Shown here: in pieces, positions 1-64,000 of the stretch
How positions within the stretch are numbered: the first letter of the stretch is position 1
Layout of the letters: the number at the start of each line of letters is the position of its first letter
Assembly: GCA_910890315.1 (NCBI GenBank)
Contig: CAJVGD010000025.1
Span: 124,001-188,000 of the forward strand
Direction: 5' to 3'
Origin: Serendipita indica DSM 11827
Lineage: Eukaryota > Basidiomycota > Agaricomycetes > Sebacinales > Serendipitaceae
Length of the DNA: 64,000 nt
Position numbers and translations under genes: made by a program
Notes under the pieces: model-generated
Database searches by the model: none
The model's input: the letters and a program-made list of their open reading frames with translations, nothing else
Told to the model about the DNA's origin: nothing

Positions 1-1
1 G

Positions 2-704
2 ATCAACTATCCGGACACGTACAGCGACAGCTTGGCCTGGCTGAATTACAAGGGCAGTTGGGGCAACAAAGGCTCGACAAACTGCTGGTGGTACTTTATT
101 TACAAGCAGTGCGAGCTCGTTTCTGGTCCCAATGGACCACTCAGAGATGATGTCGTGGGTTCGAGAGCCAAGACGGTGCAAGGTTCGAGAGCTGCGAGCT
201 CACTGTTCGACAAGGCGAACATGAAGGGGACGCTCTCGGTACGTATTTAGTTCTCGTGCTATAATCTTGTCTAATTGGTTGCAGCAAACCCTTGCGACAG
301 TTTCTTCCGGCGACTCGCGGTACACTCTACACATCGCGGCACCAGTTGTGGCCTCTGTTGGCGCTAGCACTCCCTTTATCACGATCGAGCAGCTCTGTGC
401 TGCTCGTAACTCGACCTCTACAGACGAGGACCCAGAGTATACGTATACGTCGACCTATATCTCTGCTCAGCTAATCAAAGGCACCACTCAGTACACTATC
501 AGCGTTCCAGCTTGCGACGGCCCCTCTTATGTTGCGGCGTACAACGTTGGGTCGTGCTCGACCGATCTGAGCGAGTCCACCAACGAGGAAGATCTAGCAA
601 AGTGCACTTTTGGGACCGCGAGAAAGATCCGCACCTTTTCGGACAAAGGCATCGAGGAAGTGGCGGCGGTCTTGGTTGATGATTTGGACAACTGGAGTTT
701 GTAG
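2..704 (+). CDS. Vps62-like protein, 3' part
   Basis: The gene is cut by the left edge; 218 residues are visible in two exons (2-238, 285-704) joined by a 46-bp GT-AG intron in phase 0. The first exon holds a Trp- and Gly-rich stretch (GSWGN, then CWW) followed by a conserved GPNGPLRDD box. This resembles the end of the Vps62-type repeat domain found in fungal vacuolar-sorting-related and plant DUF946 proteins. The second exon is Ser/Thr-rich with a few Cys and reads like a secreted or lumenal domain, ending DDLDNWSL. The family call rests on the GxWG...GPxGP pattern only. The role (vacuolar protein sorting) is taken from the yeast name and is weak. The N-terminus and any signal peptide lie outside the window. 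Confidence 0.5.
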
Positions 705-1026
705 GGCTTTGCGCTCGGTCTCATATCATAGCCGAGTACATACGGACATACGATTATATAGTCATTCATTCCTGCTTTCATCCGAACCTGCGCTGTCAAG
801 CTGCCTCCGCTCGTGTAAAAGCTCCGGTGTTTCTAGTCGGTCTAGAATATCCCAATAGGTTCCGAGCTGTGATATACCTACAAACCCTTGAAGCTTGCTT
901 GAGCTGGCTGTGCACTTTGACTTGCTCCCGACCTTATCTGGCGTTTTCGACCTTTTGTCTCAGGTTCACCAGACTCTTGTCAAATATTGTGCTAGAAACA
1001 CGAGAGCACCTAATACCCCGAGCAAC
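705..1026. other. Intergenic region 705-1026
   Basis: Spacer between the Vps62-like gene and the RhoGAP gene. It is pyrimidine-rich near the RhoGAP start, as in many fungal promoters. No RNA gene or repeat was seen. Confidence 0.5.
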
Positions 1027-3493
1027 ATGCCGCGTCCAAACCCACTGAGCACGACGCTACGACAAAAGCTGTCAAGCCTTGCCGCGCCCGCGACGCCTTC
1101 TGTCTCATCAAATCCCGCTACATTCTCTCCTACATCAATGGGCCCAGCAAAGAAGCGTGGCATCCTCGCGCGCTGGCTTCACGCCGACGAACAGGCGCAA
1201 CACTATCATCCTACTCCTGCGCAGACGCAGAGCTCCAAGGGCAAGGAACGCGAATGGGATGCCGGGGAACTAGACGAAGACATGCAGAAAATCATGAATT
1301 CGGTCATCTTCAATGGCGGATTGGATTTCGAGTCAGTGTTTCGCCTGCGTTGAAGATCGTTCCTCTTACTGGTTACTGAAACCGTGCATATCTGGATGTT
1401 TAATGGGACAACGTGGATGATAGGACACGTCCAATGGTAGTTATGACAGCTGCGGCACTTCCGAACCCCGATCACGTCGATTACGACGTTTTGCTTCAGT
1501 AAGCTACTCCTGCCATTTCTACCAATTCCATCTGACGAAAGAAATTAGACTTATTCTTGAATATTTAGATCTCTATGGCTAGTTACCTTCGGCGCACCGC
1601 GCGCCTCTGACTGATATTAATTGTACAGTTGAGGCCGACTATTGTGTCGTCTTTCTCGCGGCGGGCGGTCGCTTCTCGCCTGGCTGGAGTTGGATATGGA
1701 AGGCCTACAGAAGTTTGAGCAGAAAGTACCGTAAAAACCTCAAAAAGCTGGCAAGTCGATCAGCCCTAGGGTCGAGTTCAACTGACGTTATAAATAGTAC
1801 ATCGTCCATTCTACTGGCTTTTCCAAGATGCTCTTTTCGTTGGCAGGCGCCATTATCAGTCCAAAATTCTACGCCAAGCTCGAGTACATCTCCACACTCT
1901 CTGACCTTGCGAAGCACGTTCCGCTCAGTCAGATCAATATTCATCCCGCTGTCTACGCCGAGAATCTCAAATTCGAGCGCGAGATTACATTACCGACTTC
2001 CCAACAACCTGCTACCTCTGTCTTCGGCGCATCATTGGACGAGATCATGGGTATGGAGGGCGAGAGTGGTGGTGTTCCTCGTCCTGTCCGCGATGCCATC
2101 GCATACCTTCGTGCGTGGCGTGAGGATGACACGATACCACTGGAAGACAAAGGCTTGTTCAGGAGGAGTCCGTCGAGTGCGCTGTTGAAACAAGTTCAAG
2201 CAGCATACGATCGAGGGCAAGTTGTGGACCTCTCTCAGTACAATGACGCCAATTTGTGTGCTGTTTTGATCAAGAAATTCTTCCGCGCTCTTCCACAACC
2301 AATCTTCCTAGACTCGATGTTTGCGATGATTCGCAATTGTCCAAATCCGGATAATCCGAACACGAGGGATGATGCTGTGGAGTATATCAAGACAAAGATT
2401 ATCGGTGAGCTCGAGGGGAATAAACAGATTCTGCTCAATGTCGTCCTACGTATGGTATCCTATCTCTCTCCGATTAAGTATTGACCACGGTCGAACAGAT
2501 TTACTTCACGACGTTGCAGCTCGCTCATCAGTCAACCTCATGGATGCGTATAACCTCGCGATCGTATTCACGCCGAATCTTGTTTCCAACGATAACCCAC
2601 TTCGCGCGGTACAAATGTCCATGGTCGCCTCACCTACCACTCAGCGCAGAGGGTCCAAGGACATCATGATGCAAAATCAACCACAGCCTGATCTTTCAGA
2701 TCCTCATTCCCCGACTGTGGCCCATAATACGACTCTTGGCACTGTCATCCGTGTCTGCATCGAGGATTATTACGAAATTTTCGATGAGGTTCGGGATGTC
2801 ACAGAGGCTGTTCCTGGTGAACTGCTAGAAGCGAACGGGACGATCCCAAACCCCATATCATTACCTATTTCGGCTGAGGTCACCGCCCCTTTGGCGGCGA
2901 ACAAGGGAAAACCTGCGGCTCAAATGGCCAACATGCCAAGTTCCCCGAATGCTGCGTCAACCAGCCCGATGAGTCGTGCGCAAGGCCGGACTCGTGGTCC
3001 ACCCCCATCATCCGCTACTACATCGATGGCTTTACTCGCTCAAGCTCTAGCAAAGGATCCCTCCAACGCAGATCGAAATACTCAAGTCACACGTAGCAAT
3101 AAATCTCGAGCTCTCCTTGATCCACAAGTTGGCGAATCGTCACAGGCGTATCAAGAGAGTCGTGACGGTGCTGCTGGTTCCCGAACGCCATACGGATCGC
3201 GTTCCGTGGCGTACAACTCACATGGACCCAGTGGGAGTGGTTGGACAGGCACGGGTTTACGAGGCATGCCGAAGACGCGGAGCATCATCTCCATTGAAAA
3301 GGCGCCGCCGGTGATGGGCGTCGACATCAATCCATCTGGACATGGAAAAGGAAAGAGAACAATCACAAGCGGGAGAGAGAGTATCAATCTAGGGCGTGCG
3401 ACTATTACCAGCGGGGGAACCGTCCGCAAAAGTGCCAGCGCAGGTGTCGTGGGCGTTGGTGTGACAGCCACGGGGTTTTTCGCACCGCCATAG
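1027..3493 (+). CDS. Rho GTPase-activating protein, p50RhoGAP/Ecm25-like
   Basis: Six exons (1027-1331, 1424-1498, 1549-1577, 1629-1750, 1798-2449, 2499-3493) give a 725-residue protein. Residues of about 100-230 form a Sec14/BCH-like lipid-binding module (RPMVVMTAAALP, then AAGGRFSPGW, then YIVHSTGFSKMLF). A RhoGAP domain follows at about 270-450, with the arginine finger in GLFRRS near residue 299 and the conserved NLMDAYNLAIVFTPNL block. The tail is long, Ser/Pro-rich and probably disordered. The layout matches Ecm25 and p50RhoGAP proteins, which switch off Cdc42/Rho at membranes during polar growth. Introns 3 (1578-1628) and 4 (1751-1797) need GC donors to keep the frame. The start is the first ATG of the open exon; the exact N-terminus is the least certain part. 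Confidence 0.88.
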
Positions 3494-3820
3494 CTGTGTT
3501 TTTGGTGACCGGTATCTATGCGAACCTCCCAATTCCTCATAAAGTATCTTTGTATTCTGCCATTTCTGGCACTTGTTGTAGTTATTTAGCGCCGTGGTGT
3601 ACATAATACCCGCAGAGACAAAGCGTTTTGCCCCATCTTTCATTCCCTGTTCGTCCTATAATTTCGAAGTCTCTTTCCCCAGTTCGTTTCAACGCTATCT
3701 TTACGATAATCAACCGGTTCGCTGAACACTGTCGGCGCTCTCCTCGCCTTCCGATTCCCTTGCGCTAACATTGGTGTTATCAGATACACGCTCTTTACTA
3801 CTTCGATTTACACTCTTTCG
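3494..3820. other. Intergenic region 3494-3820
   Basis: 3' end of the RhoGAP gene and promoter of the first membrane paralog. The last 100 bases are CT-rich. No further gene was seen. Confidence 0.5.
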
Positions 3821-5091
3821 ATGCGTAACGCCACGACTACATCTCGCGAGGCTCGAGAATACGCCGAACAGTACAGGACGCTATTTAGCATCATATGGAG
3901 CTGCGTCTCAACAATATTTCTATGCATTTGGGTAACGATGCACCCGAATATCCCCCAGCCGCTCACCACAGGACGGTTGAAGCAACGTTGGGCGTTTCTT
4001 GCTTACGCTCGCCGATTCATCCGGAGTCGTCTACCTACCTTTTTGTGCGCCTTGCTTGCCCCTGAATGGGTGCTCAGTGTGAGCCTTTTGCAACTGCAAT
4101 CGGCTTACAGACTGAAGTGTCATCTAAGTACGTTGCTACCGACTTTGCCTTCATAAAATTGACAATTGTGAAAGACATATCACTCAAACATGCCTTCTTC
4201 ATTATAATGGGAGGCTATCATCTTTTTCAGCGCGGTATTCCGCCGCCGGATGGAAAACATGATGATTACGACACTCCCATCCATCCCCTCGACCCGTTTG
4301 ATGTCAAATACCTTCTCGACGTAGGGAAGTTAACACTGATCCGCTCAAACGAGTTGGATGACAAATGCAAAGGTGACTGGGTCGCCAAACTCCTCGTTCT
4401 ATCGCAGATTATCTGGTTCTTTGTTCAATGTATTGGGCGTGTACTGCAACGTCTACCTTTGTCAGAGCTGGAGATCATCACTTTTGCGTATACGCTGATG
4501 AACTTGATCATCTATGCTGTATGGTGGGAGAAACCCTATCAGGTTTCGGAGCCAGTGCGTGTCTATGAACACCTTCCGGCACGAGCAAATCTCTGCCAAG
4601 AAGAGGGGAGTATGATCGATCTACTCCATATGCTTTATGCGTATATTACCGGAGATCAGGATGAGTGGACGAACCTACGAAGGCGTTTGAGTACTCCTTC
4701 TTTCTACACTGGACGTTTTCGATTCTCGGAAAAGGATGGCGACAGCTGGACGACTCTGACCCTGGCATCCACTGCAATCGCCTTTGGATTACCTCACATC
4801 TTGGGCATTCTTTCCCCATTCTCCTCTACAATGTTGCAAATCCTCTGGAATATGTCCACAATTTTTATGTGCGCGGCACCTTTGATTATCCTGATACCTT
4901 TTCTGCGCTCAAAGGGTAGAAGGCACAAAACCGTCACTGCTTGGATGATGGTTCTATCAGCAATCGCCCTGCCTAGTATCTATGTGATGTGCAGGCTCAT
5001 CACTCTGATGATTGCAGCTCTGTCACTCCGAAATCTCCCGCCAAAGGCCTTTCACAATATCGAATGGTCGCGTTTTTTCCCTCATATCTAA
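3821..5091 (+). CDS. Multi-pass membrane protein, tandem family copy 1
   Basis: Two exons (3821-4127, 4175-5091), 407 residues. I recognise a recurrent Agaricomycete family but no named domain. The first exon encodes a hydrophobic segment with WSCVSTIFLC and HPNIPQP, then a second one with LLAPEWVL. The second exon starts with FFIIMGGYH and carries the HPLDxFDVxYLL box, two central membrane spans ending in VWWEKPYQV, and three more near the C-terminus, closing with WSRFFPHI. Seven or eight membrane spans are likely. Copies 2 and 3 downstream have the same two-exon structure with the intron at the same codon and phase. Function unknown; a role in transport or signalling would be a guess. Codon phase across the intron is consistent. 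Confidence 0.8.
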
Positions 5092-5497
5092 TTCATACGT
5101 TGCATATATACCGCAGACGTATATAGAGACAATCCTTCAGAGCGTAGAACGCATTTACGGATGTCAATGTCATGACGAAGTTGGGGTTTGCATGGATTAC
5201 GTGGCATGTACTATTAGGTTTAATGTATCTTTGGGATTGCATAGTCTAGGTTTGACGACAGTAAGGTCAACACGGACTCTTGTAACAATCGGAGTTCCTC
5301 ATGTTTTACTCTCAAAAAGCAATAGAAATACTTCATCCTTGTCCCGCCGATAAATGCGGTCCACTGCCCCAAAATGCGGGTTGTTTCCCGTCTTCCACCT
5401 ACTTCCATTCGCCATTTATATAGCATCTATCCCGCCCAATACCTACTAAACAAACACAAATCAACCTCAAGTTGCAAAGGCTCACCACTAACTGTAC

Positions 5498-6876
5498 ATG
5501 GCATTTCCACTCTTCGTCTACACACTTTCGACGCGTGATGCCGTTGCGTCCAATACAGCGATGGCACCGCAGGACTACGCTAGGCAGTATAGGTCTCTAC
5601 CAACCATCATATGGAGCTGTCTCATCACCATATTTTTGTGTACCTGGGTCTCTTTGCACCCCAACGTACCCGAGCCAATAAACACTAGCTCTTTGGGGCG
5701 ATGCAAAAAGGCCAAGACACACTTCCTTCGTGTGATGAGCAGTCGCTTAGCTCCATTTCTTGTTGCCTTTCTCGCACCCGAGTGGGTTCTAGCTTTCAGC
5801 CTTAGGCAGCTATTTTCTGCTCGTTATCTGGCAAAGCAGCATGGTACTTATAGATCCTAACCTCGGCATTGACTGAATTTTGTATAGGACTTGCACTCAA
5901 CCAGGCGTTCTTCATTGTCATGGGTGGGTTCCATCGCTTTGAGCGCAGAGCTGAAATAGCGGAGACCCACGAAACCCTTCCTACTACAAATGAAGCGCCA
6001 ATCAAAGTCAATTCAACTCAAAATCAATCTCTCGCATTCAAGGATGACGAATTCCCTTGCCACCCACTGGACCGCTTTGATGTGATCTACCTGCTAAATG
6101 CGGGTAAATTGCAGATGCCTCGTCCAAATGAACTGGAAGATAGGAGCAAGAATGATTGGGTCGCAAAATCACTTGTTCTCATTCAGACGACCTGGTTCAT
6201 TGGTCAGTGTATTGGACGCAAAGCGCAAGGTCTAATCTTGACCGAGCTCGAGGTTATCACCATAGCCTATAGCCTCGTGAATGTTGCAATCTATATCGTG
6301 TGGTGGGAGAAGCCCTACCAAGTGATGGAGCCGGTCCGTGTATATGACGAGCTTCCTGCACTCAACGAACAGCAACAGAAATGCAGGAAGAATGCGGAGA
6401 ACACAAGCAAGCTGTTTAAAGCATTTTGCTATGTTCTTGGTGCCCAGGATCGTTTCACGGATTTCCGGACGCTGAAGCGTATCCCAACCTTTGACGCAGG
6501 AGGACTAGACAACGAATCCGCTCATAGTGAAAGTATTATGGCTCTCATTGTCACTGGAGTCATATTCGGTTCTATTCACTTTCTTGCGTGGGCATCATCA
6601 TTCCCAACTTCCACCGAACGACTGCTTTGGCACATGTCTACGATCATACTCGTTGCAGTACCACTATTTCCTATATCCTTCTTAATTCTTCTGGCCGTTA
6701 TTGCTCGTCTACTTAATCTACCCTACGAATTTGCGGTGGCAGGATCCTCTCTCCTCCCACTCGCTTACATCGTCGGTAGGATTACAACTATAACGCTAGC
6801 CTTCACCACGCTTAGGTGCCTCCCCGTCGAAGCATACCGGGATGTCGGTTGGTCGGACTTTCTCCCACATATCTGA
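5498..6876 (+). CDS. Multi-pass membrane protein, tandem family copy 2
   Basis: Two exons (5498-5843, 5888-6876), 444 residues. It is a paralog of the preceding gene, with the same order of blocks: WSCLITIFLCTWV, LLAP-type APEWVLAFS, FFIVMGGFH, HPLDRFDVIYLL, VWWEKPYQVMEPV and a C-terminal WSDFLPHI. It is longer than copy 1 because of an insertion of about 30 residues, rich in charged and polar residues, after MGGFHRFE. The 44-bp intron sits at the same position as in copies 1 and 3. The 350 bases upstream are repeated at 7833-8160, and the 3' flank is followed after about 200 bp by a fragment of the MBD4-like gene. Copy 3 has the same neighbour order, so gene and neighbour were probably duplicated together. 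Confidence 0.8.
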
Positions 6877-7077
6877 GCACTCAGATCTTCTAGTGATTAC
6901 TGTATATAGTTATCGACAGATTTGAGTGTTTATGCTCGCGTGAAGTCGATTTCTGAATAATGTGGACCAGAGTGGGTCTTGGATTTTGCTCCTGGCTGCT
7001 CTGAACCACTTGGCAACTATCTTCATGGTACATGTTTTCAGAATTCTTAACACACAGACAGCGTTTTCAACATCCTC

Positions 7078-7832
7078 ATGAAACGAAAATCAAAAGGCGC
7101 GGCCTCTTCGCCACCTGCCAAACGGCGAATGCTGACAGAGCCAACTACCACACGCAAACAAACTCTCTTAGAGCCGATAAGAGGCACAACGGATGCTAGA
7201 TTTAGTGCCGACTTGGCCGTCAGTTCATGCCATTTTCGAGGAAATGAGAAGGGAATGTGTTACGAATCGCGCGGCGGTTCGTCTGACAGGTGGGAGGCCC
7301 GAGTGGGAAAGTACAACTCACGTGGTTAATATATTACTAAGCGGGAGTTTGCGAGGGTGCTAGAACGGAATGAGAGCAGATTCAGAACTAGCGAAATGTA
7401 CACGCGGAAATCGGTCCTTATATATTGTTTCGCGACCCCTATCGAGTCATTGGCAATATCTACGGATACCAAACGGATATGAGAGTCAGCGAGCAGAGGG
7501 CATAGGGGATGAGAGACGATTGGCTGGTGCGGAGTAGCGGACGGATGACGAGGTGTTGACGTCGAATCCTCGTCGACCCTAACCCTACCCATAATTAACA
7601 TTCTATTTACTTCGGTTCCGTACGGTAGCGAGAGGTCGTCGGCCATATGCGACACCGTATGGTCCGCTACCGTCGAGCGGACCCGTCTATGGTGGCGCGT
7701 CAGCTTCTCGACGTGGCGCATGTGAGTCACTGTGTCAATTATTACTCTTCCTGCATAGATTTCACCGCGTTCCGTGACAGAATGACGCCAACGAGAAAGT
7801 CAAGATATTCTAGTGGATGTACGTTGGAACTG
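7078..7832 (+). pseudogene. 5' fragment of the MBD4-like glycosylase gene, interrupted by a solo LTR
   Basis: Bases 7078-7257 and 7780-7832 match the 5' end of the MBD4-like gene at about 10840-10990, including the shared stretch coding VSS..FRGNEK and TPT[RK]RSRYSSG. The match stops near 7832, where a copy of the upstream region of membrane gene 2 begins, so the glycosylase domain is absent. Without the inserted element the fragment keeps an open frame that starts with a basic, nuclear-localisation-like stretch (MKRKSKG, then PAKRRM). The full-length gene at 10905 has lost about 50 bp in this segment. The fragment therefore preserves an older 5' end. Its presence 200 bp after membrane gene 2 mirrors the intact pair at 9265-12090. 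Confidence 0.7.
7258..7779 (-). mobile_element. Probable solo LTR (LTR retrotransposon remnant)
   Basis: A 522-bp insertion inside the glycosylase fragment, flanked by a perfect 5-bp direct repeat GAATG (7253-7257 and 7780-7784). Its ends are TGTTACG... and ...CGTGACA, so it has TG...CA termini with short imperfect inverted ends. On the minus strand a TATATAAGG box lies about two thirds along. These are features of a solo LTR left after recombination of a Ty3- or Ty1-type element. A non-autonomous terminal-inverted-repeat transposon is the alternative. The exact target repeat suggests a fairly recent insertion. No internal coding region is present. Confidence 0.6.
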
Positions 7833-8380
7833 CCGGAACGCATCTCCAAATGTCAATATCACGAAGCCAGGATTTACATGAATTACGTGTCATGTATTCT
7901 ATCGGATTGAATGTATCTTTGGGATTGCATGGCTAGACGACAGTAAGGTCAACACGAACTCGTGTAACAGAGTTCCTCGTATTTCATTCTCAAAAAGCAA
8001 TGGAAAATTTTCATTCGTGTCCCGCCGATAAATGCGGTCCACTGCCCCAAAATGTGAGTTGTTTCCCGTATTCCACCTACTTCCATTCGACATTTCTCTA
8101 GTCGAATACCTACTAAATAGACACAAATCAATCTCAAGTTGCAAAAGGTCACCATAGTTCAGCATCTAAGCTAATTAACTGCGCATACATCTCCACTTTC
8201 TCTACGTGATGCCGCTGCTTCCGATACGGCGATGACTCTGCAAGGCTACGCTAGAGAAAACATCCAAGCCGGTCAACACTAGCTCTTTGGGCTATGCAAA
8301 AGGGCCAACGAACAGTTTCTTTGGATGATGAGCATCCGTTTGGCTCCACCTCGTTGCTTTTCTTCTCATATTCTATGTTC
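7833..8380 (+). pseudogene. Truncated fourth copy of the membrane gene with its upstream region
   Basis: Bases 7833-8160 are a diverged copy of the intergenic region 5144-5470 (shared runs such as TATCTTTGGGATTGCAT and GACAGTAAGGTCAACAC). Bases 8200-8380 match the start of membrane gene 2: they retain its CTAGCTCTTTGGG and GGCTCCA stretches but lack the part encoding the first membrane span. The match fades out after about 8380. The reading frame is not maintained. This is a dead, 5'-only copy joined to the glycosylase fragment upstream, and it marks the edge of a tandem segmental duplication. Confidence 0.65.
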
Positions 8381-8523
8381 ATCAGTTATTCACAGCAATC
8401 AGAGTCACTTTCTAGTGAAAAGAGTGAACGCTTGTTGAGGCGAGGATGAGTAACGTGAGATTAGAAGAAAGGAATGGGGGGCGAGAGGGAAATATTGGCT
8501 AACGAACAATGGAAGTTAGCTAG

Positions 8524-8920
8524 TGTAATTGTATGAGTATTCCGGTGGCGCGTGAGCGATTAGTGAGCATACCTCAAACGGTGTTCGTTAACAAACCGAA
8601 TGAGGTAGCACTGCTACCGGCGAGACACGCCAAGTGAGCGTGAATGAAAATAACTAGCTATGCTAGCAGGAAATACGAAATTTAGGCCTCCGTAGGCGAG
8701 CATTGGACGAGAAAGTAGCTGGAATTCTTCTTATGTACATAATTATCGATGATTAGAGGCTTTATATACGCGCGAGAGCGCGAGACGAAACGCGGAAAGG
8801 ATGGAGTCGAAACGTGAGTGATGGAGATGAGACAGAGACGAAACAGAGTGTAAGAAGCTAGCCAAATAACTCTGAGAGACTCTGGCTGGCCCCGCGCCAT
8901 TCGGGCACGAGGGCGCTACA
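8524..8920 (-). mobile_element. Possible solo LTR
   Basis: A 397-bp segment with TGTA...TACA ends, flanked by CTAG on both sides (8520-8523, 8921-8924). On the minus strand it starts TGTAGCGCCC and has a TATATAAAG box in its second quarter to middle, as LTRs do. It carries no long open frame and its ends differ from the element at 7258-7779, so it would be a second family. The 4-bp flank repeat is short and partly palindromic, so this call is weaker than the first. Confidence 0.42.
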
Positions 8921-9264
8921 CTAGCCATCCGTTTTCCTCGCTCTTAGTCCCGGGCAGCTGAGTAGGCTATGCAGGTGGCCCATTTACCTCATTGAAACCG
9001 TGACTCCGTCAGCCTGATGCCAGGCGCTTCCTCGTGGCATAAGTCTTAACCAGCGGCTTCCTTGCCTTAACCAGCGGCTAATGATCATCACCGTTGCCGC
9101 ACTGGATCCGCGCCAAAACCCCTCCTTCGCTATGAGCTTGGGTATTTAAGTCATTTACCCTTCTTTCAATAACTTTTTGCACTCCCACTTTGACCCAGGC
9201 CAGTAGTTGATCAAACGAGCCAGTTGAAGCCTCTGAATACACGGATTATACCTTCAAGTCAATT
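8921..9264. promoter_or_regulatory. Upstream region of membrane gene copy 3
   Basis: Holds a short direct repeat (TTAACCAGCGGCT at about 9047 and 9065), a TATTTAAG box near 9144 and a CT-rich stretch before the start codon at 9265. It does not resemble the upstream region shared by membrane gene 2 and the pseudogene, so copy 3 has a different promoter. Confidence 0.35.
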
Positions 9265-10622
9265 ATGGCACTTTCACTTGCTTCCTATGCAATTTCATCA
9301 CGAGACGCTGTGTCAAATTCAGTGATTGCGCCGCAAGACTGTGCCCTGCGGTATAGGGCACTACCAGATATCATATGGAGCTGCCTTAGCACTATATTTC
9401 TGTGTACATGGGTCTCGATGCATCCAGATGTTCCTGAACCCTTCAGTATGAAGGGGTTTGGGTGGTGGAAAAGTAGTCAGGCGCGTGCTTGGCACTTTGT
9501 TCGGAGACGCCTATTTCCATTTGTCCTGGCATTGCTCTTCCCTGAATGGGTTCTCATTTTCAGCATTTCTCAATTTATTTCTGCATCCTTCTTAAAACTG
9601 GAGGCAAAGCGTACGCCTGTGTCTTAGGATCTTGCTACAACTAACATCTTTGTAGACCTGTCGCTCAATCAGACCTTTTTTATTGTCATGGGTGGTTTCC
9701 ATGGCCGTGAAGCCAAACCCGCGAGAACTCCTGGGATCGAAATGTTTAATCCACTTGGGCCCACTGAGTCTCAACCTATTACAGTGGGGAACAATTCTGT
9801 TCCAACTGAAGAGGATGAAGTTTCTTATCATCCGTTGGACAAATTTGACGTATTACAACTTCTAAAGGCGAAACAGCTACAGATTCCTCGGTCTCGTGAG
9901 ATTGAAGACAAGAGCAAGCACGATCAGATCGCGAAGTTGTTGGTCCTTGTTCAAACCATTTGGTTTGTCACTCAATGTGTTGGACGCAAAATTCAGCACC
10001 TACCATTGACCAAACTTGAGATTGTCACTCTGGCGTATATTATTATCAATATAGCGACTTATGCCTTTTGGTGGAAGAAACCCTACTGCGTGGAGGAGGC
10101 GGTGCGTATTGTCTACAAAGAGCCTATGGAACAAGAGAAACGACCACTACGCAAGAGAACTTCAAAGCCATCAACGGAAATCATCAAAGTAGTTATGTAC
10201 ACAATCAGTGGGGAGGGTAGCCTCAAAGCTTTCGGCAAAGCTTTCCGCGATCGAAAAGCTCGACGTATTATTGTAGCTTTGATCAGCTTTGTGGCCAGCA
10301 TAGTGGTTCTGACTGTCAGCGGCGCTCTTTTCGGTGCTGTTCACTTCCTTGCATGGAGTCGTCCTTCCCAACTGCTGTGGAACAATTGCTTTGGCGCATA
10401 TTCTCAATAGTACTAACTGGAATCCCAGTTATAATGCCACCACTGGCTTTTGCAATTCTCAATATTTCTCTTCGACCGTTGTCAATCCTGCTTTCGATGC
10501 TCGCTTTCATCTACCTAGTTGGGAGAGCCGTCACCTTGGTACTCGCATTTACCACACTAAGGCATCTGCCACCCGGAGCGTACCGTGGTGTTGAATGGTC
10601 GCATTTCCTCCCCCATGTCTAG
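9265..10622 (+). CDS. Multi-pass membrane protein, tandem family copy 3, frame-disrupted
   Basis: Exons 9265-9610 and 9656-10622 align with copies 1 and 2 throughout (WSCLSTIFLCTWVSMHP, FFIVMGGFH, HPLDKFDVLQLL, FWWKKPYCV, WSHFLPHV). The intron has the same position and phase as in the paralogs. Near 10356 the frame changes: upstream codons read HFLAW and the homologous downstream codons (SSFPTAVEQLLW) lie in another frame. One missing base, most simply a G in a TGGG run, accounts for it. As written, the protein stops at 10410 and loses the last two membrane spans. It may be a recent pseudogene or a sequence error. Conservation of the rest suggests the gene was functional until recently. The intact MBD4-like gene starts 280 bp downstream. 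Confidence 0.72.
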
Positions 10623-10904
10623 GCATATCACATGATAATAATGTCACTGTATATATGCTAGTTACCTTGAATCCTTGAATACTTGCATCTTCTTGCCGCT
10701 CTTGACTCCTGTCTTGGATCAAAGTGGGTTTGAACTCGCTCCCCAACTAATCAGGGATCTTCTAAGCGCATTCTCGTCCTCGCTATCAAAGAAAGCAGGA
10801 TTAATTTCTGCTCATTCTATCAAGCAACAATCAACGCGTGCGGCCTCCATGCCACCTGATAAACAGCGAATGCCGACAGCGCCAACTACCGCACACGGAC
10901 AAAC

Positions 10905-12090
10905 ATGGCCGTCAGTTCACGCTATTTTCGAGGAAATGAGAAGGAAATGACACCAACGAGAAGGTCAAGATACTCTAGCGGATCCACGGTGGAACCGCCT
11001 CGCGAATTGCGCCACGGCAGTGCGATTACAAATACCGCCACACCTTCTCCTACCCATGGTCGTCAAATGACGCCCCAATTGGACTCACCAATGCTCGATG
11101 AGACGGTTGGTGAACAGACCGTGCTCGTATCCGAGGTTCAGGAAGTTTCGAGCCCTACTTCGCCATCGAAGTCCAATAGGTCTCCAAGGTCTAAACGCAA
11201 CGCTGTGGCCAAGCCAAGGAAAAAAGTCACGCTACAACTAGTCTCGTTGCGCACTCATCACGACCGAAATGTCGCCATGATCATGCGTTTGGTCCTCGTC
11301 AAGCCGTTTATCGTGCAATGTGAGCCTGCTCTCTCCTTTCCGTGATTACGTCAATTGGTACTGAACCGAGACGTAGCGATTCTATTTCATCGACCAGAGT
11401 GGCTGCTCGTAGCGACGATACTCCTCAATGTGACCTCAGGCAAAGCTGCGGTGCCGGTGTTGAACGAGGTGAGGACACGGTGGCCGACGATGGAAGCGCT
11501 GTCGCAAGGTATGTCATTTCAGACCTTTTTAGAATTTTCTTACATATTATTACCAGCACATGCTCCAGAACTCGAACTCCTTACGCCTCTGGGTCTTGGC
11601 CGGAAGAGGACACAGAGGCTGATTCAGTTTGCGACAATGTGGCTCGAAGACCCACCGGACCAAATGAGTTTACGCCCGTCGAGAGTTCAAGTCGCCAAAG
11701 GTGTGGTTTTCGTATTATATTGCTTGAGCTAAGGATTGAACAGGAGTGGCCAAATACCCCCCAACAGCAGTGTCACATCTTCCAGGGATGGGGCGCTACG
11801 CGCTCGACTCGTATCGAATCTTCTGTGGACAGCTTGTTGGTGGAAATGAATGGAAAACAGTGACGCCGCTGGATAAAGAGTTGCGAGTACACATGGTGAG
11901 TCGCCTTCCGCTCCTTTGTTAGATCTGGTTCTCGGACCGATCGTCTGACGACACTAAATAGAGATGGCGGTGGGCCGTCGAGGGGTTTATCTGGGACTGC
12001 GAGCGCGGCGTGCTTGGATCAGCGACAGAAGATTACCTGAACGAACTGTGTGAAGGCAAACTCGACGCGTCGTGTATATACGCAGAGTAA
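10905..12090 (+). CDS. MBD4-like DNA glycosylase (HhH-GPD family)
   Basis: Five exons (10905-11319, 11371-11508, 11557-11700, 11744-11895, 11962-12090), 325 residues. The N-terminal 110 residues are basic and Ser/Pro-rich. The rest matches the glycosylase domain of MBD4: PFIVQ, then LLVATILLNVTSG, PLGLGRKRTQRLI, a helix-hairpin-helix at about residues 236-255 (LPGMGRYALDSYRIF) and a catalytic-type Asp near residue 276 (TPLDKELR). MBD4 removes T or U from G mismatches after deamination of 5-methylcytosine in nuclear DNA. No methyl-CpG-binding domain is visible, as expected for fungal homologs. The ATG at 10905 lies at the edge of a deletion relative to the 5' fragment at 7078, so the original N-terminus seems lost; ATG 10947 is an alternative start. 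Confidence 0.82.
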
Positions 12091-12091
12091 T

Positions 12092-12941
12092 CTATTCGTC
12101 CTCTTCTCTATTCCCGACCGCACGCTTTCGTAGTGGCTTGTCTGGTTCTTCAGCAGGTGGTATGTCCTCCTCTGGAACTTTCTCCTCCTTTGATTCATCC
12201 TTTGGAATTGTCTCTGAGACAGTATCGTGATCCGCAGTTGTCTCTTTGAGACTCTTGAGATAACGTCTTTGCAGCTTGCGATGGTGCTTTTCACGTTCTT
12301 TGGCACGGTACGACCTTCTGCTTTCCCGACGGTTGTAATAGATGGCAAACAGTCCACCTTCTGCGAGTGCCGTGATCAAGCCTCCACATACGGCCAAGCC
12401 AACTCTCTACCCAGGATTTAGATCGACCCATGAAACTTTATATGAACAAGGAATACTTACAGTCTCGTAAGAATATCCCGTCGTCTTGCTCGCCCACCAT
12501 ACGGCTGTTGCGATGCCCACAACACTGAACAGGCCATTGACGAGGGCTGCGATGGCGCGTCGGGTATTCTTCTCATCCTGAGCGACTTCCCAAGGTTCTG
12601 GTTTAGGTTCTGGTGGCGGGAGACGCTGAGAGGGACCGGTCACGGTCCCAGCTAGGAGCGCGAGACGGTCATAGTCTCGTGGATCTTTTCTCCATCACTT
12701 TAGTCCTTTTTTTTCACTCCACCTTGAACTATTAAGACGTACTCAGATTCTTGGACTGTAGAGTCTCTTGTCCCGAGGACGTGTGTGCCCATTTGGACAC
12801 GTCGTCGATAACGGCGTATGCGATTTCGGCGTTTGCGAGGCTGGATTCGAGAAGAAGATCAAGTTCCTTGGGTAATATTCCCAGCAATGGTTCAAGAACC
12901 TCACGCAAATGAGGCGGGAGAGAAACTTTGAGTGTGCTCAT
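12092..12941 (-). CDS. Vma12/TMEM199-like V-ATPase assembly factor
   Basis: Three exons on the minus strand (12941-12743, 12684-12461, 12406-12092), 245 residues. The middle shows NPRDYDRLALLAG, a variant of the DPRDY box of the family. Two membrane spans follow: LVNGLFSVVGIATAVWW and an AVCGGLITALAEGGLFAIY segment. The tail is charged, with many Lys, Arg and Glu, and should face the cytosol. Vma12 (Vph2) resides in the ER and helps assemble the membrane sector of the vacuolar ATPase. The gene is convergent with the glycosylase gene: the two stop codons almost touch (12090 and 12092), so the 3' UTRs must overlap. Splice phases agree in all three exons. Confidence 0.8.
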
Positions 12942-13007
12942 GATTGGGTCTAGGATGCGTCTCCACACGAGACCTAACCAAAGTACGAATACGGTTGGAT
13001 ACAGGGT

Positions 13008-13898
13008 TCAAAGCACATTTGCGAGTTTCATCTTGACACCTAGTTCAAAGAGATAATCAAGGCACTCTGCCTGTGTCTTTGCCGACTCCCAACTCGGGCC
13101 TAGGAACCAGACTTAGTCCCAATTCATCATGATATATCAAAGAATAACTCACCCCAAACGTAGACTCCATGTCTACGAACGAGGACTGCAGCAGCCTTTG
13201 GATATGCTTTCATCGCCTCGACGAGCGTATGCCTCAGATCCTCTTCAAGTGGCGTATTCTCGATGATGGGCACCACGAGCTCGTCTTCATAGGTCATCGT
13301 ACCCTCGACACCACCCCATCTTACACCCTTGATCATCTCCAACTTTTCGATCCGAAATTCGTTTCCTGGCCAGAGAAGTGTGGCCATGACGGCGTGCTGC
13401 GAATGGGTGTGGATGCACGCCTTGGCGTCTCGCAAGTCGAATGCAGCCCAAAAGAGTGGAGTGCATGCGGATTCCTTGAGTGGGATGGATGGTTTGCGGA
13501 GAAAGGTGCGCGTGTCTGCAGTAGAGGCGAGAGGAGGTTCAGACTGTGGGTAAGGGAGAACAAAGATGTGTTCTGGTTTGATGCGTTCTTTTTGTACTCC
13601 AGAGGGTGCGATGTATACTTTGTCACTGACATCTCGTCAATCTAGGCACAAAAGTACATAAGATGCTCACTCGTCCCGGATTGAAATCCCACCACCAGTC
13701 CCTGTAGCCCATCCAATCGTCCAAAAATGGCGACAGAGTTCTGGGATCAGATTCGCTGGCTACCACAGATCAACGATGAGAAGGCTTGACAAAACGGTAA
13801 TTGCTTACATGAGTTGGATCCGGAGACGTGACGAGATCATCAGAAGTATCAACAATGGTCGTGTTTGATTTCTTGTCTCTGCTTTCCGTCGAGTTCAT
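13008..13898 (-). CDS. MDE1: Methylthioribulose-1-phosphate dehydratase
   Basis: Four exons (13898-13809, 13759-13671, 13625-13153, 13099-13008), 247 residues. It is a class II aldolase-fold enzyme of the methionine salvage pathway that dehydrates 5-methylthioribulose-1-phosphate in the cytosol. Visible motifs are [13 protein letters not shown], the [11 protein letters not shown] loop, [11 protein letters not shown], the zinc-binding HTHSQH (His 132 and 134), a likely catalytic Glu near 156 in LEMIKG, and a third metal-binding His near 212 in RRHG. Length is usual for the family. The acceptor at 13625 had to be chosen inside a run of possible AGs; only GTCAG/T keeps the frame. The start codon lies 257 bp from the divergent LURP-one-like gene. 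Confidence 0.92.
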
Positions 13899-14137
13899 CG
13901 TTGTCGAGGTCAAAGTCGATTACGCCACTCGGCTGTCATCCGTCTCAAGAAAAAGGTTTTATCGTGAATCTCTGGAAATTACCCAATTGGGCTGGTCCGA
14001 TCAAGCTGGTAAATTGGACAGCGTGGGAGGAATTCCATGTCAACGACTCGGAGATAGACAAGAAGACGGGTAAACTAACTCCGGGCGTCTTTTGGGTGGC
14101 GGATATAAAGCCCAGACTCGAGGTCACGACGGTCTAG
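13865..14137 (+). CDS. Unidentified short open frame
   Basis: An open frame of 90 codons, overlapping the first exon of the MDE1 gene on the other strand. The C-terminal 60 codons have protein-like composition, rich in Trp (LWKLPNWAG, then NWTAWEEF, then PGVFWVADI). The first 30 codons do not. I do not recognise it. It could be the last exon of an unrecognised gene, a relic, or chance. It ends only 18 bp before the LURP-one-like start codon, which makes an independent gene unlikely. Confidence 0.2.
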   Translation: MISCLCFPSSSSLSRSKSITPLGCHPSQEKGFIVNLWKLPNWAGPIKLVNWTAWEEFHVNDSEIDKKTGKLTPGVFWVADIKPRLEVTTV

Positions 14138-14155
14138 ATACCACAATCAAACGCC

Positions 14156-14970
14156 ATGGGCAACGAAGTCTCGTCTCAAAAGCATCCCCCACCACCACTC
14201 GCCCCTCTCCCAGAGCGCACAGGCGTCGTAGCTGCATTATGCCATCCTTATGAGATTACACTGCGACTGAAAGAACAAGTGGGCTGGTCTGGTGATTCGT
14301 TTAATATCACAGACATCAACGGCAATCCCTCTTTCCAAGTCAAAGGACGTGCAATGTCATTCAAGCAGAAAAAGGGTTTGTACTTGCTATACTCCTTGAT
14401 TCAACTAAAAAGCCTTCTAGTCCTACAAGACATGAATGGCATTCCCATCCTCAACTTTCGACACGAGTTTAGCTTGTTCAGAAAGTATTCCGTCTACACT
14501 GGCGACAAACCCACACAGCTCGTTGCCACCATCAAACCCGTCGTCTTCCTCGGCGTCACCGCAGACATTTCGTTTACAGACATTTCTGGCCAACAACGAA
14601 GTACGAACCACCTCTTGACGTGCTTCCTTGACTGATACACATTCAGAGTTCCTCCTCAATGGCAATTTTTTATCAAGGTGAACTCACATCATAACAAAGA
14701 TACGCACCCCACTGACCATATCCATAGTCGCGCAGATATTATCGATGAGAGGACACGCATGGTCGTCGGTCGCATCTCCCGTCAAAAATGGAGCGCAAAT
14801 GACCTCCTGTGGGGTCAACAGACGTACTATCTCACCGTTGCACCAAACGGTCAGTATCCTTCCAAAAATGCACTAGACTCATATTCACACACTCGGTTTT
14901 GGATACAGTGGATCTCGCTCTGATGATTTGCATCTGTGTCGCCCTCGATGAAGCAAAGCATGAGAAGTAA
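14156..14970 (+). CDS. LURP-one-related (tubby-like fold) protein
   Basis: Five exons (14156-14375, 14421-14600, 14647-14677, 14728-14849, 14909-14970), 204 residues; the third exon is only 31 bp. The protein has repeated short beta-strand blocks typical of the LOR/DUF567 family: LRLKEQVGWSGDSF, DINGNPSFQV, VLQDMNGIPILNFRHE, then RISRQKWSANDLLWGQQTYYLTVAPNVD and a hydrophobic last helix LALMICICVALDE. This layout resembles phospholipid scramblase and tubby C-terminal barrels, where the last helix fills the core. Function in fungi is not known. The start codon MGNEVSS could be an N-myristoylation site (Gly2 followed by Ser6/7), which would place it at membranes; that is inference. Confidence 0.8.
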
Positions 14971-15092
14971 TGCCTTTCCTCCAAAGTCGACTCTCTATCC
15001 GTACTCTAAAGAATGAGACGGTGTCATACCCAAGAATCCTAGTTGTATCTATACATGTCCATTAGCAGTGTCAAATGGGAAACCCAAGTTGC

Positions 15093-16613
15093 TTACCGGC
15101 CACCATACGCCTCGCCCGCATTACGTTCCATGATATCCCGGATCGGACCAAGAAGTCGAGTGAATGCAGCCACACCAAGTGCAGCCACTTTGAGCTTGGG
15201 CTCATTTGATCCCTCGCGAACAACGGCACGAACTGTCGCCGCTCGGGGCTCGAGACGAAGAAGTGCCAACTCTAACAACATAAGTCCTCTCGCTCCAAAA
15301 GCAGATTTGAAACACGTACCGCCAAAGTAGTCTCCTTTTTTGTATGTATTGACCGTCTTCTCCGATCCATCTTCCTGCTTCTTTGTCACTATCGCTTCGC
15401 CCTCTTCCACAAAATAAAACATGTCTCCGACTTGTCCCTCTTCAATCACCGCATCGCCATCTTCGACCGTCCAGCTCATGAGCGCATCGGCAATCTTGCT
15501 ACGCTCCTCGGGCGACAGGCTCGACAAGAGTGGGACCGTACTGAGAAACTCTTCGTACATGGTCCGTCGCTTGTGGGCGGCCTTGAGGATAATCGTGCGG
15601 AAGCTCATCCGATCCAAACGCCACAGGGTCGACGGCTCGACGGCCAAGACTGTCGCCGCACGTGGATGTCCGTACATGAGCGCCAGTTCACCAAACGAAC
15701 TACCGGGTCCATTCTCCGCGACTTTCTTGCCGAAAATGGGATGATAACCGGCCAGGCCACCCTTTTGCTTTGCTTGCTCGGGACTTACATGCAATGGCAA
15801 CGTCTCCGAGGTAATATACACTTCGAGTCTCCCCGACTCGACGACGTAAAAGTAGTCTCCGTGATCGCCCTGGCGGATCACAACTTCGCCGTCGGCGACG
15901 TGTGTTTCCTCCATTGCACCTAGGATAGACTGCAACTGCTTCTCCTCGAGGTCGCGGAAGATAAAGTTTTCCTTGATGGCGGCTTTGATGCGCGCAATCT
16001 GTTCGGTGGATTTGGGATGGAACGGGAGCGGCGTGTCGGAGTGACTGTTGGGGATGATAGATTCCGCAGAGACGGAGACGCGTCGTCCAAGCAAGCCAGG
16101 AGGAAGCAACGAATCGGACGGGGGTGGTGCCTCGTTGGACTTGTTCTCAAACGGCGACGACTCGAATGGGTTTGTAAACGCGTGCGGCGAGAGTGCTTCG
16201 TCCTCTCTGATTGTCACAAACGGCACGGATCCAAATGGTCGCTTGGAAATGCCCGAGTTTGTGGTGGGAGGGTGTTGGTTGGGCGCATAGGTGTGCAGCT
16301 GGCTTTGTGGGCCGAAGGGATTGGTGAGGACGGGTGTTCCATCCATGAGCACCAGCGACGGTCTCGGGGCTGCGTTTGCAGTCAAAGGGCTCTGCGCAGA
16401 TGTCGGGGGTCCACTTGCATGGGGCGCAACGTCTTCGAACAAGTTTACGTCAATGTTTGGATGCGAAGTTGAACTGAGAATGTCGCGCATGCGTGTGCGC
16501 TGCTCTTCGAGTCGCGAGTTGAACCACGACGCGCAGAATTGGAGGACATCGCGCGGCTGAGCACGCAGAACATCGCGGGTGAGGTCTGCGACGAGGTGTT
16601 CAAACGTAGACAT
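15093..16613 (-). CDS. cAMP-dependent protein kinase regulatory subunit
   Basis: Two exons (16613-15320, 15271-15093), 490 residues. The N-terminal 40 residues form the RIIa dimerisation/docking helix pair (VLRAQPRDVLQFCASWF). A disordered linker leads to the inhibitor site GRRVSVS with a phosphorylatable Ser near 180, so it is an RII-type subunit. Two cyclic-nucleotide-binding domains follow at about 220-335 and 340-460, each with the phosphate-binding cassette FGELAL...PRAATV. It binds and inhibits PKA catalytic subunits until cAMP rises. The 48-bp intron is a multiple of three and has no in-frame stop, so a retained form would insert 16 residues right in the second cassette. Divergent from the Rrp40 gene with 117 bp between start codons. 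Confidence 0.95.
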   Translation of the reverse strand: MSTFEHLVADLTRDVLRAQPRDVLQFCASWFNSRLEEQRTRMRDILSSTSHPNIDVNLFEDVAPHASGPPTSAQSPLTANAAPRPSLVLMDGTPVLTNPFGPQSQLHTYAPNQHPPTTNSGISKRPFGSVPFVTIREDEALSPHAFTNPFESSPFENKSNEAPPPSDSLLPPGLLGRRVSVSAESIIPNSHSDTPLPFHPKSTEQIARIKAAIKENFIFRDLEEKQLQSILGAMEETHVADGEVVIRQGDHGDYFYVVESGRLEVYITSETLPLHVSPEQAKQKGGLAGYHPIFGKKVAENGPGSSFGELALMYGHPRAATVLAVEPSTLWRLDRMSFRTIILKAAHKRRTMYEEFLSTVPLLSSLSPEERSKIADALMSWTVEDGDAVIEEGQVGDMFYFVEEGEAIVTKKQEDGSEKTVNTYKKGDYFGGTCFKSAFGARGLMLLELALLRLEPRAATVRAVVREGSNEPKLKVAALGVAAFTRLLGPIRDIMERNAGEAYGGR

Positions 16614-16730
16614 TGCTCCTTTAAAAAGATCAGACTAGGATCGCACTCGTCCTCGTCGTGGTCAGCGTCAAGGTGCAAACTCCCCATTGAGGCGAGCCTT
16701 GTTCCTGCCACCCGCCGACGACTAGCAGCC
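16614..16730. promoter_or_regulatory. 117-bp divergent promoter, PKA-R / RRP40
   Basis: The divergent start codons lie 117 bp apart. The sequence is GC-rich with a GATCAGACTAGGATCGC stretch; no TATA box seen. Confidence 0.5.
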
Positions 16731-17566
16731 ATGGCCACCACAAACGTATTTCCTGGCCATATTCTTACTCCTCCTACACTTTCAAATCTAAAACTCGGAC
16801 CTGGTCTTTATCAGCAGCGAGACCGCGACGGCCAGACGTCCATCATTGCTACACGCGCCGGCACGCTCCATAAATCGGGTAAAAACAAGTATTATGTCGA
16901 ATCAAACGGTCGACGCGTCTGTCCCTTGTCCCTTTTCTGTTTATACATCGCACTCACCATCTGCAGTATGTCCCAGCCGCACAAGAACCCGTCGTCGGAG
17001 TCGTCACCGCTCGTTCTGGTGAATCATATCGCGTAGATATTGGCTCTGCACATCCAGCGACTCTCGATGCATTGGCCTTTGAGGGCGCCTCGAAACGGAA
17101 TAGGCCGCAGCTAAAGGTACGCCTTGAGCCAACAAAGGGGCCATCAAAATTGACTATTCAAAGGTTGGCTCACTCGTATACGCGCGTGTTTCATTGGCCA
17201 ACAAGGACCTCGAGCCAGAACTCGAGTGCTTTGACGCGCAGACACGCAAGGCGGATGGGTTCGGTGAACTCAAGGGAGGTCTCGTCATCTCCTGCTCGCT
17301 CGGTCTGGCTCGCAAGTATGTGCTTTGCATCCCCTTTGGATGTATACTCAATATCGTTCAGGTTACTCGACCCAGCGCACTTTCTCCTCCCACTGCTAGG
17401 AACCAAGTTTGCTCTCGACGCCGCCATTGGCGTCAACGGTCGCATCTGGTTTAAAACTGCTACTCCCAAGCAGACCATTGCCATCTCACGATGTATCCAA
17501 GCCGTCGACGAGGACCAGCTCGACGCACAGGCCCTCAACGTATTTCTCAATACATTAGATATATAA
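16731..17566 (+). CDS. RRP40: RNA exosome subunit Rrp40 (EXOSC3)
   Basis: Four exons (16731-16916, 16967-17116, 17164-17315, 17362-17566), 230 residues. Recognised by order and sequence of blocks: the N-terminal GLYQQRD domain, the S1-like middle with YVPAAQEPVVGVV and YRVDIGS, VGSLVYARV, and a KH domain with GLARKLLDP and the GVNGRIWFK motif (GxNG, characteristic of Rrp40). It is one of the three cap proteins of the nine-subunit exosome, acting in 3'-end processing and decay of RNA in nucleus and cytoplasm. All splice phases agree. The stop codon at 17566 lies only 12 bp from the stop of the convergent secreted-peptide gene. Confidence 0.93.
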
Positions 17567-17578
17567 ATTGCTCTATCA

Positions 17579-17875
17579 CTACTGGCCATACATCCCAACA
17601 TCACCCTGAGGTGCGTACCCAGAGCCATTCTGCATTTTCTGCACCCGGTTGCCTGACCAACTAGCAAGACCATTTATAAGAATTTCCTTGATATGTGGCT
17701 ACACATGTCCTTAGCAACTATGAGCGTCAGAAAAGGATGACCTCACTTTGAGCTTTTCCAGAACTGCCCCTCGCTTTCCAAGTTTAGTGGCAGAGGGATT
17801 CAATGGAATGGGCGCAGCCAAACTTGTAGCAGCGGAAAGTATGAGAAGAATCGGCAGAAACTTTAGAAGGATCAT
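17579..17875 (-). CDS. Small secreted protein
   Basis: Two exons (17875-17747, 17698-17579), 82 residues. The first 20 residues are a clear signal peptide (LLKFLPILLILSAATSLAA). A KLGKR site follows at about residue 33, which a Kex2-like protease could cut, leaving a mature peptide of about 50 residues without cysteines, containing PHIKEILINGL and a Gly/Asn/Gln-rich end. No family recognised. The 48-bp intron has good GTGAGG...TAG borders and the frame stays open across it, which supports a real gene despite the small size. It could be a secreted effector or signalling peptide; that is only a guess from size, signal and possible processing site. Confidence 0.55.
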
Positions 17876-18253
17876 CCTGGGTGCGTAAGCAGGATCCCAA
17901 TTGCCAATAATAACACCTACAGAACAGCACCGGGCCAGAAGAAAAAAATGAAGACAGGTCTCAAACAAGTGATTCTTTAAATAGTTCAAAGTGTCTGCCG
18001 TTCTGTGAGCTCAACCTGTGCGTTGCAAGCCAGAAGGTTTGCGAGGCGAGCACCTCGAAAGCTGTGGTTCAAACGTATCCCATGTACATATCGTGTAAAT
18101 TTACAATTCTCAACGCATCTCTTCGGCGACTCGGAAAACCTAAAACCGATTACCATGGGTTCGGAGAGCCAACGGCCATAACATACCTTTACGGTCCCGC
18201 TCTTCAAATCATCAAGCTTATAGCTCGGTGCATCGATCGTCTAATCAATTACG
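17876..18253. other. Intergenic region 17876-18253
   Basis: Promoter of the small secreted protein and 3' end of the long proline-rich gene, both on the minus strand. No gene or repeat seen. Confidence 0.45.
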
Positions 18254-21200
18254 TTAGCACAAGTCAGCCACACTGACACCGCAACGCACCGGATACGAAT
18301 TCGGATGCTGATTGACAGCGTATGCCTTGATCTTGCTCTTCTTCGCCTCAAAGTCACTCACAATACCCAAAACAGGCTCTTCTCGGCTTCCCCACACAGC
18401 CGAATAATTACCCAACCCGAGGCCGCCCTTGTGGCCCTTGAAATGTGCCTCATACAGAGCAACGATATCACCGGGCATGATATCCCCCAGCCTCTTTTGC
18501 ACAGATCCACCCGTCTGCGCATAAATCAAGTGCCCCAAGCTGGTCGTTGAAGCGCCGGTCGGTGCGAGCGCCATGTACAAAAACGACGTCGAGGAACCGT
18601 CACCGATCACGAGCCTCTTCGACCTCTCGTGAATTTGCTGAGCAGATTGCACAATCTTTGCGCCGTACTTTTCCGATAGCGCCGCCAGCGTGTCGACAGA
18701 TACCTTGGGTGGTGCAGGCCCATTGAACGGTTCTGACGGCGTAATTGGGCCCATCTGAGAGGTAGAAGGTACAGATAGTTGCTCTTGTTCGACTTTGGTC
18801 CACGATGCATCTGTTTCTAGATGCTTTGGTGGCTGCAGTCCTGGCTTGCTGGTGCCTTGACCAAACCGTCCAAGGTCGAGTGAGCCACTTGGGATATTCG
18901 GAAGCTCCCATTGTCCGCTGGATTCCATGGATGGGCCGTTGGAAGCGTCTCGAGGTGGCTCAGGAATCGTGCGGGTTTGTGGGGCACGAGATCTGTTTTG
19001 TGGGTTCTCCTCGTCGACGACCACATACTCGACTCCTAGTGGCACTGGCGCTGGGGGTTGTCTAGTAGATGGTGCACGTCGCACGACTGCAGGAGGGGTG
19101 ACATCCTGTGCTTCTATGGACATTGAGCGTGGCTTTCCTGGAATTGGAGGCGGCGAACGATTAATTGCGTGTACTGGTGGACGATTTGAGCGCGAAGGTG
19201 GTGCAGGAGGCGTCTCTACAAGCTCTGGTTCCTCGTCTTCTTGCTCGACGATTTCACCTTCATCTTCCGTCTCGGCATTCACCATCTCGAGCTCACTCTC
19301 AGATGTTTCACCAGGAACAGGGCCACTAGCCTTTGGCATTGGCGGCGGCGTTCTCGTGACCGCTTCCGACAGATCCGCCTTTGGCTTCACAGGCGGGCGG
19401 CTCGTCGGAAGAGGTGGCGGGCTTGGGCTTGTCTCTGGCTCTCTTTGAGGCGGAGGCGAAGGAGATCTTGTAGCAACCGGAGGTGCTGGTGCAGGTGGCA
19501 CGCCTCCATACATTCCAAATCCTCGACCACCCATCGCAGCCATCCGGGCAGCAAGCGCGGCGCGTCGTGCACGTTGTGCTTCCTCTGGGTTTTGATCAGC
19601 TTGATCTTCCTCTTGCTTGTCGTTGGATGCCTCTTCCTTTTCGTGCTCGGACATTTTGCGAACGGGAGCAGCCCGCGGAGCAGGCACGGGCATGCCAAAC
19701 TTGATTCCACCAAGCTTTGCCATTCTCTCAGCAATTGTCCTGCGACGAGCGGCCTCTCCATCATCCTCTGCTTCCTCAGCAGCTGGAGGTTGTCCATCTT
19801 CCGACGTTTGGCGTTGTGGCGTTGAAACTTTGTGAGGTGGTGACTGGGGTATAGATACTCTGCGAGGAGGGGTGGGGGTGGGTTGTTGGCTCACGGGAGG
19901 AGACTGGTGCCTTCCAATGAAATGCGGGTCGACAGGATCTGTGCGAATTGATAAGTAATGACACAACGAATCTAAGATTCCTCACCTCCTTCTTCGTCAT
20001 CCATTATCTCCTTTCTTTTGCTTTGGATGGGCGACTTGGCACGTGGAGGCACCATCGCTGGCCTTTCCGCTGCCTTGCGAATATTGTGGGTCTCATCCTG
20101 GACCTGAGCCACTGGCGACTCGCCAATCATATAATCGACCTCTTCAGTTTCGCTCTCTCCGGTTGGTGAATTCGGGATCATCATCAGTGATTGTTGTGGT
20201 CGCTGGGAGCGAGCGGACGACGATGCAGGTGGACTAGTCGAAGGTGCCTCTACATCTTCCTCCCGTGTAACTGCCGCGGCGGGTGGTGGGGGTGGGATTG
20301 ATTTGCGCTTAAACGGAACGGAAGGTTTTCCAGCTGGTAGGGGTGGTGGCATGCCAACCGCTGATTGGACCGTCTCCCGCTCATGCATCTCCACGGGAAT
20401 CGTGATTTCAATACTTCGGGGTGAAGCTGAGCGCGGTGGTGGAGGGATGGACCGACGTGTGACTGGAATCGGGGGCCTTCCGCTTGGTAAGGGCGGAGGA
20501 ACGTTGCTGATGGTCGATGGTGTGTCTTCATGATCACCATTGTCGGCAGTCGTAACTGGTTCTGTATATCGAGGTGACATTGAACGGGGAGGCGGCGGTA
20601 TTGATCTCCGCACATTTGGAACAGGTGGCCGGCCACCGGGTAGTGGGGGCGGCACATTATTGGCGGTGTGGTCACTAGTGTGATCGACATCCACTGGAGG
20701 GCTCTCAATTGCAGCCGGCGGCGGCGGCGGTGGTGGTGGGATCGACCGCCGCACGTTTGGAACCTGGGGACGTCCAGCAGGCAAAGGTGGTGGCACGTTT
20801 TCAACCTTGGGTGACTCTTCTTGCTCCTCTTGATGTTCTTCTAGTTCTTCCGGAGGGGGTGATTCGGATTCAACCTCGGGCTCCTCGACCTCTTGTTCTT
20901 CGACTTCATACTCTTCCTCAGAGTAGAGCTGTGACCGCTCCCCTATCGATGGAGGGCTTGGTGCCCCTTCGCGTACAAAGAGGGCGGGCGAGGGGGATGG
21001 AGTTCTCGAGAGCGATCTCGATGGCGACGATATCTCTTCTTCTGCCGAGGGCGGGATGGGAGGTCGCCGAGCCAAGGCCGCTGTCAAGGCGCCAGAGATA
21101 TCTTCTTGTTCTGCATTAATTGAAGGCTCGGCATGCATTGGCGGTGGGGGTATTGGGCGCGTGGTATGCCTTTGGACTTGTGAATGACCTTCAGTAAAGA

Positions 21201-23099
21201 GGTCTTCCGCTTTCTGTCGAGGCAAGGGCTCGGATGGGCTCGCGGCAGGTTCTGAAAAGCCACCATACGCTGAGGAACCACCCCCAACAGGAGACATCAT
21301 TGGGTAGTCCACATCGTAGTCTTCCTCGTCTACTTCAGAGGTGACGATAGCGACATCTGCATTGGAAAACCGCTCAGGGCGATGAGACGAGTCTGCGCCT
21401 CCAGTGATTTGACCAGACGAGGACAAGACAGCAACTTTGTTCTCCGATTCATCAGCCGGAATGATAGACTCCACATGACTCTGCTCGAACTTATTTCCCT
21501 TTTCGCTATGACCAGACGTCTCTTCATCCTTTATCCCGTGAGGAGAGGTGGGAGACACACTTCCCGGTGCAAGAGGATTCACGGCTCCAAGTTTGGCCAT
21601 CTTCTCGGCCACTCGTTGCTTTCGGATATCCTCATCCCCTTCAGACCCTTGTTCGTCCTCGATGCCGGTCTCCGTGGGATAAGCAACCTCCGCCTCGTCC
21701 GTTGAACCGTATCCTGCACGCGGCGTTAACAAGTTGGTGTCAAGGTCATCGCTTGGATCGGTTGGAATGTCAACTTTGGGTCGAACAAGAGGAGATGAGG
21801 CGACATCCTCAGATTCTTCCTCGCCTTCAGTGGTCAAGACGGACGGAGAAGCTGGCGGAGGAGTGGCTACCTGAGGGAGCAACTGATGGCAACTCCTCGG
21901 AGAGGTGTCCAGCGGCAGAGCTCTCGGAAATGCGTGCCTCTGTGTCATTTTGAGTGACTTCTGACAGGGACTTTGCCTCTGGTTCACCCTCAGGGGTGAC
22001 ATCGGTGGACGGCACTGGTGGCGTATCCTCAATAGCCGGAGGCACAATCTCCTTGACACTCTTCTTCCTCCTTGGACCAGCAGTACGCTTAGGGAGCGCG
22101 GGAATGGGCATCGAGTCTGGACTGCGAGGAATGGCTGGGGACCGAGGAGGCACCAGCTTGCTCGACGTTGACGCGTCCGACTCAGATGGAAGATCTACAA
22201 TATATGAGTAGGATACTGCTATGAAATATACACATACCGTCTCCAGGGGATAAAAGGCTCCCTTGGCTCTTGGGAAGAGGGATCTGGAGCGCAGTGTTGA
22301 GAGTAGTTTGACGAGGTCTACTACTCGTGCTTTCAGTTGCATCCCCATCTTCGGATTCTGCTGCTGCTGGATTCGTAGGCGTCGCGGGTGTCGTAGGCTT
22401 GGAGAGACCCTTGGTCGGAACACCAAATCCAATGGGCATTCCAAGTTTTGCACCTCCAAGTCGAGCCATACGGGCCGCAATCGCAGCACGCTTCTCTCTC
22501 TCTTCATCTTCTTCCGTCCCTGGTTGCCCTTCTTCGTGCTGCGTGGCGTCATTGGGCTTGCGAGGGTCATCGTCCGCTGGGCTGGACACGGAAACCTCTG
22601 GGTTTGTCAATTCTGTAGCCTCATGAGACTCATCTACGGGTGTATCCGTAGGAGTGATTTCGACCACAGGTTTGGGTTGTAATGGAGGCGCTGGGCTTGC
22701 GCGCCAAACTCGCGGTTTGCCCTCGTTGCTTGGAAGAGGCGGCGCAGTAGACGCAGCTGCAGGGTTTCCAAACGCTCCTTTGCCCTGGAGCGCAGCCATT
22801 CGTTCCTTCAAAGTGCCTCCGCCTTTGGATATAGACTCCATGGCGTCCGTAGCGGACATTCCAGTTCCTTGCGAGTCATCTTCCTTTGCGTGAGTCGAAT
22901 TATCTGCTATTTCAAAGCTTGTCTGCTTGTTTGGTGAAGGCGGATCCAGCGGTTTCGGCTTCCACTGCCCAAGCGTCGCAGGCTTAGGCCGCAGAGGCGG
23001 AGGGGTAGGACCACTTGAAGATGCAGACGAAGAGGCTTCAAATTGCTTGATCCTATCCTTGAGTGAGCCAATCTTGGGCTTTGCGCCGTCGTCGGCCAT
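18254..23099 (-). CDS. Bbc1/Aim3-like proline-rich actin-patch protein
   Basis: Exons 23099-22238, 22194-19986 and 19938-18254 encode about 1584 residues. The N-terminus (PKIGSLKDRIKQFE) lacks an SH3 domain, unlike yeast Bbc1. The middle has two sets of internal repeats: four copies of a PPPLPxGRPxVPxxRRSIPPPP cassette (about 20250-20830) and four of an RMAKLGGxxFGMPxP cassette. The last 200 residues form a folded domain (YGAKIVQSAQQIHERSK, DIMPGDIVALYEAHFKGHKG, KAYAVNQHPNSYP) seen at the end of Bbc1/Aim3 proteins. Such proteins bind SH3 partners and profilin or formin and tune Arp2/3 at endocytic patches. Near 21870 the frame changes by one base inside exon 2; one extra G in the minus-strand CAGGTAG would explain it, or an unusual intron. 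Role is by homology. Confidence 0.75.
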
Positions 23100-23341
23100 G
23101 TCGACAGATAGATATTAACGGAAACTGCGTGAGCTAGCGGCACAAGATATCTTTGGGAATATTATTCGAGAGACTTGACCGAATATTACGATGCCGCGGT
23201 GACCAGGACTTGAACGGGTTGCGGGCAACTTGCTTTCGCCACTTTGGACCCGGCCACGAGCAGAAGGTCCGCGTTGAAGACGAGAATACAACACTCGAGA
23301 CTCCATCAATTAACCCAGTTTGTAGACTTGTTCAACCCGGG
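23100..23341. promoter_or_regulatory. Divergent promoter, Bbc1-like / AMP deaminase
   Basis: The 242 bp between the two start codons must serve both genes. It contains a GTTCAAGTCCTGG run that looks like a tRNA B box but has no matching stem. Confidence 0.5.
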
Positions 23342-26300
23342 ATGGATCCCATTGCTCCAGGTTTCGACACATCTTCAACCCAGATCCAGGACGGCAGAAG
23401 ATCTCTTGATCGTGAGAATATTCCCAGTCCTCCGATTCTCTCGAGAGATGGATATACAAGTGCGATAACCTCCGGAGAGGACGATGTTCAAGGTGAGCGA
23501 CAATAGGCGCAATGTATGACTCCGGATCTTGAACACTGTTTAATTTAGCAACAAGAGACGCCGTGTTTGGATACGAAGAGGCCAAACGTTTGGAAAGCGT
23601 ACGCTCTCCCCCAACTTTACACCAACTGACCCTGACGTTCGAAGCTCGAACACAAGCTCTACTCTCACCGAAGATACTCCCAAGGTTCTGGGAGTAACCG
23701 TGGGTCGACAGTCAACTCTCCCCGGATCACAGCAACACACCCCAAGACACCCACGACTCGTCCAACGTCGATATCCTCATTACCCCGGATGGATCACCTT
23801 CTGCCGCTTCAACCGCTCGCAGAGAATGCTACCACAACGGATAATACTCCAGGCCTGCAAGATGTTGCGCACGACTTTGCCTTGCCTCCGGCTGCGAGTG
23901 GACATTTTGGGCTCGAGAACGCTCATACGGTGACGCTTGATGACGAACCCGAGATTAATCTGAGCAAACTGGATCGTGAGTCTGTCAATCTCTCCCAGTC
24001 TCGTGCTCAATATCCTGATAAGACCAGCAAACCCTGAGTCAACAAGAGCTCCGCGATTTGTTATCCTCTTTCAATAAATGCCTTCAACTTCGAGACAAAT
24101 ATATGGCCTGTTCGCTCCAGAGGCTTGGTGATAACCCTCGCGATTACGATGGTGCCTTCAAGGGCTTCGCAGAGGATATTGGGGGCGTCTCTGGCGTGAG
24201 ACCAGACGCCTATGCGACTTTGCGAAAGAATACTGGGACATCTGGTCAGCATCCTTCTTTACAGCCGGCACCGCAACAGTTTGCCAAATGGGATATCTAT
24301 CCAAGACCACCTCCCCCGCATTGGCATTGGACTGCGAAACCGCATCCAGAACAAGGAGGTCCAATAGACGATCAGCCCCAGTTGGTGTCCGAAGAGGGCG
24401 ATGGCGATGGCTTTGACTTTGGTCACTTCGAAATCCCAGGTGCACATGAATGGCATTACCATCTCGATAGCAAGGGTGTTTTCCAAATCTATAGCACGCC
24501 GGTACATGATGGTACGGATATTCCTCGTTGATCATTCGTAAAGATGAATGCTATCTAGATAACGACTCAAAGCCAATATTCGCCGTTCCGACCATTAGAG
24601 ACTATTATGTAGATCTCGACTACGTACTTGGCGTCATCGCGGACGGTCCTACTAAGAGCTTTGCATATCGACGACTCAAATATCTACAAGGAAAGTGGGG
24701 AATGTACACTCTTTTGAACGAACACAAGGAATTGCAAAGTATGAAGGTATGTATCGTGTAATATATATCTTTGACATTTTCACATCGATTTCAGGCTGTT
24801 CCTCATCGAGATTTTTACAATGTCCGCAAAGTGGATACACACGTTCACCATTCAAGCAGCATGAACCAGAAGCATTTACTGCGCTTCATCAAATCGAAAA
24901 TGAAGCGCAGTCCCAACGTTGGTCGCTCCCCATAGACGAATAGTGTTTCCTGATCATTGCTAGGACATTGTGATCGTTCGAGATGGCCACCCACTTACTC
25001 TGGCTCAAGTTTTTGAGTCCCTTAATCTTACCGCGTACGACTTGTCGATCGACACTCTGGATATGCACGCCCATCAAGACTCCTTTCATCGGTACGCCCA
25101 TAGTGTCTATCCCTTCGTTTCTGACACAAACTACATAGATTCGACAAGTTTAACCTCAAGTACAACCCAATCGGCGAGAGCAGATTGAGAGAGATCTTCC
25201 TCAAGACGGACAATTACATTGGCGGCAGATACCTCGCAGACTTGACTAAAGGTTTGCAAGCACGTCCTTTGGAAAACGAGTCTGAACTGCTTCAGAATTA
25301 ATGCAAGATTTGGAACAGAGCAAATACCAGGTGCGTTGAAAAGCACGTCTATTCTATTATCTCAAATGTCGCAGAACTGCGAGTGGAGGATCAGTATCTA
25401 TGGTCGTTCTCCAGACGAATGGGACAAGCTCGCCAAATGGGTCATTCACCACAAACTTTACTCGCATAATGTTCGATGGCTCGTTCAGATTCCTCGCCTA
25501 TACAACGTCTACAAGATGACGGGTCAAGTAGAGAACTTTGAGCGTATTATCAGAAGTAAGCTTCTTATCTGGTCCGATGGAATATAAAGTGACATGGTAC
25601 AGACGTATTCGAGCCCCTTTTCGAGGTTACCAAAGACCCAAGCCTTCATCCCGAACTTCATGTCTTTCTTCAGCGTGTCATTGGATTTGACAGCGTCGAC
25701 GACGAGTCGAAAACCGAGAGAAGGGTGTATGACAAGTTTCCATACCCGCGAATTTGGGAGACGAAGCAAAACCCGCCGTACTCGTACTGGTGCGTGTACT
25801 CCCCTACGTCAGTATGCTTCTGACAAAGTTCCTAGGGTCTACTATATGTACGCGAATATGACCAGTCTCAACAGTTGGCGACGAGAACGAGGGTTTAGTA
25901 CGTTTCACCGGACCTCCTTTGATTGCTCTGATACACTCAACAGATACATTTGTTCTTCGTCCTCACTGTGGAGAAGCCGGCGACCCTGACCATCTTTCGT
26001 GCGCATACCTTACCTCGCACTCGATTTCCCACGGAATCCTCCTTCGCAAGGTACCGGCTCTCCAATATCTATTTTACCTCAAACAAGTCGGCGTCGCCAT
26101 GAGCCCATTGAGCAACAACGCTCTGTTCCTCACCTATGAACGCAATCCGCTCCCAGAGTATTTCAAGACGGGCCTCAACGTCAGCCTGAGTACCGACGAT
26201 CCGCTTCAATTCCATTTTACAAAGGTACTGCGCTGTCTTAGCAATCAATCATCGCTCATACTGCACAGGAACCACTGTTAGAGGAGTATAGCGTGGCCGC

Positions 26301-26647
26301 TCATGTGAGCACACTTGCGTTGTTCGAGCAACGGCTTATTCGTCGTAGATTTACAAGTTTTCACAAGCGTCGCTTGCAGAACTAGCCCGAAATTCAGTCA
26401 TACAGAGTGGTTTCGAGATGGAGATCAAACGACATTGGCTCGGTCAGAAATGGTATCTACCGGGAGCAGCAGGGAATGACATTAATAAGGTAAGGTCTTG
26501 ACTTCCCTTTGGACTTTGGCTTATCATTCTTAGACAAATGTCCCGGATATTCGGTTGGCCTTCCGATATCATACGCTGATGGAGGAACTCCAGATGATTA
26601 CCTCTGGAGAACCTGTGCAAGAAAACTCTTACACGGCGGGAGTTTGA
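23342..26647 (+). CDS. AMD1: AMP deaminase
   Basis: Sixteen exons (23342-23492, 23549-23598, 23645-23975, 24023-24511, 24559-24746, 24795-24917, 24964-25091, 25139-25251, 25296-25330, 25375-25555, 25603-25789, 25836-25897, 25944-26224, 26269-26304, 26349-26489, 26534-26647) give 869 residues in one frame. It deaminates AMP to IMP in the cytosol, controlling adenylate pools. A Ser/Thr-rich regulatory N-terminus of about 230 residues precedes the enzyme core: [16 protein letters not shown]-type [20 protein letters not shown], the metal-binding [46 protein letters not shown], and the catalytic [15 protein letters not shown] near the end. Exon 5 was placed to start at 24559, giving a 47-bp intron; starting at 24541-24545 is possible. 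Length is normal for fungal enzymes. Confidence 0.95.
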
Positions 26648-26736
26648 TCTATGTGGGCATTTGTACTTTAAATGAAACGTACCCGTTATTGGTGGGAGGT
26701 GGTGGCGTGCCTTTGAGAAGAACGACGACCGCCCGT

Positions 26737-28455
26737 ATGCGTCTGCGTCGCTCGAGTCGCCGCAATCATGCTGTAGAGGATAAATTAAACCACACTGAGT
26801 CCACAATTCGTCACCTTGTGGGGAACACTGCGCCAATATGCAAGCTCTCGATGGAACTTTACCTGTCAATCGCCGATTTCCTTGACCTAGAAACGCGTCT
26901 AAGCTTTGCTCAGGTCAGGATTTGCATGTCCTTTGTGCATGTCGTATACTCACCGCTGAGATAGTCATTCCGGGCCATTTTTCTTTTGTCCAACGGTCAT
27001 TCCTCGTATTGGAAGGACGCTGGTATATCCTCCATAACGCTTCCACGACTGGTTGAGGAAGCTGCGCACACGGGCAAGGAGCTACGAGCCTCAGCAGTGA
27101 ACACGCTCAGATGCAAGTGGGCATGGAGACAAACAGATGTCCAATCGATAAGAAAGCTACGAGTTCCACTTCTCAGTGAAAGGGAAATGTCATTTGAGCG
27201 ACAATTTTTCATCCCACCGGGCACGAGATGGCTCTTCCAGTACGGCCACTTGATGAACACGTTCAAGTCGGAAATTAGCGTCTTTGACATGCTCAAAGGG
27301 CGAAATCTTGGTACATACAAACTCCACCACGTGGTGCTTTCGGCCGCGGGCGTAAGCGTGTCGCCAAATCAAGTAGCATTGGCCTTTCTCAGTGCCTCGT
27401 AGGTCGCTCCATCTAACTCAAAGGTGCAACAGTTAATCAAAGATAGGTCCCGTCGCGCTAACTACATTGCCATCTTCACCGCCGACTTTATAACCGACGG
27501 CAGAGGGTCAATTTACATCGAGTTTACCGAACTGCGCAAAATTGATTCGCAGATGATATTCGATATGTGTGTTCTCCGCAACGGCTGGATTTGCTGGTCC
27601 TCCATGATCGAGAAGGATGTGATGCAGGTGGAGCGCTGGGACGACGAGACATTGCGTGCAAAAATACGCTCGTCTGGGGGAAGCGATTTCCTGAATATCA
27701 AGATCGGTCCCGAGTCAATGGTCGCTCTGACCTCGGACGATACATTTGAAGTATATCCTCTCCCCACGCGCTCTCCATCCACTCCAGATGGCGCGGACGA
27801 ACCCACAGACAAGATTCTGAACAGCACATCAATCATCATGATGCAAGGGAACGTAGCCTCCGTGTTGGAATACACGCTCCCGAAAACTCGACGTGCGGAC
27901 GAGTCTTCGAAATTTCATGCCGTCATTGCCGGAGTGGATGATTCCATCTCCTGGAATACATTTCTTCTCGACACTAAAGCAACAACGGATCAACCGGACG
28001 AGATTGAGGAAACTTCTGTGATGGCAGAGGAGAATCTTCCCCCTCCAATAGAACCCGAAGGTACAACGGCTGGCAACTCTATCAACAACGGAAATCCTGT
28101 AGTGGAGCAAGAGCCTGTAGTGGATTCCATTGGAAACACCCTTAGTCCAAGTACCCTCGATAACATATCGATCGCACCACCCTTCAGCTACCTCAGCCCG
28201 GTCCCCGTGGACTTCTTCGTCGCGTCTGAGTCGGGCAACGCCATCATCAGGCCCACCTTGGACAATCAAATCTGTCTACGCCGATATGGGTGCTCGGCAG
28301 ACAAAGCAAGCAGTCGACTTTTACTCTCTGGGAGAAAAAGAACGCCAAAGTCGGTTCTTATGCCCCTTGTTTTCCTTTTCGACGATATTTCTGGAATTGC
28401 TCTTACTGCCTCACCTTCGTCGAATACGTTTGCAGATCTGCACTTTTTCTGGTAA
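26737..28455 (+). CDS. F-box protein
   Basis: Three exons (26737-26913, 26965-27398, 27447-28455), 539 residues. An F-box motif lies at about residues 35-85 (ICKLSMELYLSIADFL, LETRLSFAQSFRAIFL), which in this class recruits Skp1 of SCF ubiquitin ligases. The rest is a beta-rich domain of about 400 residues with WKDAG, GTRWLFQYG, ISVFDML and a late FLFDDISGIAL strand pair, the pattern of the many F-box proteins in Agaricomycetes whose targets are unknown. An acidic insertion (about 190 residues before the end) is probably disordered. Exon 2 ends at the TC before the GTAGGT donor; all phases agree. The start is the first ATG before the F-box and an upstream exon cannot be excluded. Confidence 0.7.
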
Positions 28456-28578
28456 CAGTGGAGCATAAACCAGTTTGTATACAGTACACCAAATGTGTAC
28501 AACCTACGACATACTAAGAGAATTTGCCAGAGCCCAGATAAGATTACATATAGTACCGAGATAGAAACCCTTTTATGT

Positions 28579-29907
28579 CTATGCAACACTAGCCGCGCAT
28601 CGATGTTTTCCTCCAGTGGACCGATTGGCTTCAACCCTGCACTCGCGAGAACACCACGCCTCGCTGCATCGACCACAGCGTGGGAAGTCTGGGCCGACGT
28701 CGCCACATGTCGAACAGACAATTTTGGAACGCATGAGCCGTGAACCTGACTCGACAGCCTCGAGTGTGGGTAGATTGCTATCCGAACCAGGGCTTCGGCG
28801 GGTAGTAAGTGATACGCGACCGTTCCTGACTTCTGCAGACATCACCGGGGACAATTTTTTATCCAGGGTGCCTGTAGCATTGCAAGAAAGTGTGGCGTAT
28901 GATGTGGATGCCGTCACTTTTCCCTTGCCCTTGTCAAGGACCGGCGGTTGTGCCGTATGGGATGACTGGATTGGGTACTCTGGTCGTGGTGTACCAGCGA
29001 GAGCATGGCCAGGACTAATGATCTGGTCACAGGACACAGGAACGCCCAATCTGCTCTGGGATCCCTGTGGCACGTCTAATCCCATCGATGACGTGGGTGT
29101 ATCCGGTTCAATAGCACGTGCAATCGATGGTAGGTCACTCTTCGTTCCAAACCAGCTGCTATTGTTTCGTCTTGCTGACTCTTGCAGGTCATTTCGGGTC
29201 ACGCCGTCATTATTGGTCGTGCGAGCTCGACTGCGTTTCCTCCTCACCTCGGGCAACCGTGGGACCGTTTTCGAACGTGCGTGAGCAATTCCAAACTGTT
29301 GCAAACTATCCGTCGCGGCGGGTGTTGGAGAAAATTGGGCAAGGGATGGGCTAATGCTGGTCGGTGAAAGTGCGGTAGTGGCATCCGCCGTGAGCGCGTA
29401 GGGAGAGTCCACAAGGGTCGACGCTGCATCCGTGAATGCCGGGCACATAGAAACCGATGCAGGGGTAGAAAGAGCTGTCGACGCAAGTGAGGAGACCGAA
29501 GTCCGCCTGGTCGAGGTCACCAGGCTGGGGGTGCGTTCGGAACCCAGGCCGCTGGCAGAACGCATAGAAGCAGAACGGGGCTTGGAGGAGGATGATGATG
29601 ATGATGACGTGACAAGCATGAGTGTTTTTCGCAAGAGGGAAACCTGGGACGATTGTGAAGAAATCGACACAAGGCTGCTGTTAGTCTCTCGCCTGCGTCG
29701 AGTAAAGGCTATGGGTGGAACAGGTGCTGAATCTGCGCGTTTTGAAGACTTCTCAAAGTGGGATGATAGAACGGGGAAGGCGGCTTTGGTGGCGATATAC
29801 GTATTGGGGGGCGAAGGATGTTCGCTGTCGGAAGGGGTCTTGACGGCGATGGATTCAGAAGAAGAACGCGAGGATAAGGTGTCTGTGTATGGAGGAGAGT
29901 GGTCCAT
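28579..29907 (-). CDS. MYND zinc-finger protein
   Basis: One open exon of 442 codons. Nearly all of it is Ser/Thr/Pro-rich, low-complexity and probably disordered. The last 40 residues form a MYND-type zinc finger: C-x2-C at CSTC, then CGRC, WCSREC, and a final H-x3-C type pair in GGKHRC. MYND fingers usually bind proline-rich partners in transcriptional co-regulators. No second domain is visible, so the finger is the only functional clue. It converges with the F-box gene (stop codons 123 bp apart). An intron inside the low-complexity part cannot be excluded because the frame is open throughout. Confidence 0.68.
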   Translation of the reverse strand: MDHSPPYTDTLSSRSSSESIAVKTPSDSEHPSPPNTYIATKAAFPVLSSHFEKSSKRADSAPVPPIAFTRRRRETNSSLVSISSQSSQVSLLRKTLMLVTSSSSSSSSKPRSASMRSASGLGSERTPSLVTSTRRTSVSSLASTALSTPASVSMCPAFTDAASTLVDSPYALTADATTALSPTSISPSLAQFSPTPAATDSLQQFGIAHARSKTVPRLPEVRRKRSRARTTNNDGVTRNDLQESARRNNSSWFGTKSDLPSIARAIEPDTPTSSMGLDVPQGSQSRLGVPVSCDQIISPGHALAGTPRPEYPIQSSHTAQPPVLDKGKGKVTASTSYATLSCNATGTLDKKLSPVMSAEVRNGRVSLTTRRSPGSDSNLPTLEAVESGSRLMRSKIVCSTCGDVGPDFPRCGRCSEAWCSRECRVEANRSTGGKHRCAASVA

Positions 29908-30551
29908 GATTATTGGAGAAATTTCCGGGACCTAATTATCGCTCGTGTGAGCACTTGTAAACGAAAGGAGAATACGCCAGATGCGCAGTAACGCATTGGA
30001 GTAGTACTCACTGTTTATAGGCAAGTACTTGGCAATGTTGGAGACCAATGTTCCGGGGAGCGGTGACGATTCGAGGGGTCCGACGAAATCCGTTGAGGTG
30101 CAGACAGACAGGGAAGAGAGTAGAACAAGAATATAAACGAGAAAACTGTAGTTTTAAGCCGTTGGCTGCAGCGAGTTCGTTGCTGGGGGCAAGCTGGGTA
30201 TGGTCGGAGTCCAAGTGATGCGCGCGCCAAGATCGTCGGGGCTGCGTTGAAAATGCTACAAAATACTACAAATCTAAATAAAATTGAATGGGAAACAGAT
30301 GATTTACCTCTGTATTTTGCATCCCCGCCATACAATCGTGGCGTAATGGATCGAAGCTTCGACGGGAACAGGAAAACTAAGGTGCAATATACGCCAAATT
30401 TTGATTGGGTAAATGATATCTAAGAACAGGGCCGCTGGAATGTATACTCGGCGGCTCGGTAAATGACCGATCGACTGCTGGTCGATAAGGAACCCTCCTA
30501 ATTCAAAACGGACGATTAGCATGGAGAAGATACCACATAGAGTCTCTTGGG
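29908..30551. other. Intergenic region 29908-30551
   Basis: About 640 bp between the MYND gene start and the 3' end of the acyl-CoA ligase gene. AT content rises around 30240-30430. No coding frame with support, RNA gene or repeat was seen. Confidence 0.45.
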
Positions 30552-32869
30552 CTAGAGTCTAGCCCGCTCTGCCTCCATCTCTTTCTTAGCCCGCTCCCTG
30601 AGCTCCTTACGGAGGATCTTGCCGGCCGCACTATATACTCATTAAACAACATCTTTTATAAGTAGAAATTCTCACCTCTTCGGAATCGCTTCAACCACTA
30701 CAACGCCGCCGCGGAGATATTTGTGCTTGGCCACCTGGAATTGTCAGAATATGCGATAGATGTGACAGGAGCGCACACCTTTGACGTTATCCACTTTGCG
30801 ACTTCGCGTTGAAAGACTTCTCGCTCTTGCGCACTGCCAAGTGCTTTTGAGCCGGGCTTGGGGACAATATATGCTCTGATCATCCAGTTAATTTGTGATG
30901 CCGCGGATACAAAGCCTTACCTTGGCAGCTCAGTCTCGTCTTTTTTGCTATATACGCCAATTACGCCCGAGTCGACAATCTCGGGGTGGCTTATCAGGAC
31001 AGCCTCGAGGTCAGCGGGCGGGACTGGAACCATTTTAGCAAGTCTGTATACCAAAATAACCGAAAATACCTTGGAATCCTTTGTATTTGATCAACTCCTT
31101 CTTGCGGTCGACGATGCTATACCATCTAAACTCGTATTAGACAGATATTCGGTGATGTGGATAAAAGCATACCCGTCCTTATCAATTATGGCGACATCTC
31201 CGGTTTGGAACCAGCCATCAGGCGTAATGCTGTTGAGTGTGGCCGACGCGTTATGCAAATATCCCTAGGCACTTTAGCTATATAGCATAATGGGGAAAAC
31301 TTGAGATAGATACCTTCATAATGGATGGCCCACGAAGCCAGAGCTCGCCTCGTTCACCCTCTGGCGCATCCGTCCCATCGTCTCTCACAAGCCTCGCTTC
31401 GAGATTTGGTAGAAGAGGCCCGATTGTCCCCGCCTTGGTATCCCACGTTTCAACAGGATTGAAATGCGCCGTAGGGGATGTTTCTGTCAACCCGTAGCCT
31501 GGAATTGGATGTAAGGCAGCGATACGATGCAAAAGAAGAGATTAACCCTGAACTACTAATGCATTGGAGCCCAGCTTCCTCAGGCGTGCAACGACTTCGA
31601 GCGTCAGATCCTTCCCAAGGGGTGCCGCACCAGAGGTAATGAGCTTGACAGACTTTGTGATCCTTCAGTACACTCCACCACCTAATCAAAGAAAAAAGCG
31701 GGCCTCACCGAGAAATCAAACTTTTCAAACACTGGATTCTTCGCGAGCAGAAGGATGACTGGCGGAACCATGGGTAATACAGACGCACGGTATTTACCAA
31801 TGGCCTTGCCGAACATGGCGACGTCAAAGCCACGGATAATCACCGCAGCAGCACCCTTGGCGATTGGGTAGAGGAGGACTTTGACGAGTCTATTAGATAT
31901 AAGAATACGATCCATGGAGGCTCAAAACGGATACTAACCCGTAAATATGATAACCTGGTAAAAATCCAAGCATCTTATCGACTCCCGGCTCCAGGCGGAT
32001 GAACACCGCCGGGAACATGCACATGATCGCCACTAGATTCTTATGTGTCGTCTATACAGTATTAGTAATCTTACACCTGGATATTCCGATCTCACCTCAA
32101 CGCCCTTTGCCAACCCGGTCGTCCCACTGATCCAAATATCAGCCACCCATCGTGAAGTATCCGAAAATACTGACCTCGAATAACACATTAATGCCGTCTC
32201 ATCTGCATAGCGACCATCAAAGGCTTCTTCCTTGACCATCTTTCCGACGTTTAAAGCCTCTTCAAACACGGTGTATCCTTTATACCGCCGCTTGACATCG
32301 TCACTCAATGTCTGGCTTTCTTTCCAATCCGCAATGATTATCCGCTTCTTCGCTTGACCCTCGTTGATGCCCATGAGTGCAAACGCCTGGATGAGATTAG
32401 GCAAGAGGAGCGGGTGTACGACGACGGCTTTGGCTCCGCAATCGGTCAGCTGATGCTTGATTTCAGGGGGCGTATAACTGCTGTTGATTGGCGAGACTTT
32501 TATCCCAGCGGCGAAGCATCCGTAGAGCGCAATAGCAAAGGAGAGACTATTCGGACTTCACGGCATCAGTATATAGTATATCGGTCGAATAAAGGAGAGT
32601 CACCTGTAAATACTGACGACGTCGCCTCGTTTGAGTACCGGCCCACCATCCGGGTTCTTAGTCCTGAGGACCGCGTGCTCGTCAACGAGTCCCGCTGCGA
32701 AGCGTAGTGCTGCATCACGAAGCTGCCTGCGGCTTAGTGTAGCCTCGGTTGGTGCGTCGATAAAAGCAGGCAAGTTGTGTGCATACGGTCCGTTTTCTGG
32801 GAGGACATGGGTGAAAATAGACTGCGAAGGGATTTCGACATCGGGATAGTTTGACTTGTAGATCTTCAT
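30552..32869 (-). CDS. 4-coumarate-CoA-ligase-like acyl-CoA synthetase
   Basis: Thirteen exons on the minus strand (32869-32604, 32555-32175, 32126-32096, 32051-31939, 31889-31709, 31652-31547, 31498-31314, 31264-31173, 31125-31070, 31023-30921, 30875-30779, 30734-30676, 30630-30552), 582 residues. It belongs to the ANL adenylating enzymes: P-loop SSGTTGLAKGVE, GYHIYG, KLITSGAAPLG, the A5 motif GYGLTETSP, GELWLRGP, the A7 motif GWFQTGDVA, IVDRKKELIKYKGFQVPP and the catalytic Lys in SAAGKILRKEL. It activates a carboxylic acid with ATP and transfers it to CoA. The C-terminal ARL is a known variant of the peroxisomal PTS1 signal, so a peroxisomal site is likely. Substrate cannot be told. Divergent from TANGO2 copy A with 187 bp between starts. 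Confidence 0.92.
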
Positions 32870-33056
32870 CTTGACAACTAAGACGTGCTAGTAAACGGTT
32901 GGGAGAGGCAGAGTCGGCAGACGGATGCGGAGCAGTCGAAGTGTACAAGAGGCCGACTGAGCCTGGGTTTTGCCGCGCCGGACCCGGCTATCGACAGCCC
33001 GGTTGTTCCTGATGATCTAATCGCACTTGGACCCGGCCACTACCCTAGAATCAAAC
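32870..33056. promoter_or_regulatory. Divergent promoter, acyl-CoA ligase / TANGO2 copy A
   Basis: 187 bp between start codons. It carries the 14-mer TTGGACCCGGCCAC, also found at about 23243 upstream of the AMP deaminase gene. This may be chance or a shared promoter motif. Confidence 0.4.
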
Positions 33057-34149
33057 ATGTGTGTAGGCTTCTGGACGACAGAACACCCGGATTATGCGCT
33101 GTACGCATTCATCAATAGACAAGAGGAAAACGTAAACATTGTCGTCTGGATAGAATCTTAGCAAACAACCGCGACGAGTTTCTAGCACGCGAGACGAGAC
33201 ATGCAGCAATGCATCGCTTTGGAGCTGCAGTAGACGATGATGCTGCAAACGCCGTCGTATCAGGCTTGGATGCCCAAGGAGGTGGAACGTGGCTTGGAGT
33301 TAATCGACATGGTCGAATCGCAATGATGCGAGTCGTCTCTTTTAGGAGTCTCACTAACCACTGACAAAAGTTGGATAGTACAAATATCACCGAGGAATTG
33401 CTTCAGCGAAGATCATTGTCAAGAGGACACCTCGTCTCTGACTTTCTCCTATCCGACCCAGCTAAAGAATCTATGCAGGAATACATCGATCGCTTGCTCA
33501 CCATTGGTTCTCAAGAAGGAGCAGAGAGCGAGCGCGACTATGCAGGCTTTAATCTCGTCCTCATCAGCTTTAGCACATATGACTCTCCCGATACAAACCT
33601 GGATAGGAAGCCGCAGATAGCACTCGTGACAAATTCTGGGGCCAGTGGTGTCCTCAGTGCACGCTGGATGAGCCAAGATGACATCTGTCTTGGAGGCATG
33701 TCGAATGGAATCGATGGGAAAACGATGCAATACTGGACAAAGATTGAAGAGGGCAAACAATCTTGCGTAGTCTCCTCGATCAGCCAGACTTGGCAGAGGA
33801 CAATCTCGTGGAGGGCCTCTTTGGGATTCTCTCGTAGGCTTTTCTTTAATGCGGTTAACATGAAATTTGTTAATCGTTGCGCAGTCTGCATACACCGGAA
33901 CCACCTAAAAAAAGAGACGACCTTCGAGCCTCAATCCGCATCGATCCGGTCCACCTGAACATTGGAAGAGGTATCCAAGGATGGTACGGTACACGCACTT
34001 CTACCGTACTCCTCATTCGACGTAAAGATAACTCGGTCCGCTTCCATGAACGAGACATTTGGCAAATGAACAAGACAATGTCCGAGGGGCCAATATTAGC
34101 TACACCAGGCGACACTGACAGGATACTTGAATTCCAGTTGTCAGAATAG
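33057..34149 (+). CDS. TANGO2-family (NRDE) protein, copy A, frame-disrupted
   Basis: Exons 33057-33100, 33154-33327, 33379-33833 and 33885-34149, about 312 codons. Family signature: start MCVGFW, the NNRDEF box, GGGTWLGVNRHGRIAM, TNITEE, SRGHLVSDFLL and a C-terminal YGTRTSTVLL block. The intron at 33328 needs a GC donor (GCGAGT), which restores the conserved AMITNITEE junction; the same junction in copy B also needs a GC donor. Near 33772 one base is missing: the frame of GKQ and that of LRSLLDQPDLAEDNL differ, explained by a T run shortened by one. TANGO2 proteins act in Golgi/ER organisation in flies and have been linked to heme export and to coenzyme A or lipid metabolism. Its neighbour is a heme oxygenase. 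Confidence 0.78.
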
Positions 34150-34168
34150 GTGGATATCGTTATACTTG

Positions 34169-35247
34169 CTATGCATTCAAGGTAGTGGACGTCATTGACG
34201 AGGCAGTGTAGAAGAGGAATAAAACTGTGCCAATGAGCAAACCCATGAATAACGTGAATGTATTCGAAGGGGTCAATGCATTGGACTTGTCAACGGTGTC
34301 CATTGGCTCGAGCTTTGGGGGTGTCGTCGATGGGTTGGGCGAGGTGGGTAATGTCATTGTTTCAAGGTGGGTTGGAGGACGGAGTGCAGTGAACAAATCT
34401 TGATTCAACTTGAAGGCGAGGATTGCCTCGTCGACCAACGCCGCTTCACAAGAAAGTATGAGCGCAATAGGAATGAATAAAGGAAGCCCACCTTTGAGAT
34501 TATGGTCGTCACCAACACCCAAATCCATACCGTCGCGGTACCAATCCTTGAGGTCCTTCATTTCCTGCATCCCCGCCTCACCCTCCCCTGCACTCGTGAC
34601 GAATGTATAGAATTTGACTCCTTCACCGGTATTTGGCAGATTATATACTTTGGCAATCCGTCGTCGGATGAACTGGCCGCCGGAGAGGTCACCAAGGTAG
34701 CGTACGTATGCGTGCGCCAATAAAAGCCTAGCATCCCCGTCTTTGAGATTGGTTGGATTAGACGAAATATGGCGTAGTCGATGGACGTATGCAGAGACCT
34801 GTGACGGCATGTTCGATGTAAACGAGAGATAGGCGGGATGATCCTTTAACGCGTGTGAATCCGCTCCAAGAAAATACGCAATATCCAGCGCGATGTATTC
34901 CTTTCGAGCGAGCACAGAGGGATTGTAAGTTGTCTTGAGCACCGGATGGGCTTGGTGGCGTCTAGCGCCTCCTCTAGCGTCCTATCCAACCGCGTCAAAT
35001 TGGCTTCCCAGAGACCAGATAAGACATACGAGTATATAACATGGAGCATCATGAGGAATCGCACATATTCTGAGCGATCGAGTTCTCCGCGGGTCAGCCA
35101 CCCAGCACCTGGGGAGTGTTCCGCTTGCTCATGCGCCTGCTTGGTGCCATGGCGAAGGAGAACAGATACAGGCTCTGATAAATCCTAGATGCTTTGCTCA
35201 GATATTATACCCTCTAAATCCTGGAATAATCGTACTGGGTTCACCAT
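34169..35247 (-). CDS. Heme oxygenase, tail-anchored, frame-disrupted
   Basis: A 3-bp first exon carrying only the ATG (35247-35245) is the best fit, followed by 35184-34169; about 339 residues. The HO fold is clear: proximal His in RHGTKQAHEQAEH, YVRFLMMLHVIYS, the hallmark GDLSGGQFIRRRI distal helix, and VYNLPNTGEGVKFY. After a Pro/Thr-rich linker a hydrophobic segment (LFMGLLIGTVLFLFYTA) near the C-terminus should anchor the enzyme in the ER membrane, as in Hmx1. It opens heme to biliverdin, iron and CO. Near 34958 the frame changes between TLEEALDA and HQAHPVLKTTYNP; one base missing from a C run would explain it. Convergent with TANGO2 copy A (stops 20 bp apart) and directly downstream of copy B. 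Confidence 0.85.
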
Positions 35248-35414
35248 GAGCAGATATGGCCAGGTCCAAGCGTGTATCCGCGCTTTGATTGGCGGTCTGG
35301 ACCAAATCATACGGCCAAGCAAGGGACAAAGGTCCGGGCTCCGAGATTATCTGATAATCGGTTTCCAAGCATATCATGGCTTCTATGAGAACCCTACAAA
35401 TAACACCAATCAAC

Positions 35415-36949
35415 CTAAAGGTACAACCAGAATATATGTTCCCTGTCTTCTTTGCGATCTCCCATCACAGGGAACAAGCCCTGTTCTGCGATGGGCAACC
35501 GACACTCGTGCTCTGCTTCCACGACTTCTCCAGGTATAATAGGACTCATGCATCTACATTCTGAAAACGGACTGGCAGCCCGTTCGAGGTCGCTACTCGA
35601 CAGCCGCCAGATATCCCGTTCGCGGTACACGACACACCCATCTTTCCGGACAAGCAAGACGGTCGATGTGCGTGTCGCGTACCATCCCTCGACCGTCCTC
35701 GCTCCTCCGTCGACCGCAATCTCGAGATGGCGTGGATCGACACGCACCGAGCCAAAGAAATCGTCGCGGGCGTTTATATCCGTGTCTTTAAGTCTGATTT
35801 AGGAGCATAAGACGAAATATCAGATGCAAAGAGAGTTACGTACGCAAGCACGTCAAATACCCCTTCTATCAAAGCTTCCTCCCGATCTTGCTTCGTCTTG
35901 GCTTTGTCTGCTTTGACCACATCACAATCGGACCCTTCTTCTCGAACACACTCCAGGTGCGCCGGGGCACTGGGATGGAAGCTATCATGGCGATGGGCAA
36001 CGTAACACCTGCACCTCTTCGTAGTTTCAGTCGAATGTGCTCCTAGCTCAATCTCTCGACGAATAAGGTCAGAAAGAGCTCTTTTCCCGAGTTCAATCTT
36101 TGTCCACATCTCCATCGTGCTTCCATCAACGCCATTCGACACTCCTCCGAGTCTTGCCTCGTCCCCCTCGAGCCAACGCGCCGTCAGTCGACCTCCTTCT
36201 CCCGAGTTTGTCATGAGAGCCATACGGGGTACAATCTCTGGCAATATTTCGTCTTCATGCTCTCCGGCATTCTGAGGGACAGAGCGAGGTTTGGCATCTT
36301 CTTGTGCCATGCTGACGAGAAGAAGATTGAATCCAGCATAGTCATACTCCACCTCTTCTTCATCGCCAAGCTCGGGCATCTCCATTACGCTCAGCATATT
36401 TGTAGCTCCCAAGCCCTGCGAGATAGCCTTGGTGGTTACCGGTTTGGTTCGAGTGGTGGTAGAAGGTAACGGCGTTGAGGGTGGTCGATTAGTGAGTCTC
36501 TTGATAAATTGCTCCATATTCTCCGTCTTGGGGTCAGAGAGCAAAAAGTCGGAGACGAGGTGGCCGCGCGAGTAGATGTGGTGGTGATGCGGCTGTTCAG
36601 TAATATTTGTTCTGCGACGACTTAGTACGCATTCAAAAGGGGTGAAAAAAAAGGACGTGCAGCATGGCAATTCTGCCGTGGCGGTTTACCCCAAGCCATG
36701 TCCCGCCTGCCTTTGCATCCAAGCCGGAAATGACTTCACTTCCCTCGACGTGCGTATGATGCGGGTGTTTTGACGCCGAGCATGAACGGAAATGATGTAC
36801 AGAGGCTGGTTTGTGGGTCGCGATAGAAACTCGTCACGGTTATTCGCTAGTATCCTACCAGAAAAGATCATTAGTAACGCTGCCGAATTGTCCAAAGGCG
36901 CATACAAGGCGTATTCAGGATGTTCCGTCGTCCAAAATCCAACACACAT
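35415..36949 (-). CDS. TANGO2-family (NRDE) protein, copy B, frame-disrupted
   Basis: Exons 36949-36906, 36854-36661, 36611-35844 and 35793-35415, about 461 residues. Same blocks and intron positions as copy A: MCVGFWTTEHPEYAL, ILANNRDEFLSRPT, GLDAKAGGTWLGVNRHGRIAM, TNITEQP, SRGHLVSDFLL and YATRTSTVLLV. It is longer because of acidic and Lys-rich insertions in the third exon. The intron at 36660-36612 starts with GC (GCACGT). Near 36811 one A is missing from an AAAA run: the frame before (RPT) and after (KPASVHHF) differ by one. The two copies are well diverged (frequent substitutions and different insertions), so the duplication is old, yet the GC donor has been kept in both. It lies upstream of the heme oxygenase on the same strand, 168 bp apart. 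Confidence 0.78.
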
Positions 36950-38042
36950 GGTTCCTTGACGTTTGGTTTTGACTCTGAGATGTTATGCGGAATTAATCGT
37001 CCATTCAGGGCTTTTAAGTACTGGTCGATAAATCGACCGAGTCTAGACTACAAAGAGCCGGGGAGCCAGAGCGGCAACTGGTACTTCCGGAAATCATGTT
37101 TGGGGTCATGAGGACATCTCTCCCAAGACGAGTCCAAGACTTTTATTGCTGTTTGCACCAAAGTTGTCACAGCCGCCTTTCGACCGCGTCCAACTTTGAA
37201 CCGTCCTTGAGCCTCACTATGCTGGCCTACCGTATAGATAGCTACATTTTTGAAATCCTCATGTTTGGGGCAAGCTTTCTGGAATATAGAGAGATGTTCG
37301 TTCAGAGATTTTGCACAGGGCAAATTTTTAAAAAGGCCTCCCGCGTGATATGAAGCAGGGAGCAGGATTCTAAAAGCTCAGTTCATCTCGTTTCATGCTC
37401 TTAAATAAGATTTATCCTATCAAAGCGGCAACGAAGTCCTCTCGCGTTCTTGTCAAAAAATGACTTCTGTGCAAGACCTCATTTAAACCATGTCAAAGCG
37501 TGTTCATAATACTGAGCTATCTCTGTAGTATCCAAAAAGTTTCGATTTATCGCAGCTAGACTGGTCCTGATGCACCTTCATCGCAAGACACTGTCCCCCC
37601 AGATCTTAGCAATATTGTACAGATCATGTTCTGAATCAAACCAATGGGTGCCAAAGTAGAAAAAAATCGTTGCTGTTCCATGTTGGAGGCACCTGCCCAT
37701 ACTCTCCTTGTCGCCAGTGCGATATGAAAAGTGGCTCAAAAGGCCGCTATCTATTCTCAACAGGTTCTTATACATCACCGTGCTTACTCAGATACGGGAT
37801 TTCCCTCTTTGCAGAGTTGAACTGTCGACTGAGAGACGAGTCATAAAACGAGGTACTACTTCTTCAATTGGGGGCGCAAACAATTCTCAGAGGTCCGTAT
37901 GTTCAATAACTACTGATGATATCCCCCAGCACCTTGCCATAGCACAATACTGAATGTCGCGTCAGCGTGTTAGCGGCGTCGCTTTGGTTAACTCGGTGTT
38001 AAATTGTTATATAATAGCATAATATCGTATTTGAGATCTATT
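36950..38042. other. Gene-poor region with an inverted partial repeat
   Basis: No supported gene. At about 37139-37196 it has a near-identical inverted copy of 38213-38271, within the last exon of the secreted-protein gene. The rest is AT-rich with short open frames only and looks like decayed sequence. Confidence 0.45.
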
Positions 38043-38619
38043 TTACGCGCTTTTGAAACGACCGAGTATCCTTTTGCACATGTCGCGGAAATGAGGTGTG
38101 CAAAAGGTTGCCTTTTCTGGGCAATAACGCCATGTCAAGATAGCCCCATACAGCCCCATTTTGACGCTGTAGTTTGCGTGCCGACCAATGAATTTCATGG
38201 GGCGAGGTGATGGTGCAAAGTTTGACGCGGTCGAAAAGTGAGTGTGACAACTTCGGTGCAAACAGCAATAATAACCGTCATATCCGCCTCCACCACCATG
38301 CCGTTGGGCGTACGCCGAGCCGGCCTGGCTGACCATATTACCAACCATAGCCCTGGCTGTTTCGCTGTGATAAAGCCTCTTCCCTGCGCTCACGACTGTG
38401 TGCACCTGAGGAACTTTGAGCACATGGTGAATATTGTGGGGATGCCCAACTTACCAGCCCTCCTCGTCGAGGTTCAGGCTCTGGTTCACGCCGTACGAGG
38501 TGATCCGCTTCATGATGAGTAACAACGGTTACGTCTTTGCTTGTAGCAGCCACAGGTGCACAGGCTGCCTGACTGACTGAGAGGGCGAGGAGGACAAGAA
38601 CGGCTTTTGGAAAGTACAT
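38043..38619 (-). CDS. Putative secreted protein
   Basis: Two exons (38619-38455, 38405-38043), 175 residues. A strong signal peptide covers the first 20 residues (FPKAVLVLLALSVSQAACA). The next 35 residues include a basic/acidic stretch with RREPEPEPRRGG, where RR is a possible processing site. The second exon opens with HTVVSAGKRLYHSETARA and a Gly-rich HGGGGGYDGYY, the pattern of small secreted proteins with a C-terminal Gly/Tyr-rich domain. The last 80 codons, which overlap the inverted repeat, look less protein-like, so the true stop may come earlier through another splice. No family recognised. Confidence 0.45.
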
Positions 38620-39130
38620 TGTAAATAAACTGCCTTTTTTTCAGTGGCCGTTTGGGATCTACACTTGAGCACTCACCAAAAGGGGCACCAGGCCAAGACG
38701 AAGGAATGAGGGAATCAAGTCGTTTGATAACGCACAGTCTATATACCCTTGTATAGTTGTATGCCGACGTTCGGAAAGGCATTGACGCCAGCAACTGAGC
38801 TTTCTACCCAGAGTCTGTGAACATTGCTAGAGCGTACTCCACGGACTTGATAAGCGGGTGTCCGCCGTTGGCCGTGAACCAGCTGCCGTCTATGCCACAC
38901 ACGAAGATTCACTTGTGAATTCCGACTCAAAGGCAGCCCCATGCCAAGTCTGTACAGCACGACGGCAACAAAAGGCCGAAGCGCTGCTCGTCGCTAGTCT
39001 GATAGAGAGGCTATTAGTTGAGAAACAGACTCTAATAACATGCGTTGTTTGGCGTCCACCCATCGTTGTCCAGAAAACATGGGGAGGCAGGGATCAAAGT
39101 AAAGCAAAGCTTGGTTCTCACCGCCTTGGA
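38620..39130. other. Intergenic region 38620-39130
   Basis: Divergent promoter region between the secreted-protein gene and the adaptin-binding gene. A few open frames occur but none has family support. Confidence 0.4.
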
Positions 39131-40385
39131 ATGGAACACGGTCCCGCGTCTCGGATCCTGCTCGTTCCGTCCTCTGGAACGCTAGGGATCCAATTAATCA
39201 AACGTATGATCTACACCCACCGATTCCGATGATAGCCCACAGCTGCCAGGCATCACAAGTGCGCAAGACGATCAGCTTGAAGAGGATACAGTCCAATGGA
39301 CAATCTCCAATAAGTACTATACAGCTGATGTTCACTTTCGCCGTGCAAACTGGGAGTACATTGCCCAGGAGTTGGAACCCGGCATCCCTGCGGTCGTTGT
39401 GCTCTGGGAGAATGGCGAGGTATGTATATACTAATATTAATTGCGATTCTTAACTTGTTTAGGACTATCAAGATGCCCTTGTTCGGCTCACCGCCCATGG
39501 TGGGCGGATGAATGCTGAGGTGCTGCTCGCAGCTGTCATCGGCGCCACGGAAGGGGATCTGGAGCAAATAGAAGACGCAGTGTCCGATGCTGGATTTGAG
39601 TTTATCAATCTTGGCACCTCTATCTCCGAGTCGCAGAGTACGCTTCTTATTACTTGGTGATTTGGGAACTAGATGACTTACGGTGATGGCTAGACGAAGG
39701 GTATGATCGCATCGTCGAGGCACTTCAAACAGTTCTATGGCCCAATATGCAGATGAAGAGACATTCCCGTCCACATCACCGCTCCCAACTTTCCACTGCT
39801 TCAATCTCAGCTGAGCAGATGCGCAAAGAAGATGGGCCAAATCCGAACACTGATAATGAAAAGAAAGTGATTGAAGCGCAGTCAGATGCTGACGACCCTT
39901 GGCCCAAACGAACCTCCTCTACGGATCCAACTGGGGCGCAAGCCGGTGGAGGAGCACGTTTCGACGACGATTTCACTGAATTCATATCTGCTCCATCCTC
40001 AACCGCTCACGCTGTTTCCACTACCCCCGGTGACGCGCCAGAACAACAAGCAGCTTCCGACTCTGACGAAGACTTTCCCCTTCCTGGAGACGAAGAGGAT
40101 TACAAAGAACTTTTAGACGACGAGATGCCTTCGAAAGAAGAAATTATGCAGGCTTCTCAACGCATCTTTGGCGCCTCCTTCACTGCTGACCCCCGTTATG
40201 ACAAGGATGGAAACATAGAGGAAGGAGAGGAAGAAACGCACGGAGAATTTGATTTGGGAAGCATCATGGGTGCGTTGCAGAATATGAAGGAGGAGATAGC
40301 GGGTATTACCGACGAAGATGAGAAACGCAAGGCGGCAGCACGTGTGGCGCTCGGACTCGTGTGGGGTTTAGAGCGCGGTATGTAA
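39131..40385 (+). CDS. Alpha/gamma-adaptin-binding protein (AAGAB/Irc6-like)
   Basis: Four exons (39131-39203, 39250-39419, 39463-39637, 39694-40385), 369 residues. The first 150 residues form a small GTPase-like domain: SRILLVPSSGTLG at the N-terminus in place of a P-loop, VQWTISNKYYTADVHF, PAVVVLWENGE and DAGFEFINLG. A long acidic linker follows, then a C-terminal helical motif (PSKEEIMQASQRIFG, then GEFDLGSIMGALQNMKEEIAGI) typical of the p34/AAGAB family. Human AAGAB is an assembly chaperone for AP-1 and AP-2 clathrin adaptors; yeast Irc6 has a related role. The intron acceptor at 39250 was chosen because it alone preserves frame. It converges with the Hikeshi gene, stops 66 bp apart. Confidence 0.85.
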
Positions 40386-40450
40386 ATGTCTAGTACATGT
40401 CTCGATAGCTTGTGCGGTATACATTGTGCAGCCATCCTTCACCGTATGAG

Positions 40451-41209
40451 CTACTCCTGCCTTTCCAGGAATCCAATCCCACCCGCCTTGACTTTGTTGA
40501 TGAAACTCTCATACCATTTCCCTACAGCGGCAATGGGAACGTAGACCTGTCCCCCGGGTCCACTTTGCCCAAAGCTGGACAGATAGTTCATCAGATGTTT
40601 CCCAATCCCTTCTGCGAGCGCAACAGGATCCGTCAAAGGCCTAGATGCACCCGAGGTTTGTGCAGATTGCAGGGTGGAGATCTGTGATTGCACCGCGTCA
40701 ATGGTCTCGATTGCGATGCCTAGTTGGGCTGTCGTTGATGCTTGATCTTGCGAGGATTGCAGGATAACTTGATGGGACGCAGATTGTGTGCTGCCAAATG
40801 TGCCTCGTACACGAAAGATGGCTGATGGTTTTTCATTTGATAACCTATGCATATGAGTCACATTCGACTGATTGTCGCTATAAACGAGTTGCTCACATCC
40901 CCAGGAGTTGGAAGCCCTTTCCTGGCCAATAAAAATGCACTGTTGCAGCATACCCGGGCGGGAATGGCACTGGAATCCGTCAGAACACCTGGATATGGCA
41001 CAAGCATATAAAGAGAGATACCTGTCCCAAGCATAAAGACGCAAATATGGTTGATAGTCTCTGCGGCCTCGAGCGCAAACGTACAGTGCGTCTCGTCTAC
41101 CTGCTGTAGGTTTGTCTGACTTGAACAGCATCATTCATGATCAGAGGAAATCTTAGATTGACCAGGGTACTGCACACAGCAGGCGACCAGCGACGCAGCA
41201 GCCAAACAT
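40451..41209 (-). CDS. Hikeshi-family Hsp70 nuclear import factor (Opi10-like)
   Basis: Four exons (41209-41178, 41119-41022, 40969-40897, 40844-40451), 198 residues, the usual family length. Blocks in order: MFGCCVAGRLLQTNLQQVDE, AAETINHICVFMLGT, PFPPGYAATVHFYWPGKGFQLLG, MLSNEKPSAIFRVRG and the C-terminal KWYESFINKVKAGGIGFLERQE. Human Hikeshi carries Hsp70 into the nucleus during heat stress; the yeast homolog is Opi10. Every splice phase agrees. Several introns of about 50 bp cut the N-terminal half, while the C-terminal half is a single exon. No heat-shock element was searched for systematically. Confidence 0.92.
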
Positions 41210-41288
41210 AATGACGGCAACGGGGTGGGTTCAAGTTACGTTTACCACCAACCTGATACCTCCCTCAACCTAGGGTATATAATAGCGT

Positions 41289-43182
41289 CTAATATCCAGA
41301 TAAAGATCCGTCTCGCCTATCTATGCATCTTGGTGTCATATCAATCGCGTCGACATTCGTCTCAAACCATTCAACACCCCAGGGCCACGTAGGGATATAG
41401 CAGAATGACTAACGAGGATTCAGAAGAGCAAAGAATATTCGATCCGGTTTCACGCACCTCATCTGGACATGCTGGTCTACAAGTATGCCACATTGGCCAA
41501 TCCAACCACTCCATCAACCCATGAGTCTTGTAGTACCATGATCCCAACAGGCCTTGTTGTTCAGTTTCTGGAAGTTCGAGAGCCGATATTGCATCCACCC
41601 AGATCTCTGTTAACGTCGAGCATACTCGCCAGAGAACGCCTTCTGTCGCATGCTTGAGCATCTTTTCAGAGCGCACAAGGCGTATGTCGCTCATTCCTCT
41701 AAGTAGAGTGGAGGCACAACGGTCTCGAATTGGCATAACCCACGATGTATTTCGCTCTCCTTGCATGGGGGGCGGGACGTTGTCGACATGAACGTACGGG
41801 GTCAACATGACCAGAACTTGTTCTCTCGCACGAGATGTTCTCAACGGTACCGAGATTTCACCATGGAAAGGCGAGAGTAAGAGTCGGAGTTGATAAAGTC
41901 GCTCGGCGTATCGGTCGGTGACAGTCCGCAAGACCATGCTCCAGTCCATAGGAGAAGATACAGGCTCCAGTCTCCTCAAGTCTTCCTCCAAAAGGCTTTT
42001 CGCAAGCTGCTGGTCGCCGTTCGAGATTCCCGTCAGTCGATGATGGTTCCGTGAGAGTTGACCTCGACGCGATTCGACGAGGCTTTCGAGAAGAGGATCA
42101 TAGAAGGAGATCATTCTCGTATAGTCGAGCTTGACTCGCGCTTCTCCTGGGTAAAAACTGTTCCAGAATGCAGCTTGAATGACCTCCATCTCCGTTGATT
42201 GGGCCGAGCGCAGTGGACCATGCCACCCTGGCGGGACTGGTTGGTCTGGTGGATAGATGGGTGGTAAGCCGGGCGGCTCTCGTGATGGAGGTTCCATCGT
42301 TGCCGAATAGTCGCCATTGCCTTCTCGGAGGGTATGTCGTATGCGCTGGCGCTTTGCAATGATTGTGGACTCCCCATCCCTGAGATTATCTGTAGAGTTG
42401 GTTGAAGCAATAATGTGGTCTGCAGCCACAAGGTCGACGTTTGCAAAGTCACAGAGCATGACCTCGCTGGCAATGGTCAGTTAGGATTTTCCAGTTCAAA
42501 TTATGCCTCACAATCCTGGCTCCATTCTGCATCACGTCAGCGACAAGACAACAATCTGCACTGACATACCGGACTATTGCATCAATCCCAAACGGCTTTC
42601 CCCATTCACAGAACCACAGAATTCTCTCTGGCTCTGCTAACAGTTTGTCCGGTCGAACGCGTCCGTACATCAACACATCTTGGGAGTCGAGGTGCCCAAG
42701 AATCGAGTTCGCAGCACTAGAGCCATCGAAGTAGAGAATGCTCAAATCCTTCTTGGTCGCAAAGGTCAACATCCCTGGTTCAATTCAGCTCAAGCTACCT
42801 GGTCTTGTGGACGTACAGCTTTCTCCGCCGTGGCAAAGAAGATAAGAGTGCTCAAAGTTAAAAGCGAGCCATTCTGGATGAGATGGAATGTCACTGTCTT
42901 CTCTACCATGATACCTGTTAAAATAGTCACTATAAGGCGTATAAAGTTGCAGATTCCGTACAGAATAGTTCCTAACGGTATGTGACCTTTGATCACCGTG
43001 TGGCCATTCCGAAATAGCGTATTTGGCCATTGTTGAAGTAGAGAAGCTACGCTTGTAAAGATGAGATTGTCTGTTGCTTCATTAGTCGAGATATTTAGGT
43101 GGTTGAGGGGTATTTGCGAGTGTCCCGTCATGCCACGGACCGCAGAAAGCAGTGACAGAGTCAGATAGGATGTTATTCTCAT
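41289..43182 (-). CDS. Secreted orphan family, tandem copy 1
   Basis: Six exons (43182-42962, 42914-42817, 42774-42570, 42526-42512, 42466-41458, 41408-41289), 555 residues. It starts with a signal peptide, then the family block NEATDNLIFTSVASLLQQWP, RNGHTVIKGHIPLGTILYHGR, EWLAFNFEHSYLLC, IYFDGSSAANSILG, GRVRPDKLL, RMEPGFEVMLCDF, a central helical region of about 250 residues, and a C-terminal CYIPTWPWGVEWFETNVDAID. This is a recurrent Agaricomycete family without known function. The fourth exon is a 15-nt micro-exon encoding the core of MEPG. Copies 2 and 3 downstream share every exon border. Secretion or lumenal location follows from the signal peptide. An enzyme role is possible but not shown. 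Confidence 0.8.
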
Positions 43183-43554
43183 CTTCGTTGATGAATTACT
43201 GGCTATAGTGCATGAAGGACGATGAGGAAGAATCCATGTGCTCGCTCCCTGGTCACCACGCTCTGTGTGAAACGAATGCTAAAGGAGCTAGGCGACAGTG
43301 ACAAGGGGGTCATAAGTTCTAACTACCCAAGTTTCCAGTGGATCTATGGACACATCTGGGGAACTGAAGGCTAGCACCACGTACCAGGGATGTAAGTATA
43401 TTTAAGTGCAATAAATCTGAGATTTTATGAAGACATGTCATTCAGCGATATTCTACAAGTTACCATACCTCCCTGAGGTGTAGTAGGCCATACCATTCGG
43501 TCCTTCTATGTTCACCGTCCTCATTTCTCTATCAATCGAGGGTATATAAGGTGT
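43183..43554. other. Intergenic region 43183-43554
   Basis: Promoter of copy 1 and 3' flank of copy 2 of the orphan family. No additional feature seen. Confidence 0.45.
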
Positions 43555-45460
43555 CTAATGTCCAGAGAGTGATCCAGTTTGCCTGTCTATACATCGTGGA
43601 GTCATGTCAATTGCGTCGACATTCGTCTCAAACCATTCGATGCCCCAAGGCCACGTGGGGACATAGCAGAACAACTGCCAATTATTCAGAAGAGCAATGA
43701 ATATTCGAGCCTGTTTTACACACCTCATCTGGACATGCTGGTCTACAGACATGCCATATTGGCCAATCCAACCACTCCATCAACCGATACACATTGCCGT
43801 ACCATGAATCCAACAAGTCTTGTTGCTTGGTTCCTGGAAGCTCGAGAGCCAGCATTGCATCGAACCAGATTTCTGTTAATGTCGAGCATATTCTCCAGAG
43901 TACGCCTGCTATCGCGTGCTTGAGCATCCTTTCAGAGCGCACAAGGTCTGTCTCGTGTATTCCCTTTAGTAGTGTGGAGGCGCACCGGTCTCGAATTGGC
44001 ACGACCCACGATGCATTTCGCTCCCCTCCCTGCGATGGTGGCGGCACATCGCCGACGCGAATGTATGGGGTCAACATGACCAGAACTTGTTCTCTCGCAC
44101 GTTTTGTTCTCAGTGGCAACGAGATATCGCCATTGGAAAGTGAGAGTAAAAGTCGGAGTTGATAAAGTCGCTCGGCATATCGGTCGGTAACCGCACGCAA
44201 GAACGCACTCCAATCCATGGGAGAAGACGCAGGTTCCAATCTTCTCAAGTCTTCCTCCAGAAGGCTTTTTGCAAGCTGCTGATCCCCGTTCGATATTTCC
44301 GTCAGTCGATGATGGTTTCGTGAGGGTTGACCTCGACGCGACTCGACGAGGCTTTTTAAGGATGGATCATAGAAGGAAATCATCCTCGTGTAGTCAAGTT
44401 TGACTTGCGACTCTCCTGGGTAGAAATTGTTCCAGAATGCGGCTTGGAGGGCTTCCATCTCCGTTGATTGGACTGAGCGTAACGGGCCGTGCCATCCCGG
44501 TGGAACAGGCTGGTCTGGTGGATAGATTGGCGGTAAGCTGGGTAGATTGTGCGGTGAAGCTGCCACTGTCGCCAAATGTATATCCCGACTGTGGCCATAC
44601 CCTTCCCGGAGCGCATGCCGTATGCGTTGGCGCTTCACCAAAACCAAAGGTCCTCTATCCGTAAGGTTGTTTGGAGTGTGTGTAGAACCAAGAATGTGGT
44701 CTGCCGTCACAAGATCAAGGTGGGCGAAGTCGCAGAGCATTACCTCGCTAACATGCTCAGTCTAGGTTACCAATGTCAGCACAGACTCACAATCCTGGCT
44801 CCATCCTGTAGTATGTTAGTCATCGCCGGAGACAATAAGGGACATACCGGACTATGGCATCAATCCCAAATGTTTTACCCCACTCACAAAACCACATAAT
44901 TCTCTCCGGCTCTTCCCAGACTTTTTCTGGTCGAACTCGTCCATACATTAATACATCTTGGGAGTCGAGATGCCCGAGAATCGAGTTCGAGGCGCTAGAA
45001 CCATCGAAATATAAAATGTTCAAGTCATTCTTGGTTACAAACGTCAACATCCCTGGTCCAAGTTAGTCAAAGTTCTCAAGTTTCATATACGTACAGCTCT
45101 CTCCGCCATGGCACATCAGGTAAGAGTGCTCGAAGTTGAATGCGAGCCATTCCAGACGAGAGGGGATAGAACTGTCTTCTCTGCCATGATATCTGTTAAA
45201 TTAGTCAGTGGAAATTGTAGAAACTTGCAGACTCCATACAGAATAGTACCCGACGGTATATGACCTTTGATCACTGTGTGACCATTCCGAAACAGCGTAT
45301 TTGGCCATTGTTGAAGTAGAGAAGCTACGCTCGTAAAGATGAGATTGTCTGTTGCTTCATTGGTCGAGATATTTGGGTGGTTGAGGGGTATTTGCGAGTG
45401 TCTCGTCATGCCACGGACCACAGAAAGCAGTGACAGAGTGACATATAGTGTTATAATCAT
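43555..45460 (-). CDS. Secreted orphan family, tandem copy 2
   Basis: Six exons (45460-45240, 45192-45095, 45052-44848, 44805-44791, 44747-43724, 43674-43555), 560 residues. It is the closest relative of copy 1: the N-terminal block NEATDNLIFTSVASLLQQWP is identical and most of the remainder aligns without gaps. Shared landmarks are HGREDSSIPS, GRVRPEKVWEEPERI, MEPGFEVMLCDF, the LDYTRMISFYDP segment and the C-terminal FCYVPTWPWGIEWFETNVDAID. The high similarity between copies 1 and 2, in introns and intergenic DNA as well, indicates a recent duplication or gene conversion. A start 16 codons upstream (45508) is possible, but ATG 45460 places the signal peptide at the N-terminus. Confidence 0.8.
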
Positions 45461-45580
45461 CTTTGTCGATAAATTAGCGTCGAGGGTACACAAAGGACGA
45501 TAAAGCAAGGTCCATGTGCTTCTTCACAACACTTTGGATGCAATTTCGAGGAAGTGATAGTTATAATGTTGATATAAGTT

Positions 45581-47460
45581 CTAATTACTCAAGTTTCCGT
45601 TGAACCTATTGACACATCTGGGACTCATATTAATTGCGTCGGGGTCGGATGCACCCCAAGGAACCCCCCAAGGCCAAGTAGGTATGTAGCAGAACGTCTA
45701 ACATGGGTATAAGAGAAGAAATAGGGCATAGGGAGAACGTACGTGCTCGGAGCAGGCAGGGTGGCAAGTATCCCAAATGGGCCAAGCTAGCCACTTGACC
45801 AGCTCTTCTACATGCTCCAACCAATACGTCAGGAACTTCCGCGCCTGTCGTTCTGTTATAACCGTGACGAAGAGTGCGTCGACCCAAATTGTCGTCAAGG
45901 TCGAGCAGATCCTGTCCAAGACACCATGCGTCGCACGCTTCAAGAGCCTTTCCGATCTTGTCAACGAAGAATCTTCGATACCAGCAAGCAAGGCGCTCTC
46001 GCAGTGTCTGCGGATCGGAATTGTCCACGATATATTCCGAGACGCTTCCTCGTAGTTGTCCGTTTCCGGAAGGACACCAAAGATTGTATACGGCATCAAC
46101 ATCACCATGATCCGCTGTCGAATCCTCAATGCGAGTTCTGTCGCATTTCGTTCCGACTGAACGTCTGCTTGGAGGGAGACCTGTAAGAGACGCAGCCTCT
46201 CCCCATATCTATCCACTACTGTGCGTAGTATCGCGCTCCAATCGACTCCAGACGAGGGCTCCATATCCTCTCTCGTCAAATCATCCCGGAGCTGCGACAT
46301 GGCCTTTTCATAGTCCTCTTTCGAAATATCCGTCAAGCGATGCCGGTCCCTCGCCTGTCCTTCTCTAGACTGAACAAGACTCGTAAACGTTGGATCGTAA
46401 AAGGAGATGAAGCGCGTATAGTCGAGGTGTACGCGCGCTTCACCTGGGTAGAAATTATTCCATCCGGCTGCAAGGACAGCTTCGACGGCGACGGAACGTT
46501 TATCTCGTAGTGGGCCATGCCAGTGAGGCGGGATGGGCTGAGGATATCTATGGTGGGGAGCACCAGGCGGTAGGTCTGGCTCGCTCCCATTCATCTTGTG
46601 CATGTCCCGCCGTTCGACCAATAAATCCGATGACGGTTGGGAGACTGGACTGGTGATATGTCCCGTGTTTTCGGGGGCCATGATATGCAAAGCAGACACA
46701 AGCTTGACCTTCTTGGTAAAGTCACAGAGCATCACTTCGCTGAGACAAATCAGAACCAAGTCCAACGACTAAGGAGTCAACGTACAACCCAGGTTCCATA
46801 CTGCACTAAACTCAGCATCATCAAACCTAAATACAGACCGCACTCACCGAATAATCGCATCGACACCCATAGGCGCGCCCCACTCACAGAGAAGTCGGAT
46901 CCTCTCAACCTCTGCCCAAACCTTATCTGGGCGAACCTTGCCATAAATAATCAAATCCTGTGCGTCCTGGTGTCCCATGACAGAATTCGACGCGCTCGAG
47001 CCGTCAAAGTAGATAACCTTGAGCCGCTCCTGGACCGCGAGCGTCAACATCCCTATCAACGTTTCATCTAGTCCGTTTACGCATCGACGGGGACGAACAG
47101 CATTCAGGCGGCGGGCACAAGATATACGAATGCTCGACGTTTGTCGCCGTCCATTCTGGCGTCAAGGGTAGATTCTTATTTCCTCTTGCGTGGTATCTTC
47201 GCCTCTTCAGTCTATATTTCACACATGGCAAGCGCAACGTACAGGATCGTTCCAACGGGTATCGAGCCCTGGATAATCGTATGCCCATTCCTCCAACGTG
47301 TATTCGGCCATTGCTGAAGTAGCGATGCAATACTCGTAAAGACCAGATTATCCGTCGCGTCGCGGGTGGTATACTCTGCTTGCGAAAGCGCAGCCTGGGG
47401 CCCCGCAAATGTTCTCAAAAGCAATAAAAGCACCGTCGAGATTACGATGAATATTCTCAT
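45581..47460 (-). CDS. Secreted orphan family, tandem copy 3
   Basis: Six exons (47460-47243, 47196-47099, 47052-46848, 46800-46786, 46739-45743, 45697-45581), 549 residues. It is the most divergent of the three. It has a signal peptide rich in Leu and Val, then TDNLVFTSIASLLQQWPNT, RNGHTIIQGSIPVGTILYH, EWTATNVEHSYILC, IYFDGSSASNSVMGHQDAQD, MEPGFEVMLCDFTKK and a C-terminal TFCYIPTWPWGVPWGASDPDAI. Exon borders and the 15-nt micro-exon are conserved, which fixes the splice sites that would otherwise be ambiguous. For example, the donor at 47098 was chosen by alignment to copies 1 and 2. Likely the ancestral copy from which the other two were derived. Confidence 0.78.
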
Positions 47461-47753
47461 CGTTAGGTCTATCGAGGCAGGCGACAAGCTCGCTAAGCAT
47501 GGCTGCGGAACGAGATTCAAGCGGGGGCTTTGAGGCTATTTATTCCAACAGTGAATAACATAAGACAGGAGATTATTGCACAGAGGGTTGTAAAGCCAGA
47601 ACAAACCCGAATCTTGTCACCTGTAAAGAGTGAACAGTATGTGTTGGGACAGTAGTATCGCAAAGAGAGTGTGAGTATGTACGTTGGATTCCAAAAAAAA
47701 AATATGCACGAGAGGGAGAGAGAGAAATTGGTGACAAGACAGGAAAAAGATCA
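47461..47753. other. Intergenic region 47461-47753
   Basis: Promoter of orphan-family copy 3 (minus strand) and 3' flank of the 7-TM gene (also minus). It includes an A9 run and a GAGAG-rich stretch near 47695-47730. Confidence 0.4.
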
Positions 47754-50751
47754 TCATGTTGTCCGTGGTTGCTCCAACATTTCAATCGACGAGCCATGAT
47801 GCGATTGAGGAGGCGACGGCGTCCCCTCTGGCGTAAGCGCACCAGCACGCGTGGGCACCGCGACAACAGGAACAGACTCGGTCGTAATCGCACCTCTACG
47901 GACACCTCCTCCGGGGAGAGTGCCCGCCAGCCCGTTTCCGATCCTGCTAAATCCAACAGTGGTCGTTATTCCACCACTGGCTTTGGCTGTTGGAGATGTC
48001 GGACTAGGGTTGAGAGAGGGCTGAAGGTACCGCTGTCGTTCGCGTTCGTTGGGTTCCGCAATAGCTGCGGGTGGTGGGAGCGAAACGTCGCTCAGTCTTC
48101 TGCCGAGGCTATACCCTGGATCAAAAGGAGATGACATCGGACCGATTGACCGCCTCCTCTCGCCATCATAGCTGGCAGGCGGATTGCTTCCGGTGCCTAC
48201 ATATGTGAACGGGCTTTCCGTCCAGGGGCTAGCCGTCATCGGCTTCTGCAGCGGCAATCCACGTCGGTAAATCGAGTCGTTGTCGAGCATCAGCTCTTCG
48301 ACACCCAAAGGTCCCTCGCCGCTCTTGCGTTGTTCGTATCCAAAGCCAGCAATGTCCTCAAAATCCGCAAACGGATTCTCCGACTCGAGCTCCCTAAGCT
48401 TCCGCCTCTCCTTTTCCTCATCCCATGCACGCAGTCCCTCGCGTCTTCGAAGGCTCGCATTGTCTTCAAAGAGACTCTGGGTGTATCCATGGCGCACCCG
48501 GGTGTCGCTCGTGGCATGGTCCCACGAAGAACGACGAGCAAGCTTTCGCCGCTTCGATTCGGCAGGGTCGCCAGGCAGGGGTGCAAAGATTGAAGATTCG
48601 GTCCGAGCCGCGAGAGCCAGGGCATCCCGTCGTCGTCGGGCAAGCGCCGTCACAAACTCACTAGGGGACCCATAGGCCGTCGGGGACTGCAGGATCGCAT
48701 CACGTTCGTGTCTCCGAACAACTCGGGAAAAGGAGCGCATGACGAGGAGCGAGATGGCGGCCCCTACAAAACGTTTGAAATGGTCGGTTGTGCATAGCGA
48801 CGGGCCGAGATCATCACAATCAAAACATTGGTTCGAAAAGCAAAATCATAATCAGAAAACCCCATCATTAGGCTAAACAGATTACTCACAGTTGGCACCG
48901 AGCCAGACAGACGGTCCAAACACGACGTCGTTTTGCTTTGCTCGAAAGATGGCGAGTCCAGCAGACAGCATGCAAGAAAGCATGATGATAAACGTGTAGA
49001 TCATCTAAACCCAAATATGAGACGATGAAATCAACAAATTCGCCACTCACCTCATCCTTGATGACTGCTCGAAGCTGAAAGACGGTCGGAAGCTTCTTCG
49101 AGTCCCATTCATTCTCCTTTGGAGCCTCCTCTTGACCTTCCTTTCTCGGCAGTGGCTGGAGTGGATCAATCTTTGAGCTCCTATCCGTCATACCAGCGAC
49201 AGATGGAGCAAAAAGAATGCTCTTCACACTCGTGGTTCTCGCACTTGGCGCAATCTCCGAGTTTCTAGCTCCCCTCCTCGATGGATCCAGTGTACCACGC
49301 CGCTCATCCTCCACCGTGCTCATTCGCGACTTTTCGCTCAACACATGGGACGGTCGAGAAGTATGCTGCGGGCGTGGCGGTTGTGATATCGGGTATTCAG
49401 TCGGTATCGATGGCTTGCGGTTATATGCCGCTTGCTGTTGTGGAAAGCCAGGCCCCGACGCAAGGTCCATGCTCGTCGTAAGCCTCATGACCGAATTTCG
49501 TAGCCGCTTGACGAGCGAATCGTCCGAAGTACGCACGGGTGCTGCGCGCACCGAACCCGTGTCCGAGGGAGGGGCTCGGGGCACATAGTCCCACCAGCCA
49601 CGTTGACGTGTGGCTGCAAATGTGTTGGGGTTGCCGACTGGATCGTGGACGTCCTCGTCTCGTATGGTCGGTGGTTTCTCGGAAATGGCAATGGAGAGAC
49701 GGCCTTGTGCGGCAGGATAGAGCGATGATTTCCACACGGCGTAGAGAACTGGCAAGGAACCAGGGTCAGTTCTGTATCGCATGCAAGAGAGAGAGAAACG
49801 TACAACATAGACCAAGGAAAAGAGTCTCGACGACGGTGAGTATGAGGGCAATCGGCATGAACTTGAGCTTTCCATCTGTACTGCAGCTTCCTGAGGAAGA
49901 ATGGCGGAACGTCAGAAGACACGTCGGATAAGAGTGTGGCTATGAGTGCGGATCGGACGAAAGTTTGTATTGGGTGTGATAGGTGGATTCGTGGCACAGT
50001 AGTACTCACCACTGATCCGGCGCGGCGAATCTATGCCCCGAATATCGAAAGCGAACAGAACAAAGACGGCGCTCTGGAGGACCCAAACGACGACGAGGAT
50101 GAATTTGGATTTGCTGAGGCACCGATAGGCCTTGAGACCCAGGATTCCCGATATCTATGGGGGAGGAGGGGGAGGTTTAGTACACTGAAACGGCTACCCC
50201 TGAATTTAAAACGCACCAATATCGCATAAGATGCTTCGGTCGCAATGACGGCGACTGTGTTGACGCTGTGAGACATTAGCGTGCCATTCAAGGGTCGGGG
50301 GGACATAGGGGTAAACGTACATGGTGCAATTGACATTGCTGAGAAAAAAGGGGGAGAGGAGGGCGAAAAAGCAAACGGGAAGGAGGAGCTGGCTGGCCAA
50401 CAGGAGATAAAAGAGCGTCTTGTCTTTGACTTTACCCCTGCGAATAAACGAGACACAGGTCCAAACGTTGATTGCCCCGAGGGTGAGAAGGGCGCCAATG
50501 CCAAAGAGACGTGAGTTGGCCGAATAGAGGTCTGCTTTGTAGACGGAAGTGAGGAGCGAGCCGTCCTCGAGGGTCGTATAGGCCGGTCGGTACGAGATGA
50601 GGGGACTAGGGAGAGGGGAAGGGAACTGGGAGATTCTGATGTTGCGTTCGAGTGGAAATATTATAGCAGGAGAATCCTCATCACTTGCTATCGTGGCCGC
50701 GCCGAGTGCCCTGGCCACTGGCGACGGCAGCAGCGTCGGTTGGGACGCCAT
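47754..50751 (-). CDS. Seven-transmembrane protein with long cytoplasmic tail
   Basis: Seven exons (50751-50321, 50265-50217, 50154-50010, 49890-49804, 49748-49051, 49004-48890, 48763-47754), 844 residues. Hydrophobic segments: LFGIGALLTLGAINVWTCV, LFYLLLASQLLLPVCFFALL, VNTVAVIATEASYAILI, FILVVVWVLQSAVFVLFAF, MPIALILTVVETLFLGLCF, then, after a 230-residue hydrophilic loop, MIYTFIIMLSCMLSAGLAIF and WLGANWAAISLLVM. That is seven spans with a long Ser/Arg-rich tail of about 330 residues. Spacing recalls fungal receptor-like proteins, but I see no signature of a named GPCR class, and the large loop before span 6 is odd. It could be a sensor or a scaffold. The gene is divergent from adenylate kinase 6 with 362 bp between starts. 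Confidence 0.68.
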
Positions 50752-51113
50752 TGGACGCGCTGCTGGCTCGAGCTACGTGGCGGGGAGTACAGAGATGAGC
50801 CCGTAATAATATTATAAAGTGTGTGTGAGGGCTGTAGAAGCCGCTACCAACGGTGTGCGGTCGCCGTGTCCACGGGAAAGAAATAAAGAAAGAGCGGTAT
50901 AAAACGATTGGAGACGGTATTTCCGCAAATAATGAGGAAACCCAGCGGCGACAGCGACGCTGGGGAGAGCGCGGTCGGGTCCAAGAAGTAGTAGTAGGGG
51001 GACCCATTTGATGGGTGATCGAGGACTTTGGTCGCCGCCAGCAACCGAGTGACGAGTAGCCACACGTGGCTAGACGGCAGCAGATCTAGAATTAGTAGAC
51101 TTTGACTTTTGGA
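50752..51113. promoter_or_regulatory. Divergent promoter, 7-TM gene / AK6
   Basis: 362 bp between divergent starts. It contains an AATAATATTATAAAG run at about 50806 near the 7-TM gene side. No additional coding potential was seen. Confidence 0.4.
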
Positions 51114-51899
51114 ATGGACTCGACCGACGACGATCAGCCAGCTCAGCGGACAGCACCAGTGATTGTGATCACGGGCACGCCTGGAACGGGAAAGTCTACA
51201 ACGGCAGCTTTACTCGTCGAATCATCTCCAATTCCATTGAAACACATCAACGTGGGTGACCTCGTGCGGTTACACGGTCTCCACGAAGGATTTGACGACG
51301 AGTGGCAGTCGTACATTGTCGACGATGACAAGGTATGCCTTTTTTTTTATTACTAGTATCTAATTATCTAATACATGCTAGGTCCTTGATGAACTCGAAC
51401 CACTCGTTGCTGATGGTGGCGTCGTGCTCGACTGGCACACTTGCGGAATCTTTCCAGAACGATGGGTCGACCTTGTCATTGTGCTTCGATGCGATCATAC
51501 TCTGCTGTGGGAACGTCTCGAGAAGCGGTACGTCTCGCATGCAACTCTGCATTCTTCTGACATCTCCTCGGCAGAAACTATCCGCTCAAAAAGATTCAGG
51601 AAAACAACGAGGCAGAGATTCTCCAGACGGTCCTCGACGAGGCCAGGGAATCCTATGCAGACGAGATTGTCATCGAGCTCAATAGCGACACGGTGCAAGA
51701 GATGGAGAGCAACGTCGCAAGAATAGTCCAGTGGATAGAAAACTGGAAAAAGACAACGCTTGCCCATAATCGTGAAACCGCATCTACTAGCTGTCGACAG
51801 GCTCCATCTAATCCTGCAGCCCTTTCCGAGTCGGAGGTAAGACTAGTCCCAAAACTAAGCGCACCTAAAACGGATCTGTCCAACTCCCGGCGAGATTGA
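51114..51899 (+). CDS. FAP7: Adenylate kinase 6 (Fap7/hCINAP-like)
   Basis: Three exons (51114-51332, 51382-51527, 51575-51899), 229 residues. The P-loop GTPGTGKST lies near residues 21-29. The AMP-site block HINVGDLVRLHGLHEGFD, the VLDWHTCGIFPERWVDLVIVLR segment and RNYPLKKIQENNEAEI with LNSDTVQEMESN are all typical. Fap7 is a nuclear ATPase/adenylate kinase needed for late maturation of the small ribosomal subunit. The last 50 residues (after ENWKKTT) are a low-complexity extension longer than in yeast. Two other ribosome-related genes occur in the window (Efl1, Rrp40), but they are not clustered with it. Confidence 0.92.
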
Positions 51900-52313
51900 G
51901 AGGGCGGTGGGTTCAGATCCGGGGTATCCCCCCTCTTTCAACCGGGCGCCCTCGGACCCCGTGGTTTCTCACGCTATTTCCCAGTTCATTTTCCAACCAT
52001 AGATTGCCGCCAAAACATCACGGTCCGCTCTTGCCTGTTGATCCACTCGTAACCATTGCGCCGAGTAAGGGCTCCGTGGATCGGTATAGTGTTTCACTTG
52101 ATGATAGTCTTGTGTATTGGACTACTGTCCATATAACCCACAGCGTATTCTCTGTTACTCGTTGACCAGATGAAGCGTTAGACTCTTTTGAGAAGAGCCA
52201 CCATTCTCAACTGTACACATGTATGAAATATTCAACAACTCGCGTTGTAGTCATGGCCCAAAAGCGGAACAGTGTTTGCGCCAAACACAGCACGCGCGTT
52301 CCCTCTGACCATC
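51900..52313. other. Intergenic region 51900-52313
   Basis: 3' flank of AK6 and promoter of RPT5. It contains a GGGTTCAGATCC run that superficially resembles a tRNA T arm, without further tRNA structure. Confidence 0.4.
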
Positions 52314-53931
52314 ATGGCCTCGTCCCAGCCCCCACAGCAGCCACCGACAGGCGACAACGAGAAGAATGTTCCTTCCACCTCTACTTCTTCCACGGCGCAG
52401 CCAACAGATGCGGAAAAGATGGACGTGACGCCAGATCCACCAGCAGAAACTTGGAGCGACCTCCCCGAAGAACTGTTGACCGCCTCGGCAGAAGAGATTG
52501 TCTCGAGAAGAAGATTGATAGAGAATGATATTAGGGTACAGTTTGGACGACATCTGCGTGTTCCTTTGCTGACTACCGATCAAGGTCATGCGCTCCGAGA
52601 CGATGAGATTGCAGCACGAACAAGATGTCATGCGAGAAAAGATTCGGGAGAATGGTGACAAGATTAAACAGAACAAGGTCCTCCCGTATCTGGTCAGCAA
52701 CGTCGTCGAGGTACGAACAGTGGCATTGTCAACTACAGCTCGTTTTAAACAACGGTACAGATTCTTGATATGGATCCAGAAGCAGAAGATGGCGCTACAA
52801 AGGATAGTGATTCGTCCCGCAAGGGGAAATGCGCCGTCATCAAGACGTCTACTCGCCAGGTAAGTCGAAAAGGTTTGTCGGGTCACGTTCTCATTCTTGT
52901 AGACCATCTTCCTTCCAATCATTGGACTTGTTCCTCATGAACAGCTCAAACCGGGCGACCTCATCGGTGTGAACAAGGATTCATATCTCATTCTCGACAC
53001 CCTTCCAGCAGAATACGACTCTCGTGTCAAGGCAATGGAGGTGGATGAACGCCCCACCGAGACCTATACGGATATTGGTGGGCTAGAAAAGCAAATCGAA
53101 GAGCTCATGGAGGCCATTGTCTGGCCAATGACCCAAGGAGATCGCTTCAAGACGCTGGGCATCCGACCTCCAAAGGGTGTCCTCATGTACGGTCCTCCAG
53201 GAACCGGCAAGACGCTCCTTGCACGAGCTTGTGCTGCTCAGACCAGCGCGTGCTACCTCAAACTCGCTGGTCCCTCTCTCGTCCAAATGTTTATCGGCGA
53301 CGGTGCCAAACTCGTGCGAGACGCATTCAATCTTGCAAAGGAAAAGGCACCCGCCATCATCTTTATCGATGAGTTGGACGCCGTGGGTACAAAGCGCTTT
53401 GATTCTGACAAGAGTGGAGACCGAGAGGTTCAACGGACAATGCTCGAGTTGCTCAATCAGCTCGACGGATTCAGCAGCGACGAGCGAATCAAGGTCCGTT
53501 GCCAGCCATATTACCACTCCAATCGCTAACGCTCCCTAGGTCATTGCAGCAACCAATCGTATCGACATTTTGGACCCGGCTCTGCTTCGCTCAGGGCGTC
53601 TGGATCGAAAGATTGAATTCCCATTACCGACCGAGGAGGGACGTGCGCAGATTTTGCGTATCCATAGCCGCAAGATGCGCGTCGCGGCTGGTGTCAACTT
53701 TGAGGAGCTTGCACGGAGCACAGACGAGTTTAACGGTGCCCAGCTCAAGGCGGTCTGTGTGGAAGCCGGCATGATTGCGTTGCGTGAAGGTGCATCAGAG
53801 CTCAACCATGAGCATTTCCATAGTGGTATCGCCGAGGGTACGCTCTTCCTCTACACGCACCCCTCCTTTTTACTAATGCGGTTGGTCTAGTACAAAGCAA
53901 GAAGAAGAATGACCTCATGTATTTTGCCTAG
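52314..53931 (+). CDS. RPT5: 26S proteasome regulatory ATPase Rpt5 (PSMC3)
   Basis: Six exons (52314-52535, 52585-52710, 52761-52859, 52903-53493, 53540-53837, 53891-53931), 458 residues. Order of parts: disordered N-terminus, coiled coil ([15 protein letters not shown]), OB domain ([17 protein letters not shown]), then the AAA+ domain with Walker A GPPGTGKT, pore loop [16 protein letters not shown], Walker [12 protein letters not shown], sensor-1 [24 protein letters not shown] and the C-terminal helical domain. Rpt5 is one of six ATPases of the 19S base, unfolding substrates and opening the 20S gate. The HbYX-type tail reads MYFA here instead of the usual YYA or FYA, so the gate-contacting Tyr is Phe. 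Length is slightly above the family average, due to the N-terminus. Confidence 0.95.
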
Positions 53932-54046
53932 TCTATGTTCTGCTATTCGAGGTTCCCTTTTTCATTTGTGTGGCTATTCTTAATCATGCATGACGTCTAT
54001 TGAAAGCCAACGTTGAACCTTCGTCGCTTCACCTAGCGCTTTCTCT

Positions 54047-55375
54047 ATGTCCCCCAAAGACCCTTTTCATCTCAATCTAGGCCATAATGTCCGTGCTCAT
54101 TCGACGTCGGGGGCACTAGGCATCTTCCTGCCGACGCACGCTACGCTCGTGCACGCTCATCCATCAATAAATGACCTCGGCTGGACATCCCGCGCGCATA
54201 GAAAGAGAAGATATCGAAATCTTCGCTTTGACGGGACGGATGAACCCGAAACGGCCCTCAAGGCCCTCGCGAGGTTTGGAAAGCTAGAATGGAGAGAGCT
54301 CAGTTGGTGGGTTGCAGTCGTACGTACGCAACTACACGCCCTTTCATACCGTTACTAAGTCTACGGCAGCTGTTCACGTTTGGAAGTATCGTTTGGGTGA
54401 TTAATGGCTTTATTGTCTTCCTCCCGCAAATCAATTCGGAAAAGTATGGACAAAACGAAGTTGGGGGAGGGTGGACGGCGTGGCTAGGGGCCACCATTTT
54501 CGAATTCGGCGCTGTGACGGCGTTACTCGAAGCCATGAACCGGTATGCGCCGCTTTTCCAATCTTAGAACGAATCTGATGAACTTCAGAGAAGAAGACAT
54601 TGCATTTGGAACCACGTCTTCACATGAAGACGAACGACCCCTGCAAGAACCGAGTCCTCATTTGGAGCCGCGCAAGAAGACGAAAAGGTTTAGGCTCATT
54701 CCTTCTGATCCTAAACTCTGGCTCGAGATTGGTTTCTGGGCCAATTTTGTACAAATATGGGCTGCGACCATCTTTTGGATATCTGGGTGCGTCGACGGGT
54801 TCTACTGAAAAGCATACTTAGATCACACAGTTGGACAGGGATTCCCCAAGTCTTCGAATCTATCCAACGGCGACCTCGACTGGAGGATGGAGTGTATTGG
54901 ACGCCTCAAGTCATCGGTGGCTCCGGATTCGTAATCGCATCGTACGTGCTTGCTATTCGTTCTTCTCAGCTAACCATTTGTAGCCTCTTATTCATGTTAG
55001 AAAACCAGAAAAGATGGTGGCGACCGGCTCCACTCTCACTCGGTTGGCACGTCGGCCGTACGTATGTACCCATCATCCATTTGTACATTCCTCAATCTCT
55101 CATCAGTCTGGAATCTCGTTGGAGCAGTTGGCTTCACCCTGTGTGGCATCTTTGGATACTCGCGGTTCATCCCTGCTGACGGGAGCAGCAACTGGGCCAC
55201 GTACCAGAGCGCGTGCTCGACCTTTTGGGGAGGTTGGGCTTTCTTGGTTGGGAGTATTGTGCAATGGTGGGAAGCCGTCCAACCACCGCGGCCCCAAAAG
55301 AACAAACCCACAGATGTCGAAGCAGGTTCAAACGGTCAGCGCGAACAAGGAATAGAGGAAAAGTCCCGTTCGTAG
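54047..55375 (+). CDS. Multi-pass fungal membrane protein
   Basis: Six exons (54047-54319, 54370-54542, 54589-54786, 54831-54941, 54985-55058, 55107-55375), 365 residues. About six membrane spans: LFTFGSIVWVINGFIVFLP, AWLGATIFEFGAVTALLEAMN, GFWANFVQIWAATIFWISG, VIGGSGFVIASLLFML, LVGAVGFTLCGIFGYS and CSTFWGGWAFLVGSIVQWWEAV. The N-terminal 90 residues are cytosolic-like and include HPSINDLGW and RFDGTDEPETAL. Homologs of this layout are widespread in fungi as uncharacterised integral membrane proteins. I cannot name a function. All phases agree. The last exon ends in a Lys/Glu/Arg-rich tail. Confidence 0.7.
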
Positions 55376-55413
55376 CTAGGTACTATACAGGATCCCTGTT
55401 AAATTGTGCTCGT

Positions 55414-56866
55414 CTAGAGGGTATGTAGTAAAGCCATCACCGCGAAAACGGCGCCCATGCATAGTCGATATGAGACTGCCCAGTTCATAAACGCTCTGTA
55501 GGCAGCGTTAGGAATGATTTTGGGCAGGTAAGCAACATACCCAGAAGTTTCCCATCCGAGAGTGGCGCTGATTAATCGCTGGTCCATGCCAATAAAGTCG
55601 TACACGATGACACCATAGTAGTTGCCTCGAGTCTGCACCAGGTAACTGAGCATCCGTTGATTGACGCCAGCGACCTTTTGGGGTAATGTGCTGCCGAGTG
55701 CGAATTGCTAAAAGGCCCTAAGTACAAGGTTAACAACGCCGAAATGAACATACCTTGGGTGTCGTTGTGATACCATTGTAGCCGCTGGCAAAGGCAATGT
55801 ACCAAGAGTCCGTCTGGCTAGGACCAGCATTGGCAGCGCGCGTTAGATGATCGGTTATTGCGTTCATCTTCTTGTTCACTCCGTCCTTTTGATCGCTACC
55901 GTCTGGGTTGTAAAGATCTTCGACATAGAGCTTTTGGCGAGGGTTTCCATCCGTGTCGACGACATAGGTCAGGAAGAAGCTAGCCTTGTTGTCGAGCCAG
56001 CCCTTTCCGACATTGATTCCAAAGGGTTGATAATCCGGAATGTTTGCCGACGAGAGACCAAGACGAAGGATTGGGATAAGCTTGTGCCGAGACTCTCCAA
56101 GTGTTGGCAGCTGAGCAAAGGTCAGGGCCAAGAACACGGCAGGGCGGTGCACTTGAACATACAGTAAAGTTGTGAACCCAATAATCTGCGACATCTGGCG
56201 AGTTCATAAGCGTATATACTTGCTGCTGGAGGGCGGCGGTATTGTTGCCGTTGTCGACCTTGACCGAAACGAGGACCGTCTCTGTCGGATTTTGGTCTAG
56301 CCAGTAATACATCCCCCAAAAAATGTCCTCTAGCTCGGCTGTTTCATCCAAGAGGTACGAAGCTGCGCGCGAAATGAGCGGGTCAGAAATTGTCCCGGCT
56401 CACGGGCAGGGACTTACAGTGATACATCCGAATCTTGTTGTCGAGCAAACCTATCCTTAGATCCACAAAACGAGCACCATAATTTAGTTGATCAAACAGA
56501 GACAGCTCCTGCGGGGCTTTGGTCACTATGGAGTCTCTTCCGGAGCCAAGTCGGCGCCCACCTGCGTCTGCGTAAAAGGCGATGTCAACGCCGGAACATT
56601 CCCTAGATAAAATTCCTAAGTATTGCAGATTTTATGGAGAATTACCGAGACCCACAGGTCAACGAATCGTGTGTGCCCGGGATATTCATATTTTGGATGA
56701 GGGTCGCATCATCGATGGTCGACATCCAGTTTGTAGTGTTTGCAGACGATGCCTTGTATGTACCGAGTAGCTCCGCACCCTTCGAGAGGTGACTTTGCAT
56801 CGTCCCCGAGTCAAGGGCGGCCACAAACGAGAGTGAGGAAAGAAAAGCGAGAGCGAAAGACTTCAT
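55414..56866 (-). CDS. Secreted PI-PLC X-domain (PLC-like phosphodiesterase) protein
   Basis: Six exons (56866-56652, 56602-56562, 56525-56418, 56362-56163, 56110-55754, 55707-55414), 404 residues. It has a signal peptide (FALAFLSSLSFVAAL), then the X-domain: NIPGTHDSL with the first catalytic His, LFDQLNYGARFVDLRIG, KIRMYHSS with the second His, and later FGINVGKGWLDNKASFFLTYV. A hydrophobic C-terminus (MGAVFAVMALLHTL) may be a GPI-anchor signal, so the enzyme would act at the cell surface. It lacks PH, EF-hand and C2 domains, like bacterial PI-PLCs and fungal PLC-like phosphodiesterases. Substrate is probably phosphatidylinositol or a GPI glycolipid. The third intron position makes the second exon only 41 bp and its following intron 36 bp, the shortest in the window. 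Confidence 0.82.
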
Positions 56867-57117
56867 TAGAAAGATTGAAAGGGATTTTGTAAACGAGGGT
56901 GCACAACTTGGCATCCACAGGGATCCAAGCAGAGTTGAGGTCAGCTTTAAGGTGTGTGACCAGCAAGCGGACGCTGAGCCGAGCTTGTCTTACTCTGGCG
57001 ACGTGCCGACAAGACGGCATTAATTCCGGTAAGCGGCGTGTAAGAAGAGCCTGGATTTAGAAGTAATACAGCCCAGCCAACCTTGGCTAATCCTCTAGAC
57101 CCCTTTTACTCACTCCT

Positions 57118-57809
57118 TCAGTGCTCCGGCCAGGTGACCTTGCCCGCGGCCCACTGTTCCCCCCAAATAGCACGCTTATGGTACTGTACTCTTTGTTCCT
57201 TAAATGTCCGGATAAAGTCTTCTACGTCCATCGGCGATCCATTTCCGTCACTCGGAGTTCCCTGGACAAAGCTCGTCGCTGTGCTCTCCGATTGCTCCTC
57301 TAGTGCAGTCGTCGCATGTCGCAGCCTCATGAGTAGAAAAGAGGCGGTATATCGCTAGACGGAGGGAGCTATATTAGGACTGAATGACGGGCTGATTGCT
57401 AGGTAGGCTAACCTGATGCAATTCCTTTTGCTCACGCTCCAGCTGTTTACTCCGAGCCTCTAGTGCCTTGGCTTCGTCAAACGCCTGTTGCGTCTCTGAC
57501 CGAAGGCGAAAGAGACTATCGCGCAGGGAGAGATTCTTGTCTAACCAAGTATTCAGTGCGTCTGTACTAGTAAATGGGATGAAACGCACTGGCTATCGCC
57601 TCGTTTGCTCGTCCGAGTTCGACGACAGACTGGAGCATGGCCTGGACGCGTGGAAGTCCCATGAAGACGGCCTGAAAGTATTCTTGATCTGTTAGTAGAT
57701 CTTCGAGGTCCTGTCTCCTAATCTCATGAGCGTGCATCGTCAGTCGTCTAAACGCCACGCACGAGAGATGGCCGAGTTCTGGAAATTCAGCGAGCAGCTG
57801 AGTGTTCAT
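57118..57809 (-). CDS. VPS37: ESCRT-I subunit Vps37
   Basis: Four exons (57809-57763, 57717-57590, 57540-57413, 57354-57118), 179 residues. Mod(r) domain: FPELGHLSRQDLEDLLTDQEYFQ, then VQAMLQSVVELGRANEAIA, a coiled coil NLSLRDSLFRLRSETQQAFDEAKALE and RYTASFLLMRLRHATTALEEQSE, ending in a short helix with FIRTFKEQRVQYHKRAIWGE. Vps37 joins Vps23 and Vps28 in the ESCRT-I complex that sorts ubiquitinated cargo into multivesicular bodies. The start at 57809 is the ATG nearest the conserved block; it is 93 bp from the divergent phosphatase start, so the genes share one promoter. A longer first exon would run into the other gene. Confidence 0.88.
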
Positions 57810-57902
57810 TTGTGCTGATTTCTGTGCAATTGATTGCCTGGCCGTGCGTGGTGGCAGAATCCAAGCTTGGACTCGACGTTGACTGTTGCCACAGCACACG
57901 CG
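57810..57902. promoter_or_regulatory. 93-bp divergent promoter, VPS37 / STYX-like
   Basis: Only 93 bp separate two divergent start codons. Both 5' UTRs and core promoters must overlap. No TATA box was seen. Confidence 0.5.
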
Positions 57903-58923
57903 ATGGACTATGCGATGAGCAACACGGGCCAACCGCCGACGGGAGATCGTTTAAAGGAGATTATTCAAGGACCATCAGATGTTGAATGGAAGTGCGTACA
58001 TTCCTCATTGCAAACAGCGCGCGCTCGCTCATACAACACCTCCGCAGATACGAGATGCGTCGTGATTGTCAGGAAATCATTCCTGGTCTACTTCTTGGTC
58101 CATTTCTTGTCTCTAGAAACCTCGAACGCCTCAAGGCGCTCGCGGTCACGCACATGTACGTTTTCTTAACCGGCCATGAGCCCCAAAGCGCTGACTCGTA
58201 CACGCTTCTCAGTGTCTGTATACGCGATGCAGCAGAAGCATTCTCCGTCAAACCGCGTTTCCCGGGCCAGTTCCACTATCTTACGCTGGATGTTAAAGAC
58301 ACCGAGGACCAGAACCTGATCAGCTTATTCCCCGGGTATGTTGCTTATCGTTGATCTGCTTGCTGATGCTCATTGTTTGCTATCAGCGCGCGAGATTTCA
58401 TCTACAAGGCGATCAACCAAGGAGGCCGAGTTCTCGTACATTGCAATGGTAGGTCAATCCCCCTACAACGCGCCAACTGTGAGCTTATACGCGATTCTTC
58501 ATTCGACGTCCAGGCGGCATAAGCCTATCACCCGCATTCGTGGTCATGTTCGTAATGGAACACTTTCAACTATCGTGTGACGACGCGCTACATATGGTCC
58601 AGAACAGGAGATATTGCATCTCTCCCAACGGCGGTTTTCTGCTGCAGATCAAGGTCCGGTGTAATCGTTGATCCGCCATGCTCAGCTGACAATGATTAGG
58701 AATACGAAGCCATTTACAAAGCCTCTCTTGCAGTAGCAAACGCTCCGGCTATACCGCAACGCGCGAATCGACGAAAGAGAGAGGAAGAAGAGGACGACGA
58801 AGAGTGAGCTTTCCCCTTTAATCCCCAGTCCCCTCACTCATGCTCGCTAGGTCTGAAAGGAAACGAGTACAGTATGAAGAGGGGCCGCCTATGATGATGT
58901 ACGCGGACTATATGGCTACTTGA
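57903..58923 (+). CDS. STYX-like dual-specificity (pseudo)phosphatase
   Basis: Seven exons (57903-57991, 58048-58155, 58213-58335, 58387-58448, 58514-58653, 58700-58803, 58851-58923), 232 residues. A DSP domain starts at CQEIIPGLLLGPF, then THIVCIRDAAEAF, FHYLTLDVKDTEDQNL, FIYKAINQGGRVLVHCNGG, and MVQNRRYCISPNGGFLLQIKEYE, the last being typical of STYX-like fungal proteins. The active-site loop reads HCNGGISLSP. The Cys near 126 is present, but the Arg of HCx5R (near 132) is Leu, so phosphate binding should be lost. The C-terminus is charged (RRKREEEEDDEE). STYX proteins act as pseudophosphatase scaffolds. A single base change (CTA for CGA) separates the loop from an active one. Confidence 0.85.
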
Positions 58924-59046
58924 TCCCCTGGTCATTGTTGCGTCTTCCCTGTATAATACGATACACCCTGCTCGCTTGTTTATCAATTTATCGATTTTCC
59001 TTGGCCAGAATCAAATATGGTTGAAGGAATAAATAGGAGACAGCGA

Positions 59047-60459
59047 CTAAAGAATCTTGATCTTTGCCTTTTCTTTCTCTTGCAGCACGCGCTTGGCGTG
59101 AATATCTAACATTTATCAGCGTCTGAGTAACGACTTTCGCTTTAGGACATACCTCTTCGCTTCACCCATGCCTCTACACCGATACCGGCAAATACTACGG
59201 CGGCACCAGCCCATTGACCCAAAGTGAGCTTGTGCTTGTAAACGATCACAGATAGGATCATAGTAAAAAGTTTGCGAGTGAGGGTGATAGTCCTGCAAGA
59301 ATTGTTCAAAAGTGATTCGAGAACAGGAATGCGACTTACACGAGAGTCAGCGATCCAAAATGCTGCAGAGTCTCAAAGATGAACAGTTGACCGAGCGAGC
59401 CCGTCAAGCTGTACTGCGCCAATGGAACCTTCACGCTCGGGTGTAGTTTGATAAAGTCGAGAGCGGTCTTGAGCTCAGACTGCGGAGTGTCGGATGGGTG
59501 AATGACGGGGATATTGGGAAGTGGGAGGGTGGAAAGAACCGTGGTGACGAGTGTGGATGTAAGGTTGATGAAGAACATCATTTGCTGTCCGTTGACCTTG
59601 TACTTGGCAAAGATTTCGTCTTGCGTAGAGTTGATAGCTCCATCGAGTGCAAGGTTGATGAGCAAATAGGTCAGGCCAAGGAGACCATTCTTATTGAGCT
59701 CAGAGTCACCGCCCTTTTGGTGCTTAGAGGAGTGTCCCTCGTGCGAAAAGCCCATGAACATGGTAATTCCGACGGTGACCATAAAGACGACGAGATACTT
59801 GTGCAGCGCAAATTTGCGGCGGTACAGCAACACGTTCATAATCATGACTGGGACGAGTTTGCATGACTTTCCGAGGACCATGGTCGGGTACGAGATGTGG
59901 GCGAGTGCCGCAAAGCCAAATGGAGCGGCCGCGGTAATGAGAAGCGAACATTGAAAGTAGACGGTCAACAGCGCCTTTGTTCGTGCGCTCAACCATCCAC
60001 CACTGTGCTTGTGTGAGTCCTTTGAGACTCCGTTCCCGTTGGCGACTCCGTTACTGGCTTTGCTGGCAGGTCCTTCGAGGCCAACGAGGGATGCAAAGGA
60101 CTGTCCTGGCTTGCGTCGTAGCAAGAGATAGACGAGAGAAGATATGGTACTGGCGGCACTCTGACAAGTTCCGAGGAAGAGGGCAGATTTGAAGCGAGCG
60201 TTGGGAGACCCGTCGGTCGAAGGGAATGGAACGGCCACTGTCCACAGTCAGAAAGGTTGCATATCAATCTTTGAGATACGGACATCGTTCTTGGGCAATG
60301 GCCCACAACTAATGGTGCATCAGAAGCAGCCTCGTTGACACAAAAGTTTGCTCACCAGAAACATGGAGTAGACTCCAACCACACAGATTAAGAGCCTGAA
60401 ACGCGTAATAAGTAACGATTGAAAGAATAAAGCCAGGTTTCAGACCTGAGGAATGACAT
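59047..60459 (-). CDS. HUT1: UDP-galactose transporter Hut1-like (SLC35B1 family)
   Basis: Six exons (60459-60446, 60395-60356, 60308-60284, 60237-59340, 59292-59153, 59105-59047), 391 residues. The first three exons are very short (14, 40 and 25 bp) and were fixed by family resemblance: [26 protein letters not shown]. The rest contains the drug/metabolite-transporter blocks [57 protein letters not shown] and [24 protein letters not shown] with a final [17 protein letters not shown]. About ten membrane spans. Hut1/SLC35B1 sits in the ER and has been assigned UDP-galactose or ATP/ADP exchange roles. The C-terminus is Lys-rich (EKAKIKIL) and may help ER retention. Divergent from EFL1. Confidence 0.92.
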
Positions 60460-60541
60460 TGCGACGTGGGAGGGGTCAAGTGAGCTGGCAGTGGCGGATG
60501 TTTGGCCGGGACAATTCTGCATCCCTCGTCGCCACCCCTCA
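60460..60541. promoter_or_regulatory. 82-bp divergent promoter, HUT1 / EFL1
   Basis: The start codons of HUT1 (minus) and EFL1 (plus) are 82 bp apart, the shortest divergent spacing in the window. It has GC-rich sequence without a TATA box. Confidence 0.55.
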
Positions 60542-63500
60542 ATGTCCGGTAACGCAACATTCTCGCGGAATATCACGGCAAGTGGACATGTGGATCATGG
60601 AAAGACGACATATCTCGACTCGCTACTCGCTGCAAATAATATCATCTCAACAAGACAAGCCGGTAAGCGCATCTGGATCATCTTTTCTTTTTCACTGATG
60701 ATAAAGATCTTTTCAAGGCAAGATTCGATATCTTGACAGTCGAGAAGATGAACAGGAGCGCGGGATCACAATGGAGGCGAGCGCCGTCTCGCTCAGGTTT
60801 ACCAGCGGAGCCTCTGCAGGATCTTCTGGAACAGCTACCCCAGTCGGAGAATCCAGCACTGTATACACCATCAACCTCATCGACACACCCGGCCACATCG
60901 ATTTCTCGAGCGAGGTTTCGGCGGCATCCCGCCTCTGTGATGGCACTCTGGTGCTTGTAGACGTCGTAGAGGGGGTGTGTACCCAGGTAAGACTTTCTTG
61001 GTTGCACATCAGACATTCTGATATTTGTCAGACAGTGTCCGTGCTTCGTCAAGCACGAGCGGATCGCCTCAAACCGATTCTCATTCTCAACAAGTTTGAT
61101 CGTCTCATCACCGAGCTGCAGATGAGCCCAACAGAGGCCTACCACCATCTATGTCAGCTTATCGAGCAGGTGAATGCGGTCATGGGGAGCTTCTTTGCGA
61201 GCGAGCGACTTGAGGATGACTTGCGATGGAGAGAAGAGAGAGAGCGACGGCTCGAATCACGTCGTCAGGCTATAGCCAATCTTGACCAGCCAACAGACGT
61301 GGACCAAGCCGTCTTTGACGAGTTTAAAGAAAAGGACGACGAGGACATCTATTTCGCTCCTGATCGTGGCAACGTTATCTTTGCCTCTGCGATCGATGGT
61401 TGGGCGTTCCGAATAGGCAAGTTTGCAAGACTATATTCCAACAAGCTCGGATTCAACGAGGAGACGCTGAAGAAGGTCTTGTGGGGTGACTATTATCTCG
61501 ACCCGAAGACGAAACGAGTAATCTCGCAACGACACCTCAAGGGACGAAACCTCAAACCTTTGTTTGTTCAGCTCGTGCTGGAGAATATCTGGAATGTTTA
61601 TGAAAACGTCATAACAAACCCGTTTGTCTACTCGGATTTGTCTTATTCTTGGCTAAAGTTTAATGTAGAAACCCCGAAAAGGTTACAAAGATTATTGGAG
61701 CTTTGAACCTTAGGATACTTCCTCGTGATATCAACTCGAAGAACCCGCGCCATCTGCTGAATCTCATCTTCTCCCAATGGCTGCCTCTAGCCAGTTGCAC
61801 CATTCAAGCCGTCATAGACATCGTACCTCCACCCACAATCGCGCAAGAGACGCGTCTGCCGAAAATTGTCTACCCAGATCTTTCCGAGGAGACGAAAGAG
61901 CCCAAGAACAAACTTGAACGAGGTCTTTGGGCCTGTGACTCTCAGGAAGACTCGTATGTCATTGCATACGTGAGCAAAATGTTCGCTGTGCAAAGGAAGG
62001 ATATGCCAGAATCCAAGAGAGCTCCGGGGAGTCGAAATGCAGAATCGAAGGAAGACGAGGACGCGACGCCTACAATCGAAGCGGATGAGAATGACGAGGT
62101 CCTTCTCGGCTTCTCGCGGCTCTATTCTGGACGACTACGAACCGGAAGTACCGTCGCTGTCATTCTGCCAAAATACCAACATGCTCGAGGCGTTTCGTCG
62201 CCACGAAATAGCAGGTTCATTTCGTTCATCAAAATCAAGGCGCTGTACACCATGATGGGACGAGATCTGGTTCCGATATCCGAAGTTGTGGCTGGGAATG
62301 TCTTTGCAGTCGCTGGACTCGGCGGGTTTGTTGGGAGGAGTGCAACTATTTGCTCACCATCATCCATTGGATTTGATGAGAATATGGCAATTCAAGACCT
62401 AGAATCGAAGCCAGAGGCGGAGTGTATCATCAATTTGGGTGGTCTTGGGCTGCAGGTGAGCTATGGCGCTGGTTCTATTTCAATCACTAATTGCGACAGA
62501 TTTCTCCTATCGTCAGAGTAGCCGTAGAGCCCGTCGAGTCTGCGGATATGTCAAAGATGGTGGAGGGACTAAAAATATTGAGTCAATCGGACCCATGCGT
62601 CGAAGTCTTTCAGCAACAGACTGGGGAGTGGGTCATCCTCTGTGCAGGAGAGCTTCACTTGGAGGTGTGTTGATTCAGTTCCTATCAAGCGAGACTAAAT
62701 TCGTTGCAGAGATGTCTCAAAGATTTACGAGAGAGATTTGCCAAGGTGGAGATTCAGGCCTCGAATCCCATCGTACCGTTTCGTGAAACAGCCGTCAAAG
62801 CTCCCGACATGGCTCCACCGAAAACTGCCAATGCACCGAGAGGCACAGTACATGGATCAGCCTCTCACTCACTTGCAACGTTTACCGTCCGTGCTGTGCC
62901 AATGCCAGATGCGTTGACAGAGTACCTTCAACAAAATCACTCTATAATAGCCCGACTCGAGCGCGAGATGCACGATCGTGTCAATGGAGTTCAACAGCAG
63001 GATTCAAGGGATGAGGATACCGAGGAGGAACTTGCGATTGCCCATGGCGAACTGTTTCATAAACCGACTGTGAAACCTGAGGATTTCTGGACCACCTTTA
63101 CCGATATCGCTAAAAAGGCTGGTGGAGAGTGGGCAAAGCGCGCGAGTCACGTTTGGGCCTTTGGACCAAACCGAACTGGACCAAATCTCCTTCTGGACTG
63201 TCGTCCCGAAGGTGAACGATGGTGAGTAGCATAAAGTGCAAACAAATTTATACTCAGGGTTTACAGGCATGACAGAATGACATGTAGTCGAAACGACCCA
63301 CCTCCACATATCTCACGATCATCCCTCGAATATGAGCCCAGTCTCGAGGCTGGTTTCCAGATAGCCACTCTACAAGGGCCCATGTGCGCGGAACCAGTAC
63401 AGGGCATGGCGTACATAGTCGAGTCGCTACAATCGACCGAGCCGGAGAAACAGGATCAAGACGGTGAGCTCACGGCTTTTTCGCCAGATGCGGCTAACTC

Positions 63501-64000
63501 TGTAATAGCACATTCTAAGCGAGCACAAGCCAAGGGCTCGTTGATATCTGGAATGAGAGACGCATGTCGGAAAGGGCTCTTGGACTGGTCTCCAAGGTTA
63601 TTACTGGCCATGTACAGCTGTGATATTCAGGCCGCGAGTGCGTTGAATCTGATTGCTTGTATATCCCGCTCACATCCCTTGTAGCCGAGGTCTTGGGCAA
63701 AGTGTATAGCGTCGTCGGCAGACGCAAGGGTCGAATCGTCGCCGAAGAAATGAAAGAAGGGACGACGTATATTACTGTATCTTCCGTCATCCCTGTCGTG
63801 GAGAGCTTTGGCTTTTCCGATGGTGAGCACCTCGCGCTCTCTACGTCTTGACTGACGGCGTTGCAGAAATAAGGAAAAAGACATCAGGTGCAGCCAATCC
63901 GCAACTAATCTTCAGCGGGTATGTAGTATCTTCCAAATGGGGACACATTCTGAGTTTCGTTAGCTATGAGAGATTGGATCTCGATCCATTCTGGGTGCCC
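60542..64000 (+). CDS. EFL1: Elongation factor-like GTPase 1, 5' part
   Basis: The window holds the first 11 exons or parts (60542-60662, 60718-60986, 61032-61621, 61669-62455, 62500-62664, 62710-63221, 63288-63463, 63509-63637, 63685-63822, 63867-63918, 63964-64000+). The rest is cut off. The protein is an EF-2 paralog that with Sdo1/SBDS releases Tif6 (eIF6) from 60S subunits in the cytoplasm. GTPase motifs are HVDHGKTTYLD, DEQERGITMEASA, LIDTPGHIDFSSEV and ILNKFDRL. Family landmarks are WGDYYLDPKTKRV, FQQQTGEWVILCAGELHLERCLKDL, RASHVWAFGPN, FQIATLQGPMCAEPVQGMAY and FSGYERLDLDPFWVP. The usual insertion in domain II (about residues 410-450) is acidic and Ala/Glu-rich. The G1 stretch reads ITASGHVDHGKT instead of the more usual ICIIAHVDHGKT. 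Confidence 0.93.

What the first reader, a model, noticed from the sequence alone, without database searches (positions are those of the whole stretch)
33057..36949. TANGO2 - heme oxygenase - TANGO2 gene cluster
Two diverged TANGO2-family genes flank a tail-anchored heme oxygenase within 3.9 kb. TANGO2-family proteins (HRG-9 in worms) have been reported to move heme out of storage sites, though this is debated. Heme oxygenase degrades heme. Clustering of supply and degradation steps would suggest a heme or iron recycling unit. I know of no described fungal cluster of this kind. The presence of the acyl-CoA ligase next to copy A may be incidental.
Basis: partly seen in the sequence, partly recalled or inferred. 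Interest (0 to 1): 0.78.

Follow-up and report, generated by a model that had tools for sequence, protein, structure and literature searches.

The report
TANGO2 pair flanking fungal heme oxygenase
In the root fungus Serendipita indica the two TANGO2 genes found in the assembly sit either side of the one heme oxygenase gene found; the arrangement is real and looks old, but nothing here shows that the genes work together on heme.

Summary
Two TANGO2 genes (A, +, 33057-34149; B, -, 36949-35415) flank a heme oxygenase (HO, -, 35247-34169) with a predicted C-terminal membrane anchor. They are the only PF05742 and PF01126 matches found in the assembly, which fits Serendipita indica. A and B share three intron positions, one a GC-AG intron, keep the putative Ntn-hydrolase residues and are near saturation at four-fold sites (21 of 73 identical): old duplicates under constraint. 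A, B and HO each carry one -1 frame break; assembly error seems likelier than decay.

The heme/iron unit is unproven. TANGO2's heme role is disputed, and a lipid role makes the acyl-CoA ligase 187 bp from A as notable as HO. HO may instead serve the one phytochrome found, about 54 kb away. In bacteria, 0 of 80 TANGO2 loci showed an HO, and none of 8 genomes holding both showed them adjacent. Fungal synteny, the decisive test, could not be run. My leading reading is neighbours without shared heme function (0.5).

The parts
33057..34149 (+). TANGO2 copy A; exons 33057-33100, 33154-33327, 33379-33833, 33885-34149; one -1 frame break at 33760/33763
   Evidence: Splice model; PF05742; break; aligns with human TANGO2 8sv7 (E 1.5e-14)
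34169..35247 (-). Heme oxygenase with predicted C-terminal transmembrane anchor (34258-34202); exons 35247-35236, 35184-35030, 34981-34169; one -1 frame break at 34957/34954
   Evidence: PF01126; PDB heme oxygenases, best E 5.5e-25; introns; anchor segment mean Kyte-Doolittle hydropathy 2.02 over 19 residues
35415..36949 (-). TANGO2 copy B; exons 36949-36906, 36854-36661, 36611-35844, 35793-35415; one -1 frame break at 36815; long insertions relative to A (an unrecognised intron in them is not excluded)
   Evidence: Splice model; PF05742; 45% identity to A over 266 aligned columns
30552..32869 (-). AMP-binding acyl-CoA ligase (ACL), head to head with copy A, exons not fully modelled; C-terminus ...ARL resembles a peroxisomal PTS1 signal (rule recalled)
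   Evidence: PF00501 55.7 bits; NCBIfam long-chain fatty-acid-CoA ligase models, all below their cut-offs; nearest PDB 7kyd fatty-acyl-CoA synthetase (E 4.1e-6); ends
32870..33056 (.). 187-bp shared intergenic region between the starts of ACL and copy A (possible bidirectional promoter)
   Evidence: Coordinates; one HGATAR site
34150..34168 (.). 19 bp between the stop codons of the convergent genes A and HO; their 3' UTRs overlap if together longer than this
   Evidence: ORF ends; sequence
33328..33378 (+). GC-AG intron 2 of copy A
   Evidence: the GC start keeps the frame into exon 3
36612..36660 (-). GC-AG intron 2 of copy B, at the homologous position

Best explanation
The locus is an old inverted pair of TANGO2 paralogues with the one heme oxygenase found in the genome lying between them, in a gene-dense fungal genome, and with no heme function shared by the three genes. 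HO makes biliverdin, CO and iron from heme at a membrane, most likely serving stress signalling and the phytochrome. The TANGO2 proteins are cytosolic or mitochondrial cysteine Ntn-hydrolase-like proteins acting on acyl-CoA-type ligands. Shown here: gene identities, copy number as far as the profile searches reach, age of the duplication, constraint on both copies, retained putative active-site residues. Inferred: functions, localisation and the absence of a joint pathway.
For: The neighbours that have a Pfam match are ordinary: RhoGAP, PKA regulatory subunit, AIM3/BBC1, Hikeshi, UAA transporter, EFL1. TANGO2 and HO are not linked in the bacteria sampled: 0 of 80 TANGO2 loci carry an HO-like ORF in the flanks held; in one class 78 of 247 genomes have TANGO2, of which 8 of 78 also have HO and in none are the two shown near each other; in a second class 8 of 185 genomes have HO and 0 of those 8 have TANGO2. 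No 8-mer is shared by all three upstream regions. Published structural and binding work favours a lipid-type ligand for TANGO2.
Against: HO lies inside the pair rather than beside it, with 19 and 167 bp gaps. The TANGO2 duplication is old, so if HO was there from the start the order has lasted. HGATAR sites, a type bound by fungal iron regulators (recalled), are slightly enriched upstream: 4 in 547 bp against a control mean of 1.44, with 4.6% of random draws as high; one 7-mer is shared by all three regions, as in 62 of 500 control draws. Two other studies support a TANGO2 role in heme movement. The bacterial samples are poor proxies for fungi, and many of the 80 loci are from anaerobes, where HO would not be expected.
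Confidence: 0.5

Rival explanations
1. Heme supply-and-degradation unit, in a sharper form: TANGO2 helps heme leave mitochondria and the membrane-anchored HO converts it at once to biliverdin, CO and iron. The biliverdin goes to the phytochrome and the iron is recovered.
For: Both families were found only at this locus. Knockdown of human TANGO2 strongly inhibited heme transfer from mitochondria to GAPDH in cells, and TANGO2 associates with the exporter FLVCR1b (PMC12381273 passages). Deletion of two Alternaria HO genes gave a phenotype like phytochrome deletion and the enzymes bound phytochrome, with assembly proposed at mitochondria (PMC10219052 passage). S. indica has one PHY match, on the same contig about 54 kb from HO. 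Slight HGATAR enrichment upstream.
Against: Zebrafish, yeast and worm heme findings were not or only partly reproduced; no specific heme site in crystals. No prokaryotic linkage found. A 54 kb gap to the phytochrome is not a cluster. The tail after the membrane segment has no basic residue, which by recalled rules suits the ER at least as well as mitochondria. An FLVCR homologue was not looked for.
Confidence: 0.22
2. The meaningful pair is ACL and copy A, not HO and TANGO2: a fatty acyl-CoA ligase and an acyl-CoA-binding, Ntn-hydrolase-like TANGO2 driven from one 187-bp bidirectional promoter, acting in acyl-CoA handling. HO is a bystander.
For: Purified human TANGO2 binds acyl-CoA, and changing its NRDE motif abolishes this (PMC11867700 passages); the crystal structure suggests fatty-acid derivatives as substrates (PMC13044924 passages). 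NRDE and the residues listed for the putative active site are present in A and B. PF00501 matched 16 pieces at about 8 places in this assembly, so an AMP-binding neighbour is not trivially common.
Against: Divergent close neighbours are frequent in compact fungal genomes (recalled); the PF00501 count is a lower bound (15 of 21 candidates scored). ACL ends in a PTS1-like ARL while A and B do not, so they may sit in different compartments. No expression data. The ACL fragment used found nothing in bacterial flanks, but it was short and had no control, so this does not count either way.
Confidence: 0.2
3. The genes are decaying pseudogenes.
For: One frame break in each of A, B and HO, while some other long stretches of the assembly are open.
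Against: All three are single -1 breaks; an HSP70-family gene is also broken; the published assembly is nanopore-based; A and B show dN 0.27 with four-fold sites near saturation; HO keeps the histidine motif and GDLSGGQ.
Confidence: 0.05

Closest known systems
TANGO2 / HRG-9 / HtpA family (PF05742, cysteine Ntn-hydrolase fold)
   Same: MC start, LIL-NRDE, GGTWLG, SRG, G-x-S-N...W-x-K and Y-x-TR motifs; the residues listed for the putative active site
   Different: Two anciently diverged copies a gene apart; B has long insertions and is 462 residues as modelled against 276 in human; Lys56 of the human sulfate site falls in a gap in both copies
Eukaryotic-type heme oxygenase (PF01126; human HO-1/HO-2, fungal HMX1)
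   Same: GTK-x-AH-x-x-AE histidine motif, GDLSGGQ, C-terminal hydrophobic segment
   Different: Lies between two TANGO2 genes
Ganoderma lucidum HMX1/CO pathway
   Same: A basidiomycete heme oxygenase; there heat-induced and acting through CO (PMC9659044 abstract and passages)
   Different: Its gene neighbourhood was not described in the passages I saw; stress response untested here
Alternaria heme oxygenase-phytochrome system
   Same: HO and a fungal phytochrome histidine kinase in one genome (PMC10219052 passage)
   Different: Two HO genes there, one found here; physical interaction untested here

Membership tests
TANGO2 family (PF05742) | Profile score over the curated cut-off | tested here: met
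   3 of 3 A pieces and 3 of 4 B pieces over 22.6 bits; the fourth B piece 17.9
TANGO2 family (PF05742) | N-terminal Cys2 with Asn25, Asp27, Asn157, Lys166 | tested here: met
   Residue list from PMC13044924 passages. Cys2 read in the models (the human fragment used starts at residue 17). Positions of Asn25, Asp27, Asn157 and Lys166 invariant across 10 sequences including A and B; the three-sequence alignment had placed Asn157 differently
TANGO2 family (PF05742) | Acyl-CoA or heme binding | not testable with these tools
   Needs purified protein; the heme-binding Tyr108 reported for HtpA was not mapped onto A and B
Heme oxygenase (PF01126) | Profile score over the curated cut-off | tested here: met
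   77.8 and 25.3 bits against 23
Heme oxygenase (PF01126) | Proximal histidine and GDLSGGQ distal helix | tested here: met
   alignment with human HO-2 (GTKEAHDRAE / GTKQAHEQAE; GDLSGGQ in both); role of the His recalled
Heme oxygenase (PF01126) | C-terminal membrane anchor (eukaryotic type) | tested here: met
   by hydropathy only: FTLFMGLLIGTVLFLFYTA followed by ten residues; organelle not determined
Functional heme gene cluster | Conserved adjacency in related fungi | not testable with these tools
   No fungal genome collection other than the window's own assembly
Functional heme gene cluster | Shared regulation | tested here: inconclusive
   no shared 8-mer; one shared 7-mer (62 of 500 control draws as many); HGATAR 4 against control mean 1.44 (4.6% of draws as high)
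Functional heme gene cluster | Linkage of the two families elsewhere | tested here: not met
   Bacteria only:

The most novel reading that the evidence does not exclude
A genomic unit for making biliverdin: two TANGO2 proteins of divided roles pass mitochondrial heme to the genome's only heme oxygenase, feeding phytochrome light sensing and iron recovery in a plant-root symbiont. It would be genetic-linkage support for a TANGO2 heme role at a time when that role is disputed.
Probability: 0.18. Interest if true: 0.75.

Novelty: new member of a known kind. Interest (0 to 1): 0.4.

Why it matters
Whether TANGO2 proteins handle heme or acyl-CoA is an open dispute with a human disease behind it. 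S. indica puts both candidate partners, a heme oxygenase and a fatty acyl-CoA ligase, next to its TANGO2 genes, so one synteny and expression survey across Sebacinales could weigh the two readings against each other in a fungus that can be cultured.

Tried and rejected
Pseudogene reading: judged unlikely (see rivals). A second apparent frame break in B between exons 2 and 3 vanished once a GC-AG intron was recognised at the homologous place in A and B. An apparent extra stretch in HO proved to be an intron at 35029-34982. Shared promoter words: nothing clear. Bacterial neighbourhood as a stand-in for fungal synteny: 0 of 80 loci with HO, but 80 were kept of 445 confirmed, many from anaerobes and some with short flanks; the search held no HO-positive control of its own, though the same HO query found bacterial-sized HO chains in the PDB. 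In one search, 7 of the 8 genomes have the two genes on different contigs, so closeness across contig ends is not excluded there; in the eighth they are about 41 kb apart. Before that, 1 of 6 TANGO2 genomes tried had an HO, and it is counted again among the 8. YN00 failed and NG86 dS was undefined, so age rests on 21 of 73 identical four-fold sites; over all third positions identity was 0.379 against 0.252 expected at random, as the protein constraint would give. Literature: searches for TANGO2 with heme, with fungal gene cluster and with heme oxygenase, for NRDE family with heme oxygenase, and for heme oxygenase with Piriformospora indica, basidiomycete or gene cluster: among the papers listed, no title or abstract start describes such a locus. 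Not all were listed (for example 15 of 203, 30 of 40), only open-licence PMC papers are held, and only passages of ten papers were read.
Full report
Identity of the genome. The window is C25:124001-188000 of a 24,708,602-base, 55-contig assembly. A phosphate symporter elsewhere in it is identical to PDB chain 7sp5 at 248 of 250 aligned residues, differing only at the two ends of the stretch; that this structure is the Piriformospora (Serendipita) indica transporter is recalled. A published S. indica resequencing reports 57 contigs, 24.7 Mb, GC 50.8%, 9,441 predicted genes and MinION R9.5 reads polished with Pilon (PMC8385953 passages), which fits apart from two contigs. The organism is a root endophyte of the Sebacinales (order named in the same passages).

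The observation. Copy A (+, 33057-34149), HO (-, 35247-34169) and copy B (-, 36949-35415) are real. Whole-genome six-frame searches with PF05742 gave four matches, all pieces of A and B, and with PF01126 two matches, both pieces of this HO. So each family was found only here, as far as those searches reach.

Gene structure. A and B share three intron positions. Intron 1 lies just before the LANNRDEF block, and removing it rebuilds ALILANNRDEF. Intron 2 begins with GC in both (GCGAGT, GCACGT) and its removal gives MITN and MLTN, like the LTN of human TANGO2. Intron 3 precedes the C-terminal block. HO has an intron between HVIYS and TLEEALDA and a short first exon. After splicing, one break remains in each gene: A at 33760/33763, B at 36815, HO at 34957/34954, each short of one nucleotide. 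A HSP70-family gene on C44 (Hsp110/SSE1-like, name recalled) shows a break with no room for an intron: its two profile matches overlap by 10 bases in different frames. Two more places, on C36 and C11, show abutting HSP70 pieces but were not inspected, while the longest HSP70 matches, on C40 and C13, have no stop. Together with the sequencing method this points to assembly error; the reads were not available to prove it.

Age and constraint. A and B are 45% identical over 266 aligned columns, with a second segment at 46% over 82. Over 211 codons from the conserved blocks they are 68% identical in protein, with NG86 dN 0.27 and only 21 of 73 four-fold sites identical, close to what random bases would give. 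The blocks were chosen for clean alignment, so dN is an underestimate for the whole genes. Both copies have therefore long been kept by selection. If the duplication happened in place, the arrangement may be old, but HO could also have arrived later.

Proteins. In an alignment with human TANGO2 and seven bacterial relatives, the positions of human Asn25, Asp27, Asn157 and Lys166 are invariant in all ten sequences, and those of Arg32 and Arg88 too; Lys56, the third residue of the human sulfate site, falls in a gap in A and B. Cys2 is read directly in the models. These are the residues named for the putative active site and the sulfate site in the human crystal structure (PMC13044924 passages). 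HO aligns with human HO-2 through the histidine motif and GDLSGGQ and ends in a 19-residue hydrophobic segment and ten residues.

Surroundings. ACL (-, 32869-30552) starts 187 bp from A. It matches PF00501 and is nearest to fatty acyl-CoA synthetases in the PDB at modest scores; NCBIfam long-chain models match below their cut-offs. Thirty window ORF pieces were scanned with Pfam: ten from these four genes and twenty others. Of the twenty, nine had a match (RhoGAP; PKA regulatory subunit; AIM3/BBC1; MTA_R1, below its cut-off; UAA transporter; three pieces of an EFL1-like GTPase, one of them below cut-off; Hikeshi) and eleven had none. No other heme or iron gene was seen among them; the rest of the window's ORFs were not scanned.

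Does the pairing occur elsewhere? Only bacteria could be tested. From 445 confirmed TANGO2 stretches in genome contigs, the 80 kept contained no HO-like ORF in the flanks held, while the TANGO2 query found all 80. In the class of Marinoscillum (L058), 78 of 247 genomes have TANGO2 and 8 of those 78 have HO: one with both on a contig about 41 kb apart, seven on different contigs. In the class of L083, 8 of 185 genomes have HO, one of them below the cut-off, and 0 of those 8 have TANGO2. So TANGO2 does not depend on HO, nor HO on TANGO2, in these bacteria. This says little about fungi.

A client for HO. The assembly has a single PHY match, at C25:101433-101651, on the same contig. The region around it holds a PAADIPAQVR motif typical of phytochrome GAF domains (motif recalled), PHY over its cut-off, HATPase_c in two pieces (one over, one below cut-off) and a response-regulator match below cut-off: most likely a fungal phytochrome histidine kinase, about 54 kb from HO. 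In Alternaria, HO deletion resembles phytochrome deletion (PMC10219052 passage; the primary paper is not held). This gives HO a likely job that needs no TANGO2. A basidiomycete HO, HMX1 of Ganoderma, responds to heat and acts through CO (PMC9659044 passages), and worm hrg-9 responds to oxidative stress (PMC12782551 abstract), so a shared stress response is a further link that I could not test.

What TANGO2 does. [quoted passage not shown] Against: findings in worm, yeast and zebrafish not or only partly reproduced (PMC12782551 passages; PMC10499024 passage) and no specific heme site in crystals. For lipid: acyl-CoA binding lost when NRDE is changed (PMC11867700 passages). The locus offers neighbours for both camps.

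Regulation. Across 547 bp of upstream sequence there are 4 HGATAR sites against a control mean of 1.44, and 4.6% of random draws from the window reach 4; no 8-mer is shared by all three regions. This is marginal and was one of several patterns looked at.

Verdict. The arrangement is real, apparently old, and not described in the paper listings I saw. The functional claim rests on adjacency alone. I put neutral linkage at 0.5, a heme unit at 0.22, an ACL-TANGO2 lipid pair at 0.20 and decay at 0.05.

Noticed in passing
window 37143-38271: A 1,129-bp element with 63-nt inverted terminal repeats (87% complementary) lies upstream of copy B; related sequence occurs at two places on contig C22 of the same genome (71-87% identity in pieces). 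Looks like a non-autonomous DNA transposon.
   Followed up: partly
L101 (G000:C25:97500-106500), about 2.0-6.4 kb: The only PHY match found in the assembly, a likely phytochrome histidine kinase, lies on the same contig as the only heme oxygenase found, about 54 kb away.
   Followed up: partly
window 33328-33378 and 36612-36660: A GC-AG intron kept at the same position in two paralogues that are near saturation at four-fold sites, suggesting that the GC splice site itself is old.
   Followed up: no
L012 / L013 (G000:C44:1152880-1154213): HSP70-family (Hsp110/SSE1-like) gene with a frame break and no room for an intron, a sign of residual indel errors in this assembly; automatic gene calls here should be read with care.
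   Followed up: partly
L020-L057 and others: Many of the bacterial TANGO2 relatives kept are in records named as syntrophs, sulfate reducers and other anaerobes (Syntrophaceae, Smithella, Desulfosporosinus), where an oxygen-dependent heme oxygenase would have no use (lifestyles recalled).
   Followed up: no
window 38338-38640: Small minus-strand ORF upstream of copy B whose translation holds a signal-peptide-like stretch (MYFPKAVLVLLALSVSQAACA).
   Followed up: no
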